IMG/VR virus record: IMGVR_UViG_3300029922_000005
Location: 117,040-181,039 of that record
Length of the DNA stretch: 64,000 bases
Origin: a virus
Direction: 5' to 3' (one strand)
Part shown: one piece after another, positions 1 through 64,000 of the stretch
How positions within the stretch are numbered: the first letter of the stretch is position 1
How the letters are laid out: each line of letters begins with the position of its first letter
Translations under genes and position numbers: made by a program
Notes under the pieces: generated by a model
Told to the model about the DNA's origin: nothing
What the model saw: the letters and a program-made list of their open reading frames with translations, nothing else
Databases searched by the model: none

Positions 1-1021
1 CATCTTTAGCTTTCAATTTAGCATCTATTCTTTTTTTAATTATAATAGATCTCTTATCTGACAATTCTATATCTAAAGTTTTTGCATTTTCAAAATCATA
101 TTCAGTATAAAAATTTTCATTTTCAAAATTTAAATTATCTATAACATCTTTTGTTAATTCAATCCATCCATCAGAATTATTTTTTTTATCATTAAATACG
201 TCATATACTAATTTAATTTTAAGTTTAGACGTAACAACACTAGATCCAGATTTATAAATATTCATTTTTAGCATTTTATATAATAGATTTTTTGTTAGTT
301 CAACAACATCTGTATTGGATAATAAAAAACCATATTCTGGTAATTCAACAACACTATTTGTAATCCTATAATATTTTAATTCCGAATTAAATGATGGTAA
401 TCTTTTTTTCAATAATTCTGAATATAAAGGAAATAAATCTGGATTGAATGCTAATCGATCTAAATTTTTAGAACAACTAATAAATTGCATTTGCATTAAA
501 TCAATATTACCATCAGTCTCATATGTTATATCTCCTACAGTTTCTTTGTTAAATAATGAAGTATCACTTATTTTTTCACCACTAACTGTCATAAGTTCTA
601 TTTTTGATTTACAATTATTTGTTTGTTCAGCGTCAATTATACATAAAACACTTTTTCTTCTAATTGTTTTATCAATCTCATCTTCATTCAATGCAAATAA
701 ATGACCTCTATTTATAATTGCAGGAGAAGCCAACATTGACACAAGTAAATAATTATTATGCAATATATTTGGAGATTGAAATGGAATATCATCAATAAAA
801 ATATTATGTCTTAAACAATTACTAGAAATTTTTATTTTATAATCATATTCACCATTACTTTTCTGATATATATTTTTTTTTGCAAATATTAAATTATTAT
901 CAGTTTCATACTTTCCACCACTAATTTCATTCCATATCCATTTTTGTCCATTACTATCACAGTTAACAACACCATTACCTTCTAATTCCATTTTAAATAA
1001 AATGTTCTTTACTTTTTTCAT
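1..1021 (-). CDS. Cas7-like protein, type I-F2 (Cas7fv) family; 3' end off the window
   Basis: The frame is open for 340 codons from the ATG at 1021 to the left edge, so the C-terminus is missing. It matches the order of motifs I remember from Cas7fv (the RNA-binding backbone of the minimal type I-F2 Cascade): EGNGVVNCDS near residue 14, SSNCLRHNIF near 67, an LASPAIINRGHLF segment near 95, and DTSLFNKETVGDITYE followed by LMQMQFISCSKNLDR near 150-185. The equivalent Cas7fv motifs are GHGVVNW, SQNCIRHHLF, LIRGYV and STSFFSKTTFGDTEY with LQFIS..KKFDR. Family knowledge: Cas7fv polymerises along crRNA. It lies 66 bases downstream of the small-protein array and may share its transcript. Whether cas5, cas6 or an array lie further left cannot be seen. 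The family call is from memory and not searched. Confidence 0.72.
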   Translation of the reverse strand, partial: MKKVKNILFKMELEGNGVVNCDSNGQKWIWNEISGGKYETDNNLIFAKKNIYQKSNGEYDYKIKISSNCLRHNIFIDDIPFQSPNILHNNYLLVSMLASPAIINRGHLFALNEDEIDKTIRRKSVLCIIDAEQTNNCKSKIELMTVSGEKISDTSLFNKETVGDITYETDGNIDLMQMQFISCSKNLDRLAFNPDLFPLYSELLKKRLPSFNSELKYYRITNSVVELPEYGFLLSNTDVVELTKNLLYKMLKMNIYKSGSSVVTSKLKIKLVYDVFNDKKNNSDGWIELTKDVIDNLNFENENFYTEYDFENAKTLDIELSDKRSIIIKKRIDAKLKAKD

Positions 1022-1053
1022 ATTAAATAATTTTAAATTGTTTTTATAAAGTA

Positions 1054-1061
1054 CAAAAGTA
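1054..1061 (-). promoter_or_regulatory. Possible host-type -7 element upstream of the Cas7-like gene
   Basis: TACTTTTG fits the Bacteroidetes -7 element TAnnTTTG and lies 33 bases upstream of the Cas7-like start. No TTTG is present at the expected -33 spacing, so this is weak. Confidence 0.3.
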
Positions 1062-1086
1062 AAGTAAATATTTGGTATAACCTAAT

Positions 1087-1350
1087 TTAATTAAAAATAT
1101 TATTCAATTTTTTCAATTTAATTTTTCTAATCTCATTTTTTCTATAAAAATAAGTATATAAATATTCTTCATCACGTTTAAAAGATGAATAAGCATTTTT
1201 ATCATCAGATATCAAATACTGATAATCATCATCATAATTAATAATAAAATGAACAATATAATATCTATCTTTATGATATATTGAATATGATGTTGTTAAA
1301 TCTTTTTTACATAATAACTTATCTCCTACATTAAGATTCTGATTCTTCAT
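1087..1350 (-). CDS. Array protein 15 (last copy, next to the Cas7-like gene)
   Basis: 87 residues of the GDKLLCKKDL family; function unknown. It has the conserved N-terminus and a central YYIVHFI aromatic strand. Its C-terminal block is a variant, FYRKNEIRKIKLKKL, and ends in NNIFN rather than the usual EESES. It overlaps the preceding copy by 20 bases in another frame, which suggests coupled translation. It is the promoter-distal copy. Confidence 0.85.
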   Translation of the reverse strand: MKNQNLNVGDKLLCKKDLTTSYSIYHKDRYYIVHFIINYDDDYQYLISDDKNAYSSFKRDEEYLYTYFYRKNEIRKIKLKKLNNIFN

Positions 1351-1597
1351 AAATTTTTTCTAATTTAATTTTTCTTTCTTCTTGTTTAGTATAAAAATGT
1401 TCAGACATCTCTTTTATGCTAAATGAAAATGGTAATATTCTATCATTTTCATCATTAAAATAATAACAATATTCATAAGGACCGTATACTACCATAACAA
1501 TATAATAATTATCAACATATAAATATTTATTTGCTCCAACTAGAAGATTTTTTTTACATAATAATTTATCTTCATCATTAATATCCTGTTTCTTCAT
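1331..1597 (-). CDS. Array protein 14
   Basis: 88 residues; unknown function. It starts with the array consensus (NDEDKLLCKKN, slightly degenerate: GD became ED), has a YYIVMVVYGPYEYCYYF core and ends in FYTKQEERKIKLEKIYEE. It overlaps its neighbours by 20 bases on each side. The alternating charged and aromatic pattern suggests a small beta-rich (perhaps SH3-like) fold, which is inference only. Confidence 0.85.
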   Translation of the reverse strand: MKKQDINDEDKLLCKKNLLVGANKYLYVDNYYIVMVVYGPYEYCYYFNDENDRILPFSFSIKEMSEHFYTKQEERKIKLEKIYEESES

Positions 1598-1850
1598 AAA
1601 GTTTTTCTAATTTTATTTTTCTCTCCTCTTGTTTAGTATAAAAATGTTCATAAAAAAATCTAACGCTATATCTAAAAGAATAATATTTTTTTTTATCAAA
1701 TTCTATATAATAACAATAATCAGTATTATTGTCAAATAATTTAATATCATAAACAATATAATATTTATTTTTATTAAAACTTGCATATAATTCATTTAAA
1801 TTTTTTTTACACAATAACTTATCACCTACATTAAGATTCTGATTCTTCAT
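1578..1850 (-). CDS. Array protein 13
   Basis: 90 residues; unknown function. It has the NVGDKLLCKKNL start, a KYYIVYDIKLFDNNTDYCYY core and a FYTKQEERKIKLEKLYEE end. Its last codons (EETGY) are read in another frame from the same bases as the start of array protein 14. Confidence 0.85.
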   Translation of the reverse strand: MKNQNLNVGDKLLCKKNLNELYASFNKNKYYIVYDIKLFDNNTDYCYYIEFDKKKYYSFRYSVRFFYEHFYTKQEERKIKLEKLYEETGY

Positions 1851-2097
1851 AAAGTTTTTCTAATTTAATTTTTCTCTCTTCTTGTTTAGTATAAAAATGA
1901 TTTAGTAATTCATTTTTATTTAAAAAATATGGATATATTCCATTAGATTCATTAAATATACAGCAGGCAAAACCTTTAAATGAATCATTCAGAATTTTAT
2001 GATAAATATAATATTTACATTCTATAAAATGTGTACTATAATTAGCTATTAAATCTTTTTTACATAATATTTTATCACCTTCATTAAAATTATTCAT
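1831..2097 (-). CDS. Array protein 12 (MNNFN subtype)
   Basis: 88 residues; unknown function. It belongs to a second subtype with array protein 10: N-terminus MNNFNEGDKILCKKDL, a YYI.H strand, a CC pair near residue 46 and an ESN.I segment. The C-terminus is the standard FYTKQEERKIKLEKLYEE. Subtype copies alternate with ordinary ones (9/10, 11/12), which points to duplication of a two-gene unit. The overlap with the gene before it is 8 bases. Confidence 0.85.
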   Translation of the reverse strand: MNNFNEGDKILCKKDLIANYSTHFIECKYYIYHKILNDSFKGFACCIFNESNGIYPYFLNKNELLNHFYTKQEERKIKLEKLYEESES

Positions 2098-2341
2098 AAA
2101 GTTTTTCTAATTTGATTTTTCTTTCTTCTTGTTTAGTATAAAAATACTGATGTAAATATGATTCACTAAAAAATGGTAATATTGTATTGAATTCTGATCT
2201 TAAATCATAAAAATATTCACTATAATCAGTTGAAAAATTTTTAATATCATCTACATAATAATATTTATCTTTAATAAATATTTTATCAATCTCCTCTTTA
2301 CATAATAATCTATCTCCTACATTAATATTCTGTTTCTTCAT
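2090..2341 (-). CDS. Array protein 11
   Basis: 83 residues, the shortest copy; unknown function. It starts NVGDRLLCKEE, with a shortened region before KYYYVDDIKNF, and ends at FYTKQEERKIKLEKLYE. The missing tail residues reflect the shorter 8-base overlap with array protein 12. Confidence 0.85.
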   Translation of the reverse strand: MKKQNINVGDRLLCKEEIDKIFIKDKYYYVDDIKNFSTDYSEYFYDLRSEFNTILPFFSESYLHQYFYTKQEERKIKLEKLYE

Positions 2342-2588
2342 AAAGTTTTTCTAATTTTAATTTTCTAATCTCATTTTTCATAAAAAAATGACCAACTAAA
2401 TCATGTTCAGTTAAATAATATGAAAATATATTATTAGATTCACTTATATAACAGCAGTAAAAATCATTAAAAATACCACTAAACATATTATCATGAAAAA
2501 TATAATAATCACCTTCTATAATATGGTTACCATAATAAGTTAAATCCTTTTTACATAATATTTTATCACCATCATTAAAATTATTCAT
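2322..2588 (-). CDS. Array protein 10 (MNNFN subtype)
   Basis: 88 residues; unknown function. It is the closest relative of array protein 12 (MNNFNDGDKILCKKDL, CCYISESNNIF). Its C-terminal block is FFMKNEIRKLKLEKLYEE, a KNEIRK variant also seen in copies 3 and 15, so the C-terminal cassettes have been shuffled between copies. Confidence 0.85.
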   Translation of the reverse strand: MNNFNDGDKILCKKDLTYYGNHIIEGDYYIFHDNMFSGIFNDFYCCYISESNNIFSYYLTEHDLVGHFFMKNEIRKLKLEKLYEETEY

Positions 2589-2856
2589 AATTTTCTATTT
2601 TATCTAATTTTCTTTTTCTTTCTTCTTGTTTAGTATAAAAATATTCATATAAATCTTCTTCACCACAAAATAATATTAAATTATCATCATCATCAAATAA
2701 ATAATAATAATAAAAATCCACACCGCTTATAGTATTAGAAATAATATAAATTGATATCATAGCATAATATTTGTCTATTTTGAAATTTTTATTTATATTA
2801 ATTATATTATATTTACATAATAAATTATCTCCTACTTTAAGATTTTGATTCTTCAT
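2581..2856 (-). CDS. Array protein 9
   Basis: 91 residues; unknown function. It starts KVGDNLLCKYN, losing the usual KK pair after Cys, has a YYYYLFDDDDN acidic core and ends FYTKQEERKRKLDKIENYE. It overlaps copy 8 by 20 bases and copy 10 by 8 bases. Confidence 0.85.
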   Translation of the reverse strand: MKNQNLKVGDNLLCKYNIININKNFKIDKYYAMISIYIISNTISGVDFYYYYLFDDDDNLILFCGEEDLYEYFYTKQEERKRKLDKIENYE

Positions 2857-3112
2857 AAAGTTTTTCTAATTTGATTTTTCTTTCTTCTTGTTTAGTATAA
2901 AAATATTCACAAAATTCTCCGTAATATCTAAAATTAACAGGTTGATATTGTTCACATATAAGCATATAAATATAATCAGTATAATTATTATTAGTTGGAG
3001 TAATTTCACAAACATAATAATATTCAAATTCAATAAGATATGTACTTTCTGAATTAAAAAGATTTTTTTTGCATAATAATTTATCTCCTACATTAATATT
3101 CTGCTTCTTCAT
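2837..3112 (-). CDS. Array protein 8
   Basis: 91 residues; unknown function. It has the consensus NVGDKLLCKKNL start, an EYYYVCEITPTNNNYTDYIY core and a FYTKQEERKIKLEKLYEE end. It overlaps both neighbours by 20 bases. Confidence 0.85.
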   Translation of the reverse strand: MKKQNINVGDKLLCKKNLFNSESTYLIEFEYYYVCEITPTNNNYTDYIYMLICEQYQPVNFRYYGEFCEYFYTKQEERKIKLEKLYEESKS

Positions 3113-3362
3113 AAAGTTTTTCTAATTTAATTTTTCTTTCTTCTTGTTTAGTATAAAAATATTTACAAAATTCTTTTTCATCACAACATACCAATGATTC
3201 GAAATCGTCTAAATAATAGAAATAATAATCTTTACGAGCTACATTAATAATATCAATATATTTAATATAATAATATTTACCTTTTATAATATATGTAGAA
3301 TTTGATAAAAAACTAATCTTACATAATAACTTATCTCCAATATTAATATTCTGCTTCTTCAT
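3093..3362 (-). CDS. Array protein 7
   Basis: 89 residues; unknown function. It starts NIGDKLLCKIS, with a KYYYIKYIDIINVARKDYYF core and the consensus C-terminal block followed by EEAEY. Both junctions have the 20-base overlap. Confidence 0.85.
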   Translation of the reverse strand: MKKQNINIGDKLLCKISFLSNSTYIIKGKYYYIKYIDIINVARKDYYFYYLDDFESLVCCDEKEFCKYFYTKQEERKIKLEKLYEEAEY

Positions 3363-3627
3363 TTTTTAATTTTTCTAATTTAATTTTTCGTACTTCATTT
3401 TTAGTATAAAAATAATCATCAAATTCTTCTATATAATAGAAATCTTTATTGGTATCATCTATTATATTATATTTATAATAAAGTACATCAATGTCAGCAC
3501 TCAAAAGTACATCAAAGTCAGCACTCAAAATTATATATTCTACACCTTTCGTTAATGTCAGATATGATTTATTAACATCAATTTTACACAATAATTTATC
3601 TCCTATATTAAAATTTTGATTCTTCAT
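3343..3627 (-). CDS. Array protein 6 (start moved to 3627)
   Basis: 94 residues; unknown function. The reading frame is open further upstream (to 3705), but the family start MKNQNFNIGDKLLCK and the conserved 20-base overlap both place the real ATG at 3627. Its core contains an in-frame direct duplication of 24 bases (3480-3533; protein LLSADFDV/LLSADIDV), evidence of recent slippage inside a copy. The C-terminal block is FYTKNEVRKIKLEKL. Confidence 0.82.
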   Translation of the reverse strand: MKNQNFNIGDKLLCKIDVNKSYLTLTKGVEYIILSADFDVLLSADIDVLYYKYNIIDDTNKDFYYIEEFDDYFYTKNEVRKIKLEKLKNEEAEY

Positions 3628-3895
3628 GAAGTTTTTGTAATTTAATTTTTCTAGTTTCGTTTTTTGTGTAAAAATAAGTATAAATATCTTCATATGAACA
3701 AACAATATTCATTTTTTCATTTCCTATGGTCATATAATAATATGCATTATCAATATTAAAAAATTTATTATCAATATTAAAAAATTTAATATCATAAACA
3801 GTATAACATGAATTTAGTATATAATATTCAAAATTTGGATGAAATATACGTTTACATATTAATTCATCTCCTATATTAAGATTCTGTTCCTTCAT
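3608..3895 (-). CDS. Array protein 5
   Basis: 95 residues; unknown function. It starts NIGDELICKRI. Its centre holds a short tandem duplication (KFFNIDN twice; bases about 3755-3790). The C-terminal block is FYTKNETRKIKLQKLHEE. It overlaps both neighbours by 20 bases. Confidence 0.85.
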   Translation of the reverse strand: MKEQNLNIGDELICKRIFHPNFEYYILNSCYTVYDIKFFNIDNKFFNIDNAYYYMTIGNEKMNIVCSYEDIYTYFYTKNETRKIKLQKLHEESKF

Positions 3896-4145
3896 TACCC
3901 AACTTTTTTAATTTAATATTCCTAACTTCCTTCTCAGTGTAAAAAAATTCATAAATATCTTTTTCATACTGAACTTCTACCTTTACATTATTATCATCAA
4001 TTATATAAATAAAAGTATAATATTCAGTCTCAAATAAACTATCACTTATAATATATTCGTTCCCTTTATGAATAGATATCTTATGATGAATATAATCTTT
4101 TTTGCATAATAATTTATCTCCTACTTTAAAATTATGATCCTTCAT
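3876..4145 (-). CDS. Array protein 4
   Basis: 89 residues; unknown function. It starts KVGDKLLCKKDY and ends FYTEKEVRNIKLKKLGNEG. The core has YIISDSLFETEYYTFIYII. It overlaps the previous gene by 14 bases, an exception among the junctions. Confidence 0.85.
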   Translation of the reverse strand: MKDHNFKVGDKLLCKKDYIHHKISIHKGNEYIISDSLFETEYYTFIYIIDDNNVKVEVQYEKDIYEFFYTEKEVRNIKLKKLGNEGTES

Positions 4146-4425
4146 TTATTTCATTTAATTTCATGCTTCTAATTTCATTTTTAGTATAAAAATAAGTATA
4201 TAAATATCTTTCCATCCAAAATGAATATCGTTCATTATTATCATCAATTATATAATAAAAATATTCATTATAATCCACAAAAATATCATTAATTAATCTA
4301 ATTTCATCAACAACATAATATTTACCTTTTTTAAAAAATAATAATGAAGTATTATTAGATACCAATGATTTTAAATCATTTTTGCATAATAATTTATCTC
4401 CAATATTAAGATTCTGTTTATCCAT
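4132..4425 (-). CDS. Array protein 3
   Basis: 97 residues; unknown function. It starts NIGDKLLCKNDL and has an extra ~8 residues before KYYVVDEIRL. It ends with FYTKNEIRSMKLNEINEGS, diverged from the consensus. It overlaps copy 2 by 8 bases. Confidence 0.85.
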   Translation of the reverse strand: MDKQNLNIGDKLLCKNDLKSLVSNNTSLLFFKKGKYYVVDEIRLINDIFVDYNEYFYYIIDDNNERYSFWMERYLYTYFYTKNEIRSMKLNEINEGS

Positions 4426-4741
4426 TTATTTTCTGCAATTTCTTATTTCTTAATTCTTTTTTTTCATAAAAATAATCATGAAAAAAACTTTCAGACCAAA
4501 ATGAACATGATTTATTCATTTCTCCATTTATATAATAAATATAATCATCTTGTCCAAATATATGATCACATGTATTCTTATAAGCATATTTATCATCTAT
4601 TATTTTTATATCAACAATAGAATAATATTTATCTTTTATAAAATGAGAAAATATTATTAATTTATCATCACTAATTAAATTTTGAAATAAATCTTTTTTA
4701 CATAATAACTTATCTCCTAAATTAATATTCTTTTTCGTCAT
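4418..4741 (-). CDS. Array protein 2 (longest copy)
   Basis: 107 residues; unknown function. It starts NLGDKLLCKKDL, carries inserted segments before KYYSIVDIKII and around residue 60, and ends FYEKKELRNKKLQKING. Together with copy 3 it is the most divergent, consistent with the promoter-proximal end being the oldest part of the array. Confidence 0.85.
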   Translation of the reverse strand: MTKKNINLGDKLLCKKDLFQNLISDDKLIIFSHFIKDKYYSIVDIKIIDDKYAYKNTCDHIFGQDDYIYYINGEMNKSCSFWSESFFHDYFYEKKELRNKKLQKING

Positions 4742-4988
4742 TTTTTAATTTGTTTAATTTTATTTTTCTTTCTTCTTGTTTAGTATAAAAAACATCATAA
4801 AAATCAACTTTACGTAGATATAATAAATTTTTGCTATTTTTTTCTTTTAATGAATAAAAATTACTACTATAAAATATGTTAGTATTAACTATTTCATATT
4901 CTCTATCTTTATAAAAAACTTCAGTATAATTATAATAACTATTTTTGCATAATAATTTATCTCCAATATTAATATTCTGTTTATCCAT
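4722..4988 (-). CDS. Array protein 1 (first, promoter-proximal copy)
   Basis: 88 residues; unknown function. It starts NIGDKLLCKNS and ends FYTKQEERKIKLNKLKNDE. It is the first intact gene of the array. Its start overlaps a decayed earlier copy by 8 bases, in the same geometry as the live junctions, so the array once extended further. Confidence 0.85.
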   Translation of the reverse strand: MDKQNINIGDKLLCKNSYYNYTEVFYKDREYEIVNTNIFYSSNFYSLKEKNSKNLLYLRKVDFYDVFYTKQEERKIKLNKLKNDEKEY

Positions 4989-5043
4989 AAAGTGGTTCTA
5001 ATTTTATTTTTCTATCATGAACTGTTGCTAATGTAAAGTAATT
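4981..5043 (-). pseudogene. Decayed 16th array copy (C-terminal remnant)
   Basis: In frame and ending TAA at 4981, the minus strand reads NYFTLATVHDRKIKLEPLYG, alignable to the array C-terminus YFYTKQEERKIKLEKLYEE. A TAG stop lies immediately upstream and no start is left. The 8-base overlap with array protein 1 matches live junctions. Between it and 5172 I see nothing. Confidence 0.65.
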
Positions 5044-5171
5044 CTAAACTAATTTCATTGTTTTTCACCGAAATTAGAAACTCTGACTCCAACTGTATTC
5101 AATTTTCCATTCAATATCAAATATAATCATTTTATTCCGTATTATATGTATTTTTTAAATTTTTCTTTCAT

Positions 5172-5300
5172 CTATTCATATTTTAATCTGTAACATTTAC
5201 CACCACTCTTAAATTCTATAACATCAAATCCAATATAAGTCCTTTCATTCACTGGAATAACCTTCTTTTTAGATCTTTTAATAGTCTTAATATCCTTCAT
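5172..5300 (-). CDS. Small basic protein, unknown (42 aa)
   Basis: 42 residues (starts MKDIKTIKRSKKK, ends KCYRLKYE). The ATG at 5300 shares its A with the stop of the gene upstream (TAATG), so the two are translationally coupled. A Lys/Arg-rich N-terminus and a short GGKCYRL strand are all that can be seen. No function assigned. Confidence 0.6.
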   Translation of the reverse strand: MKDIKTIKRSKKKVIPVNERTYIGFDVIEFKSGGKCYRLKYE

Positions 5301-5458
5301 TAAATTTTTAATTTTTCAATTATTATCTTCTCAATATATCCAGAATAATTCTCAATCTCATTCTGCTCACAATATCTAACAAACATATCATAAACCCTTG
5401 GATCTATCGAAAATGAAATCTTCTTCCTTTTTTGATCATCAGGTATCTTTTTCCGCAT
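5300..5458 (-). CDS. Small ribbon-helix-helix-like protein (52 aa)
   Basis: 52 residues. A basic N-terminus is followed by KKISFSIDPRVYDMF, which looks like the beta-strand plus first helix of a ribbon-helix-helix DNA-binding protein, then SGYIEKIIIEKL as the second helix. It is probably a small transcriptional regulator. It is coupled to the 42-residue gene downstream and diverges from the plus-strand RHH gene at 5593, so it may act on the shared intergenic region. Confidence 0.65.
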   Translation of the reverse strand: MRKKIPDDQKRKKISFSIDPRVYDMFVRYCEQNEIENYSGYIEKIIIEKLKI

Positions 5459-5558
5459 AATATAATTTTTATCTATTATATGAAAAATAATTTAAAAAGT
5501 TATTTTAAATTTTATATAGTAAGATTTTAGTAAAAATATAGCAATTTACGACCTTAAG

Positions 5559-5580
5559 TTATTTATATATAGAAGAAAAA
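5559..5580 (+). promoter_or_regulatory. Candidate phage promoter (TTATTTATATATAG + purines)
   Basis: The motif TTATTTATATATAGAAGAAA sits 13-34 bases upstream of the ATG at 5593 and matches the motif found ahead of many other genes in the window. Confidence 0.45.
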
Positions 5581-5592
5581 TAACTAAAATAT

Positions 5593-5775
5593 ATGAAATC
5601 ACCAAAGAAAAATAGAAAATTGTCGATATCTATATCACTAGACGTTAATATTATTAAACAAATAGATGATAATTTTACAAATAAATCAAAATTTTTAGAA
5701 TATAGCATAATAGAAGAACTCTGTAAAGATCTAAAATTTAAAGATGAACTAAAAAATAAACATATTATACTATGA
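5593..5775 (+). CDS. Small ribbon-helix-helix-like protein (60 aa)
   Basis: 60 residues. RKLSISISLDVNIIKQI resembles the strand-helix of RHH repressors, followed by NKSKFLEYSIIEEL as the second helix, the same layout as the small gene at 5300-5458. Its stop overlaps the start of the GIY-YIG nuclease gene (ATGA), so it may regulate or simply be coupled to it. Confidence 0.65.
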   Translation: MKSPKKNRKLSISISLDVNIIKQIDDNFTNKSKFLEYSIIEELCKDLKFKDELKNKHIIL

Positions 5776-6672
5776 AATTAAAATGGACTTATGAAAAATG
5801 TAAAGAAGAAGCTTTGAAATATAATACAAGAGGTAGCTTTAGTTTAAATTCTGGCTCTGCGTATTTCGCATCTGCAAAAAATAAATGGTTAGACGATATT
5901 TGTTCACATATGATTAAATTAAAACATCATGAAGATTATTGGACAAAAGAAATATGTTTAGAACTAGCATTAAAATGTAAAAATAGAAAAGAATTTGGTG
6001 AAAAATATTATGCTGCTCATAACGTTTCTATAAAAAATAACTGGATAGATGAAATTTGTTCTCATATGATACAACCTAACGATTTTTTAAGATGTATATA
6101 TTCTTATGAATTTAGTGATAAGAATGTATATGTTGGCTTGACATATAATTTAAAAAATAGAAATAGTAGACATTTCAATGAATATAATAATAGTATTGTA
6201 TATAAATATTTTAAAGAATTTAAATTAAATCCAACACTTATTCAATTAACAGATTATTTAAATATTAGTGATGCAAAAATTATGGAAGAAACACATTTAG
6301 AAATATATAAAAAAAAATGGTTGGATTATTTTAAATACAGCGAAAACAGGAAGTTTAGGAGGAATTACTTTAATATGGACAAAAGAAAAATGTCAAGAAG
6401 TTGCATTACAATGCAAAACTAAAAGTGAATTTTACTTAAAATATGCAAGTGCTGCTGGATCAGCATTAAAAAATGGTTGGATTGATGATATATGTTCACA
6501 CATGGAAAATAAAACAAAACCTAAAGGTTATTGGAATTATGAAAATTGTTTGAATGAAACAATAAAAATAAATAATAAAAAATTATTAAATAGTTCTGGC
6601 GCTTATAAATCAATGATTAGAAATAATTGGAAAGATAAGATTTATGATTATATGAATTGGAATAAACAATAA
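5772..6672 (+). pseudogene. GIY-YIG homing endonuclease, frameshifted
   Basis: Frame 1 encodes 216 residues: two NWxxE-type repeats (KWTYEKCKEEALKY, YWTKEICLELALKC; each ending DDICSHM or DEICSHM), then a GIY-YIG nuclease core (IYSYEFSDKNVYVGLTYNLKNR near residue 115). After the run of nine A at 6309-6317 the family sequence continues in another frame as GWIILNTAKTGSLGG followed by two more repeats, to a TAA at 6672. One extra A (A9 for A8) explains the break. It may be a real null mutation, a sequencing error in a homopolymer, or slippage. Such enzymes spread by cutting alleles that lack them. Confidence 0.75.
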
Positions 6673-6709
6673 TAATATTTTTATATACAATAAATAAAAT
6701 TACAATTAA

Positions 6710-8344
6710 ATGATTCAAATAGACGACAAAAAAATATTTTTTCCTCTCAAATACGAACCAAAATCTTACCAAATTGATGGACTAAATTTTATTAAAAATA
6801 GTATATTGACAGGTAAACGTTTTATTTTAGAAAATTTGCCGACTGGGGTTGGTAAGTCATTCATGGTCATAATGCTAGCCAATTGGTATAAAGGATTCGT
6901 GAATCCAGATGCCAAATTTGATATTCTTACAGCATCGAAGGTACTTCAAGGCCAGTATATCAGAGATTTTCCGTTCATAAATGATTATAGAGGCAAATCT
7001 AACTATTATTGTAAAGATTTTGATTGTGATTGCGGTACAGCTAAAGAACTCTGTGCTATAATGAAAAAACATTGTGATCAATGTCCATATGACATTGCTA
7101 AAAATTCCTGGATATCTGGAGATATAGGTTTGAGTAATTTTCATCTATTTGATACATTATCATTATTTCAACCTGATATTTTAAAAAGAAGAGATGGTAA
7201 TGTACTTATAATTGATGAGTGTCAATCATTCGAAGAAACCTTCTCATCCTATCTTTCCTCAAAATTAAGTTCAAAAACTTTAAAAAGATGTGGATTTGGA
7301 TTAAAAGAAATTGAAGAGATTGATAGCAAATATATTTCAAAAATTAAATTTTTAGATAAATATTTAGAATTTTTAGAAAGAAAGTTAATACCAATGTTAG
7401 AGAAAAAAAGAACTCAATTTGAATCTGATATTGCTGGATCATCAAAATCAAAACAAAAAGTAGAGTTATCTAAATATTTACAAAATATTGATAGTAAACT
7501 ATTATCGTTTAAACATTTATTTGATTCACATAAAAATGATCCAGATAATGTAGTTCTTGATATCAATAAAAATAAGAGTGAAAAAAATTATAGTGGGATA
7601 GAGTTGGTAACTGAACATATTTTCGTTTATGAGTACCTAAATCAATATGTATGGTCTAAATACGATCATATAATTTTTATGTCTGCTTCTGTACTCGATT
7701 CTAAAATGTTTAGTTTCATTAATGGATTAGATGAAGAATTAACAAGTTATCATGAAATGGATTCTCCTTTTGAATTAAAAAATCATCCTATATTTTATAT
7801 GAAACTTGGTAAAATGTCTTTTTATAGTAAAGAAGAGACTTTTAAGAATCAGATACCTTGGATAAAAAAAATATTAGCTAAATATAAAAACAAAAAAGGA
7901 ATAATTCACACATCAAATTATGAAATAACAGAATGGTTAAAAGAAAATATTATGGATGAAAGGTTATTATTTCACACTACTGAAGATAGAAATGAAATTC
8001 TTGAAAAACATTTAACAAGTACAGCTCCAACAGTTTTAGTAAGTCCATCTATGATGGAAGGAATTTCTTTAGATGATGAATTAGCTCGTTTTCAAATAGT
8101 GTTAAAAATATCATTCGCAAATTTGGGTAGTAAAAAAATTAAAGCAAGACAAAAAATGATGCCTGAATGGTATAGCTGGAATGCATGTGTTCAAACAATA
8201 CAAGAAGTAGGTAGAGGAATTCGTAGTGAAACAGATTACTGCGATACGTTTATATTAGACTCAAACTTTTCAGATTTATTAAAATATAATTCTAATATAT
8301 TACCTAAGCACTTTACAGATTCTATAAAAGTTTTAAAAACATAA
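6710..8344 (+). CDS. XPD/DinG-like superfamily 2 helicase with Fe-S cysteines
   Basis: 544 residues. The Walker A is LPTGVGKS (43-50). A cysteine-rich insertion at 101-125 (Cys 101, 106, 108, 115, 122, 125) sits where XPD/DinG helicases carry the 4Fe-4S cluster. Walker B is IIDECQ (167-172; DECQ in place of DEAH). Motif V-like SPSMMEGISLDDELARFQI is near 450 and motif VI QEVGRGIRSE near 506. Established family role: 5'-3' DNA unwinding on ATP hydrolysis, in recombination or R-loop removal. It is followed by a hairpin terminator and has an AT-rich promoter-like stretch (TTTTTATATACAATAAA) upstream. Confidence 0.85.
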   Translation: MIQIDDKKIFFPLKYEPKSYQIDGLNFIKNSILTGKRFILENLPTGVGKSFMVIMLANWYKGFVNPDAKFDILTASKVLQGQYIRDFPFINDYRGKSNYYCKDFDCDCGTAKELCAIMKKHCDQCPYDIAKNSWISGDIGLSNFHLFDTLSLFQPDILKRRDGNVLIIDECQSFEETFSSYLSSKLSSKTLKRCGFGLKEIEEIDSKYISKIKFLDKYLEFLERKLIPMLEKKRTQFESDIAGSSKSKQKVELSKYLQNIDSKLLSFKHLFDSHKNDPDNVVLDINKNKSEKNYSGIELVTEHIFVYEYLNQYVWSKYDHIIFMSASVLDSKMFSFINGLDEELTSYHEMDSPFELKNHPIFYMKLGKMSFYSKEETFKNQIPWIKKILAKYKNKKGIIHTSNYEITEWLKENIMDERLLFHTTEDRNEILEKHLTSTAPTVLVSPSMMEGISLDDELARFQIVLKISFANLGSKKIKARQKMMPEWYSWNACVQTIQEVGRGIRSETDYCDTFILDSNFSDLLKYNSNILPKHFTDSIKVLKT

Positions 8345-8349
8345 TTAAT

Positions 8350-8376
8350 AATAATGAATAATAGTTCATTATTTTT
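8350..8376 (+). terminator. Hairpin terminator after the helicase
   Basis: AATAATGAA and TTCATTATT pair around a 6-base loop and are followed by a T-run. Confidence 0.55.
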
Positions 8377-8393
8377 CATTATCTTTATATAAT

Positions 8394-8717
8394 ATGAAAG
8401 AGATAGAAGAATGGTTTTATGATTGTAAATTTATTTATTTTAGTTTCAATTTAGATATTGAGCCTACAAATAAAATAAATGAATTTAGAATAATAGCAGA
8501 ATCTGAAATACCTAAGATACCAAATAAATATATATCTGGATTTTATGGATATGTAGAAAAAGGAATATCATATTGTTGGTTAGATTTAATAAATTGTAAC
8601 ATTATCATGACTGATTATGATCATAGTATTATACCATCTGTATTTGAGTTTAATAGAACTGATTGGATTAAGAATAAAAGAAAGAAAAAATTAGAAAATA
8701 TAATTAATAATGTATAA
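8394..8717 (+). CDS. Unknown phage protein (107 aa)
   Basis: 107 residues, not recognised. An acidic and aromatic protein with a basic C-terminal tail (KNKRKKKLENI). Its stop overlaps the start of the next gene by 8 bases (ATGTATAA), which opens a run of overlapping small genes to 10400. Confidence 0.7.
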   Translation: MKEIEEWFYDCKFIYFSFNLDIEPTNKINEFRIIAESEIPKIPNKYISGFYGYVEKGISYCWLDLINCNIIMTDYDHSIIPSVFEFNRTDWIKNKRKKKLENIINNV

Positions 8718-8994
8718 AGTTGGCGATAAAGTTTTTTGCATAAAGGACTGTTACAGAGAGTTTGATAAACTATTGATTTTTAAAAAAAATTATTCATATT
8801 TTATTTACGAGAAAAAAGATTATAATAATATTATTGTAATAAAATACACTAATGATGGTTATGGTTGTGATGGTGATGGTTGGTATTCATTTTGGTTCAC
8901 CCCAAGAATGGAAGATTATGATTTTGATACATATTTTTGTGATTTAAAAGAATTTAGAAAAAATAAATTAGAAAAAATAATTAAAGAATGTTAG
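8710..8994 (+). CDS. Dispersed member of the GDKLLCKK array family (94 aa)
   Basis: 94 residues starting MYKVGDKVFCIKDC and ending CDLKEFRKNKLEKI, the two signature blocks of the minus-strand array at 1.1-5 kb. Function unknown. It shows the family is not confined to the array and exists on both strands. Confidence 0.8.
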   Translation: MYKVGDKVFCIKDCYREFDKLLIFKKNYSYFIYEKKDYNNIIVIKYTNDGYGCDGDGWYSFWFTPRMEDYDFDTYFCDLKEFRKNKLEKIIKEC

Positions 8995-8995
8995 T

Positions 8996-9052
8996 AATTA
9001 CAAAAGAAGAGATAAAGTTTACTGTAAGAAAAATACAGAAAAAAAAAAATAA
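8996..9052 (+). pseudogene. Decayed GDKLLCKK-family copy
   Basis: One frame reads RRDKVYCKKNTEKKK then stops in an A-rich run. RDKVYCKKN is close to the family N-terminus GDKLLCKKN. It looks like an internally deleted copy next to the live gene at 8710. Confidence 0.4.
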
Positions 9053-9068
9053 AAAAAAATATTAGAAC

Positions 9069-9368
9069 ATGAAAAATAAAGAAGAAATATTAATTTGTAG
9101 TTGTCATTCAACTGATCATCAACTTATATTTTTATATGAAGAAGATATAACAGAATCAGGTAAAATTGATCCTATATGTTATGCTCATGTATTATTAAAT
9201 AGAAGATCATTTTGGAATAGATTAAAATATGGTATTAAATATATTTTTGGTTATAGATGTAGGTATGGCGCATTTGATGAATTTATTTTTAAACCTGAAG
9301 ATGCTTATAAAATTCAAAGATTAGCTAATTATTTAAAAAGTGAGTTAGAAAATGCGTCCAAAGATTAA
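9069..9368 (+). CDS. Conserved phage protein of unknown function (99 aa)
   Basis: 99 residues. It has CSCHSTDHQ near residue 10 and RLKYGIKYIFGYRCRYGAFDEF near 52-74, a pair of motifs I recognise from small hypothetical proteins of many phages; no function is known to me. The cysteines C10, C12 and H14 could bind metal. It overlaps the next gene by 17 bases. Confidence 0.8.
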   Translation: MKNKEEILICSCHSTDHQLIFLYEEDITESGKIDPICYAHVLLNRRSFWNRLKYGIKYIFGYRCRYGAFDEFIFKPEDAYKIQRLANYLKSELENASKD

Positions 9369-9606
9369 TGAATATTATTATTGCAAGAAAGCAATGAAAT
9401 TTTTATTTAATAATGACTATTTTGAAAAAGGAAAACATTATAAAGTTTCAGATCGTCATCATGGTGACGTAGTTATAATTTCTAATATTGGTGAAATGGT
9501 GTTCTCATTAGAGAATCATATGAGTTATTTGTATTTTTATGAATATTTTGGAACTATTAAAGAAGAAAGAAAAGAAAAATTAAATAAGTTATTAAATGCA
9601 TCCTAA
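9352..9606 (+). CDS. Array-family-like small protein (84 aa)
   Basis: 84 residues: NEYYYCKKAMKF at the start, KGKHYKVSD in the middle and FYEYFGTIKEERKEKLNKL at the end, a diverged form of the array family (CKK; FYTKQEERKIKLEKL). It overlaps the next gene by 11 bases with re-used codons, like the array junctions. Confidence 0.75.
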   Translation: MRPKINEYYYCKKAMKFLFNNDYFEKGKHYKVSDRHHGDVVIISNIGEMVFSLENHMSYLYFYEYFGTIKEERKEKLNKLLNAS

Positions 9607-9874
9607 GATTAATGAATTATATTTTTGTAAAAAGACATTAAATACAACTCTTAATAATTTTCCTGAATTAGAAAAAGGAAAATATTATAAATTAACTCAT
9701 ATATATGATAGTGTTATTACAATTATACTTAATGATAAAATTAGTGAAATATCATTTTCATTAGATGATGAATATGATGAATATAGTGTTTATTTTTATT
9801 TTTATGAATATTTTGGAGATAATCAAGATGCAAGAAAATATAAATTAAATAAGTTATTAAATGATAATGTATAA
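9596..9874 (+). CDS. Array-family-like small protein (92 aa)
   Basis: 92 residues, a tandem paralogue of the gene before it (NELYFCKKTLN start, KGKYYKLTHI core, FYEYFGDNQDARKYKLNKL end). Function unknown. It overlaps the next gene. Confidence 0.75.
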   Translation: MHPKINELYFCKKTLNTTLNNFPELEKGKYYKLTHIYDSVITIILNDKISEISFSLDDEYDEYSVYFYFYEYFGDNQDARKYKLNKLLNDNV

Positions 9875-10400
9875 ATTTTTAGATGTTGAATGTAAGATTG
9901 ATTTTGATTCTTTTTTATCTATAGATTCCGTAACAGGTAGATTATATAAAAAAGATTTTGAGTCATTTTATTCTTTATATGAGTACATTGAATTCAATTT
10001 GAAGGATATTACTCATATATTATTTGATGACTATGAGTACTACTTAAATCATGGTAAACTTCATAATTTGTATGGTCCTGCTATGATAAAATATAATGTT
10101 ACTAGTGAATTTAGTCCAACTCAATTTAATATTAATAAATTTTATATTGATGGTAAATTAGTAGTTGATGATATAATGAGTACAAAAGGTTGTCGTAAAT
10201 TAGAATTCTTTAAGTCAAGAGAAATTTTTTTCTATAAAGAGTTAACAAATAAAAAATCAGGACGAGATGAACTAACTGGAATTTTTTACAGAAGAAAAGA
10301 AGGAATTGATTATGAAAAAACTATCATAAATCTTAATGATAGAATTAGAATTGATCAAAGAAAATTAAAATTAATATCATTAAAAAATGTCAATATTTAA
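9867..10400 (+). CDS. Unknown protein with an HNLYGPA motif (177 aa)
   Basis: The ATG at 9867 (MYKFLDVEC) is preferred over one two codons earlier because it copies the 8-base ATGTATAA overlap seen at 8710. The protein contains HGKLHNLYGPAMIKY near residue 68 and FYIDGKLV near 95, an antirepeat pattern I have seen in phage and bacterial proteins of unknown role. It is the last sizeable gene before twin terminators. Confidence 0.7.
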   Translation: MYKFLDVECKIDFDSFLSIDSVTGRLYKKDFESFYSLYEYIEFNLKDITHILFDDYEYYLNHGKLHNLYGPAMIKYNVTSEFSPTQFNINKFYIDGKLVVDDIMSTKGCRKLEFFKSREIFFYKELTNKKSGRDELTGIFYRRKEGIDYEKTIINLNDRIRIDQRKLKLISLKNVNI

Positions 10401-10452
10401 TTTAAATAAATTATTAGACTTTCCAGATAATCCTATTGAAGTGTATTTATGA
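10387..10452 (+). CDS. Possible 21-residue ORF
   Basis: It overlaps the end of the previous gene and stops just before the terminator. It reads MSIFNLNKLLDFPDNP and a few more residues. It may be chance, or a truncated gene. Confidence 0.25.
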   Translation: MSIFNLNKLLDFPDNPIEVYL

Positions 10453-10460
10453 TATAAACA

Positions 10461-10488
10461 AAAAAGTCAGTTTAAAAACTGACTTTTT
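10461..10488. terminator. Bidirectional terminator 1 of a twin
   Basis: AAAAAGTCAGTTT pairs perfectly with AAACTGACTTTTT across a 2-base loop, between converging genes. Confidence 0.85.
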
Positions 10489-10497
10489 TAATATTTT

Positions 10498-10520
10498 GTC
10501 AGTTTGTAAACTGACTTTTT
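10498..10520 (+). terminator. Terminator 2 of a twin
   Basis: GTCAGTTT and AAACTGAC with a 2-base loop and a T5 tail. The stem is the same as in the first terminator 10 bases away. Confidence 0.75.
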
Positions 10521-10523
10521 ATA

Positions 10524-10820
10524 TTATAAACTATCTTTTTTATTTTTAACAATAGGTACAAAAAACTTATGATGCTTTACAGGTCTTATAGTATCATATA
10601 CAGGAATTGTATCATAAATTATCTGTTTAACAATTGGAATTACAGGTTTTTCTGCTGCTTCTTTTGCTTCAACTTCTGCTTTATGTTTATCTTCAATTTT
10701 ATTATAAGAAAATATAACAAAAGATATAATAATAACAGCAGCAAAAAATACAACTGCAGAATAAAAAATTAATCCTATATAATATAAAGATTTGAATTTA
10801 TTTTTATTAATTTTTTTCAT
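10524..10820 (-). CDS. Single-pass membrane protein (98 aa)
   Basis: 98 residues: a basic N-terminus, one strong hydrophobic helix (about residues 13-37, YYIGLIFYSAVVFFAAVII), a charged linker (KAEVEAKEAAEK), and a Pro-rich tail with DTIPVYDTIRPV. The layout (inner-membrane anchor plus short periplasmic arm) could suit a spanin- or adaptor-like role, but I see no family match. It follows the 172-residue gene by 3 bases, so the two are co-transcribed. Confidence 0.7.
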   Translation of the reverse strand: MKKINKNKFKSLYYIGLIFYSAVVFFAAVIIISFVIFSYNKIEDKHKAEVEAKEAAEKPVIPIVKQIIYDTIPVYDTIRPVKHHKFFVPIVKNKKDSL

Positions 10821-10823
10821 TTT

Positions 10824-11342
10824 TTAGTTATTTTTGATGTTATTAATTTCATTATTTTTTCTTTCTTGTTCGATTAAATCAGTTTGAACGATATTAGCAT
10901 AAATCATTTTGAATGAATTTTTAACTTTATTATCAATTTCTTTTTCTTTTTCATTTTCAATTTCTTCTTTTTTAATATCAAATATTTCAAGAAGATATAA
11001 ATATTTTTTATCTGAAATAATAATTGGTGGATATGCAGTTTCTTTATGGTAAACAAGAACTTGCATATTTCTAATAATAATATATGTTCCAGTTATTTTA
11101 TTGTCTATAATTCTTTTAAGTGTTTTTGAAGTCATTGATAATACTGAATCATTATCTCTAATAAGTCGTCTACATAGACTTACTACTTCATTTTCACTAT
11201 TATTTACTTTATTAATCTTATTATCACTAATTGTAAAAAACCTAATAAGTTTAATTGCAAATTTTTGTGTGTCACGACGAAATTTTTGTTTCTTGACTTT
11301 AAAATAAGATTTCTTAATTTCAATTCTTTCTGTTAATTTCAT
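10824..11342 (-). CDS. Unknown basic protein (172 aa)
   Basis: 172 residues, not recognised. It is Lys/Arg-rich at the start (KKSYFKVKKQKFRRDTQKF), with a helical C-terminal third rich in Glu/Lys/Asn. It is first of a two-gene minus-strand unit, with a host-type -7 element upstream. Confidence 0.7.
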   Translation of the reverse strand: MKLTERIEIKKSYFKVKKQKFRRDTQKFAIKLIRFFTISDNKINKVNNSENEVVSLCRRLIRDNDSVLSMTSKTLKRIIDNKITGTYIIIRNMQVLVYHKETAYPPIIISDKKYLYLLEIFDIKKEEIENEKEKEIDNKVKNSFKMIYANIVQTDLIEQERKNNEINNIKNN

Positions 11343-11376
11343 ATTAATGTTTTTTTAATGAATAATTTTTACACTA

Positions 11377-11384
11377 CAAAGATA
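11377..11384 (-). promoter_or_regulatory. Host-type -7 element (TATCTTTG)
   Basis: TATCTTTG fits Bacteroidetes TAnnTTTG, 34 bases upstream of the 11342 start. There is no clear -33 TTTG. A second TACTTTTG lies at 11450-11457. The rest of the 11343-11574 intergenic region is AT-rich with no other feature seen. Confidence 0.45.
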
Positions 11385-11574
11385 TATATAATAACTGATA
11401 TAAAAAAGTTAATAATAATTAATCAACTATATTTAGTTTTTTATGATTACAAAAGTAGATATTTTTATTTTAATAAAAAAATTATTTAATATTTTTTATA
11501 AATTATAAACAGTTATAGCATAATATATCAAAACAAATCATAACAATAATAATATATAATTACAAATATAATGA

Positions 11575-11880
11575 TTGAATATGATTGATTTTAAATATAG
11601 AGAATATTATGATGAAAAATGCATAAAATTAATTGAATCTATAGGCTATAAAAATAAAACAAATAATTTCATGCTATTTGAACAAGATGGCTATATTAAT
11701 ATAAATTTTTATATAATAAATGATTGGGATAAAATAATTTCATTTAATAGGTACTACCAAATAACAAATGAAATTAAAGTCTATACAAAAGAATTTTTTA
11801 ATTTTGAAGATTTTAAAAAATTTATAATTGAATATCATATAAAAATATTTAGAAAATTAAAATTAAAAAATTTGATATGA
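11575..11880 (+). CDS. Unknown protein (101 aa)
   Basis: 101 residues, not recognised. The frame also has an ATG two codons later (MIDFKYREYY). A basic C-terminal helix KIFRKLKLKNL recalls the tails of the array-family proteins but the rest does not match. Overlaps the next small gene by 4 bases (ATGA). Confidence 0.65.
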   Translation: MNMIDFKYREYYDEKCIKLIESIGYKNKTNNFMLFEQDGYININFYIINDWDKIISFNRYYQITNEIKVYTKEFFNFEDFKKFIIEYHIKIFRKLKLKNLI

Positions 11881-12002
11881 ATGATCATTTAGAAAAAGAT
11901 TATATAGATGATGATTTTAAAAATAAATATAATAGAGAAATAATAAAATCAAAAATATTAAATAATATATTTAAACAAGAAATTAATCAAGATATAATTT
12001 AA
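11877..12002 (+). CDS. Small helical protein (41 aa)
   Basis: 41 residues (MNDHLEKDYIDDD start, KQEINQDII end), with a 4-base ATGA overlap with the preceding gene. Highly charged and probably helical. No function seen. Confidence 0.5.
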   Translation: MNDHLEKDYIDDDFKNKYNREIIKSKILNNIFKQEINQDII

Positions 12003-12024
12003 AAAATATTTAATATATACAGAT

Positions 12025-12390
12025 ATGAAGCACTTAAAATTTTTTGAATTAGATCAATACACAGAGAAAGAAATTAAGCAGTATAAAATGTCATATTCTC
12101 AAGCAGGTAAAGCTTGGAAATCTTTATGGTATGATTGTTATTCTTGGAAATCTTTATGGTATGAACATAATTTTTTTCATCCAGCTCAAAAATTTTTTAA
12201 AATAAAAATATCATTGAATTATGATAAAGATGAAGATCTTGGATATTTTGAAATTTTAAAATATAGTAAAGAAAATAAATCATATACTAATCTTGGAGGT
12301 AAATTTTTTAGAGGTACACCTGAAGATAGAATGAATTTTATAAAATGGTTAGATGAACTTAATTTAATAAATAAAAATAGAGATATTTAA
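12025..12390 (+). CDS. Unknown protein with capsid-targeting-like N-terminus (121 aa)
   Basis: 121 residues. It starts MKHLKFFELDQY, like the MKYLKxFE starts of the putative internal-head proteins, but lacks their C-terminal tag. Codons about 29-50 contain a tandem duplication (WKSLWYDCYS then WKSLWYEHNF; bases about 12113-12162). The C-terminal part reads FFRGTPEDRMNFIKWLDEL. Ends in a bidirectional terminator. Confidence 0.65.
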   Translation: MKHLKFFELDQYTEKEIKQYKMSYSQAGKAWKSLWYDCYSWKSLWYEHNFFHPAQKFFKIKISLNYDKDEDLGYFEILKYSKENKSYTNLGGKFFRGTPEDRMNFIKWLDELNLINKNRDI

Positions 12391-12402
12391 ATCTCTCTAT
12401 TT
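12372..12402. terminator. Imperfect bidirectional hairpin terminator
   Basis: AAAATAGAGAT and ATCTCTCTATTTT pair with a small bulge, between the converging genes at 12390 and 12412. Confidence 0.6.
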
Positions 12403-12411
12403 TTAATATTC

Positions 12412-12927
12412 TTAACTAAAACAAACAAGTCCATTATCTGATGCTACTCTAAATGCTTCTTTAAATTTAGAATAAATATCATAAAAATAATCTCCTTGAC
12501 TAATTGCTACTTTATCAAATTCAACAAAATCTTCATATAGTTTTTTTGATATTTCAGGTCCTATAACGCCTTCACAATCACTGAATATTATAATTTCATA
12601 AAAAGATTTAGCTACATATTTTTCTCCTGAATTAATTTCATCTAATTTAATTTTTCTAATATTTGTATCAAAATCATTAAATACATCTTGCATACTAATA
12701 TATCCTAGCATTTCTAATAAATTCTTTCTCCAAACACCATAACCTGAACATGATCCAACATGAAAAGAGTCACTTTCAGATTCATCTGTTTCATGATAAC
12801 ATTGACCATTTTTTAATGAACCTAATTGATATATGAAATATTTATGATTTTCAATATAATTATCGTCATCATCGTCATTACTTTCTGATATTTTAATTTT
12901 ACTATAATATGATATATCTAAACCCAT
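12412..12927 (-). CDS. Unknown phage protein (171 aa)
   Basis: 171 residues beginning MGLDISYYSKIKIS, an N-terminus I recognise from hypothetical phage proteins. Cys and His residues cluster in GQCYHETDESESDSFHVGSCSGYGVWR (positions about 42-68, written here in part), which could bind metal. GPEISKKLYEDF follows near 125. The role is unknown. Its start lies 6 bases downstream of the interrupted gene at 12933. Confidence 0.7.
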   Translation of the reverse strand: MGLDISYYSKIKISESNDDDDDNYIENHKYFIYQLGSLKNGQCYHETDESESDSFHVGSCSGYGVWRKNLLEMLGYISMQDVFNDFDTNIRKIKLDEINSGEKYVAKSFYEIIIFSDCEGVIGPEISKKLYEDFVEFDKVAISQGDYFYDIYSKFKEAFRVASDNGLVCFS

Positions 12928-12932
12928 TTTTA

Positions 12933-13130
12933 TTATTTTTTAATATTTTTTAATTTTTCTTTTCTAACTAATTTAATTGGTAAACAATTATTATATTTCA
13001 ACATATCAGCTTCTTTTTTTCTTATTATTTCATCTTTTTCATACTTCAAAATAAGTTTTTTGTATTTATATAATACTTCACGTGATGGAGAATCGTTTCT
13101 CCAATCAATTGTATTACCATTATGAAATGA
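12933..13130 (-). pseudogene. 3' half of a gene split by the tnpB element
   Basis: The frame ends at a TAA at 12933 and begins abruptly at the element edge. It reads SFHNGNTIDWRNDSPSREVL and then KYKKLILKYEK, and ends LPIKLVRKEKLKNIKK. This aligns with the C-terminal half of the intact paralogue at 15197-15643 (CEVYYKYKKLILNHEK, LPIKLLRKQKLKNIKK). The 5' half is at 14934-15197 and the two join in frame when the element is removed. Confidence 0.85.
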
Positions 13131-13163
13131 GGTAACTAAAATATAGTAATTTGTAGTATTTTA

Positions 13164-14810
13164 TTAGATTTGTTGGGTAACAATTCTAACTTTACTTTTA
13201 CAATTTCCTAAGTGATAGTCTATTAACACATCATCTTTTAATAACATGTTCCGATACTTCAGTTGGTTGGTCTTTCTATATAATTGAATCCAATTATCCT
13301 GTGTTGTGTTGATATTCTCACCAAGTAGATAAAACAATTTCTCTTGATTTATTAAATTCATACACGGGTATATAGAACTACCTTTTTTAAATTTATTCAT
13401 CCCTCTACTGCCAATTTCAATGCTAGATGAAATTGGGTCAAAGAAGGTATGTATCATATTTCCGATAAAACTACTATAAGCAGCGTTTACCTCTATTTTA
13501 TTTAAGCCATTTTCATTACAATATTTAGTAATCAAGTTGGTCGTTAAAGTTCGATGCCATAGATTTTTAGTTTGTTTATTTAACTCTTTACCTACTGTAT
13601 CTTTTGATTGTTTATCTTTAAAATCAAGATCTTCCATCACAAAATTATACACTCTGAAGTGCTTACACATCATGAATATTTGTTTCCAGACTTCTTTTAT
13701 TTCATGTTTTCTTTTATCATTTTGTTTAACTTGTTTCTTGTCTGAAGAGCTTAAACTTAATTTCGTACTTAACTCAGATAAAATAAAGCACTGAACATGA
13801 ATTAATTTCTGCTCATCATTAATGTCATCAAATATACTTAAACCGATAAACTTTGGATTTAAATCAACCGCCATGTAACGATTTGATAGCTTACCTACTT
13901 TTTTTCTATCATTTTGTTCATTCTTATGCTTTATATAAATTTCCTTTTTACTTTCTTTGCTTAACGCAAGTAACTGTTCTTTCTTGCAGTCCAATTGATT
14001 GAATTCATAACCATTTAATAACTCTTCGTCATAAGATAAATGAATATATTCGTTTGATAATCTTATGGTCACTGGCATTAAATTCAGGTTAGACATTTCT
14101 TGAATTTTAATTAATTTATTTTTTTGTTTTTTGCCGTTAGTTTTAAAAGTGATATCAATTTTAAAATCTCTTGATGGTTTGAAAGTGATTTTATTATTAA
14201 TTAGATCGAAATCAATTTTTCTGTTACCTTTTTCACAGGCACGTCCGATTAAATAAATTCCTAATTTACGTTTTGATGTGAACTCTAATTTCTTGAGCCC
14301 TAACCTTTCTATTAATTCTTTCTTATATTCAAGAAATTTCTTGTAATCTGTTGATTTAATATCAATCTTTGTTAGCTGTAGCTCAGTTTTATAAATATTT
14401 AAATGTAATTTCGTGATTTCACGTTGTAGTGCTTTACCACCAAATGTAATATTATTGTTTATATTTCGTTTAATTCTTGCTAGATTATTTATTAAATTAT
14501 ATTTTTTACGTTTTTCCTTTTTTGTTTTGAATTCGTTATTATCAAGACATTTCTGAATATCAATTATCTTTTTTGATTTCTTTTCTTTGGTTGCTTCGTG
14601 CTGTTTAAGTTTTGTTTTCACATCAGAAATACAACAATCAAACATGGATTTGTCTAACACAGAATTATTTAATAGTGATTTTATATAATCATCATCAATT
14701 AAATCAAAATGATTATAAAGAGTATAAAACAAACCAGTGTAGTCAGAACAATATTGATCTATTATCTCTGCTTGTAAGCACTCTTTTATTTTTAATTTAA
14801 TAGTTAACAT
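13164..14810 (-). CDS. tnpB: TnpB-like RNA-guided nuclease (548 aa)
   Basis: 548 residues. RuvC-like catalytic positions are visible: Asp316 (RYMAVDLNPKF), Glu393 (NFVMEDLDFK) and a final Asp458 (FFDPISSSIEIGSRG). The four-cysteine zinc finger that normally lies between the last two motifs is absent; the region reads VNAAYSSFIGNM instead, a form shared with the second TnpB of this window. The N-terminal 300 residues are Lys-rich and helical, as expected for the RNA-binding lobe. Established role: RNA-guided DNA cleavage that helps retain the transposon. Confidence 0.85.
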   Translation of the reverse strand: MLTIKLKIKECLQAEIIDQYCSDYTGLFYTLYNHFDLIDDDYIKSLLNNSVLDKSMFDCCISDVKTKLKQHEATKEKKSKKIIDIQKCLDNNEFKTKKEKRKKYNLINNLARIKRNINNNITFGGKALQREITKLHLNIYKTELQLTKIDIKSTDYKKFLEYKKELIERLGLKKLEFTSKRKLGIYLIGRACEKGNRKIDFDLINNKITFKPSRDFKIDITFKTNGKKQKNKLIKIQEMSNLNLMPVTIRLSNEYIHLSYDEELLNGYEFNQLDCKKEQLLALSKESKKEIYIKHKNEQNDRKKVGKLSNRYMAVDLNPKFIGLSIFDDINDEQKLIHVQCFILSELSTKLSLSSSDKKQVKQNDKRKHEIKEVWKQIFMMCKHFRVYNFVMEDLDFKDKQSKDTVGKELNKQTKNLWHRTLTTNLITKYCNENGLNKIEVNAAYSSFIGNMIHTFFDPISSSIEIGSRGMNKFKKGSSIYPCMNLINQEKLFYLLGENINTTQDNWIQLYRKTNQLKYRNMLLKDDVLIDYHLGNCKSKVRIVTQQI

Positions 14811-14826
14811 TTATTTAAATCGTTTA

Positions 14827-14858
14827 TTTGGTAGAATCAAAATTTAATAGTATATTTG
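14827..14858 (+). promoter_or_regulatory. Host-type promoter firing out of the element's left end
   Basis: TTTG (14827-14830), 20 bases, then TATATTTG (14851-14858): a full Bacteroidetes-type promoter on the plus strand, facing away from tnpB and antisense to the truncated gene at 14934-15197. Confidence 0.45.
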
Positions 14859-14880
14859 TACTATATAATAAAATTATTAT

Positions 14881-14924
14881 ATCAGTTTTTATCATAAAAG
14901 TTTATATATTATATTAAAACTGAT
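14881..14924. repeat. Left-end hairpin of the tnpB element
   Basis: ATCAGTTTT (14881-) pairs with AAAACTGAT (ending 14924) across a ~25-base AT loop, 12 bases inside the element edge. IS200/IS605-type ends carry subterminal hairpins. Confidence 0.55.
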
Positions 14925-14933
14925 AGCTATTAA

Positions 14934-15197
14934 CTATGACATTTCACCTTTGCTCATCCATATATACCATCTATTATAATCTTTAACAGTAAAATGAATA
15001 TTATCATCACAAATCAAAAATTTTAATATTGAATTATCATAAAATAATATTGTAGCATAATAATTATCTACATTAATAGATGAAATTTTAACATTTTCTA
15101 AATATACAAGTAAAATATCTAACAAAGGATAATAATCATATTTTATATGATTATGCCATAAAAACCCGTAATATATTTTTTTTAATAACTTATTCAT
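14934..15197 (-). pseudogene. 5' half of the gene split by the tnpB element
   Basis: 87 codons ending in a TAG supplied by the element. LLDILLVYLENVKISSI and RWYIWMSKGEM match the paralogue next door (ALDILVVYLENVKIINI; NAWMAYGTM). Joined to 12933-13130 it gives a complete protein of about 152 residues. The N-terminal part alone may still be translated. Its start overlaps the stop of the 15197-15643 gene by one base. Confidence 0.8.
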
Positions 15198-15643
15198 TAT
15201 TTTTTAATATTTTTTAATTTTTGTTTTCTAAGTAATTTAATAGGTAAGCAATCAGAAAAATCTTCAATTTCTACATTATCTATTTTATGATTTTTAGATT
15301 TTTCATGATTTAGAATTAATTTTTTATATTTATAATAAACTTCACAAGATGGTTGTTTTTTATTCCATTTCATTATTCTTCCATTACTAAATTTCATTGT
15401 TCCATAAGCCATCCAAGCATTCCATCTAGAATTCCAAAAAGTTAATACTGAATTATCAGAGAAAGTTATTACACAATTACCTATTATAATTTCAATATTA
15501 ATAATTTTAACATTTTCTAAATATACAACTAAAATATCTAATGCATGATAGGTATCATACAATTTCATAGGAGTATATAAAAAGTAATAAAAATTCTTAA
15601 ATATTTTTAAAATATTTTTTATTATTTTATTTAACATATTCAT
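15197..15643 (-). CDS. Unknown protein, intact paralogue of the split gene (148 aa)
   Basis: 148 residues. A hydrophobic/aromatic N-terminus (KNFYYFLYTPMK), then LDILVVYLENVKII, a Trp-rich WNSRWNAWMAYGTMKF segment and a basic tail LRKQKLKNIKK. No known function; it may associate with the membrane. It provides the template that shows where the tnpB element landed in its neighbour. Confidence 0.75.
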   Translation of the reverse strand: MNMLNKIIKNILKIFKNFYYFLYTPMKLYDTYHALDILVVYLENVKIINIEIIIGNCVITFSDNSVLTFWNSRWNAWMAYGTMKFSNGRIMKWNKKQPSCEVYYKYKKLILNHEKSKNHKIDNVEIEDFSDCLPIKLLRKQKLKNIKK

Positions 15644-15649
15644 ATATAA

Positions 15650-15931
15650 TTATTTAAGAAATAACCAGACAAACAGATAAAAAACTCCAATAATAACAAC
15701 CCACCTAAGAATAATTGAAAATAATGCTGAAAGAGGATCAGCAAACCAATAAAGTATTTTAATTACGCCATAAACAATCAATGGTAGAAATAACTTTAAA
15801 GGATTATAATCACTACCTTTTCCTATCCAAGATAGAATACCAATAGCATTAATATTAAAATACCATAAAAACACAAACAAAATTTGAACGACAATTAATG
15901 TCATGTAAAAATACCTAGTTATCTCTTTCAT
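15650..15931 (-). CDS. Small integral membrane protein (93 aa)
   Basis: 93 residues with three predicted hydrophobic helices (about 8-30, 45-62, 70-92) and short loops, one with GKGSDYNPLKLF. It could be a holin-sized protein, but nothing specific supports that. It lies in a minus-strand run of small genes and is 12 bases downstream of the gene at 15944. Confidence 0.7.
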   Translation of the reverse strand: MKEITRYFYMTLIVVQILFVFLWYFNINAIGILSWIGKGSDYNPLKLFLPLIVYGVIKILYWFADPLSALFSIILRWVVIIGVFYLFVWLFLK

Positions 15932-15943
15932 GATTTTATAATT

Positions 15944-16375
15944 TTAAATTGTATCACAACATATTAAATTTTCAAATAGTACATCATCAAAAAAAGAATC
16001 ATCAGTTTTTATATGACAAATACCAGAATTATTAATCAATTCTCTTGTATTATTTATTTGTTTTTCTACTTTTTCTTTTAAATTACATATTTTATTAGCA
16101 TCTTCAATAATTTCATTTAATTGCATAATAAATTCTTCAATAACCAAATTAAATTGACACAAATCAAAACATTTATCTATAGATAAATTAATCCAACAGT
16201 TTGAAATTGAAACACCATCTTCTATTTGAATATAAAGAGTAGTCTTTCTTAATGCTATTTCAAATAATCCGCATTCATAACTAAATTTAAGTTTTCTTAA
16301 AGTTAACTCATGACTAATTAAATTAATTTCAGTTATCATTTTTAATTTTAATGCTCTTTCTTCTTTATTTTTCAT
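15944..16375 (-). CDS. Unknown protein (143 aa)
   Basis: 143 residues, not recognised. The middle (CELFEIALRKTTLYIQIEDG region, about 33-53) looks beta-rich, followed by a helical stretch EEFIMQLNEIIEDANKIC and an acidic tail. A complete host-type promoter lies directly upstream, so it starts a minus-strand operon running through 15650, 15197 and, before the insertion, the split gene. Confidence 0.7.
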   Translation of the reverse strand: MKNKEERALKLKMITEINLISHELTLRKLKFSYECGLFEIALRKTTLYIQIEDGVSISNCWINLSIDKCFDLCQFNLVIEEFIMQLNEIIEDANKICNLKEKVEKQINNTRELINNSGICHIKTDDSFFDDVLFENLICCDTI

Positions 16376-16407
16376 AAGTTATTGAATATTCAAGTTTTTA
16401 ATTAATA

Positions 16408-16437
16408 CAAAGATAATAATAATTTTTGTATAACAAA
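16408..16437 (-). promoter_or_regulatory. Host-type promoter (TTTG-N18-TATCTTTG)
   Basis: On the minus strand, TTTG (16437-16434), 18 bases, then TATCTTTG (16415-16408), 33 bases from the 16375 start. It matches the Bacteroidetes -33/-7 consensus closely. Confidence 0.65.
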
Positions 16438-16462
16438 AATTCATCACTAAATAATGATGAAT
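16438..16462 (-). terminator. Terminator after the OmpA-like gene
   Basis: ATTCATCA and TGATGAAT pair around an 8-base loop. On the minus strand it is followed by a T-run, 12 bases after the 16474 stop. Confidence 0.65.
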
Positions 16463-16473
16463 TTTATGCTTTT

Positions 16474-17664
16474 TTATTTAAAGAAGAAGAAATCACAACG
16501 TCTATTAATTCTATACATCATTTTTGGAGTATCAATTTTACCTAATCCATTTATGATAATATGATCCTCTGAAATTTTATATGTATTTACTAATTCATTT
16601 TTAACCATATTAACTCTATTCATGCTTAATTTATCATTATAAGGTACATTACCAATATAATCACAATATCCTCTTATTTCAACATTATAATCTGGATATT
16701 TTCTCATTATAAACGCAACATGTTTAATAATATTTAATGCAGTATTATCTAAATTATATTTATCGAAATCAAAATAAATACTTGGAATTTTATTAACAAA
16801 TTCATCATTTATACCATTATTATTTGCATATGTAGTACTATCATTACAAGTTTTACACCCATTATAAATAGTATTTGTATTTGTATTATAATTATTAGTT
16901 ATATTAACTGTTGTACCACAACAAGGTTTATCATAATCTGAATACTTTTCTAATTTTTTATTAATTTCTATAGATTTAGATTCTTTTGATTTAAATTTAT
17001 AACGAGCATAGAGTGTAAATACATCAATATTATCATTAGAATTGCTATCATATCCACCACTACTATAATGTTTTACTCCTTCAGGTGTACTAAAAGCTAA
17101 AACTATACCTTCTAAATTATCTTTATTATTAGTTCTATAATGTATTTTTCCTCCTATACTTATATTATTATATAAACTATATTCAGCATAAAATGTAATA
17201 GGAATAGTGAATGCATTACCATAATCAGGAATTGCTTTAGATGTAACATCAGGCTTTATGATATTTTGATTAAATGTATAATTTGCATAACCAATTCCAA
17301 TTGATCCATTAAAAGAAAATTTAGAATTTGACATTGGAAAAATCATTTTTGTAAAATTAATAGTGGCATTAAAATCACCTGTATTATAATTAGTTTCAAA
17401 TGATGCATAATGATTTTCACCTTTTAACGGTAAATGATAATAATTAACTGATAATCCCCAAATTGGAGTGAGAGTATACTCAATAAGACCTCCAACTGTT
17501 ATTTGTCTTACTGATCCAGGAAAAATACTTGTGATATCTTGAGTTACATCACCATCGAAATAATTTACTCCAATTTCACCTACAATTGAAAATTTATGAT
17601 TATCATTTTCTGAAAATATAGAAAAAGAAATCATCAAAAAAATAAATAATAATAGTTTTTTCAT
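16474..17664 (-). CDS. OmpA-like outer-membrane protein
   Basis: 396 residues. A signal peptide (MKKLLLFIFLMISFSIFS) precedes a ~220-residue region of alternating hydrophobic strands with a PorP/OmpA-type barrel look (VGEIGVNYFDGDV near residue 28). Then comes a Cys-containing linker (CCGTTVN, CKTCNDS) and a C-terminal OmpA/MotB domain: IYFDFDKYNLD near 294, then YNVEIRGYCDYIGN and LSMNRVNMVKNEL. Family role: peptidoglycan-tethered outer-membrane barrel. In a phage it could alter receptors or block superinfection (inference). It overlaps the upstream membrane-protein gene by 4 bases. It resembles host Flavobacteriia/Bacteroidia proteins, suggesting capture from a host. Confidence 0.85.
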   Translation of the reverse strand: MKKLLLFIFLMISFSIFSENDNHKFSIVGEIGVNYFDGDVTQDITSIFPGSVRQITVGGLIEYTLTPIWGLSVNYYHLPLKGENHYASFETNYNTGDFNATINFTKMIFPMSNSKFSFNGSIGIGYANYTFNQNIIKPDVTSKAIPDYGNAFTIPITFYAEYSLYNNISIGGKIHYRTNNKDNLEGIVLAFSTPEGVKHYSSGGYDSNSNDNIDVFTLYARYKFKSKESKSIEINKKLEKYSDYDKPCCGTTVNITNNYNTNTNTIYNGCKTCNDSTTYANNNGINDEFVNKIPSIYFDFDKYNLDNTALNIIKHVAFIMRKYPDYNVEIRGYCDYIGNVPYNDKLSMNRVNMVKNELVNTYKISEDHIIINGLGKIDTPKMMYRINRRCDFFFFK

Positions 17665-18407
17665 AATAATTCTTTTAAATGTTTTAGTTTTTTATGTTTA
17701 AGATATAATACATATATAAATATAAGAGAAAATAACTCTAATATAGGTATATCACCAACTGGAACAGAAGATGGAGGACATGGTTCAGATACCCATTCAT
17801 CATAAGGAGGAATCCATACTTCATGCCAACCACATTTATCATATTCCCATTCGTAATATCCATCATGATGTACCCAATGTCCACAACCAGTTGGCGGAGT
17901 AGTACATTTTTGTGATGAACTACCACTATTTGATAAACTACTATTTGATGAACTACTATTTGACAAATCAGTAGTAGTAGCTATTGCTGTTAAATTATTA
18001 TCTAATTTAGAACTTGATGCTTTTTTAGAATTATATAAATCAAATGATGGAATTAATATATCTGAATGATCATTCATATTATTATGAGAATATAATACAT
18101 CATTATAATCAGAAGAACTCAATGATGACGGATTATCATTATTTACTGATATAACCTTATATGATTCATCAGATGGTATACTGATGTTAGGTTCATCACT
18201 TTCATCAGAAATATTATTATCTGTACTACTTGATAAAATATTAAGTTTTTTATCACTATACGAAGATGATTTATCAATTTCACTAAAATTGTAATCTGAT
18301 GTAGAAATGTTAGAATATAATTTAGTATATGGTTTAACATTTATATAGATTAAAAATATAATAACTGAAATCGAAATTACTAAAAATAATATTTCTTTAT
18401 TTTTCAT
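17661..18407 (-). CDS. Ser/Asn-rich membrane protein with two anchors (248 aa)
   Basis: 248 residues. An N-terminal hydrophobic helix (ILFLVISISVIIFLIYI) is followed by a long low-complexity region rich in Ser, Asn and Asp (about 30-165), then a Cys/Trp/Pro-rich block (CTTPPTGCGHWVHHDGYYEW, CGWHEVWIPPYDEW) and a C-terminal hydrophobic helix with a Lys/His tail. It is coupled (ATGA) to the OmpA-like gene and has its own host-type promoter, so the pair acts together, probably in the envelope. No family match known to me. Confidence 0.75.
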   Translation of the reverse strand: MKNKEILFLVISISVIIFLIYINVKPYTKLYSNISTSDYNFSEIDKSSSYSDKKLNILSSSTDNNISDESDEPNISIPSDESYKVISVNNDNPSSLSSSDYNDVLYSHNNMNDHSDILIPSFDLYNSKKASSSKLDNNLTAIATTTDLSNSSSSNSSLSNSGSSSQKCTTPPTGCGHWVHHDGYYEWEYDKCGWHEVWIPPYDEWVSEPCPPSSVPVGDIPILELFSLIFIYVLYLKHKKLKHLKELL

Positions 18408-18433
18408 ACTTATACAATTTTAATATTTATGTG

Positions 18434-18465
18434 CAAAGATAATATATTTATTGTTATTTACCAAA
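18434..18465 (-). promoter_or_regulatory. Host-type promoter (TTTG-N20-TATCTTTG)
   Basis: Minus strand: TTTG (18465-18462), 20 bases, TATCTTTG (18441-18434), 27 bases from the 18407 start. It drives the OmpA-like operon. Confidence 0.65.
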
Positions 18466-18471
18466 TTTATT

Positions 18472-19410
18472 TTAAAATTTTAATAATTTATCAAATTCAG
18501 CATATTTTTTATTCATTATCATAATATAATTATGTTCCTTTTTAGAATATTCTTCCTTTGCTTTGCATTGTTCTAAATGCACATTATACCAATATGACGA
18601 TTTTATTTCAATTATTAAATCATAATCAGGTAAATAAAAATCAGAATGATATATTCTTGTTTGACCTAAATAATTATATTTTAAAGATAATCCATTCTCT
18701 ATTTTAATTATATCTTTGTATTTTAATACAAAATCATTTTCATAAGAACCTTGACAAAATAAATCATCAAAATAAGTTAACTTAAATCCATTATTTTTAT
18801 GTTTATTAAAATAATCTTGATTTTGAGAAGGATAATCAAAACCATAATTTTTAAAATTTGTTTTTCTTATTTTATCTTTAACTGATTCACATTGAGTAGG
18901 ATATTCTACTCCTAAATTTTTTAAATTCGTTTCTCTTATTTTATCTTTAATTTCTTCATTTTGAAAAACATTTTTACATCCATATCTTATTAAATTAGTA
19001 TTATCTACTTTGATTTTAATTTCTTCATTTTGATGTGGATTTTCAACTCCATATCTTTCTAAATTTGTATTTTTCATTTTTTCTTTTATATCTTCTAATT
19101 GAAATACATTATCTACTCCATATTTTTCTTGTGTAGCCAACAATCTTTTTTGTTTCATGCACTTAACATCATTACAACATGTTGTCGATTTTCCATTTTT
19201 TGTTTTATTATTATAATTATTATAATTATTATAGTTAATTTTAAATATTTTACCACAATAATCACATTTAACATCTATAATAGCATGACTGCCTAATGTT
19301 AAGTTTTTTACTGGATAATTTATTATATCACCTATTTTGCATTTAGTATCACTATAAATTCTTAAATTATTTTTTGTTATTTTAATTTCAACATATTTTG
19401 ATATTATCAT
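18472..19410 (-). CDS. Homing endonuclease-like protein, PD-(D/E)XK type
   Basis: 312 residues. The N-terminal ~90 residues (MIISKYVEIKIT, IIDVKCDYCGK, CCNDVKC) form a zinc-binding domain shared with the nuclease at 40949. Five repeats of about 25 residues follow (YGVDNVFQLEDIKEKM, YGVENPHQNEEIKIKV, and so on), the kind of DNA-binding repeat found in phage homing nucleases. The C-terminus holds YHSDFYLPDYDLIIEIKSSYW, with D..EIK as the likely metal-binding core. It is a free-standing selfish nuclease with no intron visible. Confidence 0.75.
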   Translation of the reverse strand: MIISKYVEIKITKNNLRIYSDTKCKIGDIINYPVKNLTLGSHAIIDVKCDYCGKIFKINYNNYNNYNNKTKNGKSTTCCNDVKCMKQKRLLATQEKYGVDNVFQLEDIKEKMKNTNLERYGVENPHQNEEIKIKVDNTNLIRYGCKNVFQNEEIKDKIRETNLKNLGVEYPTQCESVKDKIRKTNFKNYGFDYPSQNQDYFNKHKNNGFKLTYFDDLFCQGSYENDFVLKYKDIIKIENGLSLKYNYLGQTRIYHSDFYLPDYDLIIEIKSSYWYNVHLEQCKAKEEYSKKEHNYIMIMNKKYAEFDKLLKF

Positions 19411-19440
19411 TCATTTTAATTATTTTTAGTCGGACTTTAT

Positions 19441-19462
19441 TTTATTTATATATAAAAATAAA
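19441..19462 (+). promoter_or_regulatory. Candidate phage promoter
   Basis: TTTATTTATATATAAAAATA, 11-32 bases ahead of the small RHH gene at 19473. Confidence 0.45.
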
Positions 19463-19472
19463 AAGGTCATAA

Positions 19473-19637
19473 ATGGAAAAAAAAGTAAAAATATTAACAG
19501 TTAAACATTATTTTAATTTAAGCACAGAAATTAGTTATAAATTTGAAAAATATATTAAAGATAATGTTATAAGTAAACCTAAATTACTAGAAAAATTAGT
19601 AATTAATTATCTTAAAGAGAATAATATTATAGAATAA
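19473..19637 (+). CDS. Small ribbon-helix-helix-like protein (54 aa)
   Basis: 54 residues: a VKILTVKHYFNLSTEISYKF strand-helix, then SKPKLLEKLVINYLKEN as the second helix, an RHH-like layout. It is the third such small protein in the window and the first gene of the plus-strand run to 24912; a regulator role is inferred. Confidence 0.6.
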   Translation: MEKKVKILTVKHYFNLSTEISYKFEKYIKDNVISKPKLLEKLVINYLKENNIIE

Positions 19638-19693
19638 TTTAAATAAACTATTACTCAATTAAATTATATAAAAACATAAAAACAATCAATTAA

Positions 19694-20911
19694 ATGAACA
19701 AATTTAAAGTTTTAGTTCTTGACTCAGACTGTGATGGTGTTGGATACGCAAGATTGCTTTCACCATATTCATGTTTTAATGATCCTGATATTCAAGTAGA
19801 TATAAGATTATTTATGGATAGTACATTACCATTATTTAATGAAAATTTTCTAAGTCAATATAAAATAATAGTATTTAATAAACCAATTCCTTTTCCTGAA
19901 CCAAAAGCTAAAGAAGTTTTTGATGCAATTATAAAAAAGCATAATATAAAAAAAGTTTTTGATCTAGATGATTATTGGATTTTATCCAATGATCATCCGA
20001 ATTACAGAATGTGGAAACAAAATAATTCTCAATCAATAATTGAGAATCAAATTCGTGAAGCAGATGCAATAACTACAACAACAGAATTATTAGCAGATAA
20101 AATTATAGAATTTAACACTAATATATTAATTGCTCCAAATTCAGTAAATTTAAAAGAACACCAATGGTGTTCAAATAAAAAACCTTCAGATAAAATTAGA
20201 TTTTTATGGGGTGGTGGAATAACTCACTTGGTAGATTTAAGATTATTAAAAACATCATTTGAAAAATTAGATAAATATTTTTTACAAAAAGCTCAAATGG
20301 TAATGTGCGGATTCGATTTACGAATGGCTACTCCGAATGGTATAATTAAAGATAATATAAATAGAAGTCCTTGGACATTTTTTGAATCAATTTTTACAAA
20401 TAATTTCAGATATATTTTAAACGGTAAATATAATGCTTGGCTTAGACAAGGTGATGATAAAGGTCGAGATAATTACGGAGTAAATGAAGAATTTAAAGAT
20501 GAATTTTATCAGAGAAGGTGGACAAAACCAATATTGCTTTTTGGTACTATGTATAATGAAGCAGATGTAGTATTAGCACCTTTAAAGTCTCACAATTCTT
20601 TTAATATGGTAAAGAGTCAATTAAAAGTAATTGAGGCTGGAGCGCATCATTGCCCGATTATATGTAGTAATTATGGACCTTATACTATAGATGATATTGA
20701 AGGTAAGATTGATGGTAAACAAAAAGGTTTTTTAGTTGATGAAGATACTGATAGTTCATTACGTTGGAAAGAAATTATGCAATATTATGTTGAAAATCCT
20801 GATAAAGTTAAAGAGCATGGTGAAAATTTATTTGAATATGTAAGAGATAATTATGAAATTGGTATTACAAATCAAAAAAGATCTGAATTATTTAAAAAAT
20901 TAATAGAATAA
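19694..20911 (+). CDS. Glycosyltransferase, group 1 / GT-B-like
   Basis: 405 residues. N-terminal Rossmann-like start FKVLVLDSDCDGVGYARLLSPY. KVFDLDDYWIL near residue 92 and APNSVNLKEHQW near 152 are typical of GT4-like enzymes. RFLWGGGITHLVDL (175-188) matches the start of the C-terminal GT-B domain, and FGTMYNEADVVLAPL with VIEAGAHHCPIICSNYGPY (near 285-340) is the sugar-nucleotide site region. Probable role: glycosylation of phage DNA, virion or host surface; the acceptor is unknown. The Dam-type methylase lies 0.8 kb downstream on the same strand. Confidence 0.8.
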   Translation: MNKFKVLVLDSDCDGVGYARLLSPYSCFNDPDIQVDIRLFMDSTLPLFNENFLSQYKIIVFNKPIPFPEPKAKEVFDAIIKKHNIKKVFDLDDYWILSNDHPNYRMWKQNNSQSIIENQIREADAITTTTELLADKIIEFNTNILIAPNSVNLKEHQWCSNKKPSDKIRFLWGGGITHLVDLRLLKTSFEKLDKYFLQKAQMVMCGFDLRMATPNGIIKDNINRSPWTFFESIFTNNFRYILNGKYNAWLRQGDDKGRDNYGVNEEFKDEFYQRRWTKPILLFGTMYNEADVVLAPLKSHNSFNMVKSQLKVIEAGAHHCPIICSNYGPYTIDDIEGKIDGKQKGFLVDEDTDSSLRWKEIMQYYVENPDKVKEHGENLFEYVRDNYEIGITNQKRSELFKKLIE

Positions 20912-20913
20912 TT

Positions 20914-21105
20914 ATGATAAAAGCAATATTTGTAAGAGGAGATTATGGAAAACAAAGTGATCTGGAAGAATTAAATAGAGAGTTAAAAGAATGCAAATCT
21001 ATAATTAAAGAAATGTCAACTGGATATGGAACAGTTTTAATAGTTGATATTTTTTCAAGAAAAGAAAAATTAGAAAAATTAAATGAAATATCAAATAAAA
21101 AATAA
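20914..21105 (+). CDS. Small unknown protein, paralogue A (63 aa)
   Basis: 63 residues, 2 bases after the glycosyltransferase. It shares LNRELKECKSIIKEMSTGYG and SRKEKLEKLNEISN with the next gene, so the pair is a tandem duplication. Function unknown; the C-terminal LEKLNEI recalls the array-family tail. Confidence 0.7.
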   Translation: MIKAIFVRGDYGKQSDLEELNRELKECKSIIKEMSTGYGTVLIVDIFSRKEKLEKLNEISNKK

Positions 21106-21114
21106 TTAAAAAAT

Positions 21115-21303
21115 ATGTTAAAAGCAATTTATATAGGATATGATGCTAAGCAAAAAATTAATGATATAAATAGAGAATTAAAAGATTGTAAATCTATAAT
21201 AGAAAAGATTTCGACTGGAGATGGTCAAACTATTTTAATTGTTGATACGGTCACAAGAAAAGATAAATTAGAAAAATTAAATGAAATATCGAATGAAAAA
21301 TGA
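21115..21303 (+). CDS. Small unknown protein, paralogue B (62 aa)
   Basis: 62 residues, tandem paralogue of the previous gene (INRELKDCKSIIEKISTGDG, TRKDKLEKLNEISNEK). No function known. It overlaps the next gene by 11 bases. Confidence 0.7.
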   Translation: MLKAIYIGYDAKQKINDINRELKDCKSIIEKISTGDGQTILIVDTVTRKDKLEKLNEISNEK

Positions 21304-21643
21304 ACTAATAATAATAGTATATAAAATAAATATATCAGGGTTAACAAGACAGCAAGCAGAAGAGATGATAATGAGTTATATTGAATCTGGTAATTTATCA
21401 TCAGATGAAGAATTAAAAGAAAATTATACTATACGTGAACTGTATTTACCGATACAAACAGGAGATAATAATATTGAAGTTATTTATCCAATAGCTGGAA
21501 ATACATATTCTAATAATTTTTATGATATAGTAAATGATATTAATAAAATAATAAAAGATATACACTATGATGACGTTAAACCATATTGGAATAAATTATT
21601 AAGGGAATTAAAAATAAGAATATTAGAAGATAAAGATGAATAA
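21293..21643 (+). CDS. Unknown phage protein (116 aa)
   Basis: The ATG at 21293 (MKNELIIIVYKINISGLTRQ) is preferred over one four codons earlier because it gives the usual short overlap. I recognise this N-terminus from small proteins of large phages, without a known role. The body contains YLPIQTGDNNIEVIYP. Confidence 0.7.
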   Translation: MKNELIIIVYKINISGLTRQQAEEMIMSYIESGNLSSDEELKENYTIRELYLPIQTGDNNIEVIYPIAGNTYSNNFYDIVNDINKIIKDIHYDDVKPYWNKLLRELKIRILEDKDE

Positions 21644-21667
21644 ACAGATAATATAAAAAATATTAAA

Positions 21668-22489
21668 ATGAGCAAATTAATGAAATGGTCAGGATCGAAA
21701 GATTCCCAAGCAAAAAATATAATAAATTATTTTCCTAAAAAAATAGACACATACAGAGAGCCATTTTTAGGAGGAGGATCTGTATTTTTAAAATTATTAG
21801 AAAGTGATATTGAGGTCAATAGTTACTATTTATCTGATATTAATAAGGAATTAATAGGTATTTATCAATTAATAATGAATGATCCTGATTTACTTATAGA
21901 TACATATAATAATCATTATAAGGAATTTAATATAGATGATGATATACAGCATAGAAAAGAATATTTTAATGAAATAAGAAATAATTTTAATGAAAATAAA
22001 AAGTCAGAAGATTTCTATTTTATTATGAGGACTGTAACTTCTGGATTACCAAGATGGAATCAAAGTGGTAAGTTTAATTCCAGTTGTCATTTCACAAGAA
22101 GTGGAATGATGCCAGAATCTGTTGATAAAATTATAAAAAAATATAACAAATTATTCAATTCTAAAAATATTATATTTTCACAAGAAAGTTATGAAAATAT
22201 AAAATCAAATGAAAATGATATAATTTATATGGATCCGCCTTATCAAAATACCAAAGGTATGTATTATGGTGGATTTAATTCTGAAAAATTTATAAATTGG
22301 TTAGATTTATTATCATCCAAATGGATTTTATCATATAATGGAAAAATAAATGATGATAAAATAGAACATTTTGGACCAAATAATTATAAACGGCATGAAT
22401 ATTTAATATCTGGAAATTCTTCATTTAGAAGAATAAAAGAAGCAAGTAATGATACAATAATTAGTGAATCTCTTTATTTAAATTTTTAA
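21668..22489 (+). CDS. dam: DNA adenine N6-methyltransferase (Dam/D12 class)
   Basis: 273 residues, the usual length for the class. It carries KWSGSK..QAKNIINYFP (binding-site start), EPFLGGGSVF (31-40, AdoMet motif I) and YMDPPYQNTKGMYYGGF (187-203, catalytic DPPY). The family transfers a methyl group from AdoMet to N6 of adenine, in Dam relatives at GATC. In phages this usually protects the genome from host restriction. It is followed closely by a small gene and thymidylate synthase, a nucleotide/DNA-modification cluster. Confidence 0.9.
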   Translation: MSKLMKWSGSKDSQAKNIINYFPKKIDTYREPFLGGGSVFLKLLESDIEVNSYYLSDINKELIGIYQLIMNDPDLLIDTYNNHYKEFNIDDDIQHRKEYFNEIRNNFNENKKSEDFYFIMRTVTSGLPRWNQSGKFNSSCHFTRSGMMPESVDKIIKKYNKLFNSKNIIFSQESYENIKSNENDIIYMDPPYQNTKGMYYGGFNSEKFINWLDLLSSKWILSYNGKINDDKIEHFGPNNYKRHEYLISGNSSFRRIKEASNDTIISESLYLNF

Positions 22490-22504
22490 AAAATAATAAA
22501 TAAT

Positions 22505-22663
22505 ATGAAAACAAATGAAAGAGTAGAACCAAAAAAATTAACTGATAATGAAATTGATGATTTAAATAATTATTCTACTTATCAAATAAGTGAAATATCA
22601 TTATTTATATATGAAGAATATCTTAAAGAAAATTTAAAAAATAATGAAAATGAAAATGAATAA
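22505..22663 (+). CDS. Small acidic protein (52 aa)
   Basis: 52 residues (KKLTDNEIDDLNNYSTYQIS in the centre, NNENENE at the end). It lies between the methylase and thymidylate synthase genes and overlaps the latter by 20 bases. No function recognised. Confidence 0.6.
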   Translation: MKTNERVEPKKLTDNEIDDLNNYSTYQISEISLFIYEEYLKENLKNNENENE

Positions 22664-23486
22664 AGCAGATAAATATTACATTGAAAATTTAAACAGAATA
22701 AAAAATGAAGGTTCTTTTGATGAAAATCCAAGGCCAAGATATAAAGATGGTACTGAGGCATATACAAAATTTATAACTCAAGTATTTGAAGAATATGACA
22801 TTTCAAAAGGTGAGTTTCCAATTCCAACACTGAGAAATACAGCTATAAAAACTGGAATAAAAGAGATTTTCTGGATATATCAAAAACAAACAAATTCATT
22901 AGATGTGGCACATGAGCTTGGAGTCACTTGGTGGGATGAATGGAATGTCGGTGATTTAACAATTGGATCCAGGTACGGTTATACTATTAAGAAATATAAT
23001 TTAATGAATAAATTATTAGATGGATTAAAAAATGATCCATTTGGTAGGCGTCATATAATTAACATGTATCAATATGAAGATTTTGATGAACCAAAAGGAT
23101 TATATCCTTGTGCATATGAAACATTGTGGTCAGTTAGAAAAGTAAACAATGAATATTATTTAGATATGACATTAACGCAAAGATCAAATGATTATTTAAC
23201 TTCAGGATTTATTAACAAAATTCAGTATGTGGCATTTCAAATGATGATTGCTGGACATCTTGGATATAAAGTTGGTAAGTTTTGCCATTTAATGCAAAAC
23301 TTACATGTTTATGATAGGCATTTTGATGCTTTAGAAGAATTATTACAAAGAACTCCATTAGATACACAGTCAAAATTAATATTAAAAGAGAATAAAAACT
23401 TTTATGATTATAATATTAATGATTTTGAAATTACTGGAATAGAAGGAATTGAAAAAATTAAATCTCCTTTGGAATTAGCGATTTAA
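22644..23486 (+). CDS. thyA: Thymidylate synthase (ThyA-type, divergent)
   Basis: 280 residues. The active-site Cys156 is in GLYPCAYETLW, and QRSNDYLTSGFINKIQY carries the substrate-binding Arg, Ser, Asp and Asn positions. RRHIINMYQYEDF and LHVYDRHFDALEELL complete the fold. The residue after the catalytic Cys is Ala, not the His of classical PCH; I recall this branch from anaerobes and phages. Reaction: dUMP to dTMP using methylene-tetrahydrofolate. The start may be any of the ATGs at 22644, 22650 or 22656. It fits an AT-rich phage with a high thymine demand. Confidence 0.88.
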   Translation: MKMKMNKADKYYIENLNRIKNEGSFDENPRPRYKDGTEAYTKFITQVFEEYDISKGEFPIPTLRNTAIKTGIKEIFWIYQKQTNSLDVAHELGVTWWDEWNVGDLTIGSRYGYTIKKYNLMNKLLDGLKNDPFGRRHIINMYQYEDFDEPKGLYPCAYETLWSVRKVNNEYYLDMTLTQRSNDYLTSGFINKIQYVAFQMMIAGHLGYKVGKFCHLMQNLHVYDRHFDALEELLQRTPLDTQSKLILKENKNFYDYNINDFEITGIEGIEKIKSPLELAI

Positions 23487-23504
23487 AAATTATAAATATA
23501 AAAT

Positions 23505-24200
23505 ATGATAGAAACATATAATGAATATGTAGAACTAATAAAAGAAGGACTAATTAGAACTCATAATATAATAACATATGAAGGTAGTTTAGAAAGAGAG
23601 TTATATTTAATTGGGATTAAATTTGAAATAAAAATTTACAATAAATTAAAATTTGATCTATCATTATATAAAACTAATATTATTGATAATGATTATCTTG
23701 AATATATTGTTAATTATATTGAAAAACAATTAGGATATTATCCTTCATATATAACAGTTGAAAATAATATTGGTAAAAATGGGTTTAAATTTGATAAAAA
23801 GTATTTATCAAATAAATATAAATCAATTAAGATAAATTTTGAAGCTAAGTACGATGATGGATTTTATAAAAATATTATAAAAGTTCCTAAAATTGCATAT
23901 CACTTATCACCAGTTGATAATGAAGATAAAATAAATAAAAATGGATTATGCGTAAAGGCATATAATAGAAAAGGTGAACATCCTGAAAGAATATATTTAT
24001 TTGCTGATATTAATGAATATGATGATTTATTAAATTCGCTTAAAATTGATGATAAATTAAAAGGTATAAATAAAAATTATAATTTATATGAGGTTGAAAT
24101 GAGTGATAAAAATATTATACATACTGATCCTAATTACAGTAACGGTTTTTATACCTATGATAGTTTTAATCCAAAATTTTTAAAAATAATAAAAACATAA
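23505..24200 (+). CDS. ADP-ribosyltransferase-like protein with capsid-targeting-like start, copy 1
   Basis: 231 residues. The N-terminus METYNEYVELIKEG-type start (here MIETYNEYVELIKEG) resembles T4 capsid-targeting sequences. The C-terminal half has YHLSPVDNEDKINKNGL near 135, PERIYLF near 163 and LYEVEMSDKN with DPNYSNGFYTYDSF near 200-220. YH[LA][ST]..(N)..I...GL followed by RIYL is the pattern of H-Y-x type ADP-ribosyltransferase/Tpt1-like folds, my inference. T4 packages and injects such an enzyme (Alt). It is a tandem paralogue of the next gene and a distant relative of 51391-52137. Confidence 0.65.
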   Translation: MIETYNEYVELIKEGLIRTHNIITYEGSLERELYLIGIKFEIKIYNKLKFDLSLYKTNIIDNDYLEYIVNYIEKQLGYYPSYITVENNIGKNGFKFDKKYLSNKYKSIKINFEAKYDDGFYKNIIKVPKIAYHLSPVDNEDKINKNGLCVKAYNRKGEHPERIYLFADINEYDDLLNSLKIDDKLKGINKNYNLYEVEMSDKNIIHTDPNYSNGFYTYDSFNPKFLKIIKT

Positions 24201-24210
24201 TATTTAATTA

Positions 24211-24912
24211 ATGATAGATAATTATAAAGAATATGTAGAATTAATCAAAGAAGGATTAATCAGAACTCATAATATAATTAATTGTGAAAGTAGTTTAGAA
24301 AGAGAATTATATTTAATTGGATTTAAATTTAAAATAAAAATTTATAGTAAATTAAAATTTGATCTTACATTATTAAATACTAATAATTTTGATTTCGTTG
24401 ATTTTGAATATATTATTGATTATATTGAAGATCAATTAGGTTATTTTTCATCATATATAACAGTTGAAAATAATATTGGTAAAAATGGGTTTAAATTTGA
24501 TAAAAAGTATTTATCAAATAAATATAAATCAATTAAAATTATATTTGAAGCTAAATATGATGATGGTTTTTATAAAAATGATATAAAGGTTCCTAATGTT
24601 GCATATCATTTATCTCCAGTTAATAATGAAGATAAAATAAATAGAATTGGATTATTAGTAAAAACTCATAATAGAAAAGGTGAATATCCTGAAAGAATAT
24701 ATTTATTTAGAAATATTAATGATTGCGATAAATTATTAAAATCATTAAAATACGATGATAAGTTAAAAGATATAAATAGAAATTATAATTTATATGAGGT
24801 AGAAATGAGTGATAAAAATATTATTCATACTGATCCTAATTATAGTAACGGTTTTTATACCTATGATAGTTTTAATCCAAAATTTTTAAAAATAATAAAA
24901 CATAATATTTAA
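24211..24912 (+). CDS. ADP-ribosyltransferase-like protein with capsid-targeting-like start, copy 2
   Basis: 233 residues, a close tandem duplicate of the preceding gene (10 bases between them), identical over stretches such as IGKNGFKFDKKYLSNKYKS. It has the same MIDNYKEYVELIKEG start and the YHLSPVNNEDKINRIGL core. Two diverged copies suggest different targets or dosage. Ends at a strong bidirectional terminator. Confidence 0.65.
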   Translation: MIDNYKEYVELIKEGLIRTHNIINCESSLERELYLIGFKFKIKIYSKLKFDLTLLNTNNFDFVDFEYIIDYIEDQLGYFSSYITVENNIGKNGFKFDKKYLSNKYKSIKIIFEAKYDDGFYKNDIKVPNVAYHLSPVNNEDKINRIGLLVKTHNRKGEYPERIYLFRNINDCDKLLKSLKYDDKLKDINRNYNLYEVEMSDKNIIHTDPNYSNGFYTYDSFNPKFLKIIKHNI

Positions 24913-24915
24913 ATA

Positions 24916-24941
24916 AAAAGTTCAGATTTTTCTGAACTTTT
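24916..24941. terminator. Bidirectional terminator
   Basis: AAAAGTTCAGA / TCTGAACTTTT, perfect 11-base stem with a TTTT loop, between converging genes. Confidence 0.85.
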
Positions 24942-25337
24942 TTATAAATTAAATTTTGCTGATGCTCTAATAGAACTCAAATCACCTAGTGCTTTTGGAT
25001 CATATTTCATATTATTTATATATTCTAACGAATTTTTTGAAAATTCTGTTTTAAATTTAGCAATAAAAGGTTCAGGATTTTCCATATAATAAATATCATT
25101 TGATCCTTTATTTTCAAGTACTGCTTGATAATAATTATGAGTATCATTTTTATCATTTCCAATTCTAAATTTAATAATATATATAGGATAACCATATCTA
25201 CTAACTGATATATCAAACCACTCATCATTTAATACATCATTTACATTTTCATTCCAGTATATAACAGTTGGATGACTTACATAACCTTCAGCTATATTAA
25301 AATTTTCATTTATAAAATCTAAATATTTGTTTAACAT
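24942..25337 (-). CDS. Putative internal-head protein (131 aa)
   Basis: The start is placed at 25337 (MLNKYLDFINENF), not at the upstream ATG at 25385, because the upstream codons run through the promoter-like motif and MLNKYLDFINE matches the capsid-targeting-like pattern. The C-terminus is ASAKFNL, the tag shared with other such proteins. Between them is a beta-rich domain (WFDISVSRYGYPIYIIKFRIG, in part). Function unknown. Confidence 0.65.
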   Translation of the reverse strand: MLNKYLDFINENFNIAEGYVSHPTVIYWNENVNDVLNDEWFDISVSRYGYPIYIIKFRIGNDKNDTHNYYQAVLENKGSNDIYYMENPEPFIAKFKTEFSKNSLEYINNMKYDPKALGDLSSIRASAKFNL

Positions 25338-25351
25338 AAAAAATTGATATT

Positions 25352-25375
25352 CTTTTTTTAATATATATAAAAAAA
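25352..25375. promoter_or_regulatory. Candidate divergent phage promoter
   Basis: TTTTTTTAATATATATAAAA lies between the divergent genes at 25337 and 25391. The core is nearly palindromic, so it could serve both. Confidence 0.45.
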
Positions 25376-25390
25376 TGAAATTCAAATTTA

Positions 25391-26146
25391 ATGGAAAATA
25401 ATAAAGAAAAAGAAGAATTCAAAATGCCTCAAATTAAATCAGAATCTGATTTAAATAAAGTATTTGATGCTATATATGATCAAGGATTTGGATATATAAG
25501 TAGAAGAGATGATTATCACCAAAATAAAATTCAAAAAATTGTACAAAAATACAATACATTAAAATTAGATATACCTGATAATTTTTATCGTAATCTTTAT
25601 GATATAAAAAATTATTCAGAAGTTGAAAAAGAAGTGATGAATCATTTTTCTAAATTTAATCCTGATGATAAAATTAATGAATTTATAAAAAATATTTTTT
25701 CATTAAAATATGATGATAGAGGTAAACCTCCTGAAAATAACTGTGAAAGTATAAATACTGTCATTGATTGGTTCAAATTCAAAAATAAATATAATCTTAT
25801 TGATAAAGATTTCAAATTCAATAAAAATTATCTAAATGTAGATGTTTATAATTTAGATAAAAACTCAATAAAAATAAATTTTAAAGATGATTATGATAAT
25901 TTTGAAAGTTTTTACGAATTAATATTTAATGAAAAATGTATTGAGATAAAACATAGAACTGGCGATTGGCAGAATATTGGTAAAATAGAAATAAAATTAT
26001 TTCTAAATAATACAGCTAGTATTAGAGGAGATTTAACTAAAATTAAAGACTATTATTATAAAGATTTAATGAAAAATTTTTATTTTAATAATGCATATAT
26101 TATATACTATAAAAATAAAATTGAAAAAATAAATCCAAAAGTGTAG
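25391..26146 (+). CDS. Unknown protein (251 aa)
   Basis: 251 residues, not recognised. Its N-terminus is charged (MENNKEKEEFKMPQIKSESD) and it lacks the head-targeting tag. It alternates helical and strand segments with KIEIKLFLNNTASIRGDL near 200. It ends in GTG TAG inside a bidirectional terminator stem. Confidence 0.65.
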   Translation: MENNKEKEEFKMPQIKSESDLNKVFDAIYDQGFGYISRRDDYHQNKIQKIVQKYNTLKLDIPDNFYRNLYDIKNYSEVEKEVMNHFSKFNPDDKINEFIKNIFSLKYDDRGKPPENNCESINTVIDWFKFKNKYNLIDKDFKFNKNYLNVDVYNLDKNSIKINFKDDYDNFESFYELIFNEKCIEIKHRTGDWQNIGKIEIKLFLNNTASIRGDLTKIKDYYYKDLMKNFYFNNAYIIYYKNKIEKINPKV

Positions 26147-26162
26147 AAATTTCTACACTTTT
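26137..26162. terminator. Bidirectional terminator
   Basis: AAAAGTGTAGAAA / TTTCTACACTTTT, a perfect 13-base palindrome whose left arm contains the stop of the gene at 25391. Confidence 0.8.
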
Positions 26163-27280
26163 TTATTTTTATAATAACTTATAATATTATTATCAATATC
26201 ATTTAATAATTTTTCAAGATTCTTAATAATTTCTTTATGTTTTTCTGCAGCAGAAATAATATCAAAATTTAAAAATTTTTTATAAATTAATATATCATTT
26301 TTATATTCTGAATATAGATTTCTATTACAAATTTTAACTCCTAATTTAAATATTTTTTCTTCAATTTTGCTTGTTAGATTAATTATGTCTTTACTATTAG
26401 ATTTAATATAATTATTACTATTATTATAATCTTTTAATAAATTTATTACGCAATTAAATGATTTATTTAATAAAGACATACATGTTACATAATTACCATA
26501 ATATAATATAGCATTATCAAAATCTTCATCATTTAATAATTTTAAACTACTATTCAAATCATTTTTCATTTTATCAGCATAATAATCAAGATTTATATTA
26601 CTAAGATTATGATATCTATTACCAACTTTAGCATGTTCTAATATTTTTTTATCATTATAGCATATGATATCTATTTTCGTTAATTCATCAATTTTTTTAT
26701 TAATGTTTTGATAATCTATAACAATATTATTAATTTTAACAATTTTAGTTAAAGATTTATTCAATTTATTATCTAATAAGTTTTTTTCTTTAATTAACTT
26801 CTTCATTCTATTAATTGTATACTCATTATCATTCATATTAATATCTACGGTAAGATTATTTAATTCAGATTTGATATATTTTTCACAATTTGGATAATTA
26901 GTTTGCATATAAATTTCAATATCAGATTTACTTTTTGATATTAAATATATTGAATCATCTATACTATTAACAATTTGTTTATATTCAATTAATGATTTAT
27001 ACATATTTTTCAATTTGATATAAACATTTATATTCACATCAATCTTAGTTATTTTATCATAGATTGAATCATTATATTTTATTAATAATTCATCAGGTAA
27101 TTCATTTATTTTATTTTTTAATTTTTTTATTCTTTTATTTAATATTACAATATTTTTTTTTAGAATTATAAAATTCCTTCTTTTTATATATTCAAAATAT
27201 ACTATATTTATTAAAAAATATAATAATGATATTATAAATAAAAAAGAAATTAGCAATGATAGCACAATTAAAATTTTCAT
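26153..27280 (-). CDS. Membrane-anchored coiled-coil protein (375 aa)
   Basis: 375 residues. The N-terminus is one long hydrophobic helix (about 3-30), followed by Lys-rich coiled coil (KKNIVILNKRIKKLKNKINEL) and Asn/Ile/Lys-rich helices to the end (KEIIKNLEKLLNDIDNNII). No catalytic motif is visible. The shape fits a membrane-tethered scaffold (compare TPM/septation-type proteins), but this is inference. It is transcribed alone on the minus strand. Confidence 0.7.
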   Translation of the reverse strand: MKILIVLSLLISFLFIISLLYFLINIVYFEYIKRRNFIILKKNIVILNKRIKKLKNKINELPDELLIKYNDSIYDKITKIDVNINVYIKLKNMYKSLIEYKQIVNSIDDSIYLISKSKSDIEIYMQTNYPNCEKYIKSELNNLTVDINMNDNEYTINRMKKLIKEKNLLDNKLNKSLTKIVKINNIVIDYQNINKKIDELTKIDIICYNDKKILEHAKVGNRYHNLSNINLDYYADKMKNDLNSSLKLLNDEDFDNAILYYGNYVTCMSLLNKSFNCVINLLKDYNNSNNYIKSNSKDIINLTSKIEEKIFKLGVKICNRNLYSEYKNDILIYKKFLNFDIISAAEKHKEIIKNLEKLLNDIDNNIISYYKNKKV

Positions 27281-27339
27281 ATTTTCATATAACGTTATTT
27301 TATTAGATGTTCTATTATAAAAATAGTTTTAAGTTTTTT

Positions 27340-27362
27340 TTTATTTATATATAAAGAAAAAA
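27340..27362 (+). promoter_or_regulatory. Candidate phage promoter
   Basis: TTTATTTATATATAAAGAAA, 9-31 bases before the ATG at 27371, heading the block of tagged small genes. Confidence 0.5.
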
Positions 27363-27370
27363 CATCTATT

Positions 27371-27730
27371 ATGATAGATACAAGAAATGAAGATTTAGTA
27401 AAAAAATATTTTGATTTAGTTCAAGAAGAAATCAAAAGATTAATTTCTCAAGATAAAGAAATAAAGAAAAGTGATGTGCAAACATTTAATGATGAAATTT
27501 TCAATCAATCTGATGAAATTAAAAGTGAGATAAGTAATTACATCGATCAAGCAACAATGAATGATTTAGATATTAATAAAATTGCTAAAATTCTTTATGA
27601 TAAATTTAAAGTTCAAACTAAAAATAATGTATTCAATCAAACGGATTCACAGAATGTGCCTAATACTTTAATGGGCGAGAATAAACACATAAAAACATTT
27701 GAACAATTTAATTATGATAACAAATTTTAA
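27371..27730 (+). CDS. Helical protein with a targeting-like motif at its C-terminus (119 aa)
   Basis: 119 residues, mainly helical and charged. Unusually, the end of the protein reads KHIKTFEQFNYDNKF, which looks like the MKHIKxFEEFN starts of the head-targeting genes but sits at the C-terminus. The next gene starts 16 bases inside this one. Either a fusion to the start of a lost gene or a genuine C-terminal signal. Confidence 0.65.
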   Translation: MIDTRNEDLVKKYFDLVQEEIKRLISQDKEIKKSDVQTFNDEIFNQSDEIKSEISNYIDQATMNDLDINKIAKILYDKFKVQTKNNVFNQTDSQNVPNTLMGENKHIKTFEQFNYDNKF

Positions 27731-28412
27731 AAAATATACATTAAATGAAACATATGAATTATCTGGAAAGAATTCATTTTTAACTTATTTGCAGATAGTT
27801 TCAAATCATGATTATCATTTTATTTCGAATGATACATATAGAAAATTATACAAATATCATGTATTTTTTTCAACTGAAACTATAACAGGAATAGAAGATT
27901 ATGTAGATATTTTTAAATATAAACACTCATTAGCATCAGCATATGAAATATTATTACAAATAAAAGATAATAAATTAGCATTCTTTTTTGGTATAAAAGA
28001 AAATTCTACATTAAGATATGGATTTTTAGATTTAGATACACAAAGGAGTTATGTTGTTGGAGAATTTATATTTACTAAAGAATTTTTTGGATCAATATCT
28101 AAATATAAATCTATGCAGTTTGTTAATAAAATAATACAGAATACTGATGCTAAAAAATTACCAATACTATCAAAGATAAAACAAGATTGTGAACAATTTT
28201 ACAAAGGTAAGAAGAAAACAAAAGTAGAAATATCAGACAATAAAGTGATTATTTATATAACAAGAGATCAATTCACTGATGATGATATAAATATGAATCG
28301 TCCATTCAGATCATTAGATAATTGGGCTTCTAAAAAAATGTGGAGAAACAAAGTTGAATGTAGCGTTGATGATGAAGGCGATCCAATAAAATTTATATTG
28401 ATAGTGAAATGA
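27714..28412 (+). CDS. Putative internal-head protein (232 aa)
   Basis: The start at 27714 (MITNFKKYTLNE) is preferred over 27699 because it gives the targeting-like pattern. The body is unknown, with a C-terminal domain KVEISDNKVIIYITRDQF and DNWASKKMWRNKVECSVDDEG. It lacks the FN[I/L] tail and ends at an ATGA overlap with the next gene. Confidence 0.65.
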   Translation: MITNFKKYTLNETYELSGKNSFLTYLQIVSNHDYHFISNDTYRKLYKYHVFFSTETITGIEDYVDIFKYKHSLASAYEILLQIKDNKLAFFFGIKENSTLRYGFLDLDTQRSYVVGEFIFTKEFFGSISKYKSMQFVNKIIQNTDAKKLPILSKIKQDCEQFYKGKKKTKVEISDNKVIIYITRDQFTDDDINMNRPFRSLDNWASKKMWRNKVECSVDDEGDPIKFILIVK

Positions 28413-28672
28413 AATACTTAAAAAGATTTGAAAATAAGGAAAAAGAATATAATATTGATGATTATATAATTGTTCATAATAATATATATGTAGGAACTAG
28501 TAAAATATTTAAAATTGTTGATATTGTAAAAAATGCATATTATCCATATAACGTTATTGGAGTAAATGGAGATATTCATTTTTTAGAATATAAGGACATA
28601 AAAAGAAAATTATCTAAAAAAGAAATTGAAAAATATGAATTAGATAATATATCAAATAAATTTAACATATGA
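28409..28672 (+). CDS. Tagged small protein (MKYLKRFE...NKFNI, 87 aa)
   Basis: 87 residues with both tags: MKYLKRFENKEK at the start, NISNKFNI at the end. The middle (IDDYIIVHNNIYVG, YKDIKRKLSKKEI) resembles the protein at 45431-45703 (DPHHRVDKK.. LTTDEIDEF), a small beta-barrel-like domain. Its 4-base ATGA overlaps on both sides place it in a tight operon of tagged genes. Confidence 0.75.
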   Translation: MKYLKRFENKEKEYNIDDYIIVHNNIYVGTSKIFKIVDIVKNAYYPYNVIGVNGDIHFLEYKDIKRKLSKKEIEKYELDNISNKFNI

Positions 28673-29007
28673 AATATTTAAAAAGATTTGAAAATATTAA
28701 TAATAATCCTGAAATTGGGGATTATATTATTATAGATAAACTTAATAATATACTAGGTCCAAGTTATGATGATATTTTTTATTTTTTGAATAATAATATT
28801 GGCAAAGTTGTTGGATTTGGAAATGTATATAACGGAAAAGGTATTAAAATCAAATTTTTTAATATACCAAAGAATCTAAATACTCATTTTAATCCTGATC
28901 ATATAAAGATTTTTCCAATGAATTCTATTTTAGCATTTGGTAAAAACAAAGAAACTGTGAAAGAAGAAGCTGAAATACAACGTAATATAAAGAAATTTAA
29001 CTTATGA
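28669..29007 (+). CDS. Tagged small protein (MKYLKRFE...KKFNL, 112 aa)
   Basis: 112 residues: MKYLKRFENINN start, IGDYIIID then GKVVGFGNVYNGKGIKIKFF (a short SH3-like strand pattern) and an RNIKKFNL end. Probably packaged into the head (inference from tags). Function unknown. Confidence 0.75.
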   Translation: MKYLKRFENINNNPEIGDYIIIDKLNNILGPSYDDIFYFLNNNIGKVVGFGNVYNGKGIKIKFFNIPKNLNTHFNPDHIKIFPMNSILAFGKNKETVKEEAEIQRNIKKFNL

Positions 29008-29351
29008 AATATATTAAAACATTTGAATCAATATCAAAAGGAATCAATAATATAACTACTATTGATTGCTCTGGAGATAATTTAACTGAATTACCTGAAT
29101 TACCAGATAGTTTAATTACTTTATATTGTAATAATAATTTTTTAACTAAAATTAAAAAATTACCTCCTAATTTGAAACATTTAAAATGTTCTCATAATCA
29201 TAATTTATCTGAGTTACCTATATTACCAGAAACTATGACTGAATTACGTTGCTATAACACTAAATTACCTTATAATAATCTAATTGAATATAAAAAATGG
29301 TTAGATAAAGAGCATCCTGAAATATCAAAATCTAAACAATTTAATTTATGA
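29004..29351 (+). CDS. Tagged leucine-rich-repeat miniprotein (115 aa)
   Basis: 115 residues: MKYIKTFESISK start, KSKQFNL end. Between them are about three LPxLPxxLxxLxCxxN repeats (LTELPELPDSLITLYCNNN, LPPNLKHLKCSHNHNL, LPILPETMTELRCYN), the bacterial LRR type used for protein binding, also found in injected effectors such as IpaH. A phage LRR with head-targeting tags suggests a host-protein binder delivered with the DNA (inference). Confidence 0.75.
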   Translation: MKYIKTFESISKGINNITTIDCSGDNLTELPELPDSLITLYCNNNFLTKIKKLPPNLKHLKCSHNHNLSELPILPETMTELRCYNTKLPYNNLIEYKKWLDKEHPEISKSKQFNL

Positions 29352-30130
29352 AATACTTAAAATATTTTGAAACAAAATTAGAAGTTGAATATCATTGTCT
29401 TGAATGTGGATGGATAGGCTGGTTACCTATGACCAAAATAGTTAAATGTCCAAATTGTGGAAATATTAATGATATATGGAAAGAAGGCGAATCAATACCT
29501 GAAAGACATAAAAAAATGAATTATTTATCTGAAAATATTAATATTATTAAACAACAACCTTTTTATTTAAGTGGAGATATATTATACATATCAGATGATA
29601 TGGCAAAATTAATGACTCCAACATATGCAAAATTAAATAAACTTTATAAAAATAAAGGAGTTCGTGATTATATCAATCAAGAACAAATTGATTTTTATAA
29701 TAATGAAAAAGATGATAAAGGTTATTATAAATCTAGAAATATTAATACTAATATAACTGTAAGATATGAAAGGATGTATGCTATGACAATACTTATAAAA
29801 AGACTTGGTGGAGTTCTTGAAAATAAATATGGAGAATTTCAATATTTTATAGGAGGAACATCAGGAGATCACGATATGCATGGTAAAAACATGGTGAGAG
29901 ATACAAAAGAATGTAATTATAATCTAATGATAAAATATTATCCTATTATTGAACATATAAAAAATTTTTACAAAAGATTAAAATCTAAAGACGAAGGATT
30001 TTTTGATATAATTAAAGATTCATTAGATAAAGATATAATGTTAGCTCAATACGGGGTACCAAAAGAACTAAAAAAATATTTCAAAAATGCTGAAGATGTG
30101 GCAATAAATGTTAATAAATTTAATATATAA
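29348..30130 (+). CDS. Tagged zinc-ribbon protein (260 aa)
   Basis: 260 residues. MKYLKYFETKLE start and NVNKFNI end carry the tag pair. Residues about 14-38 form a zinc ribbon (YHCLECGWIGW, VKCPNCGN). The remainder is helical with a GGTSGDHDMHGKNMVRD loop. No enzyme family recognised. Last gene of the tagged operon. Confidence 0.7.
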   Translation: MKYLKYFETKLEVEYHCLECGWIGWLPMTKIVKCPNCGNINDIWKEGESIPERHKKMNYLSENINIIKQQPFYLSGDILYISDDMAKLMTPTYAKLNKLYKNKGVRDYINQEQIDFYNNEKDDKGYYKSRNINTNITVRYERMYAMTILIKRLGGVLENKYGEFQYFIGGTSGDHDMHGKNMVRDTKECNYNLMIKYYPIIEHIKNFYKRLKSKDEGFFDIIKDSLDKDIMLAQYGVPKELKKYFKNAEDVAINVNKFNI

Positions 30131-30165
30131 TATTATATATAGTATATATCATGATCTTGCATGAA

Positions 30166-30196
30166 TTTTATTTCGAATGAAATAGATTTTTTTTAT
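30166..30196 (+). terminator. Possible terminator before the structural genes
   Basis: TATTTC and GAAATA pair around GAAT and are followed by a T8 run that leads into the next promoter motif. Confidence 0.45.
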
Positions 30197-30211
30197 ATAT
30201 AGATAAAAATT
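30190..30211 (+). promoter_or_regulatory. Candidate late promoter
   Basis: TTTTTATATATAGATAAAAA, 13-34 bases before the first large structural gene. Confidence 0.5.
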
Positions 30212-30223
30212 AAATTATTAAAC

Positions 30224-33200
30224 ATGATAAATCAACAAAATAGTTTTGTATCATTAGCTGAACAACTAGCTGTATTAAATAAAAATTCTACGGAAGTTAT
30301 GACAAAATTAAATGATGTCGTAACTAGTAGAAATTCTGTTATTAACGTTAACTTAATGAATTCTGATGGTACAACATCATCATATCAATTTCCAACTGTT
30401 GGACAATTGAAAAATGAATTAGATATTGCGAATAGAAATATTCAAAAATTAGCAGGATTAGCTGATAGTACAGCCTATGTATCTGATGGTACAACAATGA
30501 GAAGAATATATGTTGATGATTTAAATAGTGAACCTAGTCCTATTGATAGTTTAGATACAATTAATAATTTTACTTCTATAAATAATTCTTTTTTTGAATC
30601 ATTATGTGATCCTATATTAGCTATTGAACTTGATTTAACTGATAAAATAGATCAAAAAGTAAAAAAAGTATTATCACGTAGATATATTATTGAATTTCAG
30701 AAAGATCAATATGGAAATTTAACATCTGATGGAGCAAATTCTAAATCTGATTTTGAAAATAATTTCTTAAATAGAAATGATATTTTTATTGATGATTTAA
30801 CTGCATGGTATACAAACACTAAAAATAACGGAGTTTTTCAGAGAAATGAACCATATGATGAACAAATATTTGATTTGGATTATGATAGCCTTCAATACTA
30901 TGGTATATTTGATGTTGTTGGTATTGATAATGATACAATAAATAATAAAATGTGGTATGTATTAGGTTCAATTACATATTACGATTATACTGGGAATACC
31001 AAACAATTATCAGTTGGAGATGAATTGATAATAAATAAAAAAGATTCATCAACATTATGGACAATTAACGAAGTTAGTACTGCTAAAAGTAATTATAGAG
31101 TTATTTTAGAGAGGGTGGAAGGCTTAGATCCTGTGCCTATACTATCACAAGGATTAAAGATTTATAGTCCTGTATTACCAGCGAGAACAATAAAAATATC
31201 TATTGGTTATGACGAGTATAATGTTATATTTATTAAACCGATTAATACTGATTCAAATGTAATTTCGTCAACATGGTCTTATGGTACATCTTTCTATACC
31301 AACAATTTAGTATTGGATACTAATAGTACTGTCTCTATGACAAGATATTATAGTGATAATGTATTTGATTATGGCGCTATATTAAAAGATTTGATTGCTA
31401 AAAATATACCTAGTCAATTTGGAGTTATTCCAAATGTACCAAATTTAACAGCTACTAATTTTAAAGTTTTACAAACAAATACTCATTTAACAAATACTGC
31501 GGATTCCGCAAAAATTCAAAGTTTAAATGTACAAAAAGTATCTATAAATTCTCAATTAGAACAATTAAATGATGCTATTATTGAACAAAATAAAGAACTT
31601 AGTACTAAACAATATAAATCAACATCTGATAAACAAGCTAGTCAAACAACATTAAATAATTTAATAAATCAACAATCTTCTTTGACTAAATCTTATACAT
31701 CAATAGTTAATCAAATAACAGCACAAAATACTGGAGCAATTTCAGATGTTGAGGCAGAATTTAGTGTAAGAGGATTTTGGAGTGTTCCAGAACCTATTAT
31801 AATAAATACAGTAGGAGAAAATCAAAAGCAAGAGGTTGTTCAATTTATTGTTCAATATAGATATAGTGCAACAGGTGGATCTGCTCCGACTACTGTTGGA
31901 TTTGATCTAAATTTAACTGAAAATATATATACTAACTATATTTCAACTGGTGATATTGTAGATCAAACAAAAGCATATCAAAATCCAAGTGTATCAACTC
32001 AAAGTGTAACAGAAACTGGATATTTTTCAAATTGGTATCAATTTACAACAGATGCTAGAACAAGAACTTATAATTCAGCATTAAATGTATGGACATGGGA
32101 TATTGAAGATGTTACTGATGCAAATATAAAAAAAGTAAATCAATTGGATATTCCATTACATCCTAACGAAACAGTTGATATTAGAATTAAATCAATATCA
32201 GAAGTTGGATATCCTGATGCACTTATTACATCTGATTGGAGTAATATTATGACTATTGATTTTCCAGATGATCTTGCACAAGTAGGTAATGAAAATGCTA
32301 CAATTTTACAATCTGCTCAAAATGATCAAATATATAATCAAATAGAAAGTGATTTTAATTCAAAAGGACTAACTGCACATTTACAACAATCATATTATGT
32401 TAACGATTTATATGTTGCTCATACAGATATAAACTTAGGTACATCTTTTAAAGATAGTTCAGGCAATATGATTATGTTGAGTGATTATCTAACATCATTA
32501 ACTAATAGAATTTTAGCACTTGAACAAATTGTTTCTAATGCTAAAGGTGAACTTTCAATTAGTTTATATCAAAATACTAATAGTGTTATTATACAAAATG
32601 GCGCATCTATAACACAAAAAATAGTATGTGAAAAATATGCTGAATTGTCTGGTACAACTACAAGAACGTATTATAATAGTACATATTCAACTAATGATTA
32701 TTATTTAGAATTTGATAATTTATCTCAATCTTCACAATTAGGCTTACTTTCATATAGAAAATATGTACCTACTATTTCTGGTGATAATAGATTTTATAAT
32801 CCAATATATTCAAATGGATCATTAGCAACATATGTAGATTCAAATGATAATTTACAAACACAAGTTGATAATCAATTTGTTTGGATTTCTGATACATCAG
32901 GAAATAATGCTATATATAATTCAGGAGTAACATATGATGCTAATGGATTAGGACAGGTATTATATTCTAAAAATTGGAATATTGGATTAACTGGTACAAC
33001 AGTACCAAATTCTGGCGGTACATATTCAACACCAATCAATATTTTTAATGATATTAACTGGACTGGAGGTACTTGGATAGCAGATAATAATTATGAAACA
33101 GATTTTCCTGTTACTATTCATCCATATATTGATAATATTAACGATTATGTTTATGCTGATAAAAGTGGAGTTGAATTAATTAACGCAAATAGTAAATTTA

Positions 33201-33409
33201 TATTACCTATTAAAATATTTTTTAAATTATCTGGTGGAACAAATGATTCTATAACATTTCCAACTAATTTATCTACATCTCCATATGTAATAAGGAAATT
33301 AAGAATATTTATTGAATCTGAAAGCTTAACTAGACCATTTGAATTCGAAATTATATTTAAAATATTTAGAAATAATACATCATCAAATAGAAGTAGTACA
33401 GCATCTTAA
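30224..33409 (+). CDS. Large virion structural protein (1061 aa)
   Basis: 1061 residues, no signal or membrane segment. An N-terminal ~120-residue domain is followed by beta-rich regions, a Gln/Asn-rich coiled coil (about 430-500: LEQLNDAIIEQNKELSTKQ), then a fibronectin-III-like domain (RGFWSVPEPIIIN, EVVQFIVQYRYSATGG, near 518-560). Another helix with LTSLTNRILALEQI follows near 765, then a Thr/Ser/Gly-rich fibre-like C-terminus. This composition is typical of baseplate or tail proteins of large phages. It starts a late operon with 33430. Confidence 0.7.
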   Translation: MINQQNSFVSLAEQLAVLNKNSTEVMTKLNDVVTSRNSVINVNLMNSDGTTSSYQFPTVGQLKNELDIANRNIQKLAGLADSTAYVSDGTTMRRIYVDDLNSEPSPIDSLDTINNFTSINNSFFESLCDPILAIELDLTDKIDQKVKKVLSRRYIIEFQKDQYGNLTSDGANSKSDFENNFLNRNDIFIDDLTAWYTNTKNNGVFQRNEPYDEQIFDLDYDSLQYYGIFDVVGIDNDTINNKMWYVLGSITYYDYTGNTKQLSVGDELIINKKDSSTLWTINEVSTAKSNYRVILERVEGLDPVPILSQGLKIYSPVLPARTIKISIGYDEYNVIFIKPINTDSNVISSTWSYGTSFYTNNLVLDTNSTVSMTRYYSDNVFDYGAILKDLIAKNIPSQFGVIPNVPNLTATNFKVLQTNTHLTNTADSAKIQSLNVQKVSINSQLEQLNDAIIEQNKELSTKQYKSTSDKQASQTTLNNLINQQSSLTKSYTSIVNQITAQNTGAISDVEAEFSVRGFWSVPEPIIINTVGENQKQEVVQFIVQYRYSATGGSAPTTVGFDLNLTENIYTNYISTGDIVDQTKAYQNPSVSTQSVTETGYFSNWYQFTTDARTRTYNSALNVWTWDIEDVTDANIKKVNQLDIPLHPNETVDIRIKSISEVGYPDALITSDWSNIMTIDFPDDLAQVGNENATILQSAQNDQIYNQIESDFNSKGLTAHLQQSYYVNDLYVAHTDINLGTSFKDSSGNMIMLSDYLTSLTNRILALEQIVSNAKGELSISLYQNTNSVIIQNGASITQKIVCEKYAELSGTTTRTYYNSTYSTNDYYLEFDNLSQSSQLGLLSYRKYVPTISGDNRFYNPIYSNGSLATYVDSNDNLQTQVDNQFVWISDTSGNNAIYNSGVTYDANGLGQVLYSKNWNIGLTGTTVPNSGGTYSTPINIFNDINWTGGTWIADNNYETDFPVTIHPYIDNINDYVYADKSGVELINANSKFILPIKIFFKLSGGTNDSITFPTNLSTSPYVIRKLRIFIESESLTRPFEFEIIFKIFRNNTSSNRSSTAS

Positions 33410-33429
33410 ATATAAAATATTAAAAAATT

Positions 33430-36400
33430 ATGATAAATAATAGCTTTCAATTATTAAGAACAAATCCAGCACTAACAACTAATGTTAAATTAGTTGTTAG
33501 TTCTGATTATAAGTTCTATTTAGAATCATTTGATACAAATTCTCAATTATCTAATCAAAAATATAAACATTTTTCAATATCAAAAAATAATTTATATGAA
33601 AATCAAATTGTTAAATTTTATGATGGACTATCATCACAATTGGCATTTGATGTTAAATATGATTCTGATGATTCTACTGTATTTTCTAAATACGAACAAC
33701 AATTTGATGATATTTATTGGAGTGGTGCTAAATCAGTTGAAGATACATGGTATAATGAAACATATGAATATTTTGCGCCATTATTTATAAGAAAAAATAA
33801 TATACCAGATGGATTTGTTATATTAAGAGTAGATGATTCCGCTCCTTATGATATCCAAGATGATGATTTAGGTGCTGGTAAAATTACAAAAGATAATTTT
33901 AATTCTCAAATTGTTAATAATTGGAAATGCGTATCTTTTGTTGATATGAGATATAATACAGATTTAGGATTATTTTTAAATACAAATATTACAAATAATA
34001 CATCATATCCAGAAAGATCATTTGATTTGGATTTTAGATCATATGAATATTCTAAATTTTACGGAATAGATTATAATAATGGAGGATATGTTAATATTTC
34101 TAATTTTTTACAATCAACATTGCAATATGAACAACCACATTTTAAACTTGAATCTGATATTATAGAGTCATTTAAAACAAATAATTTAATATATCCTCAT
34201 ATTTTAAATTTTAAATTTTTATTTAATGATGTACCAGCAGATCCTGTTAATATACATAATTATTCATTAAATAGATATTATGGTTTTTATGCTGATAAAT
34301 TAGAATTGATTACTAATTTAACTTCATATATAACTCCAGAATTGATAAGTGGATTTACATTGAAGAATAATATATTTGGCTATATGTCAGGAAGTACTTT
34401 CATACCAACTAATGAATCTCCATTTGTAGAAGGTTTCTTTTTAGATAAAACTTATTGGATACAACTTACGTCATCTGAGACTGATAATGAATTTTATCAA
34501 GTAGTACTAGTGTATAATAACGGTGTTAATACATATAGAGTTATTAGTGATTTTGATATGAGTGGTTCTACTTTTAATGTTTCAAATGATAGAACGTGCT
34601 TTATTAATTATACTGATGGCTATATTTATAATTGTCAAACTATTAATAATCCATCAGGTATTACTAATTATATATCTGGATATACTTCTAACTTTAATAT
34701 TGATCCATATTACTCAGGAAATACTATTAAATCAATGTATGGTGATTTATATTTAATACTAATTGATGGTATATATCATGTACTAAAATGTAAAAATGAT
34801 AGCTATTTTATACAAAGTGATTACGCAATAAATTCTTACACAACAGGACTAGAATATTGGAAAGGTGGTAAAAATAGTAATTATTATACTACAAAACAAA
34901 TTTATACATATGGAAATAAACCATTAATCTATCCTGTGTATAGAATAAAATTTAATGATATTAAAGATTTTGATTTTAATAGAGTAAATACACATTTTGC
35001 TGATTTTGACTATGAAAAAGATATTTATACTGCAACTGATGAACAAAAATTATATGCTATAGATTATACTGATACTTCAGTATTAAGTCAAAATTATATG
35101 ACATATCCAAGAGGTGAAGATGGACAATATCAAATAATGAATGTATCTTCTGAATATATCGCAGATGACGAACTTTATGAAATATCATTTAACGATTTAA
35201 CAGAAATATGGAGAAAAAATCCATCAGTTGTAAAATGGGGGTTCGCTGGCTCAAATTCTAATTGCGATTATCCATATAAATTAAATAATTCAATTAGTAT
35301 AGGAGACGTATTTAATGCAACTGCAGATGTATTTAGCTTGCTACCAACAGAAGTAGAAAAAAATTTAGATTACTGCTACAGAATAGGTAATTTTTTCTCA
35401 GGTAATACAAATAATATTATTAAATATTTAAATCAAACTACTAACATAGAAGTAGATTTTATGGAAAATTATAGTAAAAAATTTAATTTAGATTTATATC
35501 TAAATTCAAATGTTGATTATTTTGATTATTTTTTTAAAAATAAAACATATTTTACTATAGATGATATTAATTATACAAAACAAACATTAAAATATTCAAC
35601 TTTTCAAGCAGGCGATATATATACAGCATCTAGTACATTATTTAAAGGTTTAAATATTAACGCATTAAATGTTACAAGTGTATCAAGAGATATTAATGGA
35701 TCAATTACAAGTATAGTTGCTGATAATAGTAAAAATTTTAATGATTATAAATTTGCAATAATTCTTAATGATGTTTATCAATATTATACTGGTAATACAT
35801 ATGATTCAACATATGAAGGTGGATTATCAGGAAATACGATAATTGATATATCATCAAATGCAATACACGCATTTTTAAATGAAGAATTTAAAAATATTTT
35901 AGTTGTTGTTAATGTTAAAATACCAATTCAAAAAAATTATATTAGTTTAAATAATGTCGCCTTTTTTGGTGAAAAATTTGGATTATATAATTCAAAAACA
36001 TTAGACGGTAATAGTTTAGTCTATCCAGCAAATGTTAAAGAATTCGATCCATCATTAATAGTTGCATCAAATATATTTAACGCATTTTATGATATGAATT
36101 CATTATCAGAATTTGATTCTGGTATAACATATTATTATATCAATTCAATTGGACAATCTGGATATACAGCACCTATGAATACAACTGGAGGTACCATGGC
36201 ATTAATACCTGATTGGGTTAAAAATGATACTCCATTTATTTTAAATTTAAATGATCCAGCAGTTTTAACAACTAAACAAAATTCATATATTAAAACTGCA
36301 ATAAAAGGACCATTAACTAATATTTATGATAAATATCAAGTGTATTACGATACAAATCAAAAAACTAAATATAATGTTTCTGAACCGTTAGCTAGATCTA

Positions 36401-36864
36401 TGTCATTAAATATACAACAAAATATAATGAATACTTCAAACGGCGTATCATCAGATAATTCTATTTATAGATATAACGGCTCTTATGAACCAATATTTAA
36501 TACAATACCAGTATTTAATAATACATTTTTATATGAATCAGGAAATACTATAAGTCAATTTGAATCAAACTATAAATTCGATACTTCATTTGAAAACTTC
36601 GGTATGATTGAAGAATTAATTTATTCAAAAATTAATCCTGTAATATCTCCATTAAAATTAAGTAATACTAATACTGATGTATCTGTGTATCCAATAGTTG
36701 ACGAATTTGGATATCAGTTTTCTTCAAGATTTATATTTAGCTCATCTTGGGATAACGATTTTTATGTAATAACAAATAATACTCAAAATATGAATAATAA
36801 TGTCTTTTCAAATTTTTCTAACTATGAATATATAATTGATCCAATAAAAAATATAAATGATTAA
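33430..36864 (+). CDS. Large virion structural protein (1144 aa)
   Basis: 1144 residues, Asn/Tyr/Ser-rich and beta-dominated, with no recognisable enzyme motif. APLFIRKNNIPDGFVILRVD near 117 and LNRYYGFYADKLELI near 285 are the most distinctive segments; I associate these with tail/baseplate proteins of large Bacteroidetes phages. It lies 20 bases after 30224-33409 and shares its stop region with the tagged gene at 36864. Confidence 0.7.
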   Translation: MINNSFQLLRTNPALTTNVKLVVSSDYKFYLESFDTNSQLSNQKYKHFSISKNNLYENQIVKFYDGLSSQLAFDVKYDSDDSTVFSKYEQQFDDIYWSGAKSVEDTWYNETYEYFAPLFIRKNNIPDGFVILRVDDSAPYDIQDDDLGAGKITKDNFNSQIVNNWKCVSFVDMRYNTDLGLFLNTNITNNTSYPERSFDLDFRSYEYSKFYGIDYNNGGYVNISNFLQSTLQYEQPHFKLESDIIESFKTNNLIYPHILNFKFLFNDVPADPVNIHNYSLNRYYGFYADKLELITNLTSYITPELISGFTLKNNIFGYMSGSTFIPTNESPFVEGFFLDKTYWIQLTSSETDNEFYQVVLVYNNGVNTYRVISDFDMSGSTFNVSNDRTCFINYTDGYIYNCQTINNPSGITNYISGYTSNFNIDPYYSGNTIKSMYGDLYLILIDGIYHVLKCKNDSYFIQSDYAINSYTTGLEYWKGGKNSNYYTTKQIYTYGNKPLIYPVYRIKFNDIKDFDFNRVNTHFADFDYEKDIYTATDEQKLYAIDYTDTSVLSQNYMTYPRGEDGQYQIMNVSSEYIADDELYEISFNDLTEIWRKNPSVVKWGFAGSNSNCDYPYKLNNSISIGDVFNATADVFSLLPTEVEKNLDYCYRIGNFFSGNTNNIIKYLNQTTNIEVDFMENYSKKFNLDLYLNSNVDYFDYFFKNKTYFTIDDINYTKQTLKYSTFQAGDIYTASSTLFKGLNINALNVTSVSRDINGSITSIVADNSKNFNDYKFAIILNDVYQYYTGNTYDSTYEGGLSGNTIIDISSNAIHAFLNEEFKNILVVVNVKIPIQKNYISLNNVAFFGEKFGLYNSKTLDGNSLVYPANVKEFDPSLIVASNIFNAFYDMNSLSEFDSGITYYYINSIGQSGYTAPMNTTGGTMALIPDWVKNDTPFILNLNDPAVLTTKQNSYIKTAIKGPLTNIYDKYQVYYDTNQKTKYNVSEPLARSMSLNIQQNIMNTSNGVSSDNSIYRYNGSYEPIFNTIPVFNNTFLYESGNTISQFESNYKFDTSFENFGMIEELIYSKINPVISPLKLSNTNTDVSVYPIVDEFGYQFSSRFIFSSSWDNDFYVITNNTQNMNNNVFSNFSNYEYIIDPIKNIND

Positions 36865-37181
36865 TGAAATATATTAAAACTTTTGAAAATGAATTATATA
36901 ATGAACCAACATATTGGTTATTGCCGACTGATGATAGATTTGAAAAATCTTTAAAACAAATAAAATGTCCTAATAATAATATTAAATTTTTTTTAAATAA
37001 TAATAGAATTAAAAATATTAAATATGTATTCATTTGTTATTCACCATATAATAAACAATGGGAATGGAATTCATATAAAGGTAAATTACTTGACGATTAT
37101 CTTGAAGAAAATAATTATAAATTTGGTGGACATATAAATATGAATGAATTAGAATTAATTGCTGATAAATTTAACATATAA
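36864..37181 (+). CDS. Tagged small protein, paralogue A (105 aa)
   Basis: 105 residues with both tags (MKYIKTFENELY, LIADKFNI). The core YWLLPTDDRFEKSLKQIKCP is shared with the next gene, a tandem duplicate. Function unknown. The start shares one base with the stop of the structural gene (TAATG). Confidence 0.75.
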   Translation: MKYIKTFENELYNEPTYWLLPTDDRFEKSLKQIKCPNNNIKFFLNNNRIKNIKYVFICYSPYNKQWEWNSYKGKLLDDYLEENNYKFGGHINMNELELIADKFNI

Positions 37182-37185
37182 CTAT

Positions 37186-37578
37186 ATGAAATATATAAAA
37201 ATGTTTGAAGAAAATATATATGAAAATATATATGAAAATATATATGAAAATATATATGAAAATATATATGATAGTAGATGCTATTGGTTATTACCAACTG
37301 ATGATAGATTTGAAGATTCTTTAAAACAAATAAAATGTCCTGATTTTAAAATAGAACAATTTTTAGGTAATAAAAATATGAGACAATATAATTATGTATT
37401 TGTTGGATATAATCCAACTAAAACTGTAGATGACGATGTTAGTCTTTGTTGGGGCTGGAACTATAAAGTTAATTGGAATAAAAATACTGAAGATTTTTAT
37501 GAAAAAAAAGGATATAAATTTATGGGAAATATAAATATACCTGATTTCGAATTTGATGTAAATAAATTTAATATATAA
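37186..37578 (+). CDS. Tagged small protein, paralogue B (130 aa)
   Basis: The start is placed at 37186 (MKYIKMFEE) since upstream codons belong to the previous gene. The tag is followed by five ENIY repeats, then YWLLPTDDRFEDSLKQIKCP as in paralogue A, and ends DVNKFNI. The C-terminal tag is kept although no start codon overlaps it, which argues the tag works at protein level. Confidence 0.75.
   Translation: MKYIKMFEENIYENIYENIYENIYENIYDSRCYWLLPTDDRFEDSLKQIKCPDFKIEQFLGNKNMRQYNYVFVGYNPTKTVDDDVSLCWGWNYKVNWNKNTEDFYEKKGYKFMGNINIPDFEFDVNKFNI
37210..37269 (+). repeat. 12-base tandem repeat, 5 copies (ENIY)
   Basis: GAAAATATATAT repeated five times in frame inside the tagged gene. A likely slippage-prone length polymorphism between tag and domain. 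Confidence 0.9.
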
Positions 37579-37593
37579 AAAAAATAATAAATA

Positions 37594-38328
37594 GTGAAAA
37601 GTAATTTAATATTAAAAAAATTTTCTGTAAACTCTGTGCCAGGTACAATGAATCAAACAGAATTAAGAACTTTTTTTGGAGGTAAAATAATATATACCGA
37701 AGATGAAATCTATATTAACGACGACGCTATAAAATTTAGTCAAATTGTTAACAATACTATCAATGGTAATAACGGATACCAATACTATGATATAACTACA
37801 ATACCCGATGATTGGGAAATTACATTCAATGAAAATTTATCAGATTTAAAACAAAATAATCAAGTAATTTCACAATATAGTCAAACACAATCAGATAAAA
37901 ATAATAATACCAGATGGCTAATAAATATTAACGGAGCACAAATATTAAAAGATTATTTATTCTTTAAAATTAAAGAACAAAGAGTATTTAAAATAATAAG
38001 ACAAAATGATATATATTCTAATGATATTAATAACGCAATATATGAATATATAAATCAGAATATTTTTAATAGATATAAATTAGATTCTATACAATTTTAT
38101 GTAAACTACTATAGCATTACAGATCAAACTATTTATAATAATATTGTTCTACAATATAATCCAATATTTAATCCAGATGTATATCAAACAGCAAATTTGA
38201 CAAATATAAGTATACAAAATTATGATCCTTATAATTTTAATTCTGTGTCAATATTATATAATCAAAGTAAACCATCTAATCAATATAATTTTAACTATTA
38301 TTTTGATATTAATTTTGCAAAAATTTAA
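37594..38328 (+). CDS. Probable virion protein (244 aa, GTG start)
   Basis: 244 residues from a GTG at 37594 (MKSNLILKKFSVNSVPGTMN). No ATG exists near the beginning of the domain. Beta-rich with Asn/Tyr/Gln-rich C-terminus (NTIYNNIVLQYNPIF-like). Placed among structural genes; specific role unknown. Confidence 0.6.
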   Translation: MKSNLILKKFSVNSVPGTMNQTELRTFFGGKIIYTEDEIYINDDAIKFSQIVNNTINGNNGYQYYDITTIPDDWEITFNENLSDLKQNNQVISQYSQTQSDKNNNTRWLININGAQILKDYLFFKIKEQRVFKIIRQNDIYSNDINNAIYEYINQNIFNRYKLDSIQFYVNYYSITDQTIYNNIVLQYNPIFNPDVYQTANLTNISIQNYDPYNFNSVSILYNQSKPSNQYNFNYYFDINFAKI

Positions 38329-38339
38329 ACTAACTTCTA

Positions 38340-38361
38340 TTTATATTATATATAAAATAAA
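38340..38361 (+). promoter_or_regulatory. Candidate late promoter
   Basis: TTTATATTATATATAAAATA, 15-36 bases before the ATG at 38376. Confidence 0.45.
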
Positions 38362-38375
38362 CTCATTCTACAACT

Positions 38376-38834
38376 ATGTCAGAAAACATTGAACTAGACT
38401 CAAGACAAAAATTTCAAAAAAAAATGATAGAATCTACAAAACAATGGATCGCTATTGTTAATAAATTAACTAATAGATTAATTAACGACGATCTAAAAAA
38501 TATTGCAGATATTCAGGCAGAAGCTATAAGTCAACGACAAATTGTAGTCGAAGAAATTAAAAATTATAGCGTTAAAATACATAAACTGGTTCAAAAAACA
38601 AAAGTTCTAACAAAAGAAAGATTTGAATTCTATGCAACATCATATCAAGTTAAAACGTCTGGAACAGAAAAATTAAGACTTATCGAAGCAGATTTATCAG
38701 AACATCAATGCTTTATAAATGAACTAGATGAACATGTAAATTTTTTAAGAGATACTTCTAAAAATCTAGAATCTATAAACTATTCAGTTAAATCTAAAAT
38801 TGAACTGGCTAATATATTAGGAGGTTACAAATAA
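38376..38834 (+). CDS. Helical protein of unknown function (152 aa)
   Basis: 152 residues, helical throughout, with heptad-like stretches (QRQIVVEEIKNYSVKIHKL; LIEADLSEHQCFINELDEHV). It precedes small genes and uvsW, and shares a base with the next start. Possibly a scaffold, chaperone or recombination accessory protein; not recognised. Confidence 0.65.
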   Translation: MSENIELDSRQKFQKKMIESTKQWIAIVNKLTNRLINDDLKNIADIQAEAISQRQIVVEEIKNYSVKIHKLVQKTKVLTKERFEFYATSYQVKTSGTEKLRLIEADLSEHQCFINELDEHVNFLRDTSKNLESINYSVKSKIELANILGGYK

Positions 38835-39067
38835 TGATAACTAATAATTATATTAAAAAATTTGAAATAAAATCAGATTTTATAATAGCAGAAGGAATGA
38901 ATAGCCCAAAAATTACAATAATACATTTCGATGACTCAAAATATATTTATAATTCTGACAAACTATCATTTGATTTATTAGATAATACTATTAAAAACCA
39001 TATAAATATTGTTTGTTTAAAACAAATTAGAAAAAAGAAATTATTTTTATTAAATGAAATTAGATGA
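38834..39067 (+). CDS. Small unknown protein (77 aa)
   Basis: 77 residues; KITIIHFDDSKYIYN strand pair then a basic end IRKKKLFLLNEIR, similar to the LEKLNEI-type tails of other small proteins here. It overlaps the following gene by 14 bases. Confidence 0.6.
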   Translation: MITNNYIKKFEIKSDFIIAEGMNSPKITIIHFDDSKYIYNSDKLSFDLLDNTIKNHINIVCLKQIRKKKLFLLNEIR

Positions 39068-39236
39068 TTTGGCATATAAATTATTTATAGAAAAATTTGG
39101 ATTTATTTCAATTCAGGATTTTAAAATTAATATTTTTATGAAAAATAAAAATAGATATAAATCATATTACGATAAAGCAAATAAAATTCTAAGAAAAGAA
39201 AAATTAAAGACATTAAAATCATATGGAACTAAATAA
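39054..39236 (+). CDS. Small basic protein, paralogue A (60 aa)
   Basis: 60 residues. NRYKSYYDKANKILRKEKLK is repeated almost exactly in the next gene, so these are tandem duplicates. It overlaps neighbours by 14 bases on each side. Function unknown. Confidence 0.65.
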   Translation: MKLDDLAYKLFIEKFGFISIQDFKINIFMKNKNRYKSYYDKANKILRKEKLKTLKSYGTK

Positions 39237-39396
39237 TTTAGCATATAAATTATTAATAAACTACTTAGGATTTACTCCAAAGTATTATTGTAAAAAAGAT
39301 TTTTTTATTAAAAATAAAAATAATTTTAAATCATATTACGATAAAGCAAATAAAATTTTAAGAAAAGAAAAATTAAAGGCATTACATGAAATTTAA
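39223..39396 (+). CDS. Small basic protein, paralogue B (57 aa)
   Basis: 57 residues from the ATG at 39223: MELNNLAYKLLINYLGF, then NNFKSYYDKANKILRKEKLK as in paralogue A. It ends 11 bases inside uvsW. The junction overlaps copy the array geometry at the left of the window. Confidence 0.65.
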   Translation: MELNNLAYKLLINYLGFTPKYYCKKDFFIKNKNNFKSYYDKANKILRKEKLKALHEI

Positions 39397-40948
39397 ATTA
39401 AATAAAGACAATTCAAAGTTAATTTTAACAGAATCAACCAAAGGAGAATATAACCAACTTAAACTATATCTAACCAGAAAAGTTCATAACTACCGTTTTA
39501 TGAAAAGGTTCAAGCTTGGTGTATGGGATGGAAGTATAAGTTATTTTGGAAATCCAGGTGGATCAATTGACTTTGGATTATGGCAAGAAATATATAAATG
39601 TTGTAAAGAGTATGGTTATAAATTTATAATTGAAAATCAAGAACAATTTCCACGTAATAAAGATATATTAAGAGAAAATGTACAAGATTTTGTGACTGAA
39701 TTTTATAAAGATCATAAAACTCCTGATGGTAAACCTTTTATGCCATATGAACATCAAGTAGATGCAATATTTCAATTATTAAAACATCAATATGGATTAA
39801 TTGAAATTGCTACTGCTGGAGGTAAATCATTGGTATTTGGCACATTACTATTTTATTATTTAAAAAATATAAATACAAATGCTAAATTTTTATTGATTGT
39901 CCCAAGTATAAGTTTAGTTACTCAATTTTATAATGATCTTAATGATTATAATTACGGTTTTAATAATGATAATAAAAACCCTATTGATATTAGAATTGAT
40001 GAAGTTATGAGTGATAAACCAAGAAAATATAGAGATGGTGAAAAAATACCAAATATATACATTGGAACTTATCAATCATTAGAAAAATATCCTAAAACAT
40101 TTTTTGACCAATTTGAAGTTGTAGCATGTGATGAAGCACATACTGCAAAAGCTATTACCATTCAAACTATTTTAACAAAAACGTTTGGAGTTGCAAAATT
40201 ACGATTCGGAATGAGTGGATCTTATCCTTCGGATTCTTCAATAGAAATATTAACAATTCAATCTTTAATGGGTCCTAAATTAATAAATATTAGTGCTAGA
40301 AAATTAATAGATAAAGGATTAATATCAGATCTTAAAATAAAAGTTATCATGTTACATCATGATAATCATAAATTTGCAGAAGGAGTTAATAATATAAAAA
40401 AAACTGACGGTCAACGTGCATGGATTTTAGAACGTGAATACGTACATAATTCAGCAAAAAGAAAAACATTTATTAAAAATTTAACAGATAAATTTAAATC
40501 TAATTCTCTTATATTATTTCATACTATTACTTATGGAACAGAATTATATAATTATATCAAAGATAATTGCATTGGTAAAGATGTGTTCTATATTGACGGT
40601 ACAACATCTACAGAAAAAAGAGAATATATCAAGAAAAAATTAGAAGATACTTCAGGTAATCCTAAAATACTTTTAGCATCTTTCGGAGTATTTTCTGTCG
40701 GCGTAAGTGTTAAAGCAATAACAAATATTATCTTTGCGGATTCTTATAAAGAGCCTAAAATAATAAGGCAAGCAATAGGGAGAGGTCTAAGATTACACAA
40801 AGAAAAAACAAAATTAATCGTATTTGATTTGGTAGACATTTTTCATCCTGACTATAAAACAATATTATGGAAACAATATGAATCTAGAAGAGATGAAGTA
40901 TATAAAAAACAACAATATCCTTATGATGAATTAAAGGTCAAATTATAA
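39386..40948 (+). CDS. uvsW: UvsW-like DNA/RNA helicase
   Basis: 520 residues, close to T4 UvsW (about 500). The N-terminal domain contains RKVHNYRFMKRFKLGVWDGS. The SF2 core has Walker A ATAGGKS (142-148), DEAH (249-252), SGSYPSD motif III-like near 280, and motif VI IIRQAIGRGLRLHK near 460. Known role of UvsW: branch migration and unwinding of R-loops and recombination intermediates, switching T4 from origin- to recombination-dependent replication. It abuts a minus-strand homing nuclease. Confidence 0.9.
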   Translation: MKFKLNKDNSKLILTESTKGEYNQLKLYLTRKVHNYRFMKRFKLGVWDGSISYFGNPGGSIDFGLWQEIYKCCKEYGYKFIIENQEQFPRNKDILRENVQDFVTEFYKDHKTPDGKPFMPYEHQVDAIFQLLKHQYGLIEIATAGGKSLVFGTLLFYYLKNINTNAKFLLIVPSISLVTQFYNDLNDYNYGFNNDNKNPIDIRIDEVMSDKPRKYRDGEKIPNIYIGTYQSLEKYPKTFFDQFEVVACDEAHTAKAITIQTILTKTFGVAKLRFGMSGSYPSDSSIEILTIQSLMGPKLINISARKLIDKGLISDLKIKVIMLHHDNHKFAEGVNNIKKTDGQRAWILEREYVHNSAKRKTFIKNLTDKFKSNSLILFHTITYGTELYNYIKDNCIGKDVFYIDGTTSTEKREYIKKKLEDTSGNPKILLASFGVFSVGVSVKAITNIIFADSYKEPKIIRQAIGRGLRLHKEKTKLIVFDLVDIFHPDYKTILWKQYESRRDEVYKKQQYPYDELKVKL

Positions 40949-41917
40949 TTAATCTTTAATTCTTATAAATTTGCAATTTAAAAAATTTTCAATTTCTTTT
41001 TGCCTATCAAGATCTTTTTGTCTTAATTCACCTTTTATAAAATGATGTTTTTCGTCATACTCATATACTACATTATTTATAGCATCATATCCATCTATCC
41101 AATAACCAAGTTCTTCAATATGATATTCTCCCTCATTCATTGCATGTTGAATATGAATATTTTCATTCTTTGATATTTCATCAAAAATATCACAACCTTT
41201 TTTATTATATGATGGAAATACTTGATTTCCATCAAATTTATCATCACTTAATCTTTTTAATCTTTTTAATCTTTTACTTGTATTACTACATTTTTGACAA
41301 CCACACAATAATAAATGATGAGATGAAGTTTGTTTAAAATCGCCATGTATAGGACAACTAATTACTAGCTTCGTGCTTGAGTCAATATAATTAGAATCTG
41401 AATAATTTGGATAAGTATATTTATTGTTGTGTAATATTTTTGCTTCAGAAACGAATTTTTTATATCTTTTTTCTATTCTTTTTTCTTTATTACATTTTAT
41501 GCAGCCTCTTCCGTCAATTAAATCTTTCGGTAACATTTTAAATTCTCCGTGTTTTTCGCATTCTACAATAACACAAGTATGATTATTAACATATACACTC
41601 TTTGAAAAATCAAGATTATTTTTATATACTTCATTTAATTGTGCAATAAATGTTTCCTGACTTTTAGCGAAATACAATTTTGCAGCGCATTTATAACTAC
41701 ATGAAAATATAGATTTTCTCATATAAACATCATATCTAATTTGAGTTTTTCTATGACAAACATCGCATTCTACATCAATAATAACTTTTGAATTCGGTTT
41801 TAAATGACAAACGTTAACTTCAATATATTCATTTAATTTTACTTTATATCCTAATTTTTCAAAATGATCTTTGTTGCTTGTACTAATTCTAATATTAACA
41901 GTTTTACTTATTATCAT
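40949..41917 (-). CDS. Homing endonuclease-like protein, EDxHD/PD-(D/E)XK type
   Basis: 322 residues. The N-terminal domain (MIISKTVNIRIST, VIIDVECDVCHRK, FSCSYKC) is related to that of the nuclease at 18472. Two CxxHG...C.KC zinc modules follow (CEKHGEFKML..GCIKC; CPIHGDFKQTS..GCQKC). The C-terminal EELGYWIDGYDA, VVYEYDEKHH and KDLDRQKEI fit the EDxHD nuclease core. It starts one base after uvsW ends, convergent, a typical free-standing homing gene next to a conserved replication gene. Confidence 0.78.
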   Translation of the reverse strand: MIISKTVNIRISTSNKDHFEKLGYKVKLNEYIEVNVCHLKPNSKVIIDVECDVCHRKTQIRYDVYMRKSIFSCSYKCAAKLYFAKSQETFIAQLNEVYKNNLDFSKSVYVNNHTCVIVECEKHGEFKMLPKDLIDGRGCIKCNKEKRIEKRYKKFVSEAKILHNNKYTYPNYSDSNYIDSSTKLVISCPIHGDFKQTSSHHLLLCGCQKCSNTSKRLKRLKRLSDDKFDGNQVFPSYNKKGCDIFDEISKNENIHIQHAMNEGEYHIEELGYWIDGYDAINNVVYEYDEKHHFIKGELRQKDLDRQKEIENFLNCKFIRIKD

Positions 41918-41992
41918 TTATTATTTTATTTTATTATCATATATTTATATAAAAATAATTAAGTTTTGTTTATTTTAATTATAATCACTAAT

Positions 41993-42013
41993 ATTTAATA
42001 TATAAATAAAAAA
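41993..42013 (+). promoter_or_regulatory. Candidate phage promoter
   Basis: TTTAATATATAAATAAAAAA, ending 6 bases before the ATG at 42019. Confidence 0.35.
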
Positions 42014-42018
42014 TTAAA

Positions 42019-42330
42019 ATGGAAATAAATAAATTTAATGAATTTATTAATAATGATTTATTAGTTATAGAAAAATTAATTGATGATTTAGAAAATCAAA
42101 AAGGTAATTGTTCAGTATTAGAAAAAATATATTCTCATCCATCATATATTAAAATTATAGAATATGGTGAAAAATCAATACCTTCATTATTAAATAGAAT
42201 AGATGAGAGTATGTTTTGGTTTGAAGCATTACGTAGAATAACTGGGGACGAGCCTGACAAAGAATCAATTAAATCAATTGATATTATGAATTCTTGGAAA
42301 AAATGGGGTATAGAAAATGGATATAAATAA
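42019..42330 (+). CDS. HEAT-like small protein of a conserved unknown family (103 aa)
   Basis: 103 residues. HPSYIKIIEYGEKSIPSLL, MFWFEALRRITGDEP and SWKKWGIENGY follow the pattern of a common bacterial and phage family of unknown function (I..GE.AIP.LL, WF.AL..ITG, W..WG). The first residues (MEINKFNEFINND) are weakly like the targeting starts. It overlaps the next gene by 14 bases; the two are found together in many genomes as I recall. Confidence 0.75.
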   Translation: MEINKFNEFINNDLLVIEKLIDDLENQKGNCSVLEKIYSHPSYIKIIEYGEKSIPSLLNRIDESMFWFEALRRITGDEPDKESIKSIDIMNSWKKWGIENGYK

Positions 42331-42763
42331 TATTGAAATTTGGCATCCTAAATTGATAGGTAAAAATTATAAAATTATAAATATAAATTATAATTTAATT
42401 GTTTTTAATTGTTTTGCATATAGTTTAGATATATTTGATGAATGGTGTGGCGCATCAGAAAAATCTTGGCCTTATAATATATTACCGCGTAGTTCAAAAT
42501 TAAATAATTATATTAAATATTATAATTTATATGGATATAATATATGTGATAATGATGAGTATGAATTTGAATATGAAAAAGTAGCACTTTATGTTGATAA
42601 TTCTAATAATGTAAATCATGCATCTAAACAGTATGAAAATATATGGAGAAGTAAATTAGGAAAATATGTTATAATTGAGCATGAATTAGAATGGTTAACT
42701 GGATTTGATGCTGAAAATTATGGTAATATTGGTGTGATTTTAAAAAGAAAGAGAAAGGCATAA
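42317..42763 (+). CDS. DUF7689-like conserved protein (148 aa)
   Basis: 148 residues. NCFAYSLDIFDEWC near 34, GYNICDNDEYEFEYEKVALY near 74, NHASKQYENIWRSKLG near 98 and IEHELEWLTG near 120 give the spacing of the DUF7689 family, whose Cys and His are suggestive of a papain-like amidase; function not established. Coupled with the HEAT-like gene upstream. Confidence 0.7.
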   Translation: MDINNIEIWHPKLIGKNYKIININYNLIVFNCFAYSLDIFDEWCGASEKSWPYNILPRSSKLNNYIKYYNLYGYNICDNDEYEFEYEKVALYVDNSNNVNHASKQYENIWRSKLGKYVIIEHELEWLTGFDAENYGNIGVILKRKRKA

Positions 42764-42776
42764 AAACTTTTTATAT

Positions 42777-42800
42777 TTTTTTATATATAATAAAAAAGAA
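42777..42800 (+). promoter_or_regulatory. Candidate late promoter
   Basis: TTTTTATATATAATAAAAAA, just before the M15 peptidase gene at 42804. Confidence 0.5.
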
Positions 42801-42803
42801 AAT

Positions 42804-43220
42804 ATGAAACTTGGAAAATATTTTAGTTTATCGGAATTAACTGTAACTTCAACAGGATTAAATAATTTACCAATGAAGCCAGAGCAAGATAATTTAGTAT
42901 TATTAGTTAAGAATATACTTGATCCATTAAGGGAATTATATGGTAATCAAATTCATATAAATAGTGGATATCGTTCTCCGATAGTTAATAGAGAAATTAA
43001 AGGGTTCATCAATAGTCAGCATGTATTTGGTCAAGCAGCAGATATTACAGGTGGTAGTCCAGAAGAAAATGAAAAACTTTTTAATTTAATAGTTAGCAAT
43101 TTCAAATTTGATCAGATTATAAATGAAAAAAATTTCGAATGGGTACATGTTAGTTACTCAAATGTTAAAAATAGAAATGAAAAATTAAAATTTACTGGTA
43201 AAGGTTATATAAAAATATAA
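42804..43220 (+). CDS. M15 peptidase (endolysin-type, zinc carboxypeptidase/endopeptidase)
   Basis: 138 residues, the usual single-domain length. INSGYRSPIVN (52-62) is followed by QHVFGQAADI (His73, Asp80) and WVHVSY (His115), the three zinc ligands of the M15A fold. Family role: cleaving peptide cross-links of peptidoglycan; in phages this is usually the endolysin. It has its own promoter-like motif and terminator. No signal peptide, so export would need a holin. Confidence 0.88.
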   Translation: MKLGKYFSLSELTVTSTGLNNLPMKPEQDNLVLLVKNILDPLRELYGNQIHINSGYRSPIVNREIKGFINSQHVFGQAADITGGSPEENEKLFNLIVSNFKFDQIINEKNFEWVHVSYSNVKNRNEKLKFTGKGYIKI

Positions 43221-43249
43221 AAAAAGACTGTCATAATGACAGTCTTTTT
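43221..43249. terminator. Bidirectional terminator
   Basis: AAAAAGACTGTCAT / ATGACAGTCTTTTT hairpin with a minimal loop, between converging genes. Confidence 0.85.
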
Positions 43250-43251
43250 AA

Positions 43252-43962
43252 TTATATATTGAAATTATTTGACTTTAATATGTAGTCATATTCTATTCTT
43301 ATATTATCATCTAATATTTCATCAGGAATATTATTAATTAGAAATGAATTATTCTTTAAATATTGTTTTTGAAAATTATATGTCATAAAAATATTTATAA
43401 TATTTTTTGCTGAAATTTTATTTGAAACATCTATATCTTTTGATGGAGTCCACTTTTTAGTATTTAAATCTAATTTATATCCATTATAATAAAATATCAT
43501 TTTATCTAAAAATAATATATTACTTAATGATGGTAATTTATTTTTAAAATTATCATTTATAAATTTAATTGTATATTTTGCATAATCTGTATCCCAATTT
43601 AACCAAAAATTAGTAGATAAAGAATATATAGAATTTATTATTAATAAATCTTCATATGATAAATTAGATTTAATTATTTGTTTTTTATTTGTCATTATTT
43701 GATTAGATTTTGTGATATCACTTGTGATACTATTAACATAATCAATTATATTACCTAAAAGTTTCATTGGATTATTAATTATTGTGTTACTTTCAAGATA
43801 ATCTATAATCTCACTATATGCTTCATGCCAATAAAATGAATATAATTCATTATTATGAAGTATATTTAATGTTCCACGTCTAGGGGAGAAATCAAACCCA
43901 AAGGATTTGTTTTTACCTATATCAGATATATTGAATTCATTTAATTTTTTGATGTATTTCAT
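43252..43962 (-). CDS. Tagged protein of unknown function (236 aa)
   Basis: 236 residues with MKYIKKLNEFNI at the start and LKSNNFNI at the end. The end is followed by TAA and a terminator with no overlapping gene. LHNNELYSFYWHEAYSEII near 35 and FWLNWDTDYAKYTIKFI near 132 are notable aromatic patches. Not recognised; probably packaged (inference). Confidence 0.7.
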   Translation of the reverse strand: MKYIKKLNEFNISDIGKNKSFGFDFSPRRGTLNILHNNELYSFYWHEAYSEIIDYLESNTIINNPMKLLGNIIDYVNSITSDITKSNQIMTNKKQIIKSNLSYEDLLIINSIYSLSTNFWLNWDTDYAKYTIKFINDNFKNKLPSLSNILFLDKMIFYYNGYKLDLNTKKWTPSKDIDVSNKISAKNIINIFMTYNFQKQYLKNNSFLINNIPDEILDDNIRIEYDYILKSNNFNI

Positions 43963-43965
43963 AAT

Positions 43966-44787
43966 TTACATATTAAAATTTGCTGCATCTTTTTCTAAAT
44001 TAAAAACATTAGATATTTTACAATAATATATAACTGTAAATTTAATACCTACTATTTCTTTATGATCTTTAACTTTTGCTGTCATATATATAGTATCACC
44101 TTTTTCTACTATTCTACCAATATTATAAGTCATATATCTATTACCTTCTTCATCTATTAATTTACAAGTATATTGAGTGCCAAATTCAGTGTTTTGGATT
44201 TTAAAATTATAAACATCAGCTTTTATTGTAATTTTACTTCCAATCTCACCAACATATTTACTTATACTTTCTTCTTGATTTTTTTTGGTTAATGTTTCAA
44301 AGAATAGATTTTTATATTTTTCAATTTCATTCGCCATATCTTCATTTCCTTGAAATCCTTTAGATAACCAAACAACATATTGAGGATCATCTACGAATAC
44401 TTCACCTATTGTTTCTCCACGATGTTTTCCAAATTTTAATATTTTATTTTTTTCTGCTTGAAATAATCCAGCATATGTACCAAATCTATCTATAATAACT
44501 GGAATTTGACCAGAAGCTTTAGCAGCTTTTTTAACTGCTGTCGTAAAGTCAGTACTTAAATTACAAATATAATAGCATGATGCACTTCTTGGATTCCATC
44601 TCCAAAAAGTATAATAAACGGAGTATTTTCCAGATACATCTATATAAAAGCAGCCTACATCTCTAATTGTCAATTTTTTATCTTTTCCTTCTTCTAATAT
44701 TTTTTCAGCTTCTAAAACATCTTCATCACTTGGTTGTATGAGTTGATTCATTTTAGCTTCTTTGATATATTGCAAGTATGTTTTCAT
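43966..44787 (-). CDS. Tagged protein with exodeoxyribonuclease-X-like C-terminal domain (273 aa)
   Basis: 273 residues. The start MKTYLQYIKEAK is the closest match in the window to T4 internal-protein targeting (MKTYQEFIAEA, cut by the gp21 protease after Glu). LKFGKHRGETIGEVFVDDP then YVVWLSKGF (about 118-146) is the ExoX C-terminal-like module found beside nucleases. A beta domain (KITIKADVYNFKIQNTEFG) and an AANFNM end follow. A DNA-binding role near the packaged genome is plausible. Confidence 0.75.
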   Translation of the reverse strand: MKTYLQYIKEAKMNQLIQPSDEDVLEAEKILEEGKDKKLTIRDVGCFYIDVSGKYSVYYTFWRWNPRSASCYYICNLSTDFTTAVKKAAKASGQIPVIIDRFGTYAGLFQAEKNKILKFGKHRGETIGEVFVDDPQYVVWLSKGFQGNEDMANEIEKYKNLFFETLTKKNQEESISKYVGEIGSKITIKADVYNFKIQNTEFGTQYTCKLIDEEGNRYMTYNIGRIVEKGDTIYMTAKVKDHKEIVGIKFTVIYYCKISNVFNLEKDAANFNM

Positions 44788-44802
44788 ATTATGAATGATT
44801 TA

Positions 44803-44830
44803 TTTTTTAATTATATATTAAAAAAAATAA
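44803..44830 (-). promoter_or_regulatory. Candidate late promoter (minus strand)
   Basis: Minus strand TTTTTTTTAATATATAATTA, about 16-43 bases upstream of the 44787 start. Confidence 0.45.
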
Positions 44831-44884
44831 ACAAAAAATAATAATTATCATATAACTTAATAATAAAAAAAATATAAATATAAT

Positions 44885-45370
44885 ATGATAATAACATTAA
44901 CGATTGATGATATTTTTAGACGTTGCTTATGGAGTGACTACAAAAGATTTGTACTTAAAGATAAAAATGAGCAAGAGATTCAAGAAATTGTAAAAGAAAA
45001 TAAGCCAATCGTCATTTCAGAAAATGATGCATATGCAATAGGATTACTAAAAACAATAGAGACAGATAATTTAGTACATAGGTTTATTGTTCATATGAAA
45101 GAGATGATAAGTATAAAATCAAATATTTTTGATAAAAATGTTTATTTATCTGTTAGAATAGTAGAAAATGAATTAGAAAGTTATAAGAAAAGATTTCCTG
45201 ATTATTGGGATTCAGATCCAGTGTTTACTGATGCTATAGTAGATTTGAATAATTTCATTAATAATGCGTTACAGCAAATTAAAAAATTTGAAGTTTACGA
45301 ATTTAAAATTAAAGATAAAAAAATTAGATATTATTTATCTAAAGATATTAAAAAAATGATTGAAAATTAA
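44885..45370 (+). CDS. Conserved phage protein of unknown function (161 aa)
   Basis: 161 residues. It starts MIITLTIDDIFRRCLWSDYK and contains VISENDAYAIGLLKTIETDN, a sequence I recognise from large phages without a function. The C-terminal part is helical then KFEVYEFKIKDKKIRYYL. It stands alone on the plus strand between minus-strand tagged genes. Confidence 0.7.
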   Translation: MIITLTIDDIFRRCLWSDYKRFVLKDKNEQEIQEIVKENKPIVISENDAYAIGLLKTIETDNLVHRFIVHMKEMISIKSNIFDKNVYLSVRIVENELESYKKRFPDYWDSDPVFTDAIVDLNNFINNALQQIKKFEVYEFKIKDKKIRYYLSKDIKKMIEN

Positions 45371-45401
45371 AAATAATTTTGTATCTTTGTAATATAATAT
45401 T

Positions 45402-45430
45402 AAAAAGAACCTTATATTGAGGTTCTTTTT
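45402..45430. terminator. Bidirectional terminator
   Basis: AAAAAGAACCT / AGGTTCTTTTT, an 11-base stem with a 7-base loop, between converging genes. Confidence 0.85.
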
Positions 45431-45703
45431 TTATAAATTAAATTTAATTGCATTTATATTAGATTCAAATTCATCTATTTCATCTGTAGTTAAATATCTA
45501 ATTATTTTATAAAAAAGAACAGTATCAGTTTTATTATCATCATATAATATTTTATATGATGTTGTAGAGTCAAAGTTATTTTTTATTATTTTTGATTTTT
45601 TATCAACTCTATGATGTGGATCAAAATAAATATTAACTAAAATATATTCACCTTCTTTATAATTTTTATTTTCAATCATTTCAAATTTCTTAATATATTT
45701 CAT
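45431..45703 (-). CDS. Tagged small protein (90 aa)
   Basis: 90 residues: MKYIKKFEMIEN start and NAIKFNL end. The YKEGEYILVNIYFD and YKILYDDNKTDTVLFYKI strands suggest the same small barrel as 28409-28672. Overlap of 4 bases with the gene upstream. Confidence 0.75.
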   Translation of the reverse strand: MKYIKKFEMIENKNYKEGEYILVNIYFDPHHRVDKKSKIIKNNFDSTTSYKILYDDNKTDTVLFYKIIRYLTTDEIDEFESNINAIKFNL

Positions 45704-46083
45704 AAATTAAATTTGTTTATATCTGTTTCAAGTTTATTAAGTTTATTATAAATATTTTTTATAACAGTTAAATTAGATTTATTATCATTTTTATATATAT
45801 CTAATGAAAATCTAATATTATTTGATGATTCACTATAATTAAAACTTACTTCATATTTATCACCGTTATATTCAAATTTATAATCTGGATAATTTCTGGT
45901 AAAATGAATTTCATTATTCGTCCTTTGTTTAGAATTTGATGCGCTATGCCAAAAATAACATTTCTTATATTTTTCAGCGCAATCTATTGTATATTTAAGT
46001 TTTTTTGTCAATTCTGGATCATATAAAAAATCATCTTCTATCTTCTTTTTAGATTCATTTATAAATTCAATAAAATTTTTCAT
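45700..46083 (-). CDS. Tagged small protein (127 aa)
   Basis: 127 residues: MKNFIEFINESKKK, a strong targeting-type start, and TDINKFNL. The core YKCYFWHSASNSKQRTNNEI and YKFEYNGDKYEVSFNYSES is unknown. It lies directly downstream of the disrupted acetyltransferase (4-base overlap). Confidence 0.75.
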   Translation of the reverse strand: MKNFIEFINESKKKIEDDFLYDPELTKKLKYTIDCAEKYKKCYFWHSASNSKQRTNNEIHFTRNYPDYKFEYNGDKYEVSFNYSESSNNIRFSLDIYKNDNKSNLTVIKNIYNKLNKLETDINKFNL

Positions 46084-46451
46084 ATTTTTAATTTTTTTAT
46101 AAGTATAAAAGATTGATTTTTATTATCATCATAATCTTGATATATTTCAAATCCGCATTTTAAATATAAATTTACTGCTTTATAATTATTTTTATAAACA
46201 AGTAAAGTAATAATATTAATTTTAAGTTCATTTTTAACATAATTAAATATCTGTTCTAATAGATATTTAGCATACCCTTTTCCTTGAAAATTTTTAACCG
46301 TTTTTAAATCATGAATAGTTACATATTTTTCATTAAACCATTTATCTGGATGTTCTATTCTAAAACTAGATTCAGATACTAAAATATCATCTAAAAACAA
46401 CTTAAATTTATAATTCTTTTTATCAATTACAATTTTTTTTTCTGCTGTTAT
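46080..46451 (-). pseudogene. GNAT acetyltransferase, 3' part, cut by an IS607-type element
   Basis: About 124 codons after the element edge: FKLFLDDILVSESSFRI, then VTIHDLKTVKNFQGKGYAKYLLEQIF (motif A, Q/RxxGxG/A as NFQGKGYA) and LLVYKNNYKAVNLYLKCGFEIY (motif B), the GNAT acetyl-CoA fold. Its own start is gone; an ATG inside the element (46529) could still drive a chimeric product. The missing 5' end is at 48814-48846 (MKKYIEFITEN), which makes this a head-targeted acetyltransferase before the insertion. Confidence 0.75.
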
Positions 46452-46473
46452 ATACAAAAACAATAAAGTACAA

Positions 46474-48075
46474 TTAAAAAGTATACACTTTCCAATGGTT
46501 TCTTTTAGTATTTTTGCTAGAACAGTCAACTGGCTTTATATCGGTTAGCTGCCAACGGTATATAATTCCCGCCTTTTTGAATAGTTTATAAAGGCTTACC
46601 CAGTTTTCACAATCTTTAACAACTGAAACATCAGGAAAAGAATTAATAAATCTTTCAACCACTGTGTTCAGCATTGTACTTGTAAATTTTGGATAAAAAC
46701 CATTCTTATCATATTTATAAGCTCCTCTTCTTCCGATTTCAGTTGCTGCTGCAACAGGGTCGAATACTGAGTAATTTATATTTCCGATAAAACTTGAATA
46801 ACAAGGATTAACTTTTATTAATATTAATCCATTATTATCACAATGTTTATTTATTAAATTTGTTTGGAAGCCTAAGTTCCAACAATTATTTATTTTACGA
46901 CGAACTTCTTTTGACATTTCATCCTGACTATTTGATTTAAAGTTTAAGTCTTCCATCACAAAATAACCACACTTGTAGTGAGTTATTATATCAAATATCT
47001 TAACGTAAATGTTACCGATTTCATGTTTTCTTTTTCTGGTTAGATAAAGACTTTCGTCTACGGTAACATCTTTACCTGATTTTTTCATCAACTCACTTAA
47101 GTCATAACATTTACTATCAATTACTTTAACTTCATCATTTGATGTTTTATCTAAGATTACTAAACCAATATAATCAGGATTTAAATCAACTGCAGCAAAT
47201 CTATTTTGATTTTTGCCTACAAGTTTTCGTGATGTTTGTTCTTGTTTATGTTTAATGTAAATGTTTTTGTCGTACTTACCATTATTCTTTTCTTTGATTT
47301 CCTTGATGTAAGTTTTATAATCAAAAGGTTCACCATTAATCATTTCATTATCAACTGTAATACAAAGATATTCATGATCTAACTTGACTGAAATAGGTAA
47401 TATATTTAAGTCTTTAATTAATTGAAGATCCTTCAATTGTTTCTTATAATTACCTTTAACTACATAATTGATATAAATTTTATTCTCGCTGTTCATTTTA
47501 TAAATGATTTGATTATTAGTAAAATCAAATTCAAAAAATCTATTAGAATTAGGATCACATTTAGATCCGTAAAGACTCAAAGGAAGGATTCTATTCGAAT
47601 GATATTCATCTGTTTTAGTAATTATAGTGTTTTTATTTTCCTTTTTATCATTATTTAAGTAGGATATTTCTTTTAGTAGTTTTCTTGTACCGAAAGTAAT
47701 ATCCTTTGATAAATTTCTATTTTTATAACTTAAGTTTTTCTGATATTTAAATAGATTCCTTGTTTCTTTTTTGGTTAATTTTATTTTTGATTGTAATTCT
47801 TTTATATCATCTTGTAAATCAAGTATTTCCTGTGATAATTTATCTTTATTTGTTTGAATTTGCTTAAATTTTGTCTTAACATCAATTATTAAACAGTTAG
47901 ACTCGTAAACACTCAAACCATATATTTTAGTTAATTTAGTAATATATTCTTTATCATTAATTTTATCATAATGTTTATAAAGTTTACGAAAGAAATATGA
48001 AAACTGTTTCTGACGATTTAATATTTTAAGTTTACCCTCTTCACTAACGTTAAATCCAACTTTTATTGATATCAT
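46474..48075 (-). CDS. tnpB: TnpB-like RNA-guided nuclease (533 aa)
   Basis: 533 residues. RuvC-like positions: Asp297 (RFAAVDLNPDYIGL), Glu375 (YFVMEDLNFKS) and Asp439 (VFDPVAAATEIGRRG). As in the first TnpB, YSSFIGN replaces the usual zinc-finger cysteines. The two TnpBs share layout but differ clearly in sequence, so they arrived separately. Family role: RNA-guided cleavage of donor or empty sites. Its last codons overlap the reading frame of the interrupted gene. Confidence 0.85.
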   Translation of the reverse strand: MISIKVGFNVSEEGKLKILNRQKQFSYFFRKLYKHYDKINDKEYITKLTKIYGLSVYESNCLIIDVKTKFKQIQTNKDKLSQEILDLQDDIKELQSKIKLTKKETRNLFKYQKNLSYKNRNLSKDITFGTRKLLKEISYLNNDKKENKNTIITKTDEYHSNRILPLSLYGSKCDPNSNRFFEFDFTNNQIIYKMNSENKIYINYVVKGNYKKQLKDLQLIKDLNILPISVKLDHEYLCITVDNEMINGEPFDYKTYIKEIKEKNNGKYDKNIYIKHKQEQTSRKLVGKNQNRFAAVDLNPDYIGLVILDKTSNDEVKVIDSKCYDLSELMKKSGKDVTVDESLYLTRKRKHEIGNIYVKIFDIITHYKCGYFVMEDLNFKSNSQDEMSKEVRRKINNCWNLGFQTNLINKHCDNNGLILIKVNPCYSSFIGNINYSVFDPVAAATEIGRRGAYKYDKNGFYPKFTSTMLNTVVERFINSFPDVSVVKDCENWVSLYKLFKKAGIIYRWQLTDIKPVDCSSKNTKRNHWKVYTF

Positions 48076-48077
48076 AT

Positions 48078-48142
48078 ATTATCTTGTAGTTCTTTTTTAA
48101 TTTTATATCATTTATTATCTTGTAGTTCTTTTTTAATTTTAT
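48078..48142. repeat. 29-base direct repeat between tnpA and tnpB
   Basis: ATTATCTTGTAGTTCTTTTT and its continuation occur at 48078-48106 and again at 48114-48142 (36-base spacing). It covers the end of tnpA and the tnpB leader, and probably moved the tnpB start away from the tnpA stop. Confidence 0.85.
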
Positions 48143-48710
48143 TTAATTTTCTTCTATTTGAATATGATTTCATAGAGAAATAATGAATAATAGAAATCAA
48201 ATCATCTGTTAATTCTTGTTCATAACTTTTGTTTTGTATGTTATCACTTATGACTATAATTTTAGTACCAAAATATTTAAATACTTCAGTAATAAGGTCG
48301 AATCCAAATCTACATAATCTATCTTTATTTTCAACTATAACGCATTCAATTTTACCTTCAATAACAAGTTTAATTAATTTATTTAAACCATCTCTTTCAA
48401 ATGACATACCTGACTTAATATCTTCAAATTGCTGTTCAATTACTATATCATTTAATATAGAGAATTCATAAATTCTATTAGATTGTTCTTTTAAATCATT
48501 TTTTCTTGGTTGGTTTGAAACTCTGGCATAACTAACATTAATTCTTTTATGTTTTATTTTTTTAACTCCAATTAATTTATATACATCTTCGTCATTATAA
48601 ATATATGAATAATTATTTATTTTATTAATTTTTATTAATCCTTTTTTAATATATTTACTTAATGTAACTTGGGTTATACCCAATATTTCTTTTACTTCTT
48701 TTGCTTTCAT
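48108..48710 (-). CDS. tnpA: IS607-type serine transposase
   Basis: 200 residues, the usual IS607 TnpA length. The N-terminal MerR-like helix-turn-helix is KEILGITQVTLSKYIKKGLI (about 7-26). The serine-recombinase domain starts INVSYARVSNQ (Ser65 nucleophile), with ENKDRLCRFGFDLI near 127 and an ELTDDLISIIHYFSMKSY helix. Established mechanism: site-specific recombination without a fixed target. Its promoter region overlaps a TATATATTA-rich stretch at 48715. Confidence 0.9.
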   Translation of the reverse strand: MKAKEVKEILGITQVTLSKYIKKGLIKINKINNYSYIYNDEDVYKLIGVKKIKHKRINVSYARVSNQPRKNDLKEQSNRIYEFSILNDIVIEQQFEDIKSGMSFERDGLNKLIKLVIEGKIECVIVENKDRLCRFGFDLITEVFKYFGTKIIVISDNIQNKSYEQELTDDLISIIHYFSMKSYSNRRKLNKIKKELQDNK

Positions 48711-48798
48711 AATTATATATATTAAATAAAAAATACCGTTTTTTGCTAAAATAATATAATTTATATAACGTTATATAATTATAATTAATAGTCTTTTA

Positions 48799-48846
48799 TT
48801 ATTTTTGTATTACATTTTCAGTTATAAATTCAATATATTTTTTCAT
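48799..48846 (-). pseudogene. 5' remnant of the interrupted acetyltransferase (targeting peptide only)
   Basis: MKKYIEFITEN (48846-48814), then element sequence and a TAA at 48799. The peptide is a good capsid-targeting-like start and is in the right orientation to be the lost start of the acetyltransferase at 46080. Confidence 0.65.
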
Positions 48847-48851
48847 ATTTT

Positions 48852-51335
48852 TTATTCCCATCTATTATTATAAATATTTGATGTATACAATTCTTTAGTT
48901 GCATTATCAGCTAATATTAAATTATTAGAATCTTGCACTACTCGTTGTAATAATAAATTAGATTTAGATTCATCAGGAATAACATCATCATATATCCTTA
49001 TATTTGTCAATTTTATATTAGATGAATTTATTATTATATTTTGATCAACATTAAATGTATTTAATGGTACAGTTACTCCTTCATATTCATCAATATATTT
49101 TATTGACGCTATATTATATAAACTTGTGTCAGTTAATTTATCAGCAATTTCAGTATTTTTAACTGGTCTATATCCATTTGATGTATAATACGATATGTCA
49201 TTTATATTTGTATTATCTAATATAACACTTTTATAATTAGGTGTAAACATTGTTATTTTATAATTATATCTTCTTTTAAATAAATCTAAACTTATTGTTC
49301 TTTGTCTATTATCTAAATTTACAGTTAAACCATACCACATATTTGTTGTTAATCCTGTTATTGGTAAACTATAATTTATGTTATTTATAGTCAATGTTAT
49401 ATTATTATTTGCGTAAGATAATTTATATCCTTTATTATTAATTGAATCATAGTTGTTTATAAATTCAAAATAACTTTTATTACTAACATAATAAGAATTA
49501 AATATATTTTCATCAATTGCCTTATTTGGATCAAAACTATTATTAAAATTAAACCACACATTAAATGCTCTATTATCACTAAAATTCAAATTTGAATCTT
49601 TATATGTATAAGTAACTGCGGTTGTACCAGAAGATAATGATGATAAATTATAATAGCTATCTGCTATTTTTATATCTTTTAATGAATTATAGATATCTTT
49701 TTTAATTATCTCTAATTTTGGATTAACAATTAATCTATAAACTTCGTGTGTTATAGGTTTTAATTGTTTATTTGCAATTTTATCTTCTTGTTCTCTTATT
49801 TCTCCGCCAAATAAAGAATCTATAGTATTATTATTTGTTAATGATTCAATAAGATTTTTTGATGCATTAGAAACATTAGTTTCATTTGCAAGTTTTTCAT
49901 ATTTTTCAAGAACAACATTATAATAAACACCCATATACATAATATCTCTTTTTACTTGAGCATGTTTAATTCTATACATACGATTTGCTTGACAAAAATA
50001 TATAATATCTTTTTGGAATGGTCTTTTTTCTATTCCAAATGCATTATGAAATTCGTCTTTTAATATAATAACTTGAAATGTATCCATCATATCTAACATA
50101 TATTCATTTATTTGAACTTGATTATCTGGAAAATTATTTTCAGGTACAATTATTTTTATTTTTTGTGTATCTACTATATTAAATAATTGATATTCATGTA
50201 ATATACTATCTATTCCTTTACCGTCAGGATCTGTTAAATGATAATCAACTGTCCATCCAAATATTTTACCTACTGTATTTGATAAATATGTATACCAATC
50301 TCCTATTTTTTGTCCAGCATAAGGATTAAATATGCCTTGTGATGCTGCTGTTTGAGTTGAATCTAATCCAGTTGTATTACTTTGTGAACTTAGACTTGGT
50401 ATAACATTACCTGATATATAACAACTTAATCCTTTTGTCACCCAATCTTTACTATAATCTAATGGAGTTTTACTATCACCTTTATATGATGTTATACCAT
50501 TTAAACAAACTGAATTTGTACCACTATCTGTTGAATTTGAAATTGTAGTTCCAGTATTTACTGCAGGATAAGAAACTGCACAATCCTCTCTAACTCCATA
50601 TCTATTAGTTTTAAGATAATTATTATTAATATTTTGAAAATCTCCTAATAATATAATATCATAAATTTTAGATGTTGTTCCAGTATTTATTTTAGAAACT
50701 GAATACTCAACTTGTGCAAATCTAATTGGATTTATTTTTACAGTTGATATATTTTCTGTTGTTAAATTTTCCCAAGGCGTATATGTTCTACCATTATCTT
50801 GAGTGAATCTATATTTAATTTGTAAATTATTAGTATTTGATCCATATATTTCATAACCAGTTAATTTGAAAACTTTATAAATATCTTTTGGGGTAAATAA
50901 TATAAATTCATTATCTGGTATATTAACAATTGTATCTGTTTGTTCAATATCATAAGTTCCTTCGATTACAATTGTATTTATTGTAAGTGCTGGTATTGTA
51001 GTAGTATCAGCATCAATTCTATAATAAGCTAAATTTAAATATAAGTTATTTAATGAGCAATAATCTTGTGTAATTCCTGTAATAGGAGAATACTCACTAT
51101 AACTTATACCACTTCTTGTATTGCTATAAGAAAAATATTTTTTGAAATAATGATCATTAGTTTCTCCTTTTACAATATCTGTAAATTTTGTAATTGATGA
51201 TATGCTTTTTAATGGAACGATAGAAAAATTTTTAATATCACGAATTTGAGTAGATATTTCATCTGTATACGTTGGAGTACCTAACCAACTCATTGTAAAA
51301 GTACCATCAAATTTAGGAGTGTAAATATATCTCAT
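48852..51335 (-). CDS. Large virion structural protein with LamG-like region (827 aa)
   Basis: 827 residues, beta-rich, with no membrane segments. The C-terminal third has AFNVWFNFNNSFD near 605, then MWYGLTVNLDNRQRTISLDLF near 690 and NIRIYDDVIPDE near 790, the pattern of a laminin-G/concanavalin-like sugar-binding fold. The N-terminal part starts TFTMSWLGTPTYTDEIS. Probably a tail or baseplate protein contacting the host. It has a late-type promoter motif upstream on the minus strand. Confidence 0.7.
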   Translation of the reverse strand: MRYIYTPKFDGTFTMSWLGTPTYTDEISTQIRDIKNFSIVPLKSISSITKFTDIVKGETNDHYFKKYFSYSNTRSGISYSEYSPITGITQDYCSLNNLYLNLAYYRIDADTTTIPALTINTIVIEGTYDIEQTDTIVNIPDNEFILFTPKDIYKVFKLTGYEIYGSNTNNLQIKYRFTQDNGRTYTPWENLTTENISTVKINPIRFAQVEYSVSKINTGTTSKIYDIILLGDFQNINNNYLKTNRYGVREDCAVSYPAVNTGTTISNSTDSGTNSVCLNGITSYKGDSKTPLDYSKDWVTKGLSCYISGNVIPSLSSQSNTTGLDSTQTAASQGIFNPYAGQKIGDWYTYLSNTVGKIFGWTVDYHLTDPDGKGIDSILHEYQLFNIVDTQKIKIIVPENNFPDNQVQINEYMLDMMDTFQVIILKDEFHNAFGIEKRPFQKDIIYFCQANRMYRIKHAQVKRDIMYMGVYYNVVLEKYEKLANETNVSNASKNLIESLTNNNTIDSLFGGEIREQEDKIANKQLKPITHEVYRLIVNPKLEIIKKDIYNSLKDIKIADSYYNLSSLSSGTTAVTYTYKDSNLNFSDNRAFNVWFNFNNSFDPNKAIDENIFNSYYVSNKSYFEFINNYDSINNKGYKLSYANNNITLTINNINYSLPITGLTTNMWYGLTVNLDNRQRTISLDLFKRRYNYKITMFTPNYKSVILDNTNINDISYYTSNGYRPVKNTEIADKLTDTSLYNIASIKYIDEYEGVTVPLNTFNVDQNIIINSSNIKLTNIRIYDDVIPDESKSNLLLQRVVQDSNNLILADNATKELYTSNIYNNRWE

Positions 51336-51351
51336 TTTTAATTATTTTATA

Positions 51352-51373
51352 TTTCTCTTATATATAAAAAATT
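51352..51373 (-). promoter_or_regulatory. Candidate late promoter (minus strand)
   Basis: Minus strand TTTTTATATATAAGAGAAAT, 17-38 bases before the 51335 start. It is nearly identical to the plus-strand motif at 52197. Confidence 0.55.
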
Positions 51374-51390
51374 TAATTATAATATATTTT

Positions 51391-52137
51391 TTAAAAATTA
51401 ACTCTTTCTTTTACTCTTATTGCATAACTTAATATTGATTCATATGTATAATAAGAATTTTTCATTTTAGGGTCTTTATATAATTTAAAATCAGGAATAG
51501 AAGAAATATCAACTTCTAATATTACCCATTCGTCGATATTCATATTGAATAATTCTGTCTTATCATATTTATTTTTAAAAAATTTTCTTTTTTCTGCACA
51601 AAATTCTTTAGCATCTGACAAATTGTCAGTTAAATATACTCTATCTACATCATTAGATATCATATTTTGAGATTTAGGAACTAATCCTATTTTTTTAATT
51701 TTTTCGTAATAATATTTTGTTGTTGCATGATATAATATATCAGGTGTTCCATCAGGTACATCAAATCTTTTTTGAAATGTTATATTAAATATTGTATCTT
51801 TTGATATCATTATACTTTTTATTTCTAATCCATTATTATCAATTATACTAGGTTTAAAATATCCCATATTATGCATAAAACTAGTCAATTCTTTATTAAA
51901 TTGTTTTTTATTTACATTTGAAATATCAATTGATAATGAAATATATCCTTCTAATTTTTTTATTTCATATTTAATATTATATGATTTTATTAAATTATCT
52001 AATTTTTCACAAAAAAAGTCATAATCAACAGAATGAATTAATCCCTCCTTCATAGCTAAATAAAAATGATTGTGAAAATAATCTGCTTCTTCATTAAAAT
52101 TTCTATATTTTTCAAAATTTTTAAACCTATCTAGCAT
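51391..52137 (-). CDS. ADP-ribosyltransferase-like protein (248 aa)
   Basis: 248 residues. It resembles the 23505/24211 pair in architecture: a charged N-terminus (MLDRFKNFEKYRNFNEEA), AMKEGLIHS as in IKEGLIRT, DILYHATTKYYYEKIKKIGL near 136, DRVYLTDNLSDAKEF, VILEVDIS and DPKMKNSYYTYESI. The YHATTKxxxxxIxxxGL block is typical of ADP-ribosyltransferase-like folds; no activity is proven. It is a third, more distant paralogue. Confidence 0.65.
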   Translation of the reverse strand: MLDRFKNFEKYRNFNEEADYFHNHFYLAMKEGLIHSVDYDFFCEKLDNLIKSYNIKYEIKKLEGYISLSIDISNVNKKQFNKELTSFMHNMGYFKPSIIDNNGLEIKSIMISKDTIFNITFQKRFDVPDGTPDILYHATTKYYYEKIKKIGLVPKSQNMISNDVDRVYLTDNLSDAKEFCAEKRKFFKNKYDKTELFNMNIDEWVILEVDISSIPDFKLYKDPKMKNSYYTYESILSYAIRVKERVNF

Positions 52138-52196
52138 ATTTTTTATTTATTATAGTTAATATAATTATATAAGTTTATATAAAATTTTGAATGATA

Positions 52197-52219
52197 AATT
52201 TTATATATAAGAGAAAACA
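52197..52219 (+). promoter_or_regulatory. Candidate late promoter
   Basis: AATTTTATATATAAGAGAAA, 8-30 bases before the ATG at 52227. This location also argues against a start at 52191. Confidence 0.55.
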
Positions 52220-52226
52220 TTTTTTT

Positions 52227-53000
52227 ATGGCTATAATCACCCCTAATGATCTTATTAATCCAACAGAAAAAACAATAAAGAACTGGAATTGCTCATTTAT
52301 TGCAGTTGAAGGTCCAAATATAATTGAAAAATTAAGCTTAGAAGATTTGGCTATTCCATATGAATCTCAATATAGATCGAGAATAGTTTTAAAAGCTGGT
52401 GAATCTAATAAAATGCTTTACGGATTTATTGGTAAGGCTGTTACATTCTTAATGATAAAAGTAACTTATGATAGTTTATCTGATCCATATTATACATATG
52501 AACAAGAAAAATATAATATAAATTATTATTTTGAAAATGATCCTATTCTTAGACCATTAAATAGATTATTAATAATGACAGGTTCTTCTGATGAAAGAAT
52601 ACCACAAATTTATGTGACAAATCCATTAGATTATGACGTAACATTAGATGTATTAGAAGCAACAGTTGATTCTGAATTTGATGAAGATGATGATATACCT
52701 GCTGATTATCAAATACATTATGCTATAACAAATATATCAAGTACATATTCTGGAAAAACAGATGATGAATATATAAGATGTTCTGGTACAACAGAATCAG
52801 GTTCTACATATTCATTATATTTACCGTTAGCAACTGGTACAGGAAATGTATTAACAATCAAAAATATATTAAACGGAGTTATAACTATTTTAACACAAGA
52901 TACAGATTTGATTGATGGTTTAAATTCATATGTATTAAATACTCAATATGAAGTAGTCGTGCTAATTGATGCAGGTACTGGTATCTGGGATAAAATATAA
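52227..53000 (+). CDS. Virion protein, paralogue A (257 aa)
   Basis: The start MAIITPNDLINPTEKTIKNW at 52227 is preferred over 52191 because the earlier codons lie in the promoter motif and the paralogue starts the same way. Shared blocks with the next gene: LAIPYESQYRSRIVL, YNINYYFE, PLNRLLIMTGSS, IYVTNPLDYDVTLDVLEA. A structural (tail-associated) role is inferred from context. Confidence 0.7.
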   Translation: MAIITPNDLINPTEKTIKNWNCSFIAVEGPNIIEKLSLEDLAIPYESQYRSRIVLKAGESNKMLYGFIGKAVTFLMIKVTYDSLSDPYYTYEQEKYNINYYFENDPILRPLNRLLIMTGSSDERIPQIYVTNPLDYDVTLDVLEATVDSEFDEDDDIPADYQIHYAITNISSTYSGKTDDEYIRCSGTTESGSTYSLYLPLATGTGNVLTIKNILNGVITILTQDTDLIDGLNSYVLNTQYEVVVLIDAGTGIWDKI

Positions 53001-53007
53001 TATAAAT

Positions 53008-53883
53008 ATGGCAAAAATAACAAGTAATAGTCTTTATGGTAAAACAAAAAGAGAAATAAAAAATTGGGGTAGAGATTTTAGAACATCAGATGGACCTCAA
53101 ACATCTTCTGTTATGAGTCTCAGTGATATTGCAATACCGTATGATTCATGTTATACATCAAGAATAGTATTACCTTCTTATACTGAAGATTTTTTATTAA
53201 ATTATGGTATAATTGAAGAATCTACTTTTTTATTATTAAAAGTTACATATAATGGTAATTATGATAATGAGAATGAAGATGCGTATGATCCATATTATTA
53301 TTATGAACCAAGTACATATAATATTAATTACTATTATGATTCTAATTCAGGTATAACATATCCAATTGGAAGATTATTGCTTTTAAATGGCTCATTTCCA
53401 AATAAATTAGGACAAATTTATTTGAATAATCCATTAGATTATGATGTAGTTTTAGATGTAATGCAAGCTAATATTGAAGCTCCAATAGTTCAACCACCAA
53501 GTAGTGCAGTAACGATATCAAATTTGTATTATAGTGACATTATAACAAATCAAGTTGAATGTTATTCTTATACTGGATTAACAACAGGATCTACTGAATT
53601 TATTATTACTGGAATTACATCTTCAATAATAAGTACAGGTTATACAATTACACAATATATAATTCCATATAATACTATTATATCAATAAATTCAGATACA
53701 TCATTATATTACATTTACATAAACACTACATCAACTTATTATACTATTAAATTTTTAACTCAATCTGATTATGAACAAGCATATTTTAGAATAATATTCG
53801 CGTATTCATCATATACAGATGGTAATTGTAGATATTTAACTACAACAGAAACATACGATAGTGGTAATAATATAAATTGTTAA
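53008..53883 (+). CDS. Virion protein, paralogue B (291 aa)
   Basis: Start at 53008 (MAKITSNSLYGKTKREIKNW), matching paralogue A; the upstream ATG at 52966 lies inside the previous gene. It shares IAIPYDSCYTSRIVL, YNINYYYD, PIGRLLLLNGS and IYLNNPLDYDVVLDVMQA, then has a distinct Thr/Ser/Tyr-rich C-terminal domain. Tandem duplication with divergent tips is common among tail genes. Confidence 0.7.
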   Translation: MAKITSNSLYGKTKREIKNWGRDFRTSDGPQTSSVMSLSDIAIPYDSCYTSRIVLPSYTEDFLLNYGIIEESTFLLLKVTYNGNYDNENEDAYDPYYYYEPSTYNINYYYDSNSGITYPIGRLLLLNGSFPNKLGQIYLNNPLDYDVVLDVMQANIEAPIVQPPSSAVTISNLYYSDIITNQVECYSYTGLTTGSTEFIITGITSSIISTGYTITQYIIPYNTIISINSDTSLYYIYINTTSTYYTIKFLTQSDYEQAYFRIIFAYSSYTDGNCRYLTTTETYDSGNNINC

Positions 53884-53902
53884 AAATAAAAATTAATTAT
53901 AA

Positions 53903-54643
53903 ATGACTATTATATATTATAATTCTCCTATAAGTGGAACTACTTGGATTGGTAGTGGAACTACTGTACCACATAATGCATATTTGCATTTATATCATGA
54001 TAGTGTTACAGGTTGGACATTAAATAGTTTAAAACATCTATTCATTAGTGGAATAACTGGTTGCATTTCAGTGAATATACCATTAGATAATATAACTTTT
54101 GAGTTATATGAGAAAGGTACAAATATACAATTATATGAATTAACAAAATATGGACAATATTTTATATATATTTCAATTTCAGATTCTGTTGGAAATATAA
54201 CTACATCATATATTTATAATATTGTTGTAAATGATAGTTCTCCTGAAATAATATTTAATTGTAATATTTTTAATTCAGGATTGACAGGAAATACTATTGA
54301 TTTTTCTGGAGCAACTGGTATAACATCAGGAATTAATATTTATTCTGGCGTAACATTTAATCTTTTTGAATTTGATAAAAATATAATTAATAAAGTTGAT
54401 ATAATTTATAATTGTATATGCTATGTGATTGATAATATTGATTATTGTATCAATAAATATATGATAAATGTTTTAATTATAGGATCAAATTTATTAAATA
54501 ATAATGAGTATCAAGAAATTTCTATACCAGGTTATTATTGCATAAAATTATCTTTAATAAATAGTACAAATTATGAGATTGTTTATTATTTTCTTGTAGA
54601 TGCTGTTTATGATCCAAATAATTATAATTCTAATATTTATTAA
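53903..54643 (+). CDS. Probable virion protein (246 aa)
   Basis: 246 residues, beta-rich (SGTTWIGSGTTVPHNAYLHL; ISISDSVGNITTSYIYNIVV suggests an Ig/bacterial-adhesin-like strand pattern). Low in charge. It lies in the tail-gene run; no specific function recognised. Confidence 0.65.
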   Translation: MTIIYYNSPISGTTWIGSGTTVPHNAYLHLYHDSVTGWTLNSLKHLFISGITGCISVNIPLDNITFELYEKGTNIQLYELTKYGQYFIYISISDSVGNITTSYIYNIVVNDSSPEIIFNCNIFNSGLTGNTIDFSGATGITSGINIYSGVTFNLFEFDKNIINKVDIIYNCICYVIDNIDYCINKYMINVLIIGSNLLNNNEYQEISIPGYYCIKLSLINSTNYEIVYYFLVDAVYDPNNYNSNIY

Positions 54644-54696
54644 TATTATTGACCTAATAAAATAAATATATAAATTAGTAAAAATTAAATAAATAA

Positions 54697-55314
54697 ATGA
54701 GTAAAGTAACTTTTGATGGATCAGCAAAAATAATAACTATAAATAGTGGAGTAACAAGTATTGATGTTAAAACTGATTTATATTTAGAATGGAAGCAATG
54801 GGTATTAGAAGGAGATAATTCTAAATGGCTAGCTGCATTCAGATCATTTGGTGGTGATCCAACTACATTAAATCAAAATGCTCCAAGCTACTTTTTTTTA
54901 ACTAATAATTGGATAGTTAAAATAGAAAATTTAAATGTAGCAATACAAGATAATTTATATTCAGATGATTATGATATTCCTTATCTAAATATAAATTCTA
55001 CAATATTATCAAAAAATTCTGATATACCTAGTATTGATAGTTTAACTGGTATTACAGAAACATTATCAGATATGAATAATACTATCATAGATATTTCATT
55101 TGATGTTAAACATATATTAGGATTATCACAGCAAAATTATAGATTAAGTAATCATGTTTATGATGATGATTTTAGATTGACATCAGTTACAATAAAATTA
55201 TTTAATACTAAAACTGATTGTAATAATAATGTTAATAGTTTTGCTAATTATACAATGAATGCGGCTTATGATGATAATGGATTATTAATTGATTATAAAG
55301 TAGTTAAAAATTAA
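54697..55314 (+). CDS. Conserved phage tail-associated protein (205 aa)
   Basis: 205 residues. LYLEWKQWVLEGDNSKWLAA, then FRSFGGDPT and YFFLTNNWIVKIENLNVAI match a small family (WK.WV..GDN.K...AF...GGDP...FFL.NGW.I) that I know from tail regions of many phages. A domain with LGLSQQNYRLSNHVYDDD follows. Virion role probable. Confidence 0.75.
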   Translation: MSKVTFDGSAKIITINSGVTSIDVKTDLYLEWKQWVLEGDNSKWLAAFRSFGGDPTTLNQNAPSYFFLTNNWIVKIENLNVAIQDNLYSDDYDIPYLNINSTILSKNSDIPSIDSLTGITETLSDMNNTIIDISFDVKHILGLSQQNYRLSNHVYDDDFRLTSVTIKLFNTKTDCNNNVNSFANYTMNAAYDDNGLLIDYKVVKN

Positions 55315-55322
55315 TTCTTATT

Positions 55323-55661
55323 ATGATTAATCACATAACAACAAATTTAGTAACTAAAGGTTTATTGAATATTTCTAATATTACAAAAGGAATGATACAA
55401 ATTAAGTATCAAATAATATTTAGAAAAAGAGGAGGATCGAGTGCTAATGTTGTTCATTCATATGATAATGATGAAGCATTCTATGATGAACTTAGAAAGC
55501 ATAAAGAAGAAGAAATTGACTACATAAAAGTGTTTGTTGATTGGAAAGGAGCAAAATTAAAAGCATTTAAAAAAATTGAAGTTAAATTATTAAAAGAACA
55601 TATTGAAGCAGAAATATTATTAAAAACAAATAAAAAATTCACAGTAGAAATAATAAAATAA
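55323..55661 (+). CDS. Small unknown protein in the tail cluster (112 aa)
   Basis: 112 residues: a GGSSANVVHSYDNDEAFYDE segment, then charged helices and strands (KVFVDWKGAKLKAFKKIEVK). Nothing recognised. It ends at a bidirectional terminator. Confidence 0.65.
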   Translation: MINHITTNLVTKGLLNISNITKGMIQIKYQIIFRKRGGSSANVVHSYDNDEAFYDELRKHKEEEIDYIKVFVDWKGAKLKAFKKIEVKLLKEHIEAEILLKTNKKFTVEIIK

Positions 55662-55690
55662 AAAAGATGTAATTTATATTACATCTTTTT
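55661..55690. terminator. Bidirectional terminator
   Basis: AAAAAGATGTAAT / ATTACATCTTTTT, a 13-base stem with a 4-base loop. Confidence 0.85.
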
Positions 55691-55705
55691 TTATAAATAT
55701 TTAAG

Positions 55706-56266
55706 TTATTTAAATGAATCAAATTTCATTATACTGGAAACTACTTTTTCTTCTTTTTTAGATTTTTCTGTTTCTTCATCAACATCTTCTTCAACAATTT
55801 CTATTTTTTTCTCAAAAGCTGCTTCCAATTTTGAGATTGTGTCATTTTTCTCGACTACTTTTTCAACTTTTTTTTCAACTTTTTTTTCAACAATTGGTTT
55901 ATTTTCAAATTTTGTTTCTGATACAGATATTCTTGGTTTATTTGAAGGTTTTTGAATTTCAGATACCATTTCTTCTATTTTAATAGAAGCTTTACTTTTT
56001 ATTTCAAAATTATCTTGCCACACTGGAAAATATAAATCTTCTGATATAATTTCAAATTTTATTTTTCCATTATCACCTTTTTCATATAGACTCAATTTAG
56101 GAATTTCAAATCTACAAATATCATTTTCAATCTTACCTATTAAAAGAACATTTTTATTTTCTTTTGTCATTAATATTAATCTTGGCTCAACATCATTTAC
56201 GTTAATGCCATCACTATTTATTTTAAATTTTAAAATATCATTCTCTTTATTGTTAAATAAATCCAT
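55706..56266 (-). CDS. Unknown protein with charged repeat linker (186 aa)
   Basis: 186 residues. The N-terminal ~85 residues look like a beta domain (VEPRLILMTKENKNVLLIGKI; FEIPKLSLYEKGDNGKIKFE), seen in tail-completion/neck proteins of large phages as I recall. A Lys/Glu/Val linker follows (VEKKVEKKVEKVVEK) and an acidic, helical C-terminus. Divergent from the fibre genes. Confidence 0.65.
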   Translation of the reverse strand: MDLFNNKENDILKFKINSDGINVNDVEPRLILMTKENKNVLLIGKIENDICRFEIPKLSLYEKGDNGKIKFEIISEDLYFPVWQDNFEIKSKASIKIEEMVSEIQKPSNKPRISVSETKFENKPIVEKKVEKKVEKVVEKNDTISKLEAAFEKKIEIVEEDVDEETEKSKKEEKVVSSIMKFDSFK

Positions 56267-56340
56267 ATTAATTATTTATTTTTTATATTCTATATATTAA
56301 TAAAAAAATATAGAATTATATATTAAAATTTTGATCTTCT

Positions 56341-56364
56341 TTTTTTAATATATAATAAAAAATT
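56341..56364 (+). promoter_or_regulatory. Candidate late promoter
   Basis: TTTTTTAATATATAATAAAA, 8-31 bases before the fibre gene at 56372. The rest of the 56267-56371 gap contains an AT-rich inverted repeat (TATTCTATAT / ATATAGAATA). Confidence 0.5.
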
Positions 56365-56371
56365 AAGTTTA

Positions 56372-57730
56372 ATGTCAACTGGAGTAATACTTCCAAATAA
56401 TTCGTTAATAGCAGATTTGACCAGTAAATATTGGCTTTATTTTTCAGATAATTTTGGAAGTATAAATGCTACACTTATTAATGATTCTAATGGACATCCA
56501 ATAACAGGATATATATCTGGAAGAACCTCAATTTATTATGATTTTGATTATTCTGGTAATACTCAAGAAGGTAGAATACCAAACACTGATGTAGATTTTA
56601 CTGCTGTTGCCATTGGGCAAAATATCGCTAGATATTCTATAATTAAAGGTGTAATCACAAGTGGTTTAACAAATATAATTTTAACTTCGGATACAGATTG
56701 GAATTATTCTGGTAATACTCAAGGAACAAGTGGCACATCAGGAATAGATGGAGAAAATGGTACATCAGGAGCTTCTGGTAGTGAAACTCTTGAACTTACA
56801 ATTACTGGAGTTCAAGATGGTATAAATAAGAATTTTATATTATCTAGCGGAGTCAGTTATATCCACATGTTTTATGTTGATGGTCAATTACAAACATATA
56901 ATAACGATTATTATGTTTCTGGATTAACTTTAACATTTATTAAAATACCACCTAAAGAAAGTGATATTTTAAGATTATTCATCACACAGCATGGCGGTGT
57001 TTTTGGTACATCAGGAACAGATGGAACATCAGGAACAGATGGAACATCAGGAGCTTCTGGTAGTGAGTCTCTTGAAATTACAATTACTGGAATTCAAGAT
57101 GGTATAAATAAGAATTTTATATCATCAAGTGGTATTAGTGAAAATCATATGTTTTATGTTGATGGTCAATTACAAACATATAATAACGATTATTATGTTT
57201 CTGGATTAACTTTAACATTTATTAAAAATCCTCCTAAAGAGAGTGATATTTTAAGATTGTTTATTACTCAGCATGGCGGTGTTTTTGGTACATCAGGAAC
57301 AAACGGTACAAGCGGATCATCAGGGTCATCAGGTAGTTCAGGGTCATCAGGTAGTTCAGGTTCATCAGGTAGTTCTGGAACAAATGGTACATCAGGTATA
57401 AATGGAGATATTATAAACGAAATTGATATTTCTGGAATTCAAGATGGAGTAAATAAAAATTTTATATTATCAAATGAAATTGTAAGTGAAAATCATATGT
57501 TTTATGTAGATGGACAATTACAAACATATAATAATGACTATTATATCTCTGGATTAACTTTAACATTTATTAAAATTCCGCCTAAATATAATTATATTTT
57601 AAGATTGTTTGGTAGTATAGGCACAAATTATCATAATGGAATTACTATTAATCAAAATATTGTTGTTGATAATTATGGAACAATAAAAACATTAAATATT
57701 GTTAATGGTTTGATAATATCAATAACATAA
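56372..57730 (+). CDS. Collagen-like tail-fibre protein (452 aa)
   Basis: 452 residues. After an N-terminal domain (~120 residues) there are three copies of a ~75-residue module (DGINKNFILSSGV, then HMFYVDGQLQTYNNDYYVSG and LTLTFIKIPPKESDILRLF) separated by collagen-like Gly-X-Y linkers (GTSGTDGTSGTDGTSG; GSSGSSGSSGSSG). Such linkers form trimeric fibres. The module copies are nearly identical at DNA level, so they are recent duplications. Probable receptor-contact or attachment fibre. Confidence 0.8.
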   Translation: MSTGVILPNNSLIADLTSKYWLYFSDNFGSINATLINDSNGHPITGYISGRTSIYYDFDYSGNTQEGRIPNTDVDFTAVAIGQNIARYSIIKGVITSGLTNIILTSDTDWNYSGNTQGTSGTSGIDGENGTSGASGSETLELTITGVQDGINKNFILSSGVSYIHMFYVDGQLQTYNNDYYVSGLTLTFIKIPPKESDILRLFITQHGGVFGTSGTDGTSGTDGTSGASGSESLEITITGIQDGINKNFISSSGISENHMFYVDGQLQTYNNDYYVSGLTLTFIKNPPKESDILRLFITQHGGVFGTSGTNGTSGSSGSSGSSGSSGSSGSSGSSGTNGTSGINGDIINEIDISGIQDGVNKNFILSNEIVSENHMFYVDGQLQTYNNDYYISGLTLTFIKIPPKYNYILRLFGSIGTNYHNGITINQNIVVDNYGTIKTLNIVNGLIISIT

Positions 57731-57776
57731 ATTATCAATAACATAAATTATCAATAACATAAATTATCAATAACAT
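57716..57776 (+). repeat. 16-base tandem repeat between the fibre genes
   Basis: AAATTATCAATAACAT occurs three full times (57729-57776) after a partial copy inside the last codons of the fibre gene. Every copy ends in the ATAACATAA that forms the stop of the CDS. Confidence 0.9.
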
Positions 57777-57778
57777 AA

Positions 57779-57800
57779 TTTTATATATAATATAAATAAA
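57779..57800 (+). promoter_or_regulatory. Candidate late promoter
   Basis: TTTTATATATAATATAAATA, 16-37 bases before the ATG at 57816. Confidence 0.5.
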
Positions 57801-57815
57801 AATAAATTAAAAATA

Positions 57816-60800
57816 ATGAGTACAAGATTAGATGCGAATGATAGATTAAAAGGATTAAGTTTTAAAAAACCTTGTATCGTTGCGACATTAGAAAATGTAA
57901 ATTTAACAGGGTCAACTAATGTAATTGATGGAGTATCTTTAAATTTAAATGATAGAATATTAGTCATAAATCAGATAGATCAGATAGATAATGGTATTTA
58001 TATTGTTTCAAATGTTGGTACAGGTTCTGATGGCGTTTTATTACGAGCAAATGATTTTTCTACAAGTGATGATATATTTGCTGGAATTAACATTTATATT
58101 TTATCAGGAGATACATATAATGATAGTTATTTCATATTAAATACCGAAAATCCTATATTAGATATTACTCCGTTATTTTTCTCTAATAAAAAAATGTTAG
58201 ATACTCAAAATGTAAGTAATAATCAAGTATTATTATATAATAATAATTCAATAATTGGTTATACAGGACTAACATATGATGGTAATACATTAGATATAAA
58301 TGGTAATGTTAATATAACAGGTAATACAACAGTAATTGGAAATATTATTTCAAATACAATATCTGTAACAGGAGGAACTTCAACTCAATTTTTAAAAGCT
58401 GATGGATCTATTGATTCAACATCATATACTGATTTTAATTTATTTACTGGTGAAACATTTGATAGAATAAGTGGTGATACATATTTGAATAATTTATTAA
58501 CAGGTGAAACATTTGATAGATTATCAGGTGATACATTTTTAAATGAATTATTAACAGGTGAAACATTTGATAGAATTTCAGGAGATACATTTTTAACTGA
58601 ATTATTAACTGGTGAAACATTTGATAGAATTTCTGGAGACACAGTATTAAATGATTTAATTACAGGATTAACTTCAACAGTTAATAATAATTATAATTTA
58701 TTAACAGGTGAAACATTTAATAGAATAAGTGGAGATACAGTATTAAATGATTTAATTGAAGAGTTATCAATAAATGCTCAAAATCAAATGAATAATGAAA
58801 TTAATAATAGAATTTCAGGAGATACATTATTGAATAATTTACTAACTGGTGAAACATTTGATAGAATAAGCGGAGACACTTTTTTAAATGAATTATTAAC
58901 AGGTGAAACATTTGATAGAATAAGCGGAGACACAATATTAAATAATTTAATTACTGGATTGACATCAACAGTTACGGATAATTATAATTTATTAACAGGT
59001 GAAACATTTAATAGAATTTCAGGAGACACATTTTTAAATAATTTAATTACAGGATTAACACAGAATATTATAAATAATTATGTACCTTATACTGGATCTA
59101 CATCAAATATAGACTTAGGATATAATAATTTAACAGCTAGTTCAATTATTAAATCTGGTGGTACATCTAATCAATTTTTAAAGGCTGATGGAACTATTGA
59201 TATAACTACATATTCAAATACTGGTCATAGTCATTATCAATTATTTCAACCAAATGGTACAACTCCTTTTGTCTATACAGATAATGGTGGGTCATTTCAT
59301 ATTGATGGAAATATTATTCAATCAGGATCAACATATGAAACTCATACAGAACAAATATACACTACTAAAGATTATATTTATTTGAGAAGTGGAGCAACTT
59401 CTGGATTACCTGATGGACAATATGCAGGATTTACAGCTAAATTATATGACGGATCTAATGATGGTCAATTAGTCTTTGATAATAAAGGCTTTGCAAGAGT
59501 TGGAGACGTAGGTAGTTTATTGAAATTAGCAGCTATTCAAGAAACACCTACAGATACACAATTTACTTACTATGATGCTGCAACTTATTCATTAAAAACA
59601 CGTGCTTTTTTAAGTGGTGATATTACAACGGCTTTAGGATTTACTCCTTATAACGCAACTAACCCATCTAATTATATAACAATTGGATCAGTTCCTGTTG
59701 TAGCTACAACAACTCCTTTAATAAATGGAATTGCTGCAATTGGAGCAAGTGGTAAATGGGCTGATGGAGCACATGTTCATCCAGTTGATACTTCAAGACA
59801 AGTTGCATTAAGCGGAACTGGATTTGTAAAAAGCACATCAGGAACTATTAGTTATGACACTTCTACTTATATTCCAGTCACAGGAAATACAAATACAATA
59901 AACTTAGGTGTTAATAATTTAACAGTAGATACAAATACTCTGTTTGTTGATTCTGTTCATCACTATTTAGGTATTACTACAAATAATCCTAATGCGTCAG
60001 TTGATATTGGAGGTTTTGGTACACCTTCTGATTATGGAGGAGGAACTGGTACGGCTAAAGTTTTAATTGCTGATAACGCGACAGGGTCATCTGGTGTTCA
60101 AATGTATAATTCTAATTCAGGAACAGCCTCTGATTTTAGATTTGCCATTTTTAATAATAATAAAAATGAATATATGGCATTTTCAACGCCAGCCGATACT
60201 AATACTAATACTTTATTTGGATTTGCAAGAAGTACATCTAATTATTTATTTAATAATTTAAATGGAGTAGGTGGCACTCTTAGAAATTTAACTATTGGTA
60301 CGGTTGGAAGTTCTGACCTTATATTTGGAACTAACAATGTAGAAAATTTAAGAATAAAATCTGGAGGTAATGTCGGGATTGGAACTACTACTCCAGGAAC
60401 GTTATTAGAAATAAGTAACTCTGCAAATATATCTATTAATTCAATTTTAAGGATTAGAGACATTAATACTGGTGGTTCATATTTTGATATCGGTTCTGCT
60501 AATGGTAGTAGTGGATTATTCATTAATCAAGGCTCTACTAAGATAATGCAAATTAGAAGTAGTGGAAATGTAGGATTTGGAACTTCATCAACCCCTAACG
60601 CAAGATTTAATATTTATAAAAGTGGAATAATTGATTATTTCAATATTACAAGTTCAGTTGATGGTGATGTGATGGTTATCTTAAATAATGGCAACGTCGG
60701 GATTGGAGCTACCACTCCAGACCAAAAATTATCAGTTTGGGGTGGTTCACAAAATATTATTGATCCAACAACTTTAGGTTCTGAAAGCTTAACTAATGGT

Positions 60801-63800
60801 ACGTTATCTGGTGGAACTTCTTGGACTGCAACAAATGATTGTACTTTAGTATCTAATAACGCAACTTGGACTTTTTCTGGTGGAACTGCTTCAACTCTTA
60901 CACAAACGAATGCTAATTTAACAGTTGCAGGAGTAGGATATAGATGGTATAAATTTGTTTATACAGTATCAGCTATTTCTGGAACTCCATCTGCATCAAT
61001 AACAACATCTTTTGGCGGATCAACAACTTCTCTTACTATAACAGCTGGAGCACAAACTACTTATTTTAAAGCAGCTACTACACCTACTGATTTTGTTATT
61101 ACTTCTACTTTGGTATCAGGACAGACATTCACATTGGGTACGTTTTCGTTAAAAGAAGTTCAAGGTGGAAATTTAATAACTGGTGGATTGTTAACTGGTG
61201 GAGGTACAACTGGTATTAAAGTTTTAGCAAATGGAAATGTTGGAATTGGAACAACTACTCCTGGACAATTACTTGAAGTAAATAATGGGCACATAAATGT
61301 TTTAAATACCAATTATGGACTTCTATTAGCTTCTAATCAAGCTCTAACTAGGAATGGAGCAAAACTTGTACTTGCTAACTCAAGTGCATTTACTTCTATG
61401 GGGTTGAGTACCGTAGGAGTTGAAAGAATTTCTATTGATAGTTCAGGGAACGTAGGTATTGGAGTAACTCCAACGTCTATGCTTACTCAAAAATCTACAA
61501 CCGCATTAGAATCTGCTACGTTAGGAACTGAATTAACAGCTTCTGGAGATACTTGGGGATTAGCAACAACTAAAAGCATAACTGCTTTTGCAAATTATGG
61601 ATCTACTGTTGCTGGAACAGTTGAAGTAACTTCAAATGCTCATGGATTTCCAGCTGGAACAACAACTAATGTTGTAATATCAGGAACTACTAATTATAAT
61701 GGTACATACACAATAACATATATTGATGTTAATAACTTTTATATTACGGCAACTTGGGTATCGAACGATGCAACTGGAACTGCAACTCAAACTGGTTGGT
61801 CTGGAACTTATGCTGGTGGATACACACACTCAACTGGAAATACAACAGCATTAACTGATTCTACATTGGTTCCAGTGGTTGGTAATTTATACCAAATAAC
61901 TTATACAGTAACAAATAGGACGACAGGAACATTTACGATTACATTCGGCGGAGTTACATCTTATACTTATTCAGCAACAGGCTCATATGGTCCTAAAGCT
62001 GCAACAGTAGGAACATTAACTATTGCTCCAACGACTGATTTTAATGGCACAATAATACTTTCAATTAAATTAATTGCATCATATTCTCCTATTTATGTTA
62101 TTCAAGATAGTTCTTCTGCTAATACATTAGAAATTCGTAGTTCTTTAAATACTTCAGTAAATTTATTCATAGGTAAAAACTCTGGAAGATATAATACAAC
62201 AGGTATTAATAATACTTCACTTGGATCTGGAGCGTTACCGATAAATTCAACTGGATTTAATAATGTTGCAATTGGTGGTAGTGCTATGCAAGCGAATACA
62301 GCTGGATTTTCTAATATCTCTATAGGTTTTAATTCCCTTTTAAGCAATACTGTCGGTTATGCCAATACATCAATTGGTAATGCAACTCTACAAAATAATT
62401 CTATTGGTTATTATAACACAGCAGTTGGTATAAGTGTTCTTGTCACTAACACAGCTGGGTATTATAATACAGGCATTGGAGCAAGCGCGCTTAGTTCAAA
62501 TTCTACTGGATATTATAACACTGCGATAGGAATTAATTCTATTAATTTAAATACTACTGGTTTTTATAATACTGCATTAGGTGGTAATTCTCTTAGTTCA
62601 AATTCAGTTGGATCATACAATACTGCTGTTGGCTATTCATCGATAAGTAATATTGTATCTTCATATAATACTGCTATTGGTTATATATCTGGTCGTTATA
62701 TAACTGGAGGGGTAACAACTAATATCAATTCTTATAATTCTGTCTATATTGGAGCAAATACAATGGCATCTGCTGATGGCAATTCAAATGAAATAGTAAT
62801 TGGATATAACGCAACTGGTAATGGAAGTAACTCAGTAACATTAGGTAATACATTAATTACTAAAACTATTTTACAGGGTAATACTGGTATTGGCGGATAT
62901 ACAACTCCTTTACATTTCTTAGATAATACTCAAACTCAGAATCAACGCACTGTTTATGGATTAAACGTGGTGATGAATGCTACTAATCTTCAACAAGATA
63001 TAGTATCTACAGGTAATGATGAACCACTTTTAAATCAATACTATGCCTGGAAATTTACCGCAAGTGCTGCAAACACAATGGGTTCGTTATCAGTTAGATT
63101 GAAGAAAATAGGTACTGTTACAAATACAACAGATTATATTAGACTTAAATTATATTCAGATACAGGTACAGCCCCAAATGCTTTATTATACACTTCTGAT
63201 CAGGTTAAAATGGGCACATTAACGACTTCTTATGTTGAATACTTGTTTGGTGGAGACTATACGATGGTTAATGGTACTTCATATTGGTTAGTAGTTGAAA
63301 GAAGTGCATCAGTAACAGGAGGAGGTTCAATTACAGTTGATAGAAATTCTAATTCTTTAAGTACGACAAATGTAGCAACTCCTGCGAGTGGAGATTGGAC
63401 AATAAATACAGGTTTAGGAAAATATATTATTTATGGACAGACTCCAAGGGGTATTTACGGTAGTTCAACTAATCAACCTGGAATTTGGGGTAATTCCATT
63501 AATAATTATGGGATGTATGGTATATCCATAAATGGTTATGGGGTTTATGCTAATTCAACTAATAATATTGGAAATTTTGGATCATCCGTAAATTCTCACG
63601 GTGTTTATGGGTCATCAACTAATTTATATGGGGTATATGGAATCTCTACAAATAGTATTGGAGTTTATGGACAATCAAGTAGTAATTATGGACTATATGG
63701 ACAATCAAGTAGTTCTTATGGATTAGGCGGTATATCAACAACTGGAGTTGGATTTATTGGTATATCAACAAATTCATCTGGTGGAGCAATGTATATAGGT

Positions 63801-64000
63801 GATGGGGTAGATAAATTAACCCAAAACAATACTGGTTCTGTACTTATAATGTCAAGACGTGTTGATGGTAACTCCACATATGCAGTAAGTGGTAATTTAT
63901 TAAATATAACTGATAACCCAACCAACTGTACATCAGTTTCAGGAGCATTAATTTCAGGTACAATAGTATCTACTGAAAGATTTAGAATTGATCCTCGTGT
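57816..64000 (+). CDS. Giant mosaic tail fibre (5' part; >2061 aa)
   Basis: Open from the ATG at 57816 to the right edge. In order: an N-terminal domain (IVATLENVNLTG.. ILVINQIDQIDNGIYIV, a virion-anchoring type); eight TGETFDRISGDT repeats (58447-59070); PYTGSTSNIDLGYNN; FLKADGTID segments; several GNVGIGTTTP fibre repeats (60366-61470); two jelly-roll-like inserts (about 60740-61180 and 61500-62100); YadA-head-like repeats (GYYNTAIGINS type, 62200-62650); a further beta domain (63000-63420); and YGVYGSSTN repeats (63450-63760). It ends with ERFRIDPR, which in related fibres precedes a self-cleaving S74-type chaperone, so the C-terminus is expected to the right. Base composition from about 59.4 kb is visibly less AT-rich, suggesting transfer. 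Confidence 0.88.
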   Translation, partial: MSTRLDANDRLKGLSFKKPCIVATLENVNLTGSTNVIDGVSLNLNDRILVINQIDQIDNGIYIVSNVGTGSDGVLLRANDFSTSDDIFAGINIYILSGDTYNDSYFILNTENPILDITPLFFSNKKMLDTQNVSNNQVLLYNNNSIIGYTGLTYDGNTLDINGNVNITGNTTVIGNIISNTISVTGGTSTQFLKADGSIDSTSYTDFNLFTGETFDRISGDTYLNNLLTGETFDRLSGDTFLNELLTGETFDRISGDTFLTELLTGETFDRISGDTVLNDLITGLTSTVNNNYNLLTGETFNRISGDTVLNDLIEELSINAQNQMNNEINNRISGDTLLNNLLTGETFDRISGDTFLNELLTGETFDRISGDTILNNLITGLTSTVTDNYNLLTGETFNRISGDTFLNNLITGLTQNIINNYVPYTGSTSNIDLGYNNLTASSIIKSGGTSNQFLKADGTIDITTYSNTGHSHYQLFQPNGTTPFVYTDNGGSFHIDGNIIQSGSTYETHTEQIYTTKDYIYLRSGATSGLPDGQYAGFTAKLYDGSNDGQLVFDNKGFARVGDVGSLLKLAAIQETPTDTQFTYYDAATYSLKTRAFLSGDITTALGFTPYNATNPSNYITIGSVPVVATTTPLINGIAAIGASGKWADGAHVHPVDTSRQVALSGTGFVKSTSGTISYDTSTYIPVTGNTNTINLGVNNLTVDTNTLFVDSVHHYLGITTNNPNASVDIGGFGTPSDYGGGTGTAKVLIADNATGSSGVQMYNSNSGTASDFRFAIFNNNKNEYMAFSTPADTNTNTLFGFARSTSNYLFNNLNGVGGTLRNLTIGTVGSSDLIFGTNNVENLRIKSGGNVGIGTTTPGTLLEISNSANISINSILRIRDINTGGSYFDIGSANGSSGLFINQGSTKIMQIRSSGNVGFGTSSTPNARFNIYKSGIIDYFNITSSVDGDVMVILNNGNVGIGATTPDQKLSVWGGSQNIIDPTTLGSESLTNGTLSGGTSWTATNDCTLVSNNATWTFSGGTASTLTQTNANLTVAGVGYRWYKFVYTVSAISGTPSASITTSFGGSTTSLTITAGAQTTYFKAATTPTDFVITSTLVSGQTFTLGTFSLKEVQGGNLITGGLLTGGGTTGIKVLANGNVGIGTTTPGQLLEVNNGHINVLNTNYGLLLASNQALTRNGAKLVLANSSAFTSMGLSTVGVERISIDSSGNVGIGVTPTSMLTQKSTTALESATLGTELTASGDTWGLATTKSITAFANYGSTVAGTVEVTSNAHGFPAGTTTNVVISGTTNYNGTYTITYIDVNNFYITATWVSNDATGTATQTGWSGTYAGGYTHSTGNTTALTDSTLVPVVGNLYQITYTVTNRTTGTFTITFGGVTSYTYSATGSYGPKAATVGTLTIAPTTDFNGTIILSIKLIASYSPIYVIQDSSSANTLEIRSSLNTSVNLFIGKNSGRYNTTGINNTSLGSGALPINSTGFNNVAIGGSAMQANTAGFSNISIGFNSLLSNTVGYANTSIGNATLQNNSIGYYNTAVGISVLVTNTAGYYNTGIGASALSSNSTGYYNTAIGINSINLNTTGFYNTALGGNSLSSNSVGSYNTAVGYSSISNIVSSYNTAIGYISGRYITGGVTTNINSYNSVYIGANTMASADGNSNEIVIGYNATGNGSNSVTLGNTLITKTILQGNTGIGGYTTPLHFLDNTQTQNQRTVYGLNVVMNATNLQQDIVSTGNDEPLLNQYYAWKFTASAANTMGSLSVRLKKIGTVTNTTDYIRLKLYSDTGTAPNALLYTSDQVKMGTLTTSYVEYLFGGDYTMVNGTSYWLVVERSASVTGGGSITVDRNSNSLSTTNVATPASGDWTINTGLGKYIIYGQTPRGIYGSSTNQPGIWGNSINNYGMYGISINGYGVYANSTNNIGNFGSSVNSHGVYGSSTNLYGVYGISTNSIGVYGQSSSNYGLYGQSSSSYGLGGISTTGVGFIGISTNSSGGAMYIGDGVDKLTQNNTGSVLIMSRRVDGNSTYAVSGNLLNITDNPTNCTSVSGALISGTIVSTERFRIDPR

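Follow-up and report, generated by a model that had tools for sequence, protein, structure and literature searches.

The 64 kb analysed here (the window: G000:C1:117040-181039 of a linear IMG/VR record of 181,039 bp) opens inside a cas7 gene. With good probability this gene belongs to an interference-only CRISPR-Cas system that derives from type I-F2 and is carried by a phage, where it is likely to bar competing phages or elements from the infected cell. Judged by sequence, two of its four proteins are I-F2-like (Cas7 and Cas3), one is Cas6b-like and one is new, and the cluster appears to be built from pieces of two bacterial CRISPR types. Related clusters were found in two further phage lineages, here called B and C; the window phage represents lineage A.

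The cas gene cluster

Most of the cluster lies to the left of the window, in locus L002 (G000:C1:100000-119999). In lineage A the order on the minus strand is cas7, cas5-position gene, cas6, CRISPR array, cas3:

Window 1-1021 (first 340 of 357 codons; whole gene L002:16988-18061), minus strand: cas7, Cas7fv-like backbone, from HMM and predicted structure
L002:16078-16977, minus strand: cas5-position gene, 299 aa, third subunit by position, novel
L002:15390-16094, minus strand: cas6, Cas6b-like, 234 aa
L002:12881-15288, minus strand: CRISPR array, 37 repeats of 36 nt and 36 spacers, leader on the cas6 side
L002:10464-12761, minus strand: cas3, 765 aa, HD and helicase, without a Cas2 domain

The original prediction had offered, as one reading of the edge gene, a phage CRISPR system continuing to the left of the window, and this is what was found: four cas genes and an array on one strand of the viral record. 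It was also right that the 64 kb hold no array, which starts about 1.75 kb left of the window. Cas3 and repeats turned up in the left flank as anticipated, while the cas5fv and cas6f sought with them were not found, the Cas6 there being Cas6b-like.

Within the window, cas7 is an open frame of 340 aa at 2-1021 (minus strand) that runs off the left edge; the gene ends 53 bases farther left, giving a full length of 357 aa. Every motif by which it had been recognized as a Cas7fv is present, in the order given, and its assignment as a backbone of that kind stands in the form of a remote Cas7fv, on HMM, PDB and Foldseek matches. A profile search of the 340 residues gave significant matches to PADLOC Cas7fv (3.8e-13) and to NCBIfam NF040577 cas_Cas7fv (E = 1.7e-19 over 268 residues, at 70 bits and thus below the equivalog cutoff of 200 bits), and single-sequence phmmer found the Cas7 of PDB 5o6u/9g44 at E ~9e-8. 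A profile built from the Cas7 of the three phages matches all 82 of the cellular Cas7fv tested (best 7.8e-31). The six top PDB matches of its AlphaFold2 model (pLDDT 78.6; the input alignment contained cellular Cas7fv) are all I-F2 Cas7 subunits (9g44/5o6u/5o7h; Foldseek E 1.7e-14 to 1.5e-12). The phage Cas7 is also longer at its C terminus, by about 85 residues that the cellular Cas7fv lack. Immediately upstream of cas7, window 1087-4988 (minus strand) holds a tandem row of about 16 paralogues, each of 83-120 codons, with the pattern MKxQNxNxGDKLLCKK...FYTKQEERKIKLEKLYEE, and look-alikes occur at window 8710-9874 (plus strand); this is a striking tandem expansion of a small protein.

Cas3 is matched by PADLOC Cas3fv (6.5e-66) and, above its cutoff, by the TIGR01596 HD family; its closest relative in PDB (E = 4.4e-52) comes from the solved structure of the minimal I-F2 interference complex, 9g44, chain A. 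All three phage lineages retain the HD, AGFGKT, DE[YF]HE, SAT and QRIGRC motifs, and such intact HD and helicase motifs favour cleavage over silencing and speak against decay. Cas6 belongs with Cas6b (6.5e-36; TIGR01877 above cutoff) and not with Csy4. For the 299-residue protein in the cas5 position, searches of Pfam, NCBIfam, PADLOC and PDB gave no significant match; it has no link to any Cas5 by sequence, and its predicted model (pLDDT 49) is too poor for a fold search; a likeness to a Cas5fv motif seen by eye (SVxxxxxxLxxLxGER) was given no support by HMM tests. There is no cas8 or cas11 gene in the cluster, in which it resembles I-F2, and Rfam has no match in L002. A T4 late promoter, TATAAATA, seen before the array and cas3 was set aside, as it shows no enrichment upstream of genes in this 22% GC genome.

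Directly downstream of cas3, L002:8419-10371 (minus strand) encodes 650 aa in which helicase-like motifs are visible by eye but which matched no family; this gene is not seen next to the cas genes of lineages B or C. A DinG/XPD-like helicase at window 6710-8344 (plus strand; PADLOC typeIV_DinG 5.8e-52) was considered as a partner, the S. putrefaciens I-Fv system having a CasDinG (PMC12714560), but a search of the lineage B and C records gave no match, and it is therefore left out of the system's parts. A 548-aa protein at window 13164-14810 (minus strand) has RuvC-like motifs by eye (AVDLNPKFIGLSIF, VMEDLDF); it is perhaps TnpB/Cas12-like, although Pfam, NCBIfam and PDB gave nothing significant. 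A 533-aa protein at window 46474-48075 (minus strand) was noted alongside it.

Recurrence in three phage lineages

Seven further IMG/VR contigs of 100-256 kb share a 100% identical 13-kb stretch with the same 36 spacers, making eight contigs in lineage A. Lineage B (L015, 66 kb) has an array of eight repeats plus a decayed ninth, followed by cas3-cas7-cas5-cas6, and downstream of the cas genes a gp25 baseplate wedge gene (Pfam 3.8e-12). Lineage C (L111, 124 kb; partial copies are L105-L110 and L143, seven in all) has the order cas3-cas7-cas5-cas6-array, and its record has matches to the T4 gp23 capsid protein. Arrays of both B and C have the 36/30 geometry, and one sample, 3300028563, contains both lineages. 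Relative to the window phage, identities are 49-51% for Cas7, 39-48% for Cas3, 58-59% for Cas6 and 37-42% for Cas5, with all frames open; such identities, of 37-59%, indicate that all four genes have been kept through long divergence. Near the tail region of lineage B, L015:3-848 and 930-2018 (plus strand) encode domains that by eye resemble ice-binding (DUF3494) ones.

That the system is phage-borne, as had been proposed, is supported by phage genes in its genome, by the eight agreeing contigs and by the two further phage lineages; array and effector genes lie together within the phage genome, as the definition of a phage-encoded CRISPR-Cas system has it. The lineage A genome encodes gp32, a UvsW-like helicase, an RNA ligase, PhoH, a DNA polymerase and a tail spike. 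It is very improbable that the cluster entered a viral contig by mis-assembly of bacterial or plasmid sequence: the record is classed as linear and no capsid or sheath gene was identified in lineage A (an uninformative absence, as the terminase and sheath families searched miss the forms these phages have), but eight assemblies agree, the phage genes just listed accompany the cluster, and baseplate genes flank the lineage B locus as gp23 matches mark the lineage C record. A Bacteroidetes host is plausible.

Relationship to types I-F2 and I-B

For comparison, 84,980 species genomes were scanned, giving 134 relatives, of which 80 loci were kept, none with a Cas7 more than 33% identical to that of the phage; with two plasmid loci these make 82 cellular I-F2 loci. 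Across these 82 loci the phage profiles find Cas7 in 82 and Cas3 in 79, and Cas5 and Cas6 in none. The cas5-position protein has no match, in either direction by HMM or hhalign, to 74 cellular Cas5fv (a comparison at the sequence level, so that a shared fold is possible), nor does the phage Cas6 match any of 67 cellular Cas6f/Csy4 by profile-profile comparison and exhaustive HMM search. Residue 2 of the phage Cas3 aligns to residue 106-107 of the cellular Cas2/3 proteins, whose Cas2-like N-terminal domain is about 106 residues long; the Cas2 half is thus cleanly missing from the phage protein. In the two plasmid loci cas1 adjoins cas3, and the phage cluster has no adjacent Cas1. All 60 arrays found in cellular I-F2 loci have a period of 60, and 55 of the 60 have 28-nt repeats, while the phage arrays are 36/30, not 28/32. 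The type I-F2 label given originally holds for Cas7 and Cas3; it is too strong for the system as a whole, since tests showed Cas5fv, Cas6f, a Cas2 fusion, Cas1 and 28-nt repeats all to be absent. As for type I-B, Cas8b, Cas7b and Cas5b are unmatched by the cluster proteins, Cas6 alone being Cas6b-like.

Array and spacers

In lineage A, 30 of the 36 spacers are of 30 nt, five of 29 and one of 31, and the repeats are mostly identical. The leader is placed on the cas6 side because variant repeats cluster at the cas3 end. The repeat ends are conserved (..TCTCAAC or ..TCACAAC), and folding places a short hairpin before them in lineages A and C. No array with the GTTG..TNACAAC 36/30 pattern was found in 396 Bacteroidota genomes, and the idea that the repeat mimics a host's was dropped, as the arrays found beside Bacteroidota Cas6b genes carry different repeats.

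Searches of 50,697 phage records and 72,556 plasmids yielded no secure protospacer, and in IMG/VR spacers 25 and 36 matched the phage's own arrays only. Self-targeting was rejected, since against their own genome the spacers do about as well as shuffled ones, with 5 mismatches at best, as was targeting between the three lineages (best 6 mismatches among the sequence stretches compared). The spacers hold more open frames than shuffles do (3.14 vs 2.70, a value reached by 3 of 200 shuffles), as expected if they were taken from coding DNA. Spacers 7 and 9 (L002:14859-14727) are identical at 26 of 30 nt and differ at 4, which suggests that a single variable target was captured twice. Their reverse-strand translations are SVFNVNKQYV and SVFDSNKQYV, and a codon-degenerate scan found this motif, with 5 of 30 mismatches, right before the Walker A of the terminase large subunit (terL) of L122, a gene identified by its homologs. 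This match is suggestive as a lead only, about three unrelated genes matching too and similar matches arising by chance (P(distance <=2) = 3.5%); a figure legend of PMC11656645 names terminase genes among the targets of phage CRISPR loci.

Proposed mechanism and role

The anatomy of the system is well supported; what we infer is its action (expression, processing, assembly, DNA cleavage, target identity and acquisition in trans), with the steps of the mechanism taken from homology. The array would be transcribed together with the cas genes, and the Cas6b-like protein would cut within the repeat, so that each crRNA keeps a 5' handle of approximately 8 nt (..CAAC), a cut that the conserved repeat ends and the hairpin preceding them fit. 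Several copies of Cas7, together with the cas5-position protein, would then coat the crRNA, and the resulting effector would bind matching double-stranded DNA and recruit the stand-alone Cas3, whose HD nuclease and helicase would destroy the bound DNA. The likely use is to exclude competing phages or other elements from the infected cell.

The same machinery might instead serve mainly in counter-defence, against host defence islands, satellites or host genes, in the manner of the type I-F system with which ICP1 attacks PLE (PMC11656645). That precedent, the occasional aiming of huge-phage spacers at host genes (PMC7162821) and the failure of the phage, plasmid and IMG/VR searches to secure a phage protospacer all speak for such a role. 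We nevertheless consider it rather unlikely as the main one: nothing found points to host targets, spacers 7 and 9 seem to record a single target as it changed, and the sole suggestive match is to a phage terminase gene. The other early suggestion, of a solitary Cas7 acting as a decoy for host crRNAs or binding RNA for another purpose, had nothing to commend it beyond the gene's being cut at the window edge; the array, Cas6, Cas3 and the third subunit gene in the same cluster refute both forms of it.

How an interference-only system would gain its spacers is a separate matter. No match to Cas1 or Cas2 (PF01867, PF09827) was found in six viral records, where control genomes were positive; as these virus records are incomplete, a distant cas1 is possible. 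Within lineage C, L110 and L111 differ in the first spacer (CGTCAACCATTGTTTCGAAACCTTCTTTCA vs AAAAGGCTTAAGCAATTATTTCAAAACGCT), the leader and the remaining array being identical, which may reflect either independent acquisition or the loss of different spacers from a longer ancestor. We read these arrays as turning over despite the lack of adaptation genes. By analogy with the VI-B array of F. columnare, fed in trans by the II-C Cas1 (PMC8092290), and with plasmid type IV-A, which uses the host's I-E adaptation module (PMC11656645), acquisition in trans by a host Cas1-Cas2 is plausible, and the absence of Cas1 and Cas2 from the phage would mean that any new spacers are inserted by host machinery. 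A simple donor among the Bacteroidota with Cas6b relatives is not supported, since the arrays found beside the closest of these relatives lack the phage repeat.

A frozen inheritance is quite possible, with spacers that date from before capture or came in from host arrays by recombination, and with no acquisition now: the six records lack Cas1 and Cas2 matches, and 36 identical spacers recur in eight samples. Against this, it is exactly the leader-proximal spacer that differs in L110, with leader and rest the same (though a single deletion in each copy, starting from a longer ancestral array, would fit too), and the repeats are near-perfect over 37 copies. The alternative, in which the phage family keeps only genes for interference (Cas7 and Cas3 of I-F2, a Cas6b that was swapped in, and a third subunit of a new kind) while the host Cas1-Cas2 writes spacers into the phage array and so arms the phage against its rivals, is offered tentatively and with some doubt.

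Comparison with known systems

Phage CRISPR systems without adaptation genes are already known (PMC7162821; PMC12607003). No I-F2-derived phage system and no such gene combination was found in the literature searched, which did not take in the 2022 Cell survey of virus-encoded systems (10.1016/j.cell.2022.10.020), so that an earlier mention is possible. Here three phage lineages have maintained a minimal class 1 effector that consists of Cas3 and three putative complex proteins, one of them of a new kind. This suggests that the modules for crRNA processing, for target recognition and for adaptation can be separately exchanged or dropped. The system offers a testable case for the use of host adaptation machinery by phages and is a candidate for a compact DNA-deleting tool.

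With type I-F2, as in S. putrefaciens and the 82 cellular loci, it shares the Cas7fv backbone, the Cas3fv-like helicase-nuclease, the lack of cas8 in the cluster and, in lineages B and C, the order cas3-cas7-cas5-cas6; it differs in being phage-borne, in its 36/30 array, in a Cas3 without the Cas2 domain, and in having no detectable Cas5fv, Cas6f or Cas1. The Cas6 family it shares with type I-B-like Cas6b of Bacteroidota, a relative being present in 36 of 396 genomes (E<=1e-10), but the arrays there, where found, have 26-30-nt repeats, mostly ending ..ATTGAAA, as against 36 nt and ..CACAAC/CTCAAC in the phages. The F. columnare VI-B array (PMC8092290) is similar in its 36-bp repeats, mostly 30-bp spacers and lack of its own Cas1/2, and the II-C arrays share the 36/30 pattern; that system, however, is chromosomal and RNA-targeting, and for the phage a trans donor is hypothetical. 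Vibrio phage ICP1 likewise carries a Class 1 CRISPR-Cas with an array, of type I-F and akin in Cas7, but has an adaptation module (PMC11656645), which the window phage lacks. The huge-phage systems (PMC7162821) are also found in large phages and without spacer acquisition genes; the type I case among them is an I-C variant in which a helicase replaces Cas3, and their arrays have a median of six repeats, compared with 37 in the window phage.
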